A model generated the notes under the pieces. It searched no databases. It was not told where the DNA came from and worked only from the letters and a program-made list of their open reading frames with translations. Source: Acidimicrobiales bacterium (lineage in GTDB: Bacteria; Actinomycetota; Acidimicrobiia; Acidimicrobiales; CADCSY01). Taken from it: a DNA stretch of 43,115 nucleotides. The stretch lies in NCBI GenBank assembly GCA_035512495.1, contig DATKDW010000043.1:1-43115 (forward strand), in the 5' to 3' direction. Below, piece after piece: positions 1 to 43,115 of the stretch; positions within the stretch are counted from its first letter, which is position 1; every line of letters begins with the position of its first letter. A program made the translations under genes and the position numbers.

Positions 1-452
1 CCCAGCCGCCGGCGCATGACCGAGCCGATGGTGGCGTCGGACCCGAGCGGCGAACCGGGGAGGAGCGGCTCGAGGGAGGCCCGCAGGGCGCCGAGGGGGG
101 AGAGCACGCCGGAGCGGAGCAGGGCGCGCACGTCGGTGGGCACGCCGAGGAGGAGCCCGGCGGGCAGCCGCCGAAGGCGCCCGCGGGTCCACACCCATGC
201 CGAGCCGCTGGCCGGCGCCACCATGCGGTCCTCGAGGCCGAGCTCACGACACAGCTGCACCGCTTCGGGCCGGCGGGCAAGGAAGGCGTCGGGAGCGAGG
301 TCGAGGTCGACCCCGGCGAAGGGGGCGGTGGCCACCTTGCCGCCCAGGCGGTCGCCCGCCTCGAGCACCACCACCTCCACGTCGGGTCGGTCGGCCAGCT
401 CGTGGGCCGCCGCCAACCCGGCGATCCCCCCACCGACGACGGCGACCCTCAC
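1..452 (-). CDS. hemY: Protoporphyrinogen/coproporphyrinogen oxidase, HemY type (N-terminal part)
   Basis: FAD-dependent flavoprotein of late heme synthesis that oxidises a porphyrinogen to the porphyrin. The visible 150 residues open with a Rossmann dinucleotide motif, VAVVGGGIAGLAAAHEL at about residues 3-19, then the acidic end of the second strand (VVVLEAGDRLGGK), which is the classic FAD-binding start of the HemY/monoamine-oxidase fold. The GTG start at 452-450 overlaps the hemE stop as GTGA, so translation is probably coupled to hemE. The protein runs off the left edge of the window, so the substrate-binding half is not seen. Whether the substrate is protoporphyrinogen IX or coproporphyrinogen III (the actinobacterial CgoX route) cannot be told from this part. 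Confidence 0.85.
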   Translation of the reverse strand, partial: MRVAVVGGGIAGLAAAHELADRPDVEVVVLEAGDRLGGKVATAPFAGVDLDLAPDAFLARRPEAVQLCRELGLEDRMVAPASGSAWVWTRGRLRRLPAGLLLGVPTDVRALLRSGVLSPLGALRASLEPLLPGSPLGSDATIGSVMRRRL

Positions 453-1501
453 GTGGTGGTCTCGGCGTGGACGAGGTCGACGACGCGGCGGAGGCGGTCG
501 GGGTCGATCTCGGGCAGGACACCCCAGCCCAGGTTGAACACGTGGCCGGGGCCAGTGCCGGCGGCGAGGACCCGGCGGACCCGGTCGTCGAGCACGTCGT
601 CGGGGGCGAAGAGCGTGGTGGGGTCGAGGTTGCCCTGCACGGCCCGGTCGGGGCCCACGATCCGGCGGGCCTCGTCCAGCGGTGTGCGCCAGTCGACGCC
701 CACCACGTCGGCGCCGGCCTCGGCCATGAGGCCGAGCAGGTGGCCGGTGCCCACCCCGAAGTGGATGCGGGGCACGCCGAGGTCGGCCAGGCCTTCGAAG
801 ATGCGGCGGGAGGCGGGGAGGACGTAGGTGCGGTAGTCGTCGGCGGACAGGGCGCCGACCCACGAGTCGAACACCTGCACGGCCTGGGCACCGGCGGCGA
901 CCTGGGCGCGGAGGGTGGCGAGGCTGATGTCGGCCAGCCGGTCGGCCAGCTCGGCCCACACGTCGGGCTGGCCGTACATGAGCGCCTTGGTGTGGCGGTA
1001 CTCGCGCGACTTGCCCCCCTCGACGAGGTAGCTGGCGACCGTGAAGGGTGCCCCGGCGAAGCCGATGAGCGCCACGGACGGGTCCAGCTCGGCTCGCACC
1101 AGGCGCACCGTCTCGAGGACGTAGGGGATGTCGACCTCGGGCTCGAGGGGCCGGAGGCGGTCGAGGTCGGACCGGGTGCGGATGGGCTCCTCGAGCACCG
1201 GGCCCCGCCCCGGGAGGATGGCGAGGCCGGGGAGCAGGGCCTGCACCGGCGTCACGATGTCGGAGAAGAGGATGGCGGCGTCGACCCCGAGCCGGCGCAC
1301 GGGCTGGAGGGTGACCTCGGCGGCGGTGGCCGGGTCGCGCACCATGGCGTCGAAGGTGCCCGCTCGCTCGCGCACGGCGCGGTACTCGGGGAGCGAGCGG
1401 CCGGCCTGGCGCATGAACCACACCGGCGTGTGGGGCACCGGCTGCCGCCGGCAGGCGGCGAGGAACGGCGAGGCGTCAGCTGCGACGGGGGGCGGCGGCA
1501 C
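449..1501 (-). CDS. hemE: Uroporphyrinogen III decarboxylase
   Basis: Cytoplasmic enzyme that removes four carboxyl groups from uroporphyrinogen III to give coproporphyrinogen III. About 350 residues, the usual family length. The N-terminal signature PVWFMRQAGRSLPEYR (the family usually has Tyr where Ser stands) and the second signature around VALIGFAGAPFTVASYLVEGG are both present, as are the Asp of ILFSDI and the C-terminal NLGWGVLPE. Two GTG starts are possible, 1501 and 1510. I chose 1501 because a TACGGT hexamer (1514-1509) lies 7 bases before it, as at other leaderless genes here. An upstream in-frame opening to 1804 is only the antisense of the small gene at 1538. First gene of a hemE-hemY pair. 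Confidence 0.93.
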   Translation of the reverse strand: MPPPPVAADASPFLAACRRQPVPHTPVWFMRQAGRSLPEYRAVRERAGTFDAMVRDPATAAEVTLQPVRRLGVDAAILFSDIVTPVQALLPGLAILPGRGPVLEEPIRTRSDLDRLRPLEPEVDIPYVLETVRLVRAELDPSVALIGFAGAPFTVASYLVEGGKSREYRHTKALMYGQPDVWAELADRLADISLATLRAQVAAGAQAVQVFDSWVGALSADDYRTYVLPASRRIFEGLADLGVPRIHFGVGTGHLLGLMAEAGADVVGVDWRTPLDEARRIVGPDRAVQGNLDPTTLFAPDDVLDDRVRRVLAAGTGPGHVFNLGWGVLPEIDPDRLRRVVDLVHAETTT

Positions 1502-1537
1502 GGTCGCCACCGTACCGGTGGCTGTCAGGATGGGCCC

Positions 1538-1795
1538 ATGCGACGATCGATCGACGACGCCGTCGACGCCCACCCCGCGGGGGCGGAGGACGACGACAAG
1601 CCCCCGGCCTCCTGGATGGTCCAGCTCCTCGACGACTGCGAGGCCTGCGACGACCTGCGGGTGGCGCTCACCGTGGAGGACGCCGGCGGCGCGGGGACCG
1701 GGGTCGTCGCCCACCTCGACCCCATCGGGGCCCGGCGCCTGCGGGGCGCCATCGCCGACGCCCTCCGGGAGGTGGGCGAGGACCCCGGTCGCTGA
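1538..1795 (+). CDS. Small acidic protein with a CxxC motif, function unknown
   Basis: An 85-residue protein divergent from hemE. It begins MRRSIDDAVDAHPAG, is rich in Asp and Glu, and carries a CEAC pair (CxxC) near residue 33 within LLDDCEACDDLRV, followed by a stretch that could form strands (VALTVEDAGGAGTGVVAHL) and a helix (IGARRLRGAIADALREVG). I do not recognise the family. The CxxC could bind zinc or be redox-active, but with only two cysteines a lone zinc site would need a dimer or other ligands. Codon third positions are strongly G/C, which supports real coding. The start sits 6 bases after CAGGAT, a weak -10-like hexamer. Confidence 0.6.
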   Translation: MRRSIDDAVDAHPAGAEDDDKPPASWMVQLLDDCEACDDLRVALTVEDAGGAGTGVVAHLDPIGARRLRGAIADALREVGEDPGR

Positions 1796-1796
1796 G

Positions 1797-1952
1797 GGGC
1801 TCACGGGTCCTGTCGCCGACGGGTCCTCCCGCCCTCCGCAGGCTCCGGGCAGGTCCCCCCATCGGCGCCACCCGCTCGCTTCCGGTTGGGCGGTCTCGGC
1901 CTTCGGCCGAGGCGTCCTCTGTTGGGCTCACGGGTCCTGTCGCCGACGGGTC
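1797..1952. repeat. Pair of 29-base direct repeats in an intergenic spacer
   Basis: An identical 29-base sequence occurs at 1797-1825 and again at 1924-1952. The copies are 127 bases apart and lie between the stop of the 85-residue gene and the stop of the convergent patatin gene. The unit starts GGGCTCACGGGTCC and itself contains ACGGGTC twice. The intervening DNA holds a perfect hairpin at 1895-1911. No coding is likely in this spacer. Confidence 0.8.
1895..1911. terminator. Perfect 7-bp hairpin between convergent genes
   Basis: CTCGGCC (1895-1901), loop TTC and GGCCGAG (1905-1911) form a perfect stem in the spacer between two convergent genes. There is no T-run, so it would be a non-canonical, possibly two-way terminator. 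Confidence 0.4.
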
Positions 1953-1962
1953 ATCGCCCCGT

Positions 1963-2937
1963 TCAACCGAGGGCGCTGAGCTCGTCCCTCAGGCGGTCGG
2001 AGCGGAGGCGCCGCAGCGTCGTCTGGCGGGCTCGCTCGGCCACCGCCTTGCGCCTGCTCTCGTCCATGGACCTGGAGGTGGGCCCCATGACGGCGAGGTC
2101 GTCGGGCCCGGGCTGGAGGGTGATCACCCGGCTCCGGTCGGTCCGCAACACGGTCACCTCGCGCTGGAGGGCGGCGCGGTGGCCCACCCGCACCATGCGG
2201 TCGAGGGCGGGTCGTCGCAGGGCGCTGGAGTCGAGCGACATCGACGACGACACGAGGATGAGGTCGAGGTCGAGGCCGGCGAGGACGTCGGCGTTGGTGG
2301 GCGAGTGGACGCCCCCGTCCACGTGGTCGCGGCCGTCGATGGGCACGGGTCGGAAGAAGCCCGGGATGGCGCATGACGCCTCGACGGCGTGGCCGAGGTC
2401 GACCGTCCCCTCGTCGCGACCGAAGACCACGCGGTGGCCGTCGTCGAGCCGCACGGCGCACAGCCACAGCGACCGGTCGGGCCACCCCGAGGGGTGGAAC
2501 GCCCGGGCGGCGTCGCCGATGGCGGTGGTGTCGACGCGGCCGCGGGGCAGGATGCCGGCCATGAGCAGGCCTGGTCGCAACCGCCAGGGGGCGAGGACGG
2601 TCCGGGTGGCCAACCCCGGCGACGCCGGCGACCAGCGCGGGCCGGTCGCCGCGTCGGCTCGGGAGAACGAGCGCGGCGGTCCCTTGATGCCGGCCTGGGC
2701 CAGCGCGCGCCGGCCCTCGTCGGACAGGCGCCCGCCGGTGGAGCGCGCATAGATGTCGGCGGCGGCGAACCCGCCGCGCAGCAGGGCCCCCACCACCGAC
2801 CCGGCCGAGGTCCCGACGACGATCTCGGCCGACCGGGGGTCCCACCGCGTGGTCTCCTCGAGGGCGGTGAGCACGCCGGCGTGCCAGGCGTGGCCGACCA
2901 CACCGCCGGCGCCGAGCACGAGAGCGATGCCTGCCAC
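1963..2937 (-). CDS. Patatin-like phospholipase (RssA/NTE family)
   Basis: Serine lipid hydrolase of 324 residues. The three hallmarks are visible: the glycine-rich oxyanion loop GAGGVVG at residues 9-15, the nucleophile elbow GTSAG at 42-46 (Ser44), and the catalytic Asp of the DGGV motif at 207. This Ser-Asp dyad is the patatin signature. No signal peptide or membrane segment is evident, so it probably acts in the cytoplasm or at the inner membrane face. Its ATG lies 1 base beyond the stop of the upstream MarR gene, so the two are almost surely co-transcribed and the lipase may be under MarR control. The substrate cannot be inferred. Confidence 0.88.
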   Translation of the reverse strand: MAGIALVLGAGGVVGHAWHAGVLTALEETTRWDPRSAEIVVGTSAGSVVGALLRGGFAAADIYARSTGGRLSDEGRRALAQAGIKGPPRSFSRADAATGPRWSPASPGLATRTVLAPWRLRPGLLMAGILPRGRVDTTAIGDAARAFHPSGWPDRSLWLCAVRLDDGHRVVFGRDEGTVDLGHAVEASCAIPGFFRPVPIDGRDHVDGGVHSPTNADVLAGLDLDLILVSSSMSLDSSALRRPALDRMVRVGHRAALQREVTVLRTDRSRVITLQPGPDDLAVMGPTSRSMDESRRKAVAERARQTTLRRLRSDRLRDELSALG

Positions 2938-2938
2938 G

Positions 2939-3436
2939 TCAGGCGTCGGCGGGGTCGGCGGACCGGGTCGCGTCCCGCAGCCGCTCGAGCAGCGCCGTCA
3001 GGGTGGCGAGGCCGCGGGCGCCGAGAGGGTCGACCAGGTGCCGGTCGAGGCTCTCGAGGTGGGCCGGGAGCGCTCGCTCAAGCGCGGCGAGCCCGTCGTC
3101 GGTGAGCACAGCGAAGGCCCCGCGCCGGTCATCGGGACACGACTCCCGCCGCACGAGCGCGGCGTGCTCCATGCGGTCGATCAGCCGGGTGAGGCCGCTG
3201 GTGCTGAACAGGACCTGGGCGGCGAGCTCGCTCATGCGCATCTGCTTGCCCGGGCTGCGGGCGAGCCGCACCAGTACCTCGAACCAGGCAGGGGAGAGGC
3301 CCGATGTCGCCTCGAGCTCGTCGGCGACCGCACTGACCAGAGAGGCCCGCGCCTCCAGCAGCATCCCGTAGGCGGTGATGCGCTCCTGGCCCTCGGCCAG
3401 CAGGTCGTCGAGCGCGCCGGGAGCCGGGGGAGCCAT
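2939..3436 (-). CDS. MarR-family transcriptional regulator
   Basis: A 165-residue winged-helix repressor type. The middle has the MarR order: helix-turn-helix MRMSELAAQVLFSTSGLTRLIDRME, then the charged wing VRRESCPDDRRGAFAVLTDDG, with dimerisation helices at both ends. The regulated spacer lies just upstream: three inverted repeats built on TTGC/GCAA sit between this gene and the divergent yceI-like gene, overlapping both promoters, so self-repression and control of YceI are likely. The -10 TATCCT (3448-3443) is only 6 bases before the ATG, so the mRNA is probably leaderless. A single Cys is in the wing region (ESCPDDRR), so a redox signal is possible but not shown. Confidence 0.9.
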   Translation of the reverse strand: MAPPAPGALDDLLAEGQERITAYGMLLEARASLVSAVADELEATSGLSPAWFEVLVRLARSPGKQMRMSELAAQVLFSTSGLTRLIDRMEHAALVRRESCPDDRRGAFAVLTDDGLAALERALPAHLESLDRHLVDPLGARGLATLTALLERLRDATRSADPADA

Positions 3437-3442
3437 GGCCCG

Positions 3443-3494
3443 AGGATAGGAGCCACCTGCAACTGTTGCAACCGCAACTAGTTGCGGGTAGCAT
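3443..3494. promoter_or_regulatory. Back-to-back promoters sharing one palindromic -35, with MarR-type operators
   Basis: The hexamer TTGCAA at 3466-3471 is its own reverse complement and sits exactly 17 bases from two -10 boxes. TAGCAT at 3489-3494 lies on the plus strand (toward yceI) and TATCCT at 3448-3443 on the minus strand (toward marR). Inverted repeats overlap it: TGCAACTGTTGCA at 3458-3470 and the perfect GCAACTAGTTGC at 3474-3485. A further TTGCAGCAA lies at 3512-3520. A dimer bound here would cover both promoters. Confidence 0.65.
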
Positions 3495-3540
3495 GGCTGT
3501 TCCTACAACCATTGCAGCAACAACGAGAAGGAGCGATCCG

Positions 3541-4125
3541 ATGACAGACACCGCGACCACCACCGTCACCCGCAGCGTTCAGGGCGCCGAGGTGCCCACT
3601 CCCGGCACGTTCGAGATCGACCCCTCCCACTCGGAGGTGGGCTTCACCGTCCGCCACCTCGGCCTGTCGAAGGTCCGGGGACGCTTCGGCGCCTTCTTCG
3701 GCACCGTCGTGGTGGCCGACGACCCGACCGACTCGTCGGTGGAGGCCGAGATCGACCTGGCCAGCGTCGACACCCGCGACGAGGGCCGCGACACCCACCT
3801 CCGCTCCGCCGACTTCTTCGACGCGGAGGTTCACCCGGCCATGACGTTCCGTTCGCGCCGGGTCAGCGCAGCGGCGGGGGGCTGGAGGGTGGAGGGCGAC
3901 CTCACCATCAAGGGCGTCAGCCAGCCGGTGATCCTCGACACCACCTTCGAGGGCGCCATCAGCGCCGACCCGTGGGGCAGCGCCCGGATCGCCTTCACGG
4001 CTGAGGCCGAGATCGATCGTGAGGCCTTCGGCCTGACGTGGAACCAGGCCCTCGAGACCGGCGGTGTACTCGTCGGGCGCAAGGTCAAGGTCCAGCTGGA
4101 GATCCAGGCCGTCCGCACCGCCTAG
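3541..4125 (+). CDS. YceI-family lipid-binding protein
   Basis: A 194-residue lipocalin-like beta-barrel protein of the YceI family, members of which bind isoprenoid chains. Family features seen are GTFEIDPSHSEVGFTVRHLGLSKVRGRF near residues 22-49, the ADFFDAEVHPAMTF segment, and the DLTIKGVSQPV turn. There is no signal peptide, so it is the cytoplasmic actinobacterial form. The ATG at 3541 is set by a good ribosome site, AGAAGGAG at 3526-3533. An upstream in-frame opening contains the promoter and is not coding. It is divergent from the MarR gene and probably controlled by it; a strong hairpin terminator follows. Confidence 0.92.
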   Translation: MTDTATTTVTRSVQGAEVPTPGTFEIDPSHSEVGFTVRHLGLSKVRGRFGAFFGTVVVADDPTDSSVEAEIDLASVDTRDEGRDTHLRSADFFDAEVHPAMTFRSRRVSAAAGGWRVEGDLTIKGVSQPVILDTTFEGAISADPWGSARIAFTAEAEIDREAFGLTWNQALETGGVLVGRKVKVQLEIQAVRTA

Positions 4126-4130
4126 GCGGG

Positions 4131-4171
4131 ACGAGACGGCGGCGGCACCCGGGAGGTCGCCGCCGTCTCGT
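4131..4171 (+). terminator. Strong hairpin terminator after the YceI gene
   Basis: A perfect 14-bp stem (4131-4144 with 4158-4171, starting ACGAGACGGCGG) with a 13-base loop lies 5 bases after the stop codon. There is no long T-run, as is usual in G+C-rich actinobacteria. Confidence 0.75.
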
Positions 4172-4182
4172 AGGATGGTCCA

Positions 4183-4210
4183 CCCCCTTTCGGGGGCGGG
4201 GTTCGCCCCG
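4183..4210 (+). promoter_or_regulatory. Two tandem hairpins in the leader of the helicase gene
   Basis: CCCCC-TTTC-GGGGG (4183-4196) is followed directly by CGGGG-TTCG-CCCCG (4197-4210). The second has a stable UUCG tetraloop. A possible -10, TAGGAT, lies at 4171-4176, so the transcript would begin with these stems, just before the AGAGGGG ribosome site at 4221-4227. Confidence 0.4.
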
Positions 4211-4232
4211 AGGTCGGACCAGAGGGGCGTGC

Positions 4233-6296
4233 GTGGCCGGACATCCGGAGCTGGAGGCGGAGCAGGCCTACATCGACCACGCGTACGAGTGCCTCGTCTC
4301 GGCCCGGCAGCGGGCCATCGAGCTCCGCCGCCTGACCACGGTCGGTCCAGGCGGCACCCACCAGGCCCGGTACGAGTCGGAGATGGTCGAGGACGCCATC
4401 CGCAACCGGCTCGCCCAGCTCCACCTCGGTGACGTCGCGCTCGTCTTCGGTCGGATCGACCCCGACGGCGAGGTCGACGAACGCTTCTACATCGGCCGCC
4501 TCGCCGTGGCCGACGACGCCCAGGAGCCGGTGGTCGTCGACTGGCGGGCCCCCATCGCCGAGCCCTTCTACCGGGCGACGGGGCGCGACCCCATGGGTCT
4601 GGCCCGTCGGCGGCACTTCGCCACGCGCGGGCCTCGCCTGCTCGACATCGAGGACGAGACCTTCGTCGCCGGTGGCGAGGGCACCGCGGGCGGCGGCCTG
4701 GTGGGTCAGAGCGTCCTGCTCACCGCCCTCGAAGGCGCCCGCACCGGTCGGCTGGGCGACATCGTGGCCACGATCCAGGCCGAGCAGGACGAGATCATCC
4801 GCTCCGATCTCGGTGGCCTGCTCGTCGTCCAGGGCGGGCCGGGGACCGGCAAGACGGTGGTGGCCCTGCACCGCGCCGCCTACCTGCTCTACACCCACCG
4901 CTTCCCCCTCGAGGGCCAGGGCGTGCTGGTGGTCGGCCCCAACCGCCTGTACCTCCGCTACATCGAGCGGGTGCTGCCATCCCTCGGCGAGGCGGGTGTC
5001 GAGCTCGCCCTCCTCGCCGACCTCGTGCCCGAGCGCGTTGGCCAGGGTCGCGACAACCCCGTGGCCGACCGGGTCAAGGGCGACCTGCGGATGGTCGCCC
5101 TCCTCGCCCACGCCGTGCGCGACCGCCAGCGACCCCTCCGCGAGGACCTGGTGGTGGGCATGGGACTGCTCCGCCTCCGCTGCAGCGTGGAGGCCAGCCG
5201 GCGCATCGTTCGCGATGCCCGGCGGCGGGCCCGCAACCACAACGCCGGTCGCCGCTTCGTCGAGGCCGGGCTCTGGGAGGAGCTGGCTGCGAGCGCCCAC
5301 GCCGAGCTCGAGGCCGACGTCGTGCGCGAACGCCTGCTCGGCGATGCCGACGTGCGGGCCGCCCTGGAGCGCATGTGGCCGGTGCTGACCCCAGTCGACC
5401 TGCTCCGCGACCTCTTCGGCTCACGGCCCCTCACCCGCCTGGCGGCCGACGGCCACCTCACCGACGAGGAGCTGGAGTCGCTGCACCACGAGCGTGGCGA
5501 GCGCGACGACGACCGCCGCTGGACCACGGCCGACGTGCCCCTCCTCGACGAGGCGCGCTCTCTCCTCGGCGCCCGCAAGGCCAAGGAGGACGCCGAGATG
5601 CGGACCTTCGGCCACATCGTCGTGGACGAGGTGCAGGACCTCTCGCCCATGCAGCTGCGCATGCTCGCCCGCCGCTCCCTCGGCGGATCGATGACCATCG
5701 TGGGCGACATGGCCCAGGCCACCGGGCCGTGGGCGCCCGACAGCTGGGACGACGTGATCTCCCACCTCCCGTCCCGGCGTCCGGCACGCCGCACCGAGCT
5801 CAGCATCGGCTACCGCACCCCGGCCTCGATCATGACGCTGGCCAACCGCGTGCTGGCCGAGGCGGCTCCTGACCTCACCCCGCCCACCGCGGTGCGCGCC
5901 GGCGGCGACCTCCCGGTGGTGCTCGCCGTCGAGCCCGACGGGCTGGCGGCCGAGGTGGCCCGCCTCGCCGCGCGCGAGCGCGACGCCGTGGGGGAGGGCA
6001 ACGTGGCCGTCATCGCCCCCGACTCCCTGTTGGCAGACCTCGCCGAGGCGCTCACCGCCGCCGGTGTCGACCACGGCGAGGCGGCCCGTTCGGGCATCGA
6101 TGCTCAGGTCAACCTCGTCCCCGTCCGGCTGGTGAAGGGGCTCGAGCTCGACGCCATCATCGTCGTTGAGCCGGCAGCCATCGTCGCCGAGGAGCCCCAG
6201 GGCTTGCGGTCGCTGTACGTGGCCCTCACCCGTGCCACCCGCCGCCTCTCGGTGGTCCATGCCCAGCCGCTCCCGCCGGCGCTGGCCGCTGGCTGA
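4233..6296 (+). CDS. helD: HelD/HelR-like superfamily 1 helicase (RNA polymerase recycling motor)
   Basis: A 687-residue UvrD/Rep-type ATPase of the HelD family, which frees stalled or rifamycin-blocked RNA polymerase from DNA. After an N-terminal arm (ELEAEQAYIDHAYECL) comes a family-typical module, DWRAPIAEPFYRA. Helicase motifs follow: Walker A GGPGTGKT at 201-208, DEVQD at 465-469, the motif III region MTIVGDMAQATGPW, LSIGYRTPASIM, VRLVKGLELDAIIVVE, and LYVALTRATRRL near the end. The GTG at 4233 has an AGAGGGG site 5-11 bases upstream; no better start exists. I see no canonical rifamycin-associated element upstream, so inducibility by rifamycins is not supported here. Confidence 0.88.
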   Translation: MAGHPELEAEQAYIDHAYECLVSARQRAIELRRLTTVGPGGTHQARYESEMVEDAIRNRLAQLHLGDVALVFGRIDPDGEVDERFYIGRLAVADDAQEPVVVDWRAPIAEPFYRATGRDPMGLARRRHFATRGPRLLDIEDETFVAGGEGTAGGGLVGQSVLLTALEGARTGRLGDIVATIQAEQDEIIRSDLGGLLVVQGGPGTGKTVVALHRAAYLLYTHRFPLEGQGVLVVGPNRLYLRYIERVLPSLGEAGVELALLADLVPERVGQGRDNPVADRVKGDLRMVALLAHAVRDRQRPLREDLVVGMGLLRLRCSVEASRRIVRDARRRARNHNAGRRFVEAGLWEELAASAHAELEADVVRERLLGDADVRAALERMWPVLTPVDLLRDLFGSRPLTRLAADGHLTDEELESLHHERGERDDDRRWTTADVPLLDEARSLLGARKAKEDAEMRTFGHIVVDEVQDLSPMQLRMLARRSLGGSMTIVGDMAQATGPWAPDSWDDVISHLPSRRPARRTELSIGYRTPASIMTLANRVLAEAAPDLTPPTAVRAGGDLPVVLAVEPDGLAAEVARLAARERDAVGEGNVAVIAPDSLLADLAEALTAAGVDHGEAARSGIDAQVNLVPVRLVKGLELDAIIVVEPAAIVAEEPQGLRSLYVALTRATRRLSVVHAQPLPPALAAG

Positions 6297-6360
6297 CGGG
6301 GACGGGAGGCCCCCGACGCTTGGAGGTGTTCGGCCCACCGGGCGTAGGCTGTGAGGTGCG

Positions 6361-7440
6361 ATGAACATCTCCCCGTCCCGCCTCGCGAGCACCTCCGACG
6401 CCATCGTCGTCGACCGGATCTCGAAGCGCTTCGGATCCGTCCCGGTGCTCCGTGACGTGTCGTTGCGGGTAGCGCCGGGCTCCGTGGTGGCCCTGCTCGG
6501 CCCCAGCGGGTGCGGGAAGACGACCCTGCTGCGCACCATCGCCGGCCTCGAGGTGCCCGACTCCGGCACCGTCGCCGTCGGCGAGCGGGTGCTGACCTCG
6601 TCGCGGACCGTGGTGCCCCCCGAGCGGCGTCAGATCGGGATGGTCTTCCAGGACTGGGCCCTCTTCCCCCACCTGAGCGTGGGCCGCAACGTGGCATACG
6701 GGCTCGACCGGGCCGCCCGCCGCTCGCGCCGCGTCGACGAGACGCTGGCCCTGGTGGGCCTCGCCGGCCTCGCCGACCGGGCGCCGGGAACGCTCTCGGG
6801 CGGCCAGCAGCAGCGTGTCGCCCTTGCCCGGGCGCTGGCTCCCCAGCCGTTGGTCCTCCTCCTCGACGAGCCGTTCTCGAACCTCGACACCTCGCTGCGC
6901 GTCGAGGTGCGCACCGAGGTCCACCGCCTCCTCGCCGAGCTGGGCGTGACCACCGTCTTCGTGACCCACGACCAGGAGGAGGCCTTCGTCCTCGGAGACG
7001 AGGTGGCCGTGATGCGCGACGGCGCCATCGAACAGCAAGCCACGCCGGCCGAGATCTACGCCGCCCCGGCCTCACCGTGGGTCGCCGGCTTCGTGGGCGA
7101 CGCCAACCTGGTCGTGGGCACGGCCGACGGTGAGGGGGCGGCGACGCCGGTGGGCTGGGTCCCGGTCGCGGGCGACCCGACGGGGCCACGCCTCGAGGTG
7201 CTGCTGCGGCCCGAGGACCTCCGAGTCGCACCGGGCGACGCCGCCTCGGTGGAGCTGGTGGAGTTCTACGGCCACGACACCGTCTACGACATCCGCCTCG
7301 ACGACGGGTCGTCGGTGCGGGCCCGGGTGGGCGCTGCGCCCACCTTCCGTCGTGGCGACCGCGTCGACATCAGCTACCTCGGCCCACCCGCCTCGGCGTG
7401 GGGCCGGGAGAGGGCCGACCGGCTCACGGTCTGGTCGTAG
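6361..7440 (+). CDS. fbpC: Ferric-iron-type ABC transporter, ATP-binding protein
   Basis: A 359-residue ATPase that powers metal import. Walker A GPSGCGKTT at 47-55, Q-loop MVFQDWALFPHLSV, signature LSGGQQQR, Walker B VLLLDEP and the switch VTHDQEEA are all intact. A C-terminal TOBE-like regulatory domain follows from about residue 245 (VEFYGHDTVYDIRLDDG). The family matches Fe(3+)/spermidine-type importers (FbpC/PotA). Its partners, a permease and an iron-binding protein, lie next to it but on the opposite strand, tail to tail with only 10 bases between stops. TAGGCT at 6345-6350 may be its -10, giving a leader of a few bases; GAGG sits 4 bases before the ATG. Confidence 0.88.
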   Translation: MNISPSRLASTSDAIVVDRISKRFGSVPVLRDVSLRVAPGSVVALLGPSGCGKTTLLRTIAGLEVPDSGTVAVGERVLTSSRTVVPPERRQIGMVFQDWALFPHLSVGRNVAYGLDRAARRSRRVDETLALVGLAGLADRAPGTLSGGQQQRVALARALAPQPLVLLLDEPFSNLDTSLRVEVRTEVHRLLAELGVTTVFVTHDQEEAFVLGDEVAVMRDGAIEQQATPAEIYAAPASPWVAGFVGDANLVVGTADGEGAATPVGWVPVAGDPTGPRLEVLLRPEDLRVAPGDAASVELVEFYGHDTVYDIRLDDGSSVRARVGAAPTFRRGDRVDISYLGPPASAWGRERADRLTVWS

Positions 7441-7450
7441 CGGGCCACCG

Positions 7451-9178
7451 TCAGCTGGTGGGGCCGGGCGCGCTGCGCCGCACGGGGTCGTCGAGGGGGA
7501 GCCGATCGGCGGATGGGTCGGTGCTCGAGGAGGGCTCTCGCTCGGACTCGCGCAGCACCAAGAGCGCCATGGGCAGCGACGAGAGCAGCACCAGCGCCAG
7601 GGCGGGCGCCGCCGCCCGCCCGAAGAACGCCTCGCTCGTCGCGTTCCAGACCTGGGTGGCGAGGGTGGCGTGGCCGGTGGGTGCCAGCAGGAGCGTGGCG
7701 GGCAGCTCCTTCATGCAGGTGAGGAACACCAGGGCCAGGCCGGCCAGGACCCCGGGCCGGACGAGTGGGAAGACGACCTGGCGGGTCGTCGCCAGCCGCC
7801 GCTTGCCGAGCAGGCGTGACGCCTCCTCGAGCGAGGGTGGCACCTGCAGCAGCGAGGCTCGCAGCGCCCCCACCGCCTGGGGGAGGAACAGCACGACGTA
7901 GGCGAAGACCAGCAGGGTCCTGGTCTGGTACACCGCCGGAACGACGCGGGCACCGAAGAACACCAGCGACAGGGCCACCACCACGCCGGGCAGGGCGTAG
8001 CCGGTGAACGACGCCCGCTCGATGAGCCCGGACACGCGCCCCGGGTGGCGGGCGGCCAGCACAGCGACTGGCCAGGCAGCTGCCAACGCTGCCACCGCCC
8101 CCAACGCCGAGGCGACCACGGAGTTGGCTGCCAACGTCGTGGTGAGGCGCAGTGGCTCCCCGGCAGCGATGCCCCTCGCCAGCCAGTAGCCGATCACCCC
8201 GAGGGGCAGGGCCAGGGCGATGGTCACCAGCACGCTGCACGCGGCGAACGCGGGCCAACGCCACCGCCCGAGCGGGGTGGTCACCGACGCCCGAGCCCCG
8301 CTGCCGTGGAGGCGGTGGTAGCCGCTACGGCCGCGCGTGCGGGTCTCGGCGGTGAGCACCACGAGGGTGAGGGCCATGAGCATCAGGCCGAGGGTGGCGG
8401 CGGCGGAGCGGTCGAGCGAGCCGCGGTACTGGGCGAAGATCACCCGGGTGAACGAGTCGAAGCGAAGGAGGGAGACGGCTCCGAAGTCGCTCAGGGTGTA
8501 GAGGGCGACGAGCAGGGCACCGGCGGTGATCGAGGGCCGCAGCTGGGGCAGCGTCACGTGCCAGAAGGTGGCGATCCGGCCCCGACCGAGCGTGCGGCTG
8601 GCCTCCTCGAGGGCGGGGTCGATCCGGCGCAGGGCGGCGCGGACCGTGAGGAGCACGTAGGGGTAGGTGAAGAGGGTCAGCGCCAGCCAGGCACCCGGGA
8701 AGCCGTAGATGGAGGGGAGCCGGTCGACCCCGAGGGGCGCCAACCACCCCTGCACCAGCCCACGGGGGCCCAGGGCGGCGACGAAGGTGAAGCCGCCGAC
8801 GTAGGTGGGGATGGCCAGGGGGAGCGCGGTGAGCACGACCCACATCCGCCGCAGCGGCAGGTCGCTGCGGACCGTGAGCCAGGCGAGGGGGACGGCGATG
8901 AGGATCGACGCACCGGTGACGGAGACGGCGAGCAGTGCGGTGCGCACCAGCAGCTCCATGGTGCGGCCGGCTGTGGCCACCTCCAGCATCCGGTCGACGC
9001 CGGGCTCCGAGGCCCGGATGACCAGGTAGACCGCGGGCAGCACGGCAGCGGCGGCGACGGCGAGGCCGGCGAGCAGCAGGCCGGGTGAGGGGCCCCGGGT
9101 GCGAGCGGGGTGGCGCCGGGCGCGCCGCGAGCCGGGGTCGACCTCGTGGTCGAGCACCCGGCTCGTCGCGGCGGACAC
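7451..9178 (-). CDS. fbpB: Ferric-iron-type ABC transporter, fused permease
   Basis: About 575 residues with two transport-permease halves in one chain, as in the FbpB/AfuB iron family. Each half has hydrophobic helices and an EAA loop that docks the ATPase: EEASRTLGRGRIATFWHVTLP in the first and EEASRLLGKRRLATTRQVVFP in the second. About 12 membrane helices are expected. GTG at 9178 (VSAATSRVLDHEV) is my start, 16 bases after the binding-protein stop. A TTG at 9208 would overlap that gene by 14 bases and is the alternative. It is co-transcribed with the binding protein and must use the convergent ATPase at 6361 or another. Confidence 0.9.
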   Translation of the reverse strand: MSAATSRVLDHEVDPGSRRARRHPARTRGPSPGLLLAGLAVAAAAVLPAVYLVIRASEPGVDRMLEVATAGRTMELLVRTALLAVSVTGASILIAVPLAWLTVRSDLPLRRMWVVLTALPLAIPTYVGGFTFVAALGPRGLVQGWLAPLGVDRLPSIYGFPGAWLALTLFTYPYVLLTVRAALRRIDPALEEASRTLGRGRIATFWHVTLPQLRPSITAGALLVALYTLSDFGAVSLLRFDSFTRVIFAQYRGSLDRSAAATLGLMLMALTLVVLTAETRTRGRSGYHRLHGSGARASVTTPLGRWRWPAFAACSVLVTIALALPLGVIGYWLARGIAAGEPLRLTTTLAANSVVASALGAVAALAAAWPVAVLAARHPGRVSGLIERASFTGYALPGVVVALSLVFFGARVVPAVYQTRTLLVFAYVVLFLPQAVGALRASLLQVPPSLEEASRLLGKRRLATTRQVVFPLVRPGVLAGLALVFLTCMKELPATLLLAPTGHATLATQVWNATSEAFFGRAAAPALALVLLSSLPMALLVLRESEREPSSSTDPSADRLPLDDPVRRSAPGPTS

Positions 9179-9194
9179 GCCTAGCGGGGGTCCA

Positions 9195-10247
9195 CTAGAT
9201 GAGGCCAACCTCGGTCAGCAGGCGCAGGGTGCCGTCGAGGTCCTCGAGCTGGTCGAGGTCGATTGCGGGCTGGCGCAGCGCCTCCAGATCGGGCAGCTCG
9301 ACCGCCGGCTCGACGCCGTCGACCAGGGGCAGCTCGAAGGTCTCGGCGGCGAAGTACTCCTGGCCCTCGTCGCTCAGGAGGAACTCGATGAAGCGGCTGG
9401 CGGCATCAGGGTTGGCGGCGGTGTCGACGATGCCGGCACCGGCGATGTTGATCAGGGCCCCGGGGTCGCCATCGGTGTAGAACTTGTTGGCGGCGGGGAA
9501 GTCGGGGTCCTCGGCGAGGAACCGGTACAGGTAGTAGTGGTTCACGAAACCGGCCTCGATCTCGCCGCTCGCCACCGCCTCCACGATGGCGGAGTTCTTC
9601 TCGTAGACCTGGACGTCGTTGGCCTGGATCCCCTCGAGCCACGATCGGGCGCCGTCCTCGCCCTCGAGCACCCGCAGGGCGGTCACGAAGGCCTGGAAGG
9701 AGCCGTTGGTGGGGGCCCAGCCGAGCCGGCCGCTCCACTCGGGGTCGGTGAAGTCGAGGATGGAGTCGGGCAGGTCGTCCTCGCTCAGCGCGTCGGTGTT
9801 GTAGACGACGGTGCGGGCCCGGCCCGAGAGGCCGATCCACTCGCCGTCGGGAGAGCGGAACTGCTCGTCGACCTGGTCGAGCAGGTCGTCGTCGAGGGTC
9901 TGGAGGCGCCCGGCGGATGACAGGGCGCCGAGGGCGCCGGCGTCCTGGCCGAAGAACACGTCGGCCGGGGAGTTGCTGCCCTCCTCGAGGATGGTGGCGG
10001 CCATCTCGGCGGTGTCGCCGTAGCGCACCTCGACGGTGATGCCGGTCTCCTCCTCGAAGCGCTCGATGATCGGCCCCACGAGCTCCTCGCTGCGGCCGGA
10101 GTACACCGTGATGGAGCCGCCGTCGGCGGCGGTGGTCGTGGTGCCGTTGCCGGCGTCGGTGCTGGTGCCGGCGTCGTCGCCGCCGCAGGCCGCCGCCAGG
10201 AGGGCGAGGAGGACGGTGAGCACGAGGAAGGGGGATCGTCGCTTCAT
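9195..10247 (-). CDS. fbpA: Ferric-iron ABC transporter substrate-binding lipoprotein
   Basis: A 350-residue extracytoplasmic binding protein. The signal MKRRSPFLVLTVLLALLAAAC ends at a lipidated Cys21, followed by a Thr-rich linker. The body starts ITVYSGRSEELVGPIIERFE, the FbpA-type lobe, and has VRYGDTAEMAATI. The pair of tyrosines in FVNHYYLYRF matches the adjacent Tyr-Tyr that holds Fe(III) in FbpA proteins. The ATG at 10247 was chosen over an in-frame start at 10283 because it gives a clean lipoprotein signal. Its promoter overlaps a DtxR-type box, so expression is probably repressed when the metal is plentiful. Substrate iron is family-based inference. Confidence 0.9.
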   Translation of the reverse strand: MKRRSPFLVLTVLLALLAAACGGDDAGTSTDAGNGTTTTAADGGSITVYSGRSEELVGPIIERFEEETGITVEVRYGDTAEMAATILEEGSNSPADVFFGQDAGALGALSSAGRLQTLDDDLLDQVDEQFRSPDGEWIGLSGRARTVVYNTDALSEDDLPDSILDFTDPEWSGRLGWAPTNGSFQAFVTALRVLEGEDGARSWLEGIQANDVQVYEKNSAIVEAVASGEIEAGFVNHYYLYRFLAEDPDFPAANKFYTDGDPGALINIAGAGIVDTAANPDAASRFIEFLLSDEGQEYFAAETFELPLVDGVEPAVELPDLEALRQPAIDLDQLEDLDGTLRLLTEVGLI

Positions 10248-10286
10248 GGGGGAACGCTCCGTGAGAGGGGCCCTGTGGGCCACGTG

Positions 10287-10327
10287 TTAGGTGCGCCGAA
10301 CATAGGGAGGCTGGCGGGTCAGGTCAA
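10287..10327 (-). promoter_or_regulatory. Promoter of the iron-uptake pair with an overlapping DtxR/IdeR-like box
   Basis: On the minus strand TTGACC (10327-10322), a 17-base spacer and TATGTT (10304-10299) form a good promoter about 45 bases upstream of the binding-protein ATG. The -10 lies inside TTAGGTGCGCCGAACATAG (plus strand, 10287-10305), which matches 13 of 19 positions of the DtxR/IdeR consensus TTAGGTTAGGCTAACCTAA and has partial dyad symmetry. The adjacent regulator gene is the obvious candidate to bind it. Confidence 0.65.
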
Positions 10328-10344
10328 ACCGGGCAGGGGCCCGG
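10326..10344 (-). terminator. Intrinsic terminator of the DtxR-family gene
   Basis: Read on the minus strand, CCGGGC-CCCT-GCCCGG (10344-10329) is followed at once by TTT (10328-10326). It lies 27 bases after the regulator's stop codon. The T-run doubles as the first bases of the next promoter's -35. Confidence 0.6.
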
Positions 10345-10370
10345 AAGGGAGCGCCCGCTGACGGAGCCAC

Positions 10371-11045
10371 TCAGACGGACGGGACGGCCGCGCCCACCGT
10401 GGCGACCAGGACGCGGGTCGCCGCGAAGGCGCCGATGCCGACCGTCTGGTCGTCGACGGTGACGGTGACGGTCCCGTCGGGCGAGGCGGCGACCATCGTC
10501 CCGTTGCGCCCGGGCTGGAGCTTGCAGGACTCGAGGAACTCCAGCAGGCCGGGGGTGAACTCGAGCTCCTCCGGGATCCGGGTGACGGTGAAGGCCGACC
10601 CCACCGGGATCTGGGCGAGCGGCACCAGGTCGGGCTCGTCGTAGTCGGAGCCGGGGATCGGGTTGCCGTGCGGGCAGGTGGTGGGGCTCCCGAGGAGTCG
10701 GTCCATGGCCGCCTCGACGGTGTCGTTGAGCACGTGCTCCCACCGGCCCGCCTCCTGGTGGGCCTCGGCCCAGCTCAGCCCCAGGATGTCGGTGAGGAAG
10801 CGCTCGGCCAGCCGGTGACGACGGACGGTCCGCTCGGCCAGGGCGAGGCCCGGCTTGGTGAGCCGGATCCCGTCGTCGAGCGTGACCAGGCCCTCGGCCG
10901 CCAGCCGCCGCACCATCTCCGACACGGCAGGCCGGGAGACGCCGAGCCGATCGGCGATGCGGGCCTGGATGACGTCGAGGTCGTCCTCCCGCAATTCGAA
11001 GATGGCCTCGCAGTACTCCTCGAAGGCGGCGTGGGGCTCGGTCAT
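10371..11045 (-). CDS. DtxR/MntR-family metal-dependent regulator
   Basis: A 224-residue metal-sensing repressor: winged helix (VIQARIADRLGVSRPAVSEMVRRLAAEG, residues 25-52), dimerisation/metal domain, and a C-terminal SH3-like (FeoA) domain from about 140. Ligands equivalent to DtxR site 1 (His77, Glu81, His96) and to Glu105/His106 (Glu103, His104) are present. Two site-2 ligands differ: the Met10 position is Glu, as acidic as in MntR, and the Cys102 position is Gly100. Metal choice (Fe, Mn or other) is therefore open. CPHGNPIP at 124-131 is the usual family turn. It sits just upstream of the iron-uptake pair. TAGCCT (11058-11053) lies 7 bases before the ATG, so the mRNA is probably leaderless. 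Confidence 0.92.
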   Translation of the reverse strand: MTEPHAAFEEYCEAIFELREDDLDVIQARIADRLGVSRPAVSEMVRRLAAEGLVTLDDGIRLTKPGLALAERTVRRHRLAERFLTDILGLSWAEAHQEAGRWEHVLNDTVEAAMDRLLGSPTTCPHGNPIPGSDYDEPDLVPLAQIPVGSAFTVTRIPEELEFTPGLLEFLESCKLQPGRNGTMVAASPDGTVTVTVDDQTVGIGAFAATRVLVATVGAAVPSV

Positions 11046-11180
11046 GGCGCTCAGGCTACCGACCGCTCCCAGTCGCGCCCAGGCTCGAGGTGGGAGAGGG
11101 CGCAAGGCTGGGTGGGGGTCCCCGCCGGTCACCTGACCTGGCACACGGCTCGGCCCGTGCCGGAGCCATAGCGTGGGACC

Positions 11181-14100
11181 GTGAGCCCGGTGCTGGATGC
11201 GTTCACCCCCGCTGCCCGGGCGTGGTTCACCACCTCGTTCCGTGAGCCCACCCCGGCGCAGGCGCAGGGCTGGCCGGCCATCGCCGCGGGCGACCACACG
11301 CTCATCCTGGCGCCGACCGGCTCCGGGAAGACCCTGGCTGCCTTCCTCTGGGGCCTCGACCGCTGCAGCGCCGAGCCCCCACCCGAGGATCCCACCCGAC
11401 GTACCCGCGTGCTCTACATCTCGCCGCTGCGGGCGCTGGCGGTCGACGTGGAGCGGAACCTCCGTGCCCCGCTGCAGGGGATGCGCCTGGCCGCCGAGCG
11501 CCTCGGCCTCGACATCCACGTCCCCACCACCGGCATCCGCTCGGGCGACACCCCGGCCGACGAGCGCCGGCGCCTCGTTCGACACCCGCCGGACGTGCTC
11601 ATCACCACGCCGGAGTCGCTCTTCTTGATGCTGACCTCACGGGCGCGGGAGTCGCTGGCCGGGGTGCGCTGGGTCATCGTCGACGAGATCCACGCCATGG
11701 CGGCCACCAAGCGCGGTGCCCACCTGTCGCTGTCGCTCGAGCGCCTCGACGACCTCGTGGTGGGAGCGGCGGGTGCGTCGCCGCAGCGCATCGGCCTGTC
11801 GGCGACCCAGCGGCCCCTCGACGAGGTCGCTCGCTTCCTCGGCGGGTTCCGGGTGGTGCCGGGGGCGTCGGAGGCGACGCCGCGTCCGGTCACCGTCGTC
11901 GATGCCGGGGTGCGCAAGGCCATGGAGGTCGAGGTCGTCGTCCCCGTGGAGGACATGGGTCGCCTCGGCGAGGTGGTCGACGAGCCCACCAGCGGCCCTG
12001 CCGCGGCGGCGCCGGCGCGGGCCAGCATCTGGCCGGCCATGCACCCTCGCCTCCTCGAGCTGATCCGCGAGCACCGCTCGACCCTGATCTTCGTCAACGC
12101 CCGTCGCCTGGCCGAGCGCCTGGCCGCCCGCCTCAACGAGCTCGACGCCGCCGACCGCGACGGCACCGGACCTCGCTACGTCGGTGACGAGCAGTCCGGT
12201 GGTGGGGGCACCGACCTGGTGCGCGCCCACCACGGGTCGTTGAGCCGGGTGCAGCGACTCGACATCGAGGACCAGCTCAAGGCAGGCCAGCTCAAGGCCC
12301 TGGTGGCCACATCGTCGCTCGAGCTCGGGATCGACATGGGCGCCATCGACCTGGTGGTGCAGGTCGAGTCGCCCGGCTCGGTGGCGGCCGGCCTGCAGCG
12401 CATCGGCCGCTCGGGCCACCGGGTGGGCGAGGCCAGCAAGGGCAAGGTCTTCCCCAAGCACCGGGCCGACCTGGTGGAGGCGGCAGTGGTCGTGCGCCGC
12501 ATGCACGAGGGCCTGATCGAGGAGACCCGCTATCCCCGCAACCCCATCGACGTGCTGGCCCAGCAGGTGGTGGCCATGTGCGCCATGGACGACTGGCCCG
12601 TGGCGGACCTGGCTGCCCTGGTGCGACGGGCCGCCGGGTTCGCCGAGCTCACCGACGAGGTCCTGGCGTCGGTGCTCGACCTGCTCTCGGGCCGCTACCC
12701 GAGCGAGGAGTTCGCCGAGCTGCGGCCCCGCGTGGTGTGGGACCGCGGCATCGAGGGGGCGGCGCTCGGGGGGACCCTGCGGGGGCGGCGAGGAGCCCAG
12801 CGGGTGGCGGTCACCAACGCCGGCACCATCCCCGATCGGGGGCTCTTCGGCGTGTTCCTGCCCGACGGCACCCGGGTTGGCGAGCTCGACGAGGAGATGG
12901 TCTACGAGAGCCGGCCGGGCGAGACGTTCCTCCTCGGGGCCTCCACCTGGCGGATCGAGGACATCACCCACGATCGGGTGGTGGTGGTGCCCGCCCCCGG
13001 CGAGCCCGGGAAGATGCCCTTCTGGCACGGCGACCGGCCCGGGCGCCCGCTGGAGCTGGGCCGGGCCATCGGCGCCTTCTTGCGGGAGGTGCGCCGGCCC
13101 GGCGCCCAGGAGCGCCTGGAGGTCACCTACGGGCTCGACCCGTGGGCGGCGGCCAACCTGGTCGCCTACGTGGAGGAGCAGGCCGAGGCCACCGGCCACG
13201 TGCCCGACGACCGCACCATCGTGGTCGAGCGCTTCCGCGACGAGATCGGGGACTGGCGCATCTGCATCCTCTCGCCCTTCGGCGCCCGGGTCCACGCCCC
13301 CCTCGCCATGGCCATCGAGGCCCGCCTCGCCGAGCGCCACGACATGGTGGTGCAGAGCATCTGGAGCGACGACGGCATCGCGTTGCGCCTGCCCGAGAGC
13401 GACGAGTCCATCCCCCTCGACGAGCTGGTGATCGACCCCGACGAGGTCGAGGAGCTGGTGCTGCGGGCCCTGCCCGAGACCGCCCTCTTCGCCGCCCGCT
13501 TCCGGGAGAACGCCGCCCGCTCGCTGCTGCTGCCCCGCCGCAAGCCGGGTGCTCGCACGCCGCTGTGGCAGCAGCGCCAGCGCTCGGCCGACCTCCTGCG
13601 GGTGGCGTCTCGCTACCCGCAGTTCCCGATCCTGCTGGAGACCACCCGGGAGTGCCTGCGCGACGTCTTCGACGTGCCCGGCTTGAAGGCGGTGCTCACC
13701 GACCTGCGCGCCCGGCGCATCCGCATGGTGAGCGTCGACACCCCCAAGGCCTCGCCGTTCGCCGGCTCGCTGCTCTTCGGCTGGATCGCCGTCTACATGT
13801 ACGAGGGCGACGCCCCCCTCGCCGAGCGCCGGGCAGCCGCGCTGGCCCTCGACCGCGACCTCCTGCGTGAGCTCCTCGGCGCCGAGGAGCTCCGCGAGCT
13901 GATCGACCCCGAGGTGCTCGCCCAGCTCGAGCTCGAGCTCCAGTCGCTCGTCGGGCCCCGCGTTGCCCGTGACGCCGACGAGGCTTCTGACCTCCTCCGC
14001 CGTCTCGGCGACCTCACCGTCGAGGAGCTCGCCGCCCGCAGCGCCCCCGACGGAGGTGCGGGCGCGCCCGAGCAGCCAGGAGGTGGCCCGGCGCGCGAAA

Positions 14101-15758
14101 GGGCCGACGTGGTTGAGGGCTGGGTCGAGGAGCTGGTGGCGACTCGCCGGGCGGTGCGGGTGCGGGTTGCGGGAGAGGAGCGGGTGGCGGCGGCCGAGGA
14201 CGTCGGCCGTCTGCGCGACGCCCTCGGCGTGCCCGTGCCCGTCGGCATGCCCGACGCCTTCCTCGAGCCGGTGGAGCGGCCGCTCGACGAGCTGGTCGGG
14301 CGCTACGCCCGCTCCCACGGGCCCTTTCTGGCGGTGGAGGTGGCCCGGCGCCTGGGGGTCGGTGAGGATCGGGTGACGGATGCCCTGCGGCGGCTGGAGG
14401 CGGGCGGCAGGGTGGTGCGCGGCGAGTTCCGCCCCGGGGGCGCCGAGCGGGAGTGGTGCGACGAGGAGGTGCTGCGGGTGCTACGGCGTCGCTCGCTGGC
14501 GGCGCTGCGACGCGAGGTCGAGCCTGTCGACGCCGCCACCCTCGGGCGGTTCCTCCCGTCGTGGCATGCGATCGGCGACGGGCGCGGCGGCCTCGACGCC
14601 GTGGTCGATGCCGTGGGACGGCTCCAGGGTGCGGTGGTCCCGGCGTCGGTGCTGGAGCACGATGTGCTGGCTGCCCGGGTCGAGGGCTACCGACCGGCCG
14701 ACCTCGACATGCTCTGCTCGGCCGGCGAGGTCGTGTGGCTCGGGGCCGGCCGCCTCGGCACCACCGACGGCCGGGTGGCGCTGTACCTCCGCGACCGGGT
14801 GCCGTTGCTGGCGCCGGTGCCGGGCGTCGACGGCGACGACGCCCGGCCCGACGACGTCGCCCACCACGCCATCCGGGAGCTACTGGCCGCTCGGGGCGCC
14901 TCCTTCTGGCCCGACCTGGTGCAGGCCGTGGGCACCGCCGACGAGCGGGTGGTTCTCGCCGCCCTCTGGGACCTGGTGTGGGCCGGCGAGGTCACCAACG
15001 ACACCCTCGCGCCCCTGCGGGCCGCCATCGGCGGCGCCGCCCGCCGCAGGCCGAGCGGTGGTCGCCCCCGGCCCGGCCGCCTCACCCGCCTGGGCCCACC
15101 CGCGGGCGCCGGGCGGTGGTCGCTGGTGGCTCCCCTGCTCGACCCTCTGCCGTCGCCCACCATGCGAGCCCACGCACGGGCCGTGGCCATGCTGGAGCGC
15201 CACGGGGTGCTGGCCCGCGAGGCGGTGCTGGCCGAGGGGGCCGAGGGTGGCTTCGCCGGCGTCTACGGCGTGCTCAAGGCCCTGGAGGAGACCGGCTCGG
15301 TCCGCCGGGGGTACTTCGTGGCCGGCCTGGGGGCGGCCCAGTTCGCCGTTCCCGGGGCCGTCGACCGCCTCCGCGGTGAGCGGGAGCCTGCCGACGCCCC
15401 CCGGGCGCCGATCGCCCTGGCCGCCACCGACCCGGCCAACCCCTACGGCGCCGCCCTGGCGTGGCCGACCTCCGAGGGCGGCCGGCCCGCCCGTGCCGCG
15501 GGCGCCTACGTCGTCCTCGCCGGCGGCGAGCTGGCGGCGTTCCTCGAGCGGGGCGGCAAGCGGCTCGTGACCTTCCCGGCCGCGGCCGCCGACCCCCGGT
15601 GGGTCGACGCCATCGTCGACCTGGTCCGTGGGCGGCGCCTCCGGCGCCTGGCCGTGGCGCACATCGACGGGGAGCCGGCCGCCACCTCACCACTGGCCGA
15701 CGAGCTGCGCCGGGCCGGGTTCGCCGACGGCTACCGGGGCCTCACCCTGCAGTCCTGA
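11181..15758 (+). CDS. lhr: Large helicase Lhr
   Basis: A 1,525-residue ATP-dependent 3'-5' nucleic-acid helicase, close in size to the mycobacterial Lhr linked to DNA repair. The N-terminal half is a superfamily 2 motor: Q-motif PTPAQAQGWPAI, Walker A APTGSGKT at 44-51, DEIH at 168-171, SATQRP, HHGSLSR and LQRIGRSGHRVG. Next come the winged helix and beta-barrel of the Lhr core. The long C-terminal half (from about residue 860) is the bacterial Lhr extension with repeated winged-helix-like segments. The GTG at 11181 lies 6 bases after TAGCGT (11169-11174), so it is probably leaderless. It is divergent from the DtxR-family gene but no functional tie is evident. Confidence 0.95.
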   Translation: MSPVLDAFTPAARAWFTTSFREPTPAQAQGWPAIAAGDHTLILAPTGSGKTLAAFLWGLDRCSAEPPPEDPTRRTRVLYISPLRALAVDVERNLRAPLQGMRLAAERLGLDIHVPTTGIRSGDTPADERRRLVRHPPDVLITTPESLFLMLTSRARESLAGVRWVIVDEIHAMAATKRGAHLSLSLERLDDLVVGAAGASPQRIGLSATQRPLDEVARFLGGFRVVPGASEATPRPVTVVDAGVRKAMEVEVVVPVEDMGRLGEVVDEPTSGPAAAAPARASIWPAMHPRLLELIREHRSTLIFVNARRLAERLAARLNELDAADRDGTGPRYVGDEQSGGGGTDLVRAHHGSLSRVQRLDIEDQLKAGQLKALVATSSLELGIDMGAIDLVVQVESPGSVAAGLQRIGRSGHRVGEASKGKVFPKHRADLVEAAVVVRRMHEGLIEETRYPRNPIDVLAQQVVAMCAMDDWPVADLAALVRRAAGFAELTDEVLASVLDLLSGRYPSEEFAELRPRVVWDRGIEGAALGGTLRGRRGAQRVAVTNAGTIPDRGLFGVFLPDGTRVGELDEEMVYESRPGETFLLGASTWRIEDITHDRVVVVPAPGEPGKMPFWHGDRPGRPLELGRAIGAFLREVRRPGAQERLEVTYGLDPWAAANLVAYVEEQAEATGHVPDDRTIVVERFRDEIGDWRICILSPFGARVHAPLAMAIEARLAERHDMVVQSIWSDDGIALRLPESDESIPLDELVIDPDEVEELVLRALPETALFAARFRENAARSLLLPRRKPGARTPLWQQRQRSADLLRVASRYPQFPILLETTRECLRDVFDVPGLKAVLTDLRARRIRMVSVDTPKASPFAGSLLFGWIAVYMYEGDAPLAERRAAALALDRDLLRELLGAEELRELIDPEVLAQLELELQSLVGPRVARDADEASDLLRRLGDLTVEELAARSAPDGGAGAPEQPGGGPARERADVVEGWVEELVATRRAVRVRVAGEERVAAAEDVGRLRDALGVPVPVGMPDAFLEPVERPLDELVGRYARSHGPFLAVEVARRLGVGEDRVTDALRRLEAGGRVVRGEFRPGGAEREWCDEEVLRVLRRRSLAALRREVEPVDAATLGRFLPSWHAIGDGRGGLDAVVDAVGRLQGAVVPASVLEHDVLAARVEGYRPADLDMLCSAGEVVWLGAGRLGTTDGRVALYLRDRVPLLAPVPGVDGDDARPDDVAHHAIRELLAARGASFWPDLVQAVGTADERVVLAALWDLVWAGEVTNDTLAPLRAAIGGAARRRPSGGRPRPGRLTRLGPPAGAGRWSLVAPLLDPLPSPTMRAHARAVAMLERHGVLAREAVLAEGAEGGFAGVYGVLKALEETGSVRRGYFVAGLGAAQFAVPGAVDRLRGEREPADAPRAPIALAATDPANPYGAALAWPTSEGGRPARAAGAYVVLAGGELAAFLERGGKRLVTFPAAAADPRWVDAIVDLVRGRRLRRLAVAHIDGEPAATSPLADELRRAGFADGYRGLTLQS

Positions 15759-15771
15759 GCCAAGAGGCGTC

Positions 15772-15815
15772 TGGGCGGTGGAGGTGGTCGCTCCAGCGAC
15801 CACTTCCACCGCCCA
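15772..15815. terminator. Long hairpin between convergent genes (two-way terminator)
   Basis: Two 21-base arms (15772-15792 and 15795-15815, beginning TGGGCGGTGG) are complementary except for one G-T pair. They form a near-perfect stem centred between the lhr stop (13 bases away) and the stop of the leftward oxidoreductase. The symmetry suits termination from both sides. Confidence 0.65.
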
Positions 15816-15865
15816 AACGGGGCTGGCTTGGGTGGGCAGCGGCCTGCTCAGGGGCGGAAGCGCGG

Positions 15866-16870
15866 TCAACCCGCCACGAGCTTGCCGACGTCGGCCAGCA
15901 GGTCGACCGAGCGGAGACGCGCCTCGACGCTGGGCGACGCGTGGACGACGATGAGCTCGTCGGCCTGGGCGAGCTCGACGAAGTCGTTGAGCTGGTCGGC
16001 CACCGTCGCGGGGCCGCCGACGGCGGTGTGGTGCATCATCTGGAGGACCTGCCGTCCCTGTGGTGAGCGCAGCAGGGCGTCGGCTTCCTCGTCGGACAGG
16101 GAGCGGCCGCCGGCCACCATCCGGGCGACGCGGCGGCGCCTGACCACCTCGAGCTGGTGCTGGGCGTCGGCGTCGGTGTCGGCGGCGATGACGTTGACGC
16201 CAGCGATGACGTAGGGGGTCTCTTGCTGCGGCGAGGGGTGGAACCGCTCCCGGTAGGCGGTGATCGCCTCGCGGAGGGCCGCCGGGGCGAAGTGAGAGGC
16301 GAAGGCGTAGGGGAGGCCGAGCACGGCGGCGAGCTGGGCGCCGAAGAGGGAGGAGCCGAGGATGTACAGCGGCACGTCGGTGCCCCTCCCGGGGATGGCA
16401 TGGACCCCGGGGATGCGGGTCTCGCCGGAGAGGAACCCCCGGAGCTCGACCACGTCCTGGGGGAACGACTCCGCCGCCCGCGGGTCGCGGCGCAGGGCCC
16501 GGAGCAGCGTGGCCTGGTCGGTGCCGGGCGCCCGCCCCAGCCCGAGGTCGATCCGGCCAGGGTGCAGCGTGGCCAGGGTGCCGAACTGCTCGGCGATGAC
16601 GAGCGGCGAGTGGTTGGGCAGCATGACGCCACCGGCGCCGAGGCGGATGGAGGAGGTGTGGGCCGCCACGTGGGCGATCAGCACCGCCGTGGCCGACGAG
16701 GCGATGGTGGGGAAGTTGTGGTGCTCGGCGTACCAGACCCGGCGGTAGCCGCGGGCCTCGGCCCGCTGGGCGATCGCCACGCTCGCCTCGAAGGCGTCGG
16801 CTGCCGTCCGCCCCCGGCCGATGGTGGCCAGATCCAGGATCGACAGCGGGACGGGCACGGTGGGGGGCAC
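15866..16870 (-). CDS. Luciferase-like (LLM) flavin-dependent oxidoreductase
   Basis: A 334-residue member of the bacterial-luciferase superfamily, group 1 (MsnO8-like). Family blocks in order: [19 protein letters not shown] near the start, [54 protein letters not shown], and [19 protein letters not shown]. These build the TIM barrel and its FMN/F420-binding face. Substrate and cofactor choice cannot be read from the sequence. Starts at GTG 16870 or GTG 16858 are both possible; neither has a clear ribosome site. The antisense opening through this gene that runs on to 18905 is not a gene. Confidence 0.9.
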
Positions 16871-16967
16871 GATCCGACGAACGCCGCGCGGGCGTCCCGT
16901 GTTCCCGGCCCACCATCTTCCGCACCCTCCGGTTGGGGCCCCGAGGGCGGCGGGTAGCGTCGCCCGG

Positions 16968-19091
<2,124 letters not shown>

Positions 19092-19153
19092 GTCCCGCGA
19101 CGCAAGGCCGGTGCCGGGTGGGCGTGTCCGTGGCTGGGTAGCGTCCGGGCCAG

Positions 19154-21832
19154 ATGACGCTCCCTCGCGCCACCTACCGCCTCCAGCTCCGGCCGGGGTT
19201 CGGCTTCGACGAGGCCGCCGCCGTGGCGACCTACCTCGCCGACCTCGGGGTGAGCCACGCCTACGTCTCCCCGTACCTGCAGGCGGCGCCGGGCAGCACC
19301 CATGGCTACGACGTGGTCGACCACTCGAGCGTCAACGAGGAGCTCGGGGGCGAGGAGGCGCACGCCCGCTTCTGCAGCGCCCTGGGCGATGTAGGCCTCG
19401 GCCAGGTGCTCGACATCGTGCCCAACCACATGGCCATCACGTCCGGCAACGCGTGGTGGACCGACGTGCTCGAGAACGGGCCGGCGAGCCGCTATGCCGG
19501 TCACTTCGACGTCGACTGGGACCCGCCCGAGGCCAAGCTCCGGAACACGGTGCTCATGCCCGTGCTCGGCGACCACTACGGCCGGGTGCTGGAGGCCGGC
19601 GAGCTGGGCCTCGAGCGGCGAGGCGGGGGGTTCTGGATCACCTACCTCGACCACGCCTTCCCGCTGGCACCGCGCTCCTACGACACGATCCTGGCGATGG
19701 CTGCCATCCGCTCGGGGTCCGACGAGATGGCGTTCCTGGCCGATGCCTTCGCCCGCCTCCCCCTGGCCACCGCCACCGCCCCCGAGCTCGTGGCCTCGCG
19801 CCACCGGGACAAGGAGGTCCTCAAGGGCTGGCTGGCCCGGCTGTGCGAGGAGCAGCCGCAGATGGCGGCGGCGGTCGACGAGGTGGTGTCGGCCGTCAAG
19901 GGGGACCCCGACCTCCTCGACGCCCTCCTCGACCGTCAGAACCACCGGCTGGCGCACTGGCGCACCGCCGGCGAGGAGCTCGACTACCGGCGGTTCTTCG
20001 ACATCACCACGCTGGCGGGCCTGCGTGTGGAAGACGAGCACGTCTTCGCCGACACCCATGCCCGGGTGCTGCGCTGGCTCGCCGATGGGGTCATCGACGG
20101 CCTGCGCATCGACCACCCCGACGGCATGCGCGATCCCGAGGGCTACGTGCGCCGCCTGCGGGAGGCCGCGCCCGAGGGCTGGATCGTGGTGGAGAAGATC
20201 CTCGAGCCCGGCGAGGCGCTACCGACGACCTGGCCGGTCGACGGGACGACCGGGTACGACTTCCTGAACCGCCTCGGTGGGGTGCTGGTCGACGCCGGGG
20301 GGATCGGTCCGCTGACCGACGCCTACGCGGGCTTCACCGGCGAGGCGACGGACTACGCCGAGATCGTCCACGCCAACAAGCACCTCGTGCTTCGCGAGGT
20401 GCTGGCCGCCGACGTCAACCGCCTCACCCACCTCTTCGTGCAGGTGTGCGAGGCGCAGCGCCGCTACCGCGACTTCACCCGCAGCGAGCTGAGTGACGTC
20501 CTGGTGGAGACCATCGCCTGCGTCGGGGTGTACCGCACCTACGTGCGCCCCGATGGCAGTCGCAGTGACGCCGACGAGGTGGTCATCGCCGACGCCCTGG
20601 CGGCGGCCGCCGAGCGCAGGCCCGACCTCGACGAGGCGCTCTTCGAGCTGCTGGGCCGCCTGCTCCGGGGGCGCGCCGGTGATGCCCCCGCGGCCCTCGA
20701 GCTCATGGCCCGGTTCCAGCAGACCACCGGTCCGGTGATGGCCAAGGGCGTGGAGGACACGACCTTCTACACCTACAACCGCCTGATCGCGCTCAACGAG
20801 GTGGGCGGCGACCCGGGCCACGTTCCGGGTGACGTCAGTGGCTTCCACCGTCAGATGGCGGAGGCCCAGGAGCGCTGGCCGGCGGCCATGCTCACGTCGT
20901 CGACCCACGACACCAAGCGGAGCGAGGACGTGCGTGCCCGCATCGCTCTGCTGTCGGAGATCCCCGAGGACTTCGCCGCGGCCGTCCGGCGGTGGTCGGA
21001 CGTGAACGAGCGCCACCGCAGCGGCGACCTGCCGGATCGCAACGTCGAGTGGCTGCTCTACCAGACCCTGGTGGGCGCCCACCCGCTGCCGGCCGACCGG
21101 GCGCTGGCCTACGTGGAGAAGGCCACTCGCGAGGCCAAGGTCCACACCAGCTGGACCGACCCCGACCCTTCCTACGACGAGGCCGTGCGCGCCTTCACCG
21201 AGGGCATCCTCGGCGACGAGGCCTTCACCGCCGACCTGGCCGCCTTCGTGGCGCCGCTGGTGGAGCCGGGGTGGGTCACCGCCCTCACCGCCCAGCTGGT
21301 GAAGCTCACCGCCCCGGGCGTGCCCGACGTGTACCAGGGCACCGAGCTGTGGGACCTCAGCCTCGTCGACCCCGACAACCGCCGGCCCGTGGACTACGAC
21401 GTGCGCCGCCGGCTCCTACGTGAGATCGACGGGCTCGAGGCCGAGGGGATGTGGGACCGGCTCGACGAAGGTCTGCCCAAGCTGGCCCTGACCCGGGCCG
21501 CTCTCGGCGTGCGGTCCCGGCTGCGCGAGGCCTTCGGTGCCGGAGCTGCCGGGCGCTACGAGGCGCTGGTGGCCGTCGGCCCTGCCGCCGGCCACCTGCT
21601 CGGCTTCGTGCGCGGTGGTCGGGTGGCGACGCTCGCCCCCCGCCTGGTGCTCGGCCTGCGCGACCGCGGCGGTTGGGACGACACGACCACCGTCCTGCCC
21701 GAGGGCACCTGGACCGACGCGGTGACCGGCGCCGAGATGAAGGGGGGCACCGTGTCCGTCGCCGAGGCGCTGGGCAGGTTCCCCGTCGCCCTGCTGGTGC
21801 AGGGAGACGACGACGCGAACGGAGCACGATGA
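19154..21832 (+). CDS. treY: Maltooligosyl trehalose synthase
   Basis: An 892-residue GH13 enzyme that converts the reducing-end alpha-1,4 bond of maltooligosaccharides to the alpha,alpha-1,1 bond of trehalose. It starts with ATYRLQLRPGFGFDEAA and VSHAYVSPYLQAAPGSTHGYDV, then LDIVPNHMAI. The catalytic Asp320 is in LRIDHPDGMRDP and Glu347 in IVVEKILEPGE. DITTLAGLRVED and VMAKGVEDTTFYTYNRL are TreY-specific blocks. TAGCGT at 19139-19144 is 9 bases before the ATG, so a second internal promoter is possible even though it follows glgX closely. Its stop overlaps the treZ start as ATGA, so the two are translationally coupled. Confidence 0.95.
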   Translation: MTLPRATYRLQLRPGFGFDEAAAVATYLADLGVSHAYVSPYLQAAPGSTHGYDVVDHSSVNEELGGEEAHARFCSALGDVGLGQVLDIVPNHMAITSGNAWWTDVLENGPASRYAGHFDVDWDPPEAKLRNTVLMPVLGDHYGRVLEAGELGLERRGGGFWITYLDHAFPLAPRSYDTILAMAAIRSGSDEMAFLADAFARLPLATATAPELVASRHRDKEVLKGWLARLCEEQPQMAAAVDEVVSAVKGDPDLLDALLDRQNHRLAHWRTAGEELDYRRFFDITTLAGLRVEDEHVFADTHARVLRWLADGVIDGLRIDHPDGMRDPEGYVRRLREAAPEGWIVVEKILEPGEALPTTWPVDGTTGYDFLNRLGGVLVDAGGIGPLTDAYAGFTGEATDYAEIVHANKHLVLREVLAADVNRLTHLFVQVCEAQRRYRDFTRSELSDVLVETIACVGVYRTYVRPDGSRSDADEVVIADALAAAAERRPDLDEALFELLGRLLRGRAGDAPAALELMARFQQTTGPVMAKGVEDTTFYTYNRLIALNEVGGDPGHVPGDVSGFHRQMAEAQERWPAAMLTSSTHDTKRSEDVRARIALLSEIPEDFAAAVRRWSDVNERHRSGDLPDRNVEWLLYQTLVGAHPLPADRALAYVEKATREAKVHTSWTDPDPSYDEAVRAFTEGILGDEAFTADLAAFVAPLVEPGWVTALTAQLVKLTAPGVPDVYQGTELWDLSLVDPDNRRPVDYDVRRRLLREIDGLEAEGMWDRLDEGLPKLALTRAALGVRSRLREAFGAGAAGRYEALVAVGPAAGHLLGFVRGGRVATLAPRLVLGLRDRGGWDDTTTVLPEGTWTDAVTGAEMKGGTVSVAEALGRFPVALLVQGDDDANGAR

Positions 21833-23562
21833 CGACCTTCCGGGTGTGGGCGCCCTCCGCCGACCGGGTCGACCTCGACCTCGGCGGCCACCGGGTGGCG
21901 ATGGAGGCGGGGGAGCGGGGCTGGTGGACGGTGGAGGTGGCCGACGCCGAGGCCGGCGCCGACTACGGCTTCTGCCTTGACGGCTCCGACCCCCTGCCGG
22001 ACCCTCGGTCGTCGTGGCAGCCCGAGGGCGTGCACGGGCCGTCGCGCCTGGTCGACCATGCCTTCGCCTGGACCGACCAGTCGTGGACAGGCCTCCACCT
22101 GCCGGCGGCTGTCCTCTACGAGCTGCACGTCGGCACCTTCAGCCCCGAGGGCACCTTCGACGGCGCCATCCAGCTCCTCGACCACCTCGTCGACCTCGGT
22201 GTCAACGCGGTGGAGCTGCTCCCGGTGGCGGAGTTCTCCGGGATGCGCGGGTGGGGCTACGACGGCGTCGACCTCTACGCCCCCCACCACGCCTACGGCG
22301 GCCCCGCCGGGCTGAAGCGCTTCGTCGACGCCTGCCACAACCGGGGCCTCGGCGTGGTCCTCGACGTCGTCTACAACCACCTCGGCCCCGAGGGGAACCA
22401 CCTGGGCCGGTTCGGTCCCTACTTCACCGATTTCTACGCCACGCCCTGGGGTCAGGCCGTCAACTACGACCAGGCGGGCAGCGACGAGGTCCGTCGCTTC
22501 GCCATCGACAACGCCGTGATGTGGCTGCGCGACTACCACCTCGACGGGCTGCGCCTCGACGCCGTGCAGGCCATCATCGACACCTCGGCCGTCCACGTGC
22601 TCGAGCAGATGGCGGCCGAGGTCGAGGAGCTGGCGGCCTGCGTCGGCCGGCCGCTGTTCCTCATCGGTGAGAGCGACCTGCACGACCCTCGGCTCATCGA
22701 CCCCCGCGGTGCCGGCGGCCTCGGGCTCGACGCCCAGTGGAGCGACGACCTCCACCACTGCCTGCGGACCGCCATCACCGACGAACGTCGTGGCTACTAC
22801 GTCGACTACCACGGCCTGGTCGACCTCGCCGCCTGCCTCGAGCGGGGCTGGCCCCATGCGGGTGATTGGTCGCCGTACCGACAGCGCACCCACGGGCGTC
22901 CCTTCGGCGACCGCCAGGGCTGGAAGCTGCTCGCCTACAGCCAGAACCACGACCAGATCGGCAATCGGGCCCAGGGTGACCGCCTCTCCCAGGTCCTGGC
23001 CCCGGACCGGCTCGCGGTGGCCGCTGCTCTGGTGCTCACCAGCCCCTTCTTGCCCATGGTCTTCCAGGGTGAGGAGTGGGGCGCCACCACGCCGTTCCAG
23101 TACTTCACCAGCCACGAGGACCCAGAGCTGGGCCGGGCCGTGAGCCAGGGTCGTCGCTCGGAGTTCTCGTCCTTCGGCTGGAAGCGGGACGAGGTCCCCG
23201 ACCCGCAGGAGCCGTCCACCTTCGAGCGCTCGAAGCTCGACTGGGACGAGGTCACCCGGGCGCCTCATGCCGAGCTGCTCGAGTGGTACACCAAGCTCAT
23301 CGGCTTGCGGCGCTCGTGCCCCGCCCTGTGCGACGGTCGCCTCGACCGTGTGCGTGCCACCGCGGATGTCGAGGCCGGCACGCTGGTGGTCGAGCGGGGG
23401 CCGGTCACGGTGGTCGCCAACCTGGGCTCGGCGGTGGCGGCGATCGACCTGGCCGAGGGCCGGTCGGCCGAGGTGTCGCTCGCCTCGTCCCCGGGCGTGG
23501 CCGTCACCGGCGCGAGGGTGACGCTGCCGCCGGACTCGGTCGTGGTGATGGGTGCCGGGTGA
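21829..23562 (+). CDS. treZ: Maltooligosyltrehalose trehalohydrolase
   Basis: A 577-residue GH13 enzyme that releases free trehalose from the product of TreY. It has an N-terminal E-set domain (FRVWAPSADRVDLDL), the barrel with LYELHVGTFSPEGTFDGAI, VLDVVYNHLGPEGN, the nucleophile Asp244 in LDGLRLDAV, the acid Glu281 in FLIGESDL, and YSQNHDQIGNRAQGDR, a TreZ hallmark. FQGEEWGATTPFQYF follows. The ATG at 21829 overlaps the treY stop by 4 bases; the long upstream in-frame opening lies inside treY and is not used. Last gene of the trehalose operon. Confidence 0.95.
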   Translation: MTTFRVWAPSADRVDLDLGGHRVAMEAGERGWWTVEVADAEAGADYGFCLDGSDPLPDPRSSWQPEGVHGPSRLVDHAFAWTDQSWTGLHLPAAVLYELHVGTFSPEGTFDGAIQLLDHLVDLGVNAVELLPVAEFSGMRGWGYDGVDLYAPHHAYGGPAGLKRFVDACHNRGLGVVLDVVYNHLGPEGNHLGRFGPYFTDFYATPWGQAVNYDQAGSDEVRRFAIDNAVMWLRDYHLDGLRLDAVQAIIDTSAVHVLEQMAAEVEELAACVGRPLFLIGESDLHDPRLIDPRGAGGLGLDAQWSDDLHHCLRTAITDERRGYYVDYHGLVDLAACLERGWPHAGDWSPYRQRTHGRPFGDRQGWKLLAYSQNHDQIGNRAQGDRLSQVLAPDRLAVAAALVLTSPFLPMVFQGEEWGATTPFQYFTSHEDPELGRAVSQGRRSEFSSFGWKRDEVPDPQEPSTFERSKLDWDEVTRAPHAELLEWYTKLIGLRRSCPALCDGRLDRVRATADVEAGTLVVERGPVTVVANLGSAVAAIDLAEGRSAEVSLASSPGVAVTGARVTLPPDSVVVMGAG

Positions 23563-23571
23563 GCCAGGTCT

Positions 23572-23588
23572 GGTCGACTGTTTCGACC
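23572..23588 (+). terminator. Hairpin after the trehalose operon
   Basis: GGTCGA-CTGTT-TCGACC, a 6-bp stem with a 5-base loop, lies 9 bases after the treZ stop and before the convergent ATPase gene. Confidence 0.45.
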
Positions 23589-23621
23589 CGGGGTGTTCGA
23601 CCCTTCTGCGCGGCGACCGCC

Positions 23622-24845
23622 TTACGTGCACCAGAGACTGGTGATGGGGACGGCCCAGATGTCGTCGCCGAGGGGAAGGACGTTGCGGCTGGCGTAGAGG
23701 ACGATCCCCCGGCGGAACCGCGCCGCGTACCGCTCACGGAAGGCATCGATGCCCGACCGGGCGGCTCGGGGCACCTCGCGGGCCCGCTTGACCTCGATGG
23801 CGACGAAGCCGTTGTCGCGCTCGACAACGAGGTCCACCTCGTGGCGGCGTCGATCACGCCAGTGGAACAGGCCGTCGGCGCCCCCGATCCACTCCAGCTG
23901 GGTCGCGATCTCGTTCACGACGAAGGACTCGAGGAGCGCGCCTCGCCGGTCGTCGCCGACGCCTCCTGGATCGGGCGTGACCAGGATCGGGTCGACCATG
24001 TGGAGCTTGGGGACGGCGCGTTCGGTGTCGGTCGCCTTCATGCGCAGCCCGGGAAGACGTCGGAGCAGACGCATCTCCTCGAGCAGGTCGAGGTAACGGG
24101 CCGCTGTCCGGCGGTCGATGCCGAGGTCGGCGCCGAGGCGGCTGAGCACGAGCTCGTGCCCCGACAGGCCGGCGATGCCGTCGAGGAAGCGGACCAAACG
24201 CTGATGATCGACGGTGTGGTCCGAAGCCGACAGCGTCTCGGGAACGACGCCGCGCAGGTAGTCGCGGCGCCAGCGGCGGTGATCGGGGCTCGCGGTGACC
24301 AGGAGCGGAAACCCGGGGGTGGTCGCCTCGGCGTCGTGGCCGGATCCGTCGAGGTCGACAGACGGCAGGGCGGCGGGGTTCCCGTCGAGGAGCTCGATGA
24401 GGTTGGTCGTCGGGCGGCCGTGCCGTTCGGCTGCGTTCAGCGGTCCGAGCTCGAAGCGCGCGTAGCGGCCAGCGATCGGGTTCGTTCCAGCCATCGTGGG
24501 AAGGTCGACTCGCGTCGAGCCGGTGAGCAGGAAGTGGCCGGGTCGTCCGGCCGCGTCGACGGCGTCCTTGATCGGGGCGAGCAGCTCGGGGACCAGCTGG
24601 GCTTCGTCGATCACGGTCCCGAACGGGAGGGTTTCGACGAACAGCCGCGGCGAGGCAGCAGCGGCCGAGCGTGTGTCGGGATCGACGAGGCTGATGTAGC
24701 GCGCGTACACGCCATCGTCCACGAGGCGGCGGACCAACGTGGTCTTCCCGCATGCCCGCGGACCGACGACGACGGTGATGGGCAGCCCATGATCCGCAGC
24801 GATGCGCAGGGTCGGCGAGAGCCCGCGCTCGATCCATCTCGCCAT
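23622..24845 (-). CDS. AAA-type ATPase with DUF4143 domain
   Basis: About 407 residues. The N-terminal ATPase (AAA_14 type) has Walker A VVGPRACGKTT near residue 28, Walker B-like FGTVIDEAQLVPELL and a sensor HFLLTGSTRVDLP. The C-terminal part has a winged-helix-like stretch (LSRLGADLGIDRRTAARYLDLLEEMRLLRRLPG) and a DUF4143 end resembling a PD-(D/E)XK nuclease core: HEVDLVVERDNGFVAIEVKRA. The role of this family is unknown; members are often patchily distributed and may be mobile. Codon use is slightly less G/C-rich than in neighbours, to my eye. The ATG at 24845 lies exactly 6 bases after TACACT (24857-24852), so it is probably leaderless. An in-frame TTG at 24869 is rejected. Confidence 0.85.
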   Translation of the reverse strand: MARWIERGLSPTLRIAADHGLPITVVVGPRACGKTTLVRRLVDDGVYARYISLVDPDTRSAAAASPRLFVETLPFGTVIDEAQLVPELLAPIKDAVDAAGRPGHFLLTGSTRVDLPTMAGTNPIAGRYARFELGPLNAAERHGRPTTNLIELLDGNPAALPSVDLDGSGHDAEATTPGFPLLVTASPDHRRWRRDYLRGVVPETLSASDHTVDHQRLVRFLDGIAGLSGHELVLSRLGADLGIDRRTAARYLDLLEEMRLLRRLPGLRMKATDTERAVPKLHMVDPILVTPDPGGVGDDRRGALLESFVVNEIATQLEWIGGADGLFHWRDRRRHEVDLVVERDNGFVAIEVKRAREVPRAARSGIDAFRERYAARFRRGIVLYASRNVLPLGDDIWAVPITSLWCT

Positions 24846-24898
24846 CCCATCAGTGTACGTTTCCGCCAACTGTCGATGTCAGATTTCGCCACGACTGG

Positions 24899-25270
24899 AT
24901 GCACAAGACCGCCGGCAGGGACGACTTCGACGAGGGCGACCGGATGAGGTTCGTCGAGGGCGCCTTCGATCGGGTCGCCGCCGCAGCTCGGGTGATCGAC
25001 TCGGACGAGCTGATCGAGCGGGTCATGGCCGACGTCGGGGGAGACCCCGGTGATGCGCTGCTCCGCCACCTGGTCGAGCGAGTCGACGACGACATGCGGC
25101 AACGTCAAGTTTTGCCGGGTTCTCGCCGTGGTCGTCAGTGCGGCAGTGCTGGCGCTGCGCAACACGGCGACCCCGCAGCCATGCCGTCGGACTCATCGGA
25201 GCCGGTGGTGCTACCGTCTCGGCGCCCGGGTGCTTCCCGGGTGGTGTCACCGCAGCGAAGTCCGGTTTGA
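24899..25270 (+). pseudogene. Short open frame, probable gene remnant, unknown
   Basis: A 123-codon frame divergent from the DUF4143 ATPase. The first 65-70 codons look coding: third positions are mainly G/C and the peptide (FVEGAFDRVAAAARVIDSDEL, then VMADVGGDPGDALLRHLVERVDDDM) could form acidic amphipathic helices. From about 25105 the bias collapses (CAA CGT CAA GTT TTG) and the frame runs into the cobalamin riboswitch, so the tail is unlikely to be protein. The same frame is also open upstream of the ATG. I read it as the surviving piece of a truncated or frameshifted gene; a small intact gene is less likely. No family recognised. Confidence 0.35.
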
Positions 25271-25343
25271 GTCCGGCGCTGTCCCGCAACTGTCGATCCC
25301 CGCCCGCGGGGACGAGCCAGGTCGCCTGCGGTGGTGCCGACGG
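25184..25343 (+). promoter_or_regulatory. Cobalamin (B12) riboswitch
   Basis: The conserved core GAGTCCGGCGCTGTCCCGC followed by AACTGT lies at 25269-25293. The B12 box (GAGCCAGGTCGCCTGC) lies at 25314-25329, after a CCCCGCCCGCGGGG stem. The outer helix P1 can form from CCGTCGG (25184-25190) and CCGACGG (25337-25343), which sets the limits. It precedes a BtuF-type binding-protein gene, so it should switch off B12 uptake when adenosylcobalamin or a related form is bound. Confidence 0.9.
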
Positions 25344-25401
25344 ATGACGAACCCTCGGAGGAAGGGTGGTCCGTGCGGCTCACCCCGCGCCGATCCCGCT
25401 C

Positions 25402-25420
25402 CCTCCGGATGAACCGGAGG
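25402..25420 (+). promoter_or_regulatory. btuF: Hairpin hiding the ribosome site of btuF (riboswitch output)
   Basis: CCTCCGG (25402-25408), loop ATGAA and CCGGAGG (25414-25420) form a perfect 7-bp stem. The right arm contains the GGAGG ribosome site, 5 bases before the GTG start at 25426. Sequestration here would stop translation, so the riboswitch probably acts at translation initiation. Confidence 0.65.
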
Positions 25421-25425
25421 ATGCA

Positions 25426-26397
25426 GTGCACAAGTGGAATCGAACGACGTCGTTGGTGCTGGTGGCGGTCCTCGCCCTGATCGCGGCCTGCGGAGGTGAT
25501 GACGCTGGTCCGGCGGCGACGGGCGACGCCGACGCCACCACCACCGCCGCCGACGGGAGCGACGTTGGCTTCCCCGTGACCGTCACCGACGACCGCGGTG
25601 AGGAGGTCACCGTGGCCGCCCGTCCCGAGCGGATCGTGTCGCTGTCGGCCACGGCCACCGAGGTGCTCTTCGCCATCGGTGCCGGTGACCAGGTTGAGGC
25701 GGTGGACGACACCTCGAACTTCCCCGAGGAGGCCCCCACAACTGGCATCTCCGGCTTCGACCCCAACGTCGAGGCCATCGCGGACCTCGACCCCGACCTG
25801 GTCGTCATCTTCTTCGATCCCGGTGACATGGCAGAGAGCCTCGAGCTGCTCGGCATCCCCGTCCTCCTGCACGACGCCGTCGACGACCTGGACGGCGCGT
25901 ACGCCCAGATCGCCCAGCTCGGCGAGGTGACCGGCAACATCGACGGTGCCGCCGCCGTGGTGGCCGACATGCGGGAGCGCATCGAGGACATCGTCGCCGA
26001 CCTGCCCGAGGGTGCCGAGGGCCTCACCTACTTCCACGAGCTCGACGACACGCTCTACACCGCCACCTCGGACACCTTCGTCGGGCACGTCTACGGCCTG
26101 CTCGGCCTCGAGAACGTGGCCGACGCCGCCGACGACGGCTCGAGCTACCCGCAGCTGTCGGCTGAGTACCTGGTGGAGGCCGACCCCGACCTCATCTTCC
26201 TGGCCGACGCCGCCTTTGGCGTGACGGCCGAGTCGGTGGCCGAGCGCCCCGGGTTCTCCGAGATCACGGCGGTGCGGGAGGGCAACGTCATCGAGCTGGA
26301 CGAGGACATCTCGTCGCGCTGGGGTCCCCGCATCGTCGAGTTCCTTGAGGCTGTCGCTGCTGCGGTCGAGCGGGTGCCGACGGGCGCCGGGGCCTGA
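25426..26397 (+). CDS. btuF: Vitamin B12 ABC transporter substrate-binding lipoprotein (BtuF-like)
   Basis: A 323-residue lipoprotein. The signal ends with LIAAC (Cys22), followed by an Ala/Thr-rich linker. The helical-backbone binding fold of class III begins FPVTVTDDRGEEVTVAARPERIVSLSATATEVLF, includes DVEAVDD-like and FDPNVEAIADLDPDLVV segments, and ends ITAVREGNVIELDED. These are typical of BtuF/FhuD relatives. The cobalamin riboswitch directly upstream makes B12 or a precursor the likely ligand. The GTG at 25426 was chosen because it has a GGAGG site 5 bases upstream and gives a correct signal; an earlier in-frame start would lie inside the leader. First gene of btuFCD. Confidence 0.92.
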   Translation: MHKWNRTTSLVLVAVLALIAACGGDDAGPAATGDADATTTAADGSDVGFPVTVTDDRGEEVTVAARPERIVSLSATATEVLFAIGAGDQVEAVDDTSNFPEEAPTTGISGFDPNVEAIADLDPDLVVIFFDPGDMAESLELLGIPVLLHDAVDDLDGAYAQIAQLGEVTGNIDGAAAVVADMRERIEDIVADLPEGAEGLTYFHELDDTLYTATSDTFVGHVYGLLGLENVADAADDGSSYPQLSAEYLVEADPDLIFLADAAFGVTAESVAERPGFSEITAVREGNVIELDEDISSRWGPRIVEFLEAVAAAVERVPTGAGA

Positions 26398-26477
26398 CCA
26401 TCGCCACCACCGACGTCCCGCGCGCGCCCGCCGGCGCCGAGCCGGTCCCGACCGGCGCCGGCGTCAGCGCGCCGCCG

Positions 26478-27509
26478 GTGGGGCGCGGTGGTGAGCGGCC
26501 TGCCCTCCCCTGGGTGCTCGCCGGCATGGCGGTGCTGGTGGCCGCCGGCGCGGCCGGCCTCGTGCTCGGCCCCGCCTCCATCGGTGCCGGGGACGTCCTG
26601 GGCGCCCTCGTGAGCCGCCTGCCACTCGTCGATCTCGACACGGGTCTCACTACCCGTCAGTCGGCGATCCTGTGGGAGCTGCGGGCGCCACGAGTGGTCC
26701 TCGGAGGTCTGGTGGGAGGGACCCTTGCCATCGCCGGCGCCACGTACCAGGGGGCCTTCCGCAACCCGCTCGCCGACCCCTACCTGCTGGGCGCCGCCGC
26801 CGGCGCCGGCCTCGGCGCCACCCTGGCCATCGCCTACGGCGGCGTCGGCAGCGCAACCCTGCTCCCCGTCGCCGCCTTCGTCGGGGCCGTGGGCGGCGTG
26901 GCCGCCGCCTACACCCTGGCCCGCACCGTCGGCGGTGCCCGGTCGTCGGCCACCTTGCTCCTCGCGGGTGTGGCGGTGGCATCGTTCCTCACCGCCGCCC
27001 AGACCTTCGTGCAGCAGCGCCACGCCGAGTCGCTGCGCCAGGTCTACGGGTGGATCCTCGGCCGCCTCGCCACGGCCGGCTGGTCCGACGTCGTCACCAC
27101 GCTGCCCTACGTGGTCGGTGCCGTCGTCGTGATCCTCCTGCACCGGCGCCTGCTCGACCTGCTCCAGGTCGGTGACGACGAGGTGCGGGCCCTCGGTGCC
27201 CATCCCGAGCGCATCCGGCTGGTGGTGCTGGCCGCCGCCACCCTCGGCACCGCAGCGGTGGTGGCGGTCAGCGGGCTCATCGGATTCGTCGGGATCATCG
27301 TCCCCCACGCCGTCCGCCTGGTGGTGGGCACGGGCCACCGGCTGGTGCTCCCCCTGTCGTTCCTGGTGGGGGCGGCGTTCTTGATCCTCTGCGACGTGGG
27401 TGCCCGGACCGTGCTGGCGCCGGCGGAGCTGCCCATCGGCGTGGTCACCGCCGCGGTGGGCGCCCCCTGCTTCGCCCTCGTGCTGGCATCGGTCAAGGGA
27501 GCTCGATGA
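26478..27509 (+). CDS. btuC: Vitamin B12 ABC transporter permease (BtuC-like)
   Basis: A 343-residue FecCD/BtuC-type permease with about 10 membrane helices. Family blocks seen: LRAPRVVLGGLVGGTLAIAGATYQGAFRNPLADPYLLG, the coupling region LLDLLQVGDDEVRALG, SGLIGFVGIIVPHAVRLVVGTGHR and the final LPIGVVTAAVGAPCFALVLA. The GTG at 26478 is the first standard start. However, the frame is open back to a CTG at 26394 that overlaps the btuF stop as CTGA and would add 28 residues, so a CTG start is possible. Its stop overlaps btuD as ATGA. Confidence 0.9.
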   Translation: MGRGGERPALPWVLAGMAVLVAAGAAGLVLGPASIGAGDVLGALVSRLPLVDLDTGLTTRQSAILWELRAPRVVLGGLVGGTLAIAGATYQGAFRNPLADPYLLGAAAGAGLGATLAIAYGGVGSATLLPVAAFVGAVGGVAAAYTLARTVGGARSSATLLLAGVAVASFLTAAQTFVQQRHAESLRQVYGWILGRLATAGWSDVVTTLPYVVGAVVVILLHRRLLDLLQVGDDEVRALGAHPERIRLVVLAAATLGTAAVVAVSGLIGFVGIIVPHAVRLVVGTGHRLVLPLSFLVGAAFLILCDVGARTVLAPAELPIGVVTAAVGAPCFALVLASVKGAR

Positions 27510-28303
27510 GCCTCGCTGCGCCCGTCATCGCCACGGCGGTGGCGGCGCGCGGCCTCGGCGTCTCCTACGGCGCGACCCTGGCGGTCGACGACCTCGACCT
27601 CGACGTGGCGCCGGGCGGGTGGCTGGCGATCATCGGGCCCAACGGGGCGGGCAAGACGAGCGTGCTGCGCGCCCTCGCCGGCCTGGTCGAGCACCGGGGA
27701 GAGCTGTGGGTCGGGGGCCGGCCACGTTCGGAGCTGGCCCGTCGCCAGCTTGCCCGGGTGGTGGCCTACGTTCCGCAGCGCCCGGTGGTGCCGCCGGACA
27801 TGTCGGTCTTCACCTACGTGATGCTGGGTCGCACGCCGTACCACGGCTGGCTGGGGGCCGAGGGCGGCGACGACCGGCGCATCGTGGCCGACGCCCTCCA
27901 CCGCCTCGACCTCGACGACCTCGCCGGCCGACCTCTGGCGGCGGTGAGCGGCGGCGAGCTGCAGCGAGCGGTGCTGGCTCGCGCCGTGGCCCAGCGGGCC
28001 GACGTGCTCCTGCTCGACGAGCCGACCAGCGCGCTCGACCTCGGCCACCAGCAGTCGGCCCTCGAGCAGGTCGACCGACTGCGCTGCGACCACGGCCTCA
28101 CCATCGTCTCCACCCTCCACGACCTGACGCTCGCCGGGCAGTTCGCCGACCAGGTGGTCCTGCTCGCCAACGGGCGGGCGGTGGCGAGGGGTGCACCCGG
28201 TGACGTGCTCACCGAGGAGATCATCGCCACCCACTACGGCGCTGACGTGCGGGTCGTCACTGGGTCAGACGGCGAGGTCTGGGTGCTGCCCGTCCGTCGC
28301 TGA
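27506..28303 (+). CDS. btuD: Vitamin B12 ABC transporter ATP-binding protein (BtuD-like)
   Basis: A 265-residue ATPase for the BtuC permease. Walker A GPNGAGKT is at 44-51, the Q-loop at VAYVPQRPVVPPDMSV, the signature VSGGELQR, Walker B VLLLDEPTSALDLG and the switch STLHDLTLAGQFAD. Its start overlaps the btuC stop by 4 bases, so it is translationally coupled. With btuF and btuC it makes a complete importer under the upstream riboswitch. Confidence 0.93.
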   Translation: MSLAAPVIATAVAARGLGVSYGATLAVDDLDLDVAPGGWLAIIGPNGAGKTSVLRALAGLVEHRGELWVGGRPRSELARRQLARVVAYVPQRPVVPPDMSVFTYVMLGRTPYHGWLGAEGGDDRRIVADALHRLDLDDLAGRPLAAVSGGELQRAVLARAVAQRADVLLLDEPTSALDLGHQQSALEQVDRLRCDHGLTIVSTLHDLTLAGQFADQVVLLANGRAVARGAPGDVLTEEIIATHYGADVRVVTGSDGEVWVLPVRR

Positions 28304-28359
28304 GCCCTGCGGCGCCCGGGTGGCCCGTCTGTCGGGTCCCCTAGCTCCGTAGGACAGAC

Positions 28360-30015
28360 ATGCACCTCCTCAGCGACCGGGTCGCCGCCGGCACCGGACC
28401 TGCCCCCACCGAACCCGGCGTGGCACGGGTCCGCCCCTACCGGGCTCTGGCCGTGGCCCTGGTGCTCGGCGCCCTTGCTGCCGTGGCCGCCGTCGCCGGG
28501 GTGGTTGCTGCGCCCCCCGCTGGCGCCCACACCTACCTGCTTGAGAGCGAGCCAGTCGACCGTGCCGAGGTCGACGAGGTGCCCGAGCGCGTGACCTTCC
28601 GCTTCGACCAGCAGGTGCGGCCGGCGTCCGACACGTCAGTGAGGGTGGTGGCCGCCGACGGCGAGGCGGTCGACACCGGCCTGGTGGTCGGCCTCCCCAC
28701 CGAGGTCTCGGTCGGGTTGCTCGATGACCTCCCCGCAGGCACCTACGTGGCGACCTACCTCGTGATCATGGAGGACAGCCACCTGATGCGCGGTGGCGTG
28801 ACCTTCACGGTGACGGCGGGCGCCGCGCCGCCGCCGAGGGCCGAGCGCGCAGGGAGCGCCACGGGGCCCGACCTCGTGCCGGCGGCCGGGCAGGAGACCG
28901 GGGCTCTCCTCGCCGCCTACCGGGCCGACCCCCTGGTGGAGCGAGCCGCCACCGCCGCCCGTGCCCTCGTCTACCTCGGCACCCTTCTGGCCGCCGGTGG
29001 GGCACTCTTCCTGGTGGTGGTCCTCGGTTCTGGCCGTGCGCCGTCCGTGCGCCGTCCCTCGACTCTTTCCGCCGCAGCCGCCCCCGCTCTGCTGGAGCGG
29101 GCACCGGGGACCCACGACGGTCCCCGCCGCCTGTCGGTGTCGGTGCCCGCGCCGGTCGACGTCGTGCCGTCTGGGTCGCTGCCCACGGTGGTCGTGGTCG
29201 CGGCCGTCGCCGGAGCCGTGGCCACCGTGGCCGGTCTGGTCCTGCATGCAGCCCAGGTGTCCGACCTTGGTCTCGGCGTCGTCGCCAGCCCCGTCCTCGT
29301 TGCCGACCTGGCCGGTGCCGACCTCCTCCGCAGCACGGTGGTCCGGGTGGCGGCGCTGCTCGTGACCGCCGTCGCAGTGGTGGCATGGCGCCGGGCCTCG
29401 ACGTGGGCGGGTCCGGTGGCGCTGGTGGCGGCGGCCGGCGCCGTGGCCAGCTTCGCCCTCACCGGTCACACCGCGTCGTCCCAGCCATGGTGGCTGGTCG
29501 TACCGGCCTCCCTTGCGCACACGGTCGCCGCCGCGGTCTGGTTCGGCGGCCTGGTGCTCCTCGCCCTGGTGCTGCGCCGTCCCGCCACCGGTGAGGATCC
29601 CGTCGCCGCCGGTGCGGCCGTCGCCCGCTTCTCCGCGGTGACGACCGTCGCCGTGGTGATCGTCGCCGTGGCCGGCCTGGCGCTGTCCTGGGTCGAGCTG
29701 GGAGGGCTGCGTGGCCTCGCCACCACGCCCTACGGCCAGGTTCTGCTGGCCAAGGTGGCGGTGGTGGCCGCCGTCGGCGCCGTCGGCCTGGTCAACCACC
29801 GCCGTCTCGTGCCGGCGCTGCGCGACCGCCCCACGGCCGCCGCCGCCGCTCGTCTGCGCCACACGGTGCGCCTCGAGGCGCTCGGGCTGGTGGTGGCGAT
29901 CGTCCTCACCGGGGTCCTGGTCAACCTGCTGCCCCCTCGGAGCAGCCCGCCGGATGTCCCGGTCGAGGCACCGGTCGTCGTGCGCCCCGGTCTGTCGGCA
30001 GCGATCCCGTCGTAG
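28360..30015 (+). CDS. CopC-CopD fusion, copper resistance/uptake membrane protein
   Basis: A 551-residue protein. The N-terminal signal/membrane segment (ALAVALVLGALAAVAAVAGVVA) is followed by a CopC domain that starts GAHTYLLESEPVDRAEV. His57 matches the N-terminal copper ligand of CopC, and EDSHLMRGGVTFTV holds the later conserved His. After a linker (about 150-200) comes a CopD domain with eight or so membrane helices, including HTASSQPWWLVVPASLAHTVAAAVWFGGLV and a final VRLEALGLVVAIVLTGVLVNLLPP. Such fusions are common in actinobacteria and move or bind copper at the membrane. The next gene starts 8 bases later. Why it neighbours the B12 importer is unclear. Confidence 0.87.
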   Translation: MHLLSDRVAAGTGPAPTEPGVARVRPYRALAVALVLGALAAVAAVAGVVAAPPAGAHTYLLESEPVDRAEVDEVPERVTFRFDQQVRPASDTSVRVVAADGEAVDTGLVVGLPTEVSVGLLDDLPAGTYVATYLVIMEDSHLMRGGVTFTVTAGAAPPPRAERAGSATGPDLVPAAGQETGALLAAYRADPLVERAATAARALVYLGTLLAAGGALFLVVVLGSGRAPSVRRPSTLSAAAAPALLERAPGTHDGPRRLSVSVPAPVDVVPSGSLPTVVVVAAVAGAVATVAGLVLHAAQVSDLGLGVVASPVLVADLAGADLLRSTVVRVAALLVTAVAVVAWRRASTWAGPVALVAAAGAVASFALTGHTASSQPWWLVVPASLAHTVAAAVWFGGLVLLALVLRRPATGEDPVAAGAAVARFSAVTTVAVVIVAVAGLALSWVELGGLRGLATTPYGQVLLAKVAVVAAVGAVGLVNHRRLVPALRDRPTAAAAARLRHTVRLEALGLVVAIVLTGVLVNLLPPRSSPPDVPVEAPVVVRPGLSAAIPS

Positions 30016-30023
30016 GGTCCACC

Positions 30024-31607
30024 ATGGACCCCGATCACTCCGCCGCCCCTCAGGGTGCCGGACGCGGCGGCCGCCCGCCGGCGGTCCGCGCCGCCGCGGC
30101 GGGCCTCGTCGTGGCCGCCGTTGCCGTGGGCGTCGCCGAGCTCGCCGCCGGCGTCTTGGGCCTCCGGTCGCCCGTCGTGGCGGTCGGTGACCAGGTGGTC
30201 CTCGGCGTCCCTGAAGCGGTGAAGGCGCTAGCCATCGGGTGGTTCGGGACGGCCAACAAGGTCGCTCTCGTCGTTGGCATCCTCGTGGTCCTGGGGGCTG
30301 CGGGCGCCCTCATCGGGGTGGTGGCCGTCCGCAGCGTCGTCGTTGCCGCCGCCGGGATCGTCCTGTTCGGGGTGGTCGGTGCTGTGGCCGCCGCCGGTGG
30401 CGTGGACAGCGCCGCCGTCGACGCCGTTCCCAGCGTGGTGGGGGTCGCCGCGGGGCTGTGGGCGCTCTGGTGGCTGGTGCGTCGCCTCGTCGTCGAGCAG
30501 CGGTCGACCGACGCGGCACCGGACGCAACGGACCCCGACGGGCGTCGGCGCTTCCTCCTCGGGGCCGTTGCCCTCACCGCCGTCGCCGCCGGCGCCGGTG
30601 CGACCGGGCGCTGGCTGTCCGGGCGTGCCGACGCCGTTGCTTCCCGACTGGCCGTGGTGCTGCCCGCTGCCCGCCGTCGCCTCGCGCCCGTGCCCGTCGC
30701 CGCCTCTGTCGGGGTCGACGGCGTGTCGCCGTTGCTCACTCCCAACGACCGCTTCTACCGGATCGACACCGCTCTGGTCATCCCCCAGGTGCCGGCCGAG
30801 ACGTGGGACCTCCGCATCCACGGCCTCGTCGAGCACGAGGTGACGGTCACCTACGCCGAGCTGTTGGCGCGCGACCTGGTGGAAGCCGACGTGACCCTGG
30901 CGTGCGTGTCCAACGAGGTCGGCGGCGATCTGGTGGGCACCGCCCGCTGGTTGGGCGCCCCCCTCGCCGGACTGCTCGAGGAGGCCGGTGTGGACCCGCG
31001 CGCCGACCAGCTCGTCGGGCGGTCGGAGGACGGCTGGGAGTGCGGCTTTCCGGTCAGCGCCGTGGGCGACGGGCGGACGGCGCTGGTGGCCGTCGGCATG
31101 AACGGTGAGCCGCTCCCGGTCCGTCACGGTTTCCCCGCCCGCCTCGTGGTTGCCGGTCTGTACGGGTACGTGTCGGCCACCAAGTGGCTGCGGGAGATCG
31201 AGCTGACCACCTTCGAGGACTTCACCCACTACTGGGCGCGTGGGGGGCGGGGATGGGCCGTCGAGGCACCGGTGAAGACCCAGTGCCGCATCGACACCCC
31301 TCGGCGGGGGGCCGAGGCCGGCCCCGTCGCCATCGCGGGGGTGGCCTGGGCGCCCACCACGGGTGTCCGGCGGGTGGAGGTCCAGGTCGACGACGGACCC
31401 TGGCAGGAGGCGGTGCTGGCCGATGAGCTCAGCGGTGAGACCTGGCGCCAGTGGGTCCAGCGGTGGGACGCCACCCCGGGTCGCCACACCGTCCGGGCCC
31501 GGGCCACCGACCGGACCGGCGCCACCCAGCCCGAGGAGCGGTCCGCGCCGTTTCCCGACGGTGCCACCGGTTGGCACACGATCACCGTGGAGGTGGCCGA
31601 GGGGTGA
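30024..31607 (+). CDS. Membrane-anchored sulfite-oxidase-like molybdoenzyme
   Basis: A 527-residue molybdopterin oxidoreductase. Residues 1-160 carry four hydrophobic helices (about 22-46, 77-100, 103-125, 134-152). Then a twin-arginine motif, RRRFLL at 174-179, precedes a fifth helix. The catalytic domain follows (from about 240), with the molybdenum-ligand Cys294 in LACVSNEVGGD, the pterin-binding WECGFP and PVRHGFPARLVVAGLYGY blocks, and a Mo-co dimerisation domain (from about 430, IAGVAWAPTTGVRRVEVQVD). The layout suggests Sec insertion of the first helices and Tat export of the folded cofactor domain. The substrate is unknown; the family includes sulfite oxidases and protein-methionine-sulfoxide reductases. 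ATG is 8 bases after the copC-copD stop. Confidence 0.88.
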   Translation: MDPDHSAAPQGAGRGGRPPAVRAAAAGLVVAAVAVGVAELAAGVLGLRSPVVAVGDQVVLGVPEAVKALAIGWFGTANKVALVVGILVVLGAAGALIGVVAVRSVVVAAAGIVLFGVVGAVAAAGGVDSAAVDAVPSVVGVAAGLWALWWLVRRLVVEQRSTDAAPDATDPDGRRRFLLGAVALTAVAAGAGATGRWLSGRADAVASRLAVVLPAARRRLAPVPVAASVGVDGVSPLLTPNDRFYRIDTALVIPQVPAETWDLRIHGLVEHEVTVTYAELLARDLVEADVTLACVSNEVGGDLVGTARWLGAPLAGLLEEAGVDPRADQLVGRSEDGWECGFPVSAVGDGRTALVAVGMNGEPLPVRHGFPARLVVAGLYGYVSATKWLREIELTTFEDFTHYWARGGRGWAVEAPVKTQCRIDTPRRGAEAGPVAIAGVAWAPTTGVRRVEVQVDDGPWQEAVLADELSGETWRQWVQRWDATPGRHTVRARATDRTGATQPEERSAPFPDGATGWHTITVEVAEG

Positions 31608-31701
31608 GCGGGTCGTCGGCTCGCGCTGCCACCTAACCCTGCGGCGGGAGAGCGGACGAACCGGTACGTGCCCTGCGGGGGTGCCGCCGTATCCTCGGGG
31701 C

Positions 31702-34700
31702 GTGACCTGTCCGTCCTGCTCGGTGTCGGTGCCCGAGGGGGCCCGGTTCTGCCCCTCCTGCGGGCACGCCCTGCTCAGCCCCTCTGACGAGCGCCGGATC
31801 GTCACGGTCCTCTTCGGCGACCTCGTGGGGTTCACCGCCCTCTCGGAGAACCGAGACCCCGAGCAGGTCAAGAACCTCGTCGACCACTGCTTCGAGCGCC
31901 TGGCCGCCGACATCACCAGCTACGGCGGCCGGGTCGACAAGATCGTGGGCGACGCCGTCGTCGCCCTCTTCGGCGCGCCCGTGGCTCACGAGGACGACGC
32001 CGAGCGAGCGGTCCGGGCCGGCCTGGCCATGCAGAAGACGCTCGCCGAGCAGGCGTCGTTCCTGCGGGCCCCGGTGGAGATGCGGGTCGGGATCAACACC
32101 GGTGAGGTGTTGGTGGGCGCCCTCCGGACCGGGGGCGACTACACGGCGATGGGCGACGTGGTGAACACCGCGAGCCGCCTGCAGACGATGGCCGAGCCCG
32201 GGCAGGTGATCGTCGGAGCGGAGACCCACGGCGCCACCCGTGACGTCTTTCGCTACATGCCGCTGGGCTCGCTCGAGGCTCGCGGACGCGACCAGCACGT
32301 CGAGGCGTGGGTCGCCGAGGAAGCCCTGACGGCGCCTGGCCGACGTCCCCGCCGCTCGACGACCCCCCTCGTGGGACGCGCGGCGGAGGTCGACTTGTTG
32401 CGCGCAGCGTTCTCCAACGCGTTCTCGACGCGCCGCCCCCACCTCGCCCTGGTGCTGGGTGAGGCCGGCATCGGCAAGAGCCGCCTGTCCGAGGCCGTCG
32501 TCTTCGACGTGGCACGGGACCACGGCGCGGGCATCCTCCTCGGCCGCAGCCTCCCGTATGGCGAGGCCAACGTCTGGTGGCCGGTCGCCGAGGCGATGCG
32601 CGCCGCCTGTGCCATCGAGCCGTCCGACGACGCGACCGTGGCCCGGGACAAGGCGCTCTCGGCGGTGTCGTCGGCGCTGCGCTGCGCGCCGGAGGAGCCC
32701 GAGGCGGTCCGCACCGTCGAGGCCCTGCTGTGGCTCATGGGCGAGGAAGGCGGCCTCGGCGACGTCGACCCCGGGCGGGCGCGCGACGAGGTGTCCCGTG
32801 CCGTCCGCACCTTCCTCGAGGGACTGGCCGCGCAGCACCCGCTGGTGTTCATCCTCTCCGACGTCCAGTGGGCCGACCAGCTCGTCCTCGACCTCATCGA
32901 CCACCTGCTGGAGCGCCTGCACCGGCTGCCCCTGGTCATCCTCCTCACGGCCCGACCCGAGCTGGAGGAGCGCTGGCGACCCACCCCCGGGCGGCACAAC
33001 CTCGTGGTGCTCAACCTCGACCCGCTCGGTGCCGCCGCCGCCGCCCAGCTGCTCGAGGCGCTGCTCGGCAGCGCGCCGACCGACGAGCTCGCCGCCAACC
33101 TGGTGGAGCGCAGCGGGGGCAACCCCTTCTTCCTCGAGGAGCTGGCCGCCCTGCTAACCGAGTCGGGCGCCCTGGCCGACGACGCCGACCTGCCCCAGCT
33201 GCCGGCGACGCTCCGCGGCCTCGTCGCCGCCCGCCTCGATGCGCTCAGCGGGGTGGAGCGCTCCGTCCTCGAGGACGCTGCGGTCCTGGGCCGGCGGGGA
33301 CCGGTGGCCGCCCTCGAGGCCCTGAGCGCGGGTCGGGGCCAGGGGCCGGTGGGAGGTGCGCTGGTCGACCTCGTGGCGCGCGAGCTCCTCGTCGTCGAGG
33401 AGGGGCAGTGCGAGTTCGGCTCCGACATCGTCCGTGAGGTCGCCTACGGGACCCTCACCAAGGCCGAGCGTGCCCGCCGCCACGCCGCCCTGGCCGGCTG
33501 GCTCGACGGCCAGGCCGCCGAGAAGGAGCGCGCCGACGAGTTCCTCGAGGAGCTGGCCCGGCACTACGCCGCGGCCGCCGAGCTGGCGGAGGAGGTGGGC
33601 ACCGTCGACGGCGTGCCGCCTGACATCATCCGGCGCGCCCTCGACGCCCTGCAGCGGGCGGCCGAGCGGGCCGAGGACCGCGAGCTGCACCTGATGTCCG
33701 AGCGCCTCTTCGACCAGCAGCTTCGCATCATCGGGAGCACGCCGGCCCCCGAGCGGCGCCACGCCCTCATCGGCCGTGCCCGCGCCCGCACCGCCCTCCG
33801 CCAGGACGAGCTCTCCCTGGCCGACCTCGTCGACGCCCTCGAGGAGGCCGCCGAGGCCGGCGACGACGTCGCCGTGGCCCGGGCCCTCACCGTGCGGGGC
33901 GACATCGAGCGCAACGCCGGCCTCTTCGACGAGTCACTCGCCACACTCGACCGCGCCGCGCACCTTTGGCGCGAGGTCGGCGACCGTCGCGGCGAGGCGG
34001 CTGCCCTTCGCCGGCTCGGCATGACGAACCTCTTCGCCGGCGAGACCGACCTGGCCGAGGAGTCGCTGCGCGAGGCCCTCAGCGCCTTCCAGGAGATCGG
34101 CGCCCGCAAGGGCATCGCCTGGGTCAACCAGAACCTGGCGTGGATCGCCTTCACCCGCGGCGACACCACCGAGGCCGATGTCCGGCTCGACGACGCGGTG
34201 GCCATGTTCACCGACATCGGCGACTTCGGCGGACGGGGCTGGGCACTCGGGCTCCGGGGCTGGGTCCGCTACGGGCAGGGACGGGCCACCGAAGCGGAGG
34301 CGCTGGCATTGCAGGTCCGCGAGGAGGCCCGCGAGCAGGGCGACCCCTGGGCGCTCGGGATGATGATGGTGCTGCTGGCGTCGGTCCGCCTCTGGCAGGG
34401 CCGGGCCGCCGAGGCCGTCGAGCAGTCGAGCGCGGCCCGCGAGCTCTTCGAGGGCATCTCCGACCGTTGGGGGCTGGCGCGCGCGGTCGGACCGCTCAGC
34501 CGGGGTCTGCTCGTCACCGGTCGCGTCGAGGAGGCCTACCGGGTCATCGAGGAGCTGGCGGCGCCGGTCCCCGGCCTCCGGCCCACCCTGGAGGAGCAGC
34601 GCTTCCCCGCGGTGCTGACCGCCGAGCTGGCGGTCCACCTCGGCGACGGCGAGCGCGCCCTGAAGGTCCTGGCCGACGTCGGGCTGCCGGGCCGGGTCGA

Positions 34701-35241
34701 GGGCTTCGGCGCTGCCGACATCGGGATCGGCCAGGGCGTGGCCATGGCCCAGACCGGCCGGACGGCCGACGCCGTCGCCACCCTCGCTCGGGTGGTGCCC
34801 CTGCACGAAGACGTGGGCCCCCTGGCGAACGCCCTCTGCTCGCTTGCCCTCGCTCGCGCCGCCGACGGCGACGCCGACGGGGCACGCCGTGACGCCGAGG
34901 CCACCCTGGCCCTCGAAGGGGGCACCTACCTCGACCGGGTCCTGGCCCTGCTGGCCCTCGCCCTCGCAGCGGCACGCCAGGGCGACGGGGCCGCGGCGTC
35001 GGAGGCGCTGCGACAGGCCGACGAGATCCTCGAGGGCACCGACGACGTGCTCACCCGGGCCATCGCCGCCCTCGCCCGGGCACGGGTCCTCGTCGCCCTC
35101 GGTGACGGCACCGCCAAGTCGGTCCTCGACGACGCGCGGGAACGCTTCGACTGCATCGGCGTCGACGGCCGCGGGTGGGACGAGCTGTTCCGGGCGGCCA
35201 CCGGGGCCGCGGAGCCCGTCACCGGCGGCCGGGGCTCCTAA
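31702..35241 (+). CDS. Class III adenylate cyclase fused to AAA ATPase and TPR repeats
   Basis: A 1,179-residue signalling protein. A zinc-ribbon-like start has two CPSC knuckles (Cys3, 6, 17, 20). The cyclase domain follows (about 30-210): metal Asp40 in LFGDLVGFT, Asp84 in KIVGDAVVALFG with Lys80 at the base-selecting position, and MGDVVNTASRL with the transition-state Asn and Arg, so it looks active and ATP-selective. Then come an ATPase of the STAND type (P-loop GEAGIGKSR from 253, VFILSDVQWADQLVLDLI) and a long helical TPR-like tail. GTG 31702 lies 6 bases after TATCCT (31690-31695) and starts right at the zinc ribbon; the earlier opening at 31363 lies in the previous gene. The sensed signal is unknown. 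Confidence 0.9.
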   Translation: MTCPSCSVSVPEGARFCPSCGHALLSPSDERRIVTVLFGDLVGFTALSENRDPEQVKNLVDHCFERLAADITSYGGRVDKIVGDAVVALFGAPVAHEDDAERAVRAGLAMQKTLAEQASFLRAPVEMRVGINTGEVLVGALRTGGDYTAMGDVVNTASRLQTMAEPGQVIVGAETHGATRDVFRYMPLGSLEARGRDQHVEAWVAEEALTAPGRRPRRSTTPLVGRAAEVDLLRAAFSNAFSTRRPHLALVLGEAGIGKSRLSEAVVFDVARDHGAGILLGRSLPYGEANVWWPVAEAMRAACAIEPSDDATVARDKALSAVSSALRCAPEEPEAVRTVEALLWLMGEEGGLGDVDPGRARDEVSRAVRTFLEGLAAQHPLVFILSDVQWADQLVLDLIDHLLERLHRLPLVILLTARPELEERWRPTPGRHNLVVLNLDPLGAAAAAQLLEALLGSAPTDELAANLVERSGGNPFFLEELAALLTESGALADDADLPQLPATLRGLVAARLDALSGVERSVLEDAAVLGRRGPVAALEALSAGRGQGPVGGALVDLVARELLVVEEGQCEFGSDIVREVAYGTLTKAERARRHAALAGWLDGQAAEKERADEFLEELARHYAAAAELAEEVGTVDGVPPDIIRRALDALQRAAERAEDRELHLMSERLFDQQLRIIGSTPAPERRHALIGRARARTALRQDELSLADLVDALEEAAEAGDDVAVARALTVRGDIERNAGLFDESLATLDRAAHLWREVGDRRGEAAALRRLGMTNLFAGETDLAEESLREALSAFQEIGARKGIAWVNQNLAWIAFTRGDTTEADVRLDDAVAMFTDIGDFGGRGWALGLRGWVRYGQGRATEAEALALQVREEAREQGDPWALGMMMVLLASVRLWQGRAAEAVEQSSAARELFEGISDRWGLARAVGPLSRGLLVTGRVEEAYRVIEELAAPVPGLRPTLEEQRFPAVLTAELAVHLGDGERALKVLADVGLPGRVEGFGAADIGIGQGVAMAQTGRTADAVATLARVVPLHEDVGPLANALCSLALARAADGDADGARRDAEATLALEGGTYLDRVLALLALALAAARQGDGAAASEALRQADEILEGTDDVLTRAIAALARARVLVALGDGTAKSVLDDARERFDCIGVDGRGWDELFRAATGAAEPVTGGRGS

Positions 35242-36143
35242 CTTTCGGGGAGCTCCTGCTCGAGGGTGGCGACGTCGGCGAACAGGTCGCCGTGGTGCTC
35301 GACCCGCTCGAGCACGTCGGCGGTCTCGAACGTGAGCATCCTCGGGTCCCCGGCGGCCACGGCATCGTCCACCTCGTCCCACGTGACCGGTGTCGAGACG
35401 GTGGGGCGCTCGCGGGCCCGGAGGCTGTAGACGCACGCGGTCGTCTTGTGCCAGGAGTTCTGGCTCCAGTCGACCAGGACCTTGCCGCCGCGCCGGTCCT
35501 TGCGCTGCACGCTCACGACCTGGTCGGGCGCCTCGCGCTCGAGCAGCTGGGCGACGGTGCGGGCGAACCCCGACGTGGCCTCGTAGGTGGTGGGGGAGTT
35601 GAGCGGGAGGTAGAGCTGCATGCCCTTGGAGCCCGAGGTCTTGATCAGCGACGTCAGGCCGAAGCCCTCGAGGACCCGCTGGATCCAGAGCCCGACCTCG
35701 GCGCAGTCGAGGAGGGCAGCCGGCGCTCCGGGGTCGAGGTCGAAGACGACCATCGTCGGCGCGCGCGAGTCGACGGCGCGGGCCATGGAGGTGTGGAGCT
35801 CGAGGGCGGCGAGGTTGGCCACCCAGGTCAGCGCGGCCACGGAGTCGAGTCGGCAGAAGTCGATCGTGGCGTCCTCATCGCTGGTGACCGGATGCGTGCC
35901 GACCCAGTCGGGGCGGTGGCCGGGGCAGTTCTTCTCGTAGAACGAGCCGCCCTCCACCCCATCGGGAAAGCGTCGCAGGGTGACGGCCCGGTCGGCGAGG
36001 TGGGGGAGCAGCACCGGTGCGACGCGGGCGTAGTAGTCGATGACCTCGGCTTTGGTGGTGCCCGCCGTCGGATAGAGGACCTTGTCGAGGTTGGAGAGCG
36101 CGAGCGAGTGCCCCCCGACGTCGACCTGCACGGTGCTCGACAC
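35238..36143 (-). CDS. LigD-type DNA polymerase/primase domain protein (end joining)
   Basis: A 301-residue stand-alone archaeo-eukaryotic primase-like polymerase of non-homologous end joining. Markers: LSNLDKVLYPTAGTTKAEVIDYYARVAP at the start, FYEKNCPGHRPDWV, the catalytic Asp135 and Asp137 in VVFDLDPGA, and TSGSKGMQLYLPL followed by the polymerase core end KVLVDWSQNSWHKTTACVYSLRARERPTVSTPVTW. No ligase or nuclease domain is attached, so a separate ligase is needed. It is 5 bases downstream of ku, in one operon. Its stop overlaps the stop of the convergent cyclase gene within CTAA (35238-35241). Confidence 0.92.
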   Translation of the reverse strand: MSSTVQVDVGGHSLALSNLDKVLYPTAGTTKAEVIDYYARVAPVLLPHLADRAVTLRRFPDGVEGGSFYEKNCPGHRPDWVGTHPVTSDEDATIDFCRLDSVAALTWVANLAALELHTSMARAVDSRAPTMVVFDLDPGAPAALLDCAEVGLWIQRVLEGFGLTSLIKTSGSKGMQLYLPLNSPTTYEATSGFARTVAQLLEREAPDQVVSVQRKDRRGGKVLVDWSQNSWHKTTACVYSLRARERPTVSTPVTWDEVDDAVAAGDPRMLTFETADVLERVEHHGDLFADVATLEQELPES

Positions 36144-36148
36144 CGGGG

Positions 36149-37069
36149 CTACGCGCTCTTCTTCGCCTGCTTCTTGGCGGCCGAGCGCTTCTTGGCTGCC
36201 TTCTTCTTGGGCTCGGCCTCGTCTGCTGCGTCGTCGGCTGCCTCGTCGGCTTCCTTCTCCGGGGTCGCCGGATGACGACCCCGCGCCTCTCGGGCCTCCT
36301 TCACGCTCGCCTCGAGCGCGGCCATGAGGTCGACGACCTTGCTCGTGTCGGCGGCGGCGGGAGCTTCGACGAGGACGTCCTCACCCTCGGCCTTTCGCTC
36401 GATGAGGGCGAGCACGCGGTCGCGGTACTCGTCGCGATAGCGCTCGGGCTCGAACTCGGCCGTGAGCGACTCGATGAGCTGCTTGGCCATGGTCAGCTCG
36501 CGGTCGGAGACCTCGACGCTCCCGAGCGACTCGAGCTCGTCGATCTCGGCGGGGTCGACCAGCTCGTCGGCGTAGACCATCGTCGACAGCACCAGGGCAC
36601 CGTCCTTGGCCCGCACCGCCGCCAGGTACTGCTTGGTGCGCATCACGAAACGAGCGATGCCGACCTTCTCCTGCTCCTCCATGGCCCGCACCAGGAGCGC
36701 ATAGGGCTTCTCGGCCGCCTTCACCGGCGCCACGTAGTACGGGCTGTCGAAGAAGACGGGGTCGATGTCTGCGAGGTCGATGAACTCCTCGATCTCGATG
36801 GCCCTGGTGGCCTCGGGGTCGAGGCTCTCGAGCTCGGCCGGCTCCACCAGCACGTACTGGTCGGGGCCGAGCTCGTATCCCTTGACGATCTCGCCGTAGG
36901 GGACCTCGGTGCCGTCGGCCGCCGAGACCCGCTGCATCTTGACCCGGGACCCGGTGCGGGCGTCGATCTGGTGGAACGACACGCCCTTCTTCGAGACCGC
37001 GTTGTAGAGCTTGATCGGGATGTTGACCAGCCCAAAGCTGATCGAGCCGCTCCAGATCGCTCTCGCCAT
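36149..37069 (-). CDS. ku: Ku, DNA double-strand-break end-binding protein
   Basis: A 306-residue bacterial Ku. It begins MARAIWSGSISFGLVNIPIKLYNA and has RVKMQRVSAADGTEVPYGEIVKGYE, the standard beta-barrel ring fold that threads DNA ends, then the dimer region PVKAAEKPYALLVRAMEEQ. The C-terminal 60 residues are an acidic then Lys-rich tail, typical of actinobacterial Ku and thought to help DNA threading and ligase contact. A GAGGAG site lies about 9 bases before the ATG. It pairs with the downstream polymerase-domain gene as an end-joining operon. Two tandem 17-base repeats lie just upstream. Confidence 0.96.
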   Translation of the reverse strand: MARAIWSGSISFGLVNIPIKLYNAVSKKGVSFHQIDARTGSRVKMQRVSAADGTEVPYGEIVKGYELGPDQYVLVEPAELESLDPEATRAIEIEEFIDLADIDPVFFDSPYYVAPVKAAEKPYALLVRAMEEQEKVGIARFVMRTKQYLAAVRAKDGALVLSTMVYADELVDPAEIDELESLGSVEVSDRELTMAKQLIESLTAEFEPERYRDEYRDRVLALIERKAEGEDVLVEAPAAADTSKVVDLMAALEASVKEAREARGRHPATPEKEADEAADDAADEAEPKKKAAKKRSAAKKQAKKSA

Positions 37070-37084
37070 CGTCAGGTGCTCCTC

Positions 37085-37118
37085 TTCCTACGGGGTGCCG
37101 GTTCCTACGGGGTGCCGG
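37085..37118. repeat. Perfect 17-base tandem duplication upstream of ku
   Basis: TTCCTACGGGGTGCCGG occurs twice without a gap (37085-37101 and 37102-37118). On the ku strand each copy ends in GTAGGAA, and the copy nearest the gene runs into the GAGGAG ribosome site. It may duplicate a -10-like or regulatory element. Confidence 0.8.
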
Positions 37119-37189
37119 GCCGCCCTACCCAGGGACCAGTGTCCACATCGGCCGGCGATTTGTCGATGCGGCGTCCCACAGGGCGACGG

Positions 37190-39250
37190 TCAGGCGGGCG
37201 GGCTGGCGCCCGCCTCGACCACCAGCAGATCGAGCAGTCGGGCGAGGAACGACGCCATCTGGTCGCGCGGTGCGGATGCCGCGGGTCGGAAGCGGCCGTC
37301 ACCCGTGCCGCCGGTGAGCCCCGCCGCCGCAGCCTTGTTGATGCTGGCCTCGTGGGTGTCGCCGTCGTCGTCGGCGAAGTAGTCGATCGACGAGGTGGGC
37401 AGGGCACGGCCCGCCCGGTGGTCGTGGGCCCGGACGAGGAAGGTCGCCATCTGGGCGCGGCTCACCCGGTCGTCGGGGCGGTACCGCCCGTCGTTGCCGC
37501 CGGTGACGATCCCGACCTCGGCCAGCCGGTTGATGTTGTGCTCGTGGGGGTGCCCGTCGTCGTCGGTGAAGTGGTCCTCCGGGTTCTCCGGGAGGGTGCC
37601 GCCCGACTCGAGGATGGTGCGGGCGATGAAGGTGGCCATCTGGCCGCGCGGCACCAGGTTCGCCGGCCCGTAGATGCCGGGGCCCTGGCCTTCGGTGACC
37701 CCCCACCACTTGATGCAGTCGATGGCGTGACGGTGCACGTTGCCGGGGTCGACGTCGGTGAACCCGCCCGGCGGCACCTCCCCCGGCGGGCAGGCGGCGG
37801 TCGTGGTCCGAGCCTCGGCCAGGGTGAGGATGGTGCCGGTGCGGGCGGCGTTGCGTCGGAACTGGGGCCAGGCGAGGCGGCCGACCTCGCCCGCCGCCGG
37901 CAGCTCGTAGCGCTGGACGACGCCGTCCCCGCTACGGAACCCAGCCACCACGATGTCGAGGTGACCGTTGCCGTCGAGGTCGGCGACGAGGGGGGTGTTC
38001 TGGAAGCCGATGCCGTGCCCTTCAGCCAGGGCGAAGAGCCGGTGGCCGCCCCGGCCGGTGTAGGCGAAGACGGCGCCTCCCGTCGGCACCAGGAGGTCCT
38101 GGGCCCCGTCGCCGTTGAGGTCGGCGGTGGCGATCTGGCCGAGCACCACCCCGCCGCCCGAGGCGCGGGGATAGCCGGGGAGCGCCTGGCCGGCGCCGTT
38201 CCAGGCGTAGACCGAACCGCCGGCGCCTCGGCCATGACTGCTGCCAAAGGTGCCGATGGCCACGTCGAGACGACCGTCGCCGGTGAGGTCTGCCAGGGTG
38301 GGCGAGGCGTTGGTCACCCCGTCGGTCACCTTGGGCCAGCCGGGCTTCAGCTGGCCGTCCAGCTCGAGGGCCCAGACCTTCACCGAGTCGGCACCGCCCC
38401 AGTAGTCACCACCGCCGAAGACGATGTCGGGCCGGCCGTCACCGTCGATGTCGCCGATGGAGGGCGCTCCCCGGATGATGTCGTCGACGCGGAAGCGCCA
38501 GATCTCGCCCCCCGCGCCGGTCAGCGCCCAGAGGTGGCCACCCTGGTGGTCGATGTGAGCCCCGGGGCCCGGGCTGGAATCGGCGCCGATGACGATGTCG
38601 TTGCGGCCGTTGCCGGTGATGTCGATGAGGGCGGGGGAGGAGAACACGGTGTCGTCGGTGTAGAAGGGGAAGCCCGGCAGCCGGACACCGTGCAGGTCGA
38701 CAGCGTGGACGCTCTCCAAGCCGAGCGATCCCACCACGGCGTCGAGCTGCCCATCGCCGGTCACGTCGCCGAGCGCGGGGGTGGAGTGGATGGAAGGGCT
38801 CGGGAACACGCGGTCGGATGCCGAGTAGCGCCAGCGGACGTGGCCGTCGGCGCGGAAGGAGAAGAGCCCTCCGCCGGACGTGCCGTCGGTGCCGCTGCCG
38901 ATGTGGACCTCGGGGCGTCCGTTGCGGGTGGTGTCGACGAGCGCAGCTGACGAGTTGATCGGGTGGCCGGTGGGCTGCGGCCACCCCGGGGTGAGGCCGC
39001 CGTCGCTCGCGCGCAGGGCGTTGACCCGGCCGTCGTGGCTGCCGACGACGATGTCGGGACGACCGTCGCCGTCGAGGTCGGCGACGCCCGGTGACGACTC
39101 CCGGACCAGGCCGATGGTGCGCTCCCACCGCAGCGTGGGTCCGCCGTGCTGCGTGGCGGCGATGGGTGCCAGGGGGGCGAGGCCGGCGAGGGTGATGCCG
39201 GCGACGAGCGCCACGAGAGCCCGACGAGTGTGGGGGGACGGTTGCTGCAT
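37190..39250 (-). CDS. Secreted FG-GAP/VCBS beta-propeller protein with three SLH repeats
   Basis: A 686-residue exported protein. A signal with paired arginines (RRALVALVAGITLAGLAPLAPIAA) precedes a string of FG-GAP/VCBS blades containing DLDGDGRPDIVVGS, DVTGDGQLDAVVGS, DITGNGRNDIVIGA, DIDGDGRPDIVFGG, DLTGDGRLDVAIG, DLNGDGAQDLLVP and DLDGNGHLDIVVAG, each a Ca-binding-like DxDGDG loop, which suggests a seven-blade propeller (about 45-470). The C-terminal 190 residues hold three SLH repeats of the form FTDV...GIxxG...PxxxVxRxQMATFL, which could anchor it to the cell wall or S-layer. The ATG at 39250 was chosen for the signal. Binding partner unknown. Confidence 0.88.
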   Translation of the reverse strand: MQQPSPHTRRALVALVAGITLAGLAPLAPIAATQHGGPTLRWERTIGLVRESSPGVADLDGDGRPDIVVGSHDGRVNALRASDGGLTPGWPQPTGHPINSSAALVDTTRNGRPEVHIGSGTDGTSGGGLFSFRADGHVRWRYSASDRVFPSPSIHSTPALGDVTGDGQLDAVVGSLGLESVHAVDLHGVRLPGFPFYTDDTVFSSPALIDITGNGRNDIVIGADSSPGPGAHIDHQGGHLWALTGAGGEIWRFRVDDIIRGAPSIGDIDGDGRPDIVFGGGDYWGGADSVKVWALELDGQLKPGWPKVTDGVTNASPTLADLTGDGRLDVAIGTFGSSHGRGAGGSVYAWNGAGQALPGYPRASGGGVVLGQIATADLNGDGAQDLLVPTGGAVFAYTGRGGHRLFALAEGHGIGFQNTPLVADLDGNGHLDIVVAGFRSGDGVVQRYELPAAGEVGRLAWPQFRRNAARTGTILTLAEARTTTAACPPGEVPPGGFTDVDPGNVHRHAIDCIKWWGVTEGQGPGIYGPANLVPRGQMATFIARTILESGGTLPENPEDHFTDDDGHPHEHNINRLAEVGIVTGGNDGRYRPDDRVSRAQMATFLVRAHDHRAGRALPTSSIDYFADDDGDTHEASINKAAAAGLTGGTGDGRFRPAASAPRDQMASFLARLLDLLVVEAGASPPA

Positions 39251-39303
39251 CGCTCGATCATCGCCGATCCCGGACCGGATCCGGGCGCGGGAGCCGACGA
39301 GGC

Positions 39304-40284
39304 TCAGTCCGTGCCGGGCTGGACCAGGGCGCGCACGCGCTCGAGGGTCTCCGAGATGGACGACTGCGTGGTGAACCCGGCCATGAACGGGTGGCCACCG
39401 CCGCCGAGCGCAGTGGCGACCTCGCCGACGTCGACTCCGCCGAGGGAGCGGAGCGAGACCCGCAACCCTTCCGACGGCGCCTCCTTCAGTGCCACCACGA
39501 CCTCGGCCTCGGCTGTGCGGCGCAGCAGGTCGATGAAGCCCTCCGTTTCGTCGAAGCCGACGCCGTGCTCGCGCAGCTCCTCGGCGGTGAGCCACGCGGC
39601 CACGAGGTGGTTCCCTTCGTCGAGCTGGGCACGGGCAAGGGCGAGGCCCGCCAGGCGGACGTAGGCGAAGCGGTGCTTCTCGAACAGCTCGCGGGTGAGA
39701 TCGGCGAGCGGGAGGTCGAACTCGGCGAGCTCCTCGGCCAGCACGAAGACGTCGGGCGTGGTGTTGGGGTACTGGAACCGGCCCGTGTCGGTGAGCAGGC
39801 CGACGTAGAGGTTGAGGGCGGCGTCGCGGGTGAGGGGCCAGCCGAGGGCGGAGGCCAGGCGCCGGACGACCACGGCGGTGGCGGCGGCGTCGGTCTGGAC
39901 CACGTTGACGGAGCCGAAGCGCGTGTTGTCGTCGTGGTGGTCGAGCACCAGCACCTCGCTCGCCGCGGCGATCGACGGCGCCAGGTCGCCCATGCGCCCG
40001 ACGTTGCCGACGTCGAAGGTGACCAGCAGGTCAGGGTCGGCCGGGAAGCGCCCGGGCGGGGTGAGGCGGTCGAGGCCCGGGAGGAAGCGGTAGTGCGGCG
40101 CCACGGAGAACGGGCTCGGGAACGACGACACGGGACGGCGTCCCTGCGACTCGCAGAGCAGGTGCATCGCCAGCAGCGAGCCGAGGGCGTCGCCGTCGGG
40201 GTGGACGTGGCAGGCGAGAGCAGGCACCTCGGCAGCCTCGAGGAGGGCCACCGCGCGCTCGAACTCGGCGTCATGGCCGCTCAT
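39304..40284 (-). CDS. DHH-family phosphoesterase (NrnA-like oligoribonuclease/pAp phosphatase)
   Basis: A 326-residue DHH/DHHA1 protein. Manganese-binding motifs: HVHPDGDALGS near 26-36, LVTFDVGNVGRMG, VLDHHDDN (the DHH core), and GLLTDTGRFQYPNTT. The DHHA1 substrate domain has SLRSLGGVDVGEVATALGGGGHPFMAGF. This is the layout of NrnA, which degrades short oligonucleotides and dephosphorylates pAp. In many bacteria nrnA sits near rbfA; here it stands alone, between a cell-surface gene and a stress gene. A second ATG (40275) is a possible start but omits only a few residues. Confidence 0.88.
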   Translation of the reverse strand: MSGHDAEFERAVALLEAAEVPALACHVHPDGDALGSLLAMHLLCESQGRRPVSSFPSPFSVAPHYRFLPGLDRLTPPGRFPADPDLLVTFDVGNVGRMGDLAPSIAAASEVLVLDHHDDNTRFGSVNVVQTDAAATAVVVRRLASALGWPLTRDAALNLYVGLLTDTGRFQYPNTTPDVFVLAEELAEFDLPLADLTRELFEKHRFAYVRLAGLALARAQLDEGNHLVAAWLTAEELREHGVGFDETEGFIDLLRRTAEAEVVVALKEAPSEGLRVSLRSLGGVDVGEVATALGGGGHPFMAGFTTQSSISETLERVRALVQPGTD

Positions 40285-40347
40285 GTCTGGTGCACCGGCC
40301 GCTCCCCTCCTGGCGGTGAGCCCTTGCTAGCACGGACCGCGCCACGA

Positions 40348-40377
40348 GGGGCGAGGATCGCCACCGATCCCCGCCCC
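40348..40377 (-). terminator. Hairpin terminator of the universal stress protein gene
   Basis: Two 13-base arms (40348-40360 and 40365-40377, GGGGCG... with ...CGCCCC) pair with one mismatch around a CCAC loop, 15 bases beyond the stop codon at 40392. Confidence 0.6.
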
Positions 40378-40391
40378 TCCCTGTCCGGGTG

Positions 40392-41261
40392 TCAGTCCCG
40401 GGGTGTCGGGACGACCACCACCGGGCAGGTGGCATGGCGGGCGACCTGCTGGCTGACCGACCCGAGGAGGAGGCCGGTGAAACCGCCCAGTCCCCGGGAG
40501 CCGACCACGACGAGGTCCGCCTCCTCGGCGGCGTCGAGCAGCGCCGACGCGGCCGATCCGTGTACGACCCGCTGGTGGACCGGTGCCGGGAGCCCGGAGG
40601 TGTCCTGGTCGGCCAGCGCGGTGTCGATGACCCCGAAGGCGGTCTTCTCGAAGAGCTCGGAGTCGAGGGAGCCCACCACCCATGGCGAACCCCCGATGTA
40701 GGGCATGTGCCAGGCGTGGAGGACGGTGACCGTGGCGTTGCGTCGGCGGCCCTCCTCGAGCGCCCACCGCAGCGCTGGCGCGGCGTCCTCCGACCCATCG
40801 GTGCCCACCACGATCCGATTTCGTGGGGCGTGGTCGCCGGCCTGCGGACGGATGATCGCCAGGGGGCCGGTGGCGTGGTGCAGGCAGTGCTGGCTCACCG
40901 AGCCGAGGAGCATGCCCTTGAAGCCGCCGAGCCCTCGGGCGCCCACCACCAGGAGGTCGGCGCCCTCGGCTGCGTCCAGGAGGCCCCGGGCGGTGACGTC
41001 GCTCACCTCGTGGCGCTCTACGCCGGCGGCGTCCTCGGCCCCGAGTACCCGCTCGAGGAACGTGTCCAGCGTGGCGCGAGCATTCTCTTCGTCGTAGTCC
41101 ACGTCGAAGTCGGCGTCGGGGTCGGCGTGCAGCTGGCCCAGGTACGACCACGCCATCACGGCGGTGAGGGTGGCGTCGTGCAGCGCCGCCTCCCGGTGCG
41201 CCCAACGGAGGGCGTCAGCTGCGCCAGGGGATCCTTCGAAGCCGATCACGATGGTTCTCAT
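40392..41261 (-). CDS. Tandem universal stress protein (two UspA domains)
   Basis: A 289-residue cytoplasmic protein made of two UspA domains (about 1-145 and 146-289). Each has the ATP-binding pattern G-2x-G-9x-G-S: GARGLGGFKGMLLGS in the first and GSRGLGGFTGLLLGS in the second. Each begins with a strand and an acidic motif (IVIGFEGSPGAADALRWA and IVVGTDGSEDAAPALRWAL). It is likely a stress- or dormancy-linked ATP-binding protein, as in mycobacteria. CACACT (41273-41268) lies exactly 6 bases before the ATG, like the leaderless genes here but a weaker -10. A hairpin terminator follows. Confidence 0.93.
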   Translation of the reverse strand: MRTIVIGFEGSPGAADALRWAHREAALHDATLTAVMAWSYLGQLHADPDADFDVDYDEENARATLDTFLERVLGAEDAAGVERHEVSDVTARGLLDAAEGADLLVVGARGLGGFKGMLLGSVSQHCLHHATGPLAIIRPQAGDHAPRNRIVVGTDGSEDAAPALRWALEEGRRRNATVTVLHAWHMPYIGGSPWVVGSLDSELFEKTAFGVIDTALADQDTSGLPAPVHQRVVHGSAASALLDAAEEADLVVVGSRGLGGFTGLLLGSVSQQVARHATCPVVVVPTPRD

Positions 41262-41342
41262 GGGGCCAGTGTGGCCCCCCTCACCCCTCGTCGTCAGGGT
41301 CGCCGGTCATGAGGGGCCGGGGTCGAAGGTCCCTGCCGCCGG

Positions 41343-41858
41343 TCAGCTCCCGTCGTCCGCCGGGCGCCAGCAGGTGGCGAGGAGCAGGGCGGCGCCGCCG
41401 GCGCCGGCGCCGGCACCGATCGCCAGGTTGGCCCAGCTCGGCCGGTCGAACAGGCCGAGGAGGTGGTCGAGCGACCAGCTCCCGGCGCCGAGCGTTGCCA
41501 CCACCAGGCCGCAGACCGTGAGGACCATCACGTACTCCCAGCCCTCGCCCGGTCGGAAGATGAAGAACCCGTTGCCCCGGTGGTTGGTGACCCAGGCCAC
41601 CAGCATCACGCCGACGACGGCGGCGCCGGCGAGGGGAGTGAGGAGGCCGGCGACGAGCAGCGCCCCCCCGACCACCTCGGTGATGCTGGCCAGCCAGGCG
41701 TGGATGATGCCCGGGCGCATGCCGAGGCTCTCGAACCAGCGGGCCGTCCCGGCGATCCGTCCCCCGCCGATGATGTGGTTGACGCCGTGGGCGAGGAGGA
41801 CGACGCCGAGGACGACCCGCAGCAGCAGGAGGGCGAGATCGGCGGCGGCGGCATCCAT
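41343..41858 (-). CDS. DoxX-family membrane protein
   Basis: A 171-residue protein with four hydrophobic helices: LALLLLRVVLGVVLLAHGVNHI, ITEVVGGALLVAGLL, LAGAAVVGVMLVAWV and EYVMVLTVCGLVVATLGAG. The start helix with an AHGVNHI end and the RWFESLGM segment fit DoxX/DUF of the quinone-linked or unknown-function type. The ATG at 41858 has a GGGAGAG stretch upstream; an in-frame start at 41948 would add 30 residues of shadow-like sequence. It lies 81 bases from the stress-protein start, on the same strand. Function unclear. Confidence 0.85.
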   Translation of the reverse strand: MDAAAADLALLLLRVVLGVVLLAHGVNHIIGGGRIAGTARWFESLGMRPGIIHAWLASITEVVGGALLVAGLLTPLAGAAVVGVMLVAWVTNHRGNGFFIFRPGEGWEYVMVLTVCGLVVATLGAGSWSLDHLLGLFDRPSWANLAIGAGAGAGGAALLLATCWRPADDGS

Positions 41859-41991
41859 GGGCCCCACTCTCCCACGGGCGCGGGTGGTCCGTTCGGACGG
41901 GGTCCGCGTGGGGCCGCGAGAGGGACGAATCGCCGCAGGAAGGGCCATTTTGCCAGTTGTGCCGGGTCCTCAGGTGTGGTTCAACTGGACC

Positions 41992-42093
41992 ATGGGTCTC
42001 CTGGTCCGGGCGGGTGTTCGCTGGTGGTTGTGCGCCGGGGCCCCCGTGCGAGCGCCGGCGGTCGCTGCGCTGCAGGCGGGAGGCGGGGGATGA
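41992..42093 (+). CDS. Possible 33-residue leader peptide overlapping the STAS gene
   Basis: A short frame begins ATGGGTCTCCTG and its TGA overlaps the STAS gene's ATG as ATGA (42090-42093). The peptide (MGLLVRAGVRWWLC...) resembles no family and has no clear ribosome site. It could be a translated leader that couples translation, or chance. Confidence 0.25.
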   Translation: MGLLVRAGVRWWLCAGAPVRAPAVAALQAGGGG

Positions 42094-42830
42094 GCGAGTA
42101 CGTCACGGTGCGCCTGTTCGGCGAGGCGGTGATCGTCATCGTGCGCGGTCCCGTCGATGCGAACGGTGTGGTGGCGGCCGTCGGTCAGCTGGCCCCCCTC
42201 GCACCCGACGGGACCTTGATCCTCGACCTCACCGAGGCGACCCTGGTGTCGCCGGCTCCCGTGCGCGAGCTGCTCGGGGGCCTCCTCTCGTCTCGTCCCA
42301 GCGATCGCCTCCTCGTCGTCTGCCGTCGCCGGACGTCTCTCCAGATCCTGAGGCGCTGGTGCCGTGCCCACCCGCTGCAGATCTGCCCGACCATCGAGGA
42401 TGCCCTCCGCCGGATGCGCGCCGTCGACGTCCCCGCCGGGCCGAGCGATCTCGCCTGGTTGCACGACGGCTTCAGGATCGAGGTCGACGTCGATGCCGAC
42501 GGGGGCGGGGTGGTGCTCCGGCTGGCAGGGGAGCTCGACATCGCCACCGCGCCGCAGCTCTCCGCCGCCCTCGCCGAGCTGCGCCGGGTGGGAGTCGACC
42601 ACGTCGTGGTCGACCTCTCCGGGCTGGCGTTCCTCGACGTCCGCGGCGTCGGCGTCCTGGTCGACCACCACTGGCAGACCGTCGACCGCGGGGGGTCCCT
42701 GCGGCTGGAGGGCGCGCAGGGGCCCGTGCGCCGGGTGTTGATCACGGTGCCTCTCGCCGCAGGCATCGACCTCGTCGGCGAGGTCGGCATCCGGGACAAG
42801 TTGGCGGCATCGCTCCGGGAGGAACGATGA
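42090..42830 (+). CDS. Double STAS-domain protein (anti-sigma factor antagonist type)
   Basis: A 246-residue protein. The second half is a clear STAS domain: VVLRLAGELDIATAPQLSAALAEL then VDHVVVDLSGLAFLDVRGVGVLVDHH. The phospho-accepting Ser that normally follows Asp (here Asp183) is Val184, so regulation by phosphorylation is unlikely. The first half (about 5-115, VIVIVRGPVDANGVVAAVGQ and LILDLTEATLVSPAPV) looks like a second, degenerate STAS domain. The ATG has a GGGAGG ribosome site (42078-42083). It could bind an anti-sigma factor constitutively or act as a scaffold. The next short frame is joined by ATGA. Confidence 0.85.
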   Translation: MSEYVTVRLFGEAVIVIVRGPVDANGVVAAVGQLAPLAPDGTLILDLTEATLVSPAPVRELLGGLLSSRPSDRLLVVCRRRTSLQILRRWCRAHPLQICPTIEDALRRMRAVDVPAGPSDLAWLHDGFRIEVDVDADGGGVVLRLAGELDIATAPQLSAALAELRRVGVDHVVVDLSGLAFLDVRGVGVLVDHHWQTVDRGGSLRLEGAQGPVRRVLITVPLAAGIDLVGEVGIRDKLAASLREER

Positions 42831-42910
42831 CCTACAGCGAGGCCCAGGTGACCGCGGCGAACACCGCGATCGACAAGGGCACCGCCGGCCCGTCGGCGGG
42901 ACATCGCTGA
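42827..42910 (+). CDS. 27-residue open frame coupled to the STAS gene
   Basis: ATG at 42827 overlaps the STAS stop as ATGA, and GGGAGGAACG just upstream is a good ribosome site. The peptide starts MTYSEAQVTAANTAIDKG and stops after 27 residues; it is hydrophilic with no known family. It is either a true coupled small protein or the start of a longer gene lost by truncation. Confidence 0.4.
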   Translation: MTYSEAQVTAANTAIDKGTAGPSAGHR

Positions 42911-42927
42911 GGTGGGGGAGACGGAGT

Positions 42928-42941
42928 GCCCCAGCCGGGGC
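42928..42941 (+). terminator. Short hairpin after the STAS operon
   Basis: GCCCC-AGCC-GGGGC forms a 5-bp stem 18 bases beyond the 27-residue frame. The rest of the spacer to 43049 holds a TTGACG (42976-42981) that might be a -35, but no good -10 follows. Confidence 0.4.
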
Positions 42942-43049
42942 GCCCTGTAATCCCAACTCGGTGCGCTTCGCGTCCTTGACGGGGCTCGACTTGATGCAAG
43001 AAGAACCGGCAGCAAGCGGGGCGGCTGCGACGGTGCCACGCTGTTGCCG

Positions 43050-43115
43050 ATGGGAGCGTTCACGAGCCAGACGGCCCTCGTCACTGGTGCAGCTTCGGGA
43101 ATCGGTGCCGCCCTG
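43050..43115 (+). CDS. Short-chain dehydrogenase/reductase (start only)
   Basis: The last 22 codons read MGAFTSQTALVTGAASGIGAAL. The TGAASGIG glycine motif (TGxxxGxG) is the NAD(P)-binding signature of short-chain dehydrogenases. The gene runs off the right edge, so substrate and length are unknown. No strong ribosome site is seen before the ATG. Confidence 0.75.
   Translation, partial: MGAFTSQTALVTGAASGIGAAL

Follow-up and report, generated by a model that had tools for sequence, protein, structure and literature searches.

Predicted MarR operators overlapping the divergent promoters of a marR–yceI gene pair in an Acidimicrobiales bacterium

Genes of the marR–yceI locus

The window (the whole stretch of 43,115 nt that was analysed; genome G000, 2.8 Mb in 97 contigs) carries a divergent MarR/YceI gene pair with 104 nt between the two genes. 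The genes and the signal preceding yceI are as follows.

1963–2937, minus strand: patatin-like phospholipase gene (PF01734, 5e-17), with a GTG start 1 nt past the marR stop codon
2939–3436, minus strand: marR, MarR-family winged-helix regulator of 165 aa, ATG at 3436, probably leaderless
3528–3533, plus strand: AAGGAG, ribosome-binding site of yceI as read from the sequence, 7 nt upstream of the ATG
3541–4125, plus strand: yceI, YceI-like domain protein of 194 aa

The marR product scores above the curated cut-offs of PF12802 (2e-13, 50.7 bits; cut-off 27) and PF01047 (6e-11, 42.5 bits; cut-off 24.6), and the yceI product belongs to the YceI family (PF04264, 7.5e-51, 172.9 bits; cut-off 23.7). 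The patatin-like phospholipase gene lies 1 nt 3′ of marR and is therefore probably in the marR operon, co-transcribed with marR and hence a further target; a gene of this type adjoins MarR in 7 of 130 loci, mainly in genomes of the same family. Elsewhere in the genome, two more YceI-family frames adjoin each other on opposite strands (G000:C37:16420-17371).

A homologue search finds MarR in 131 of the 198 genomes of the order, and at the best MarR loci of the order yceI is mostly divergent from marR. Loci from the order, the same family, the whole class and named genomes give 90 distinct marR/yceI pairs, 39 of which come from the class Acidimicrobiia; the named relatives include proteins of Micromonospora, Actinoplanes, Nonomuraea, Streptosporangium and Aquihabitans. 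The solved structures nearest to MarR are those of two Streptomyces coelicolor homologues, AbsC (3ZMD, 1e-23), which is the closest by sequence, and SCO3205 with DNA (3ZPL, 1.2e-20). MarR has a cysteine (Cys100) located three residues N-terminal to the conserved D-R-R of the wing. This residue is invariant in an alignment of 15 sequences, occurs in 106 of 130 MarR relatives as well as in SCO3205 and AbsC, and may act as a sensor of redox state or metal.

Operators and promoters of the intergenic region

In the marR/yceI intergenic regions of the 39 Acidimicrobiia loci, the conserved element is gTTGC-N4-GCAAc, with arms pointing inward. A MarR dimer is expected to bind a pseudopalindrome near its own promoter, and conservation points to this element as the putative operator. 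The elements assigned between the two start codons are as follows.

3443–3448, minus strand: predicted marR −10, TATCCT, 17 nt from TTGCAA (spacer 3449–3465), ending 6 nt before the ATG
3465–3478, unstranded: O1, main predicted MarR operator, GTTGCAACCGCAAC (GTTGC-AACC-GCAAC), 10 of 10 arm positions, best copy in the window
3466–3471, both strands: TTGCAA, predicted yceI −35, made of the left O1 arm plus two spacer bases; possibly the marR −35 on the minus strand
3489–3494, plus strand: predicted yceI −10, TAGCAT, 17 nt from TTGCAA (spacer 3472–3488)
3496–3509, unstranded: O2, degenerate operator, GCTGTTCCTACAAC (GCTGT-TCCT-ACAAC), 7 of 10, exactly 31 bp from O1
3511–3524, unstranded: O3, operator, ATTGCAGCAACAAC (ATTGC-AGCA-ACAAC), 8 of 10, exactly 15 bp from O2

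Sites that match at least 8 of the 10 arm positions number 58 in the 39 class loci versus 3.0 in dinucleotide shuffles, a count made on the very loci from which the motif was derived and one that overstates independence because the loci are related. At least one such site is present in 35 of the 39 loci. The copies are regularly spaced: 21 pairs lie 15 bp apart (0.08 in shuffles) and 21 lie 30–31 bp apart (0.14 in shuffles), and the spacing of 46–47 bp is likewise sharp. These distances define an array of O1, O2 at +31 and O3 at +46. In the window, O2 occupies the position that it has in relatives, directly after the yceI −10 and across the predicted yceI start; with 7 of 10, the window's copy is weak. 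The closest relative (L044, 67% identity) has no clear O1. O1 is the only intergenic exact copy of the operator in the genome, and because the other exact copies (on contigs C62 and C86) lie within coding frames, a wider regulon is not claimed. The operator is not recognisable in the marR/yceI pairs of Streptosporangiales and Micromonosporaceae, so the rule is valid for only part of the group; within the class, too, not every locus follows it. The intergenic regions of those pairs (L101–L174) contain TTGACA/TTGACG-like −35 elements and a conserved GGAATATTCC-like block, with no TTGC operator.

Promoter elements are positioned with respect to this motif on the yceI side. Among the 58 operator copies, a TANNNT hexamer lies at +24 from the operator start in 15 and at +23 in four, all other offsets being represented by at most three copies each. 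Of the 14 loci that align best, nearly all have 17 nt separating the TTGC arm of O1 from the yceI −10, which makes it very probable that this left arm serves as the −35 of yceI. On the marR side, conservation is anchored at the start codon: TANNNT precedes the in-frame ATG or GTG of marR by 6 nt in 18 and by 7 nt in 13 of the class loci (31 of 39 together), for which reason the marR mRNA is probably leaderless, and the same two positions dominate across all 90 pairs (59 and 19, respectively). Leaderless actinobacterial genes carry TANNNT immediately upstream of the start codon (PMC3160421), with the first T about 12 nt before it; the TATCCT of marR, 6 nt from the ATG, fits this class with no specific difference. 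Judged by Escherichia coli rules, the matches are weak, TTGCAA and both −10 hexamers each agreeing at four of six positions, and neither promoters nor terminators were returned by a strict sigma-70 scan, whose thresholds are unsuited to TANNNT promoters. The hexamers around TTGCAA fit the actinobacterial TANNNT type.

Sequence and conservation thus point to the gene pair, the operator motif with its array, the −35 and −10 of yceI and a leaderless marR; to these we add, by inference, MarR binding at the operators, repression and effector release. The arrangement is likely to be an autoregulated divergent repressor–target module in which MarR, bound at O1 with the help of O2 and O3, represses both genes. 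A MarR dimer would occupy O1 (TTGC-N4-GCAA) and, since the left TTGC arm is the presumptive yceI −35, would block sigma directly at the yceI promoter, for which a start at about 3501 is predicted. O1 also overlies the upstream portion of the promoter of leaderless marR, whose predicted start is the A of the ATG (3436), so that the same binding event would lower expression of marR and probably of the patatin gene that follows it. Repression of yceI would be reinforced by O2, which spans the yceI start, and by O3, 15 bp beyond O2, and a ligand or an oxidant would free MarR, enabling expression of both genes.

The sequence-only reading had proposed overlapping divergent promoters with 5′ ends at 3436 (minus) and 3501 (plus), and a single repressor-binding event able to silence both sides. 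Both proposals find support on sequence grounds. With O1 at its centre, a 24-bp footprint would extend over about 3460–3483, near the 3458–3485 that had been predicted. Some MarR-family proteins are activators, and MarR might accordingly activate yceI instead of repressing it; this is very improbable, because the operators overlie the yceI −35 and start, where bound protein would block polymerase.

The same reading took TTGC/GCAA inverted repeats overlapping TTGCAA as the MarR dimer site. Inverted repeats are indeed present, including longer imperfect ones and two outward palindromes, each formed where an arm of O1 meets a stray arm beside it.

3458–3470, unstranded: outward palindrome TGCAAC-T-GTTGCA, in which a stray GCAAC arm (3459–3463) meets the left O1 arm; not conserved
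3472–3487, unstranded: perfect outward palindrome CCGCAACTAGTTGCGG, in which the right O1 arm meets a stray GTTGC arm (3481–3485)

The part of the claim that stands is the placement of an operator over the −35; the predicted operator itself is the inward gTTGC-N4-GCAAc at 3465–3478, and the outward palindromes are not conserved. That these palindromes are themselves the dimer sites is quite unlikely. No inverted repeats in the window are more perfect, they are built from the same half-sites, and much of both would fall within a 22–24 bp footprint on O1; against this, relatives retain TTGC-N4-GCAA but not these palindromes, and the arrangement bound by SCO3205 is the inward TTG-N6-CAA one (PMC3737563). 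The core of the perfect palindrome, GCAACTAGTTGC, has a single copy in the genome and occurs in 9 of the 198 genomes of the order; among the copies examined in other genomes of the order, none lies beside a marR/yceI homologue, which also argues against the outward palindromes. Its single copy in the genome, together with the absence of marR/yceI homologues beside those other copies, also led to rejection of the 12-bp perfect palindrome as a regulon motif.

TTGCAA as a −35 shared by two promoters

Direct reading of the sequence confirms that TTGCAA stands 17 nt from a −10 on either strand, as the sequence-only reading had stated, and it is the sole site with this two-way spacing within the 43-kb window. 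A shared bidirectional −35 with TANNNT at 16–18 nt on both sides arose in 0 of 5000 dinucleotide shuffles of 3431–3545, a figure that is an upper bound on surprise and flatters the shared −35 because the pattern was picked after being seen. The hexamer can be read as a −35 from both sides because O1 has AACC as its spacer and is separated by 16 nt from the marR −10. In relatives, the distance between the marR −10 and the operator varies from 7 to 26 nt (7–13 nt in most of those that align well), without a sharp peak, and marR therefore lacks a conserved −35; for marR, use of TTGCAA as a −35 is presumed from its position. In relatives such as L045 and L012, the two O1 arms lie near the −35 positions of the respective promoters. 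TTGCAA is common to both promoters only in the window among the 90 aligned pairs, and a direct pattern search recovers one more marR/yceI pair with a shared TTGCAA (genome G399, locus L178, of another order). Conservation at the marR/yceI pair does not extend to the self-complementary −35.

The hexamer may accordingly serve yceI only, with the −10 sufficing for the marR promoter and the minus-strand match at 17 nt arising by coincidence from the AACC spacer and the 16-nt gap; the chance of this falls a little short of even. The peakless distribution of distances in relatives favours it, as does a rough estimate from the site matrix, in which about 10% of spacers start with AA and fewer than 10% of gaps equal 16 nt, such that about one chance case would be unsurprising among this number of loci. 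The second TTGCAA-bearing pair argues the other way, since it also has a 16-nt gap, and so does the occurrence of two-way spacing at other regulator loci.

These other loci come from a search for ANNNTA-N17-TTGCAA-N17-TANNNT in 296 genomes of the class, which returned six sites in five genomes. Each of the six has one TANNNT whose end lies exactly 6 nt upstream of the start codon of a DNA-binding regulator gene: the MarR of the window, that of the MarR/YceI locus L178, two Fur-family regulators, an NrtR-type NUDIX regulator (adjoining an ADP-ribosylglycohydrolase gene) and an HTH/ArsR-like regulator. Control spacers of 13/13, 14/14 (codon-phase-matched to 17/17) and 21/21 gave 2, 0 and 3 sites, respectively, outside one AT-rich genus; none has a start codon 6 nt downstream, and the control sites taken together lie mostly within long frames. 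An apparent avoidance of 17/17 in the AT-rich genus g152, where there are no matches, was dropped because the phase-matched 14/14 control is also low there. In further genomes of the phylum, 13 more 17/17 sites occur, one of which lies 7 nt upstream of a Fur-family gene that adjoins a likely zinc-binding protein; several others lie in AT-rich DNA.

Two groups of these sites consist of related loci. The two Fur-family genes (L177 and L180) belong to one genome, G022, and have very similar TTGCAA-centred divergent promoters, one of them beside a NicO nickel transporter. In the phylum, four orthologous 17/17 sites (L231, L232, L234 and L242), all from one family, lie upstream of a secreted-protein-like gene.

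Because few sites are involved and the two Fur sites are paralogues, the scan is a lead, not a result. It suggests that, in the class, leaderless regulator genes repeatedly have a symmetric TTGCAA divergent promoter next to them. The stronger proposition, that a shared self-complementary −35 (TTGCAA with 17 nt to TANNNT on both sides) is a recurring Acidimicrobiia promoter type, usually serving a leaderless autoregulated regulator and its target and coupling polymerase orientation and repressor binding at one 6-bp element, is tentative and on balance doubtful.

The sequence-only reading had further supposed that yceI and marR compete for polymerase even without the repressor. Such competition is possible but unproven and would not require the symmetric −35: two polymerases may plausibly exclude each other sterically because the predicted starts are 65 bp apart, not because a hexamer is shared. 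That the self-complementary −35 is by itself a switch, with polymerase bound one way excluding the other and yceI and marR anticorrelated even without MarR, is unlikely. The exact 17/17 geometry, with its result in shuffles, and its recurrence at other divergent regulator promoters of the class, including a second marR/yceI pair, speak in its favour; however, only one of the 90 aligned pairs has the shared TTGCAA, the hexamers match weakly, and polymerase exclusion would operate in relatives that lack TTGCAA as well. Also against a switch, all five of the E. coli bidirectional promoters tested (of the shared −10 type) have basal activity too low for competition (PMC12825309).

Known systems and significance

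The autoregulated module favoured here resembles that of SCO3205, the nearest MarR with experimental characterisation, and its O3204-O3205 region, with a homologous MarR, a divergent target and a TTG-N6-CAA operator geometry; SPR footprinting located two operators between the SCO3205 gene and its divergent neighbour, with the consensus TTnAAnnnTCAA, a native site TTGA-ACTC-TCAA and a 24-bp footprint (PMC3737563). The two operators lie in a 119-nt intergenic region, and repression of both SCO3205 itself and its neighbour is proposed, as at marR/yceI. The window has TTGCAACCGCAA in place of the consensus given there, keeping the TTG-N6-CAA geometry with different inner bases. Unlike at marR/yceI, the SCO3205 half-site is TTGA rather than TTGC, the target is extradiol dioxygenase-like rather than yceI, and the passages drawn on describe no counterpart of the shared −35 (PMC3737563). 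AbsC is tied, as cited in the same paper, to zinc-dependent antibiotic control and not to a yceI neighbour (PMC3737563).

The locus is also comparable to the bidirectional promoters of Warman, Grainger and colleagues, in which symmetry allows polymerase two orientations on the same DNA and which often lie between divergent genes, including regulators (PMC12825309). Those promoters share a −10 and have starts about 10–23 bp apart, whereas at marR/yceI the −10 elements are separate (3443–3448 and 3489–3494), the −35 is shared and the predicted starts are 65 bp apart; the locus is thus not of that type.

Within the literature collection searched, no publication was found that connects YceI with a divergent MarR. 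The sequence-only reading is partly supported, its interpretation being improved rather than overturned. As a regulatory module the marR/yceI locus is of an ordinary kind; its layout is unusually exact and now well defined. The self-complementary −35 represents a local variant and may exemplify a promoter type that has rarely been described. The analysis provides a predicted operator and promoter map for a MarR–YceI module that is common in actinobacteria, with a layout indicating that a repressor half-site can itself be a −35 element. If it holds beyond marR/yceI, the symmetric −35 would be a second route to bidirectional promoters, besides the shared −10.
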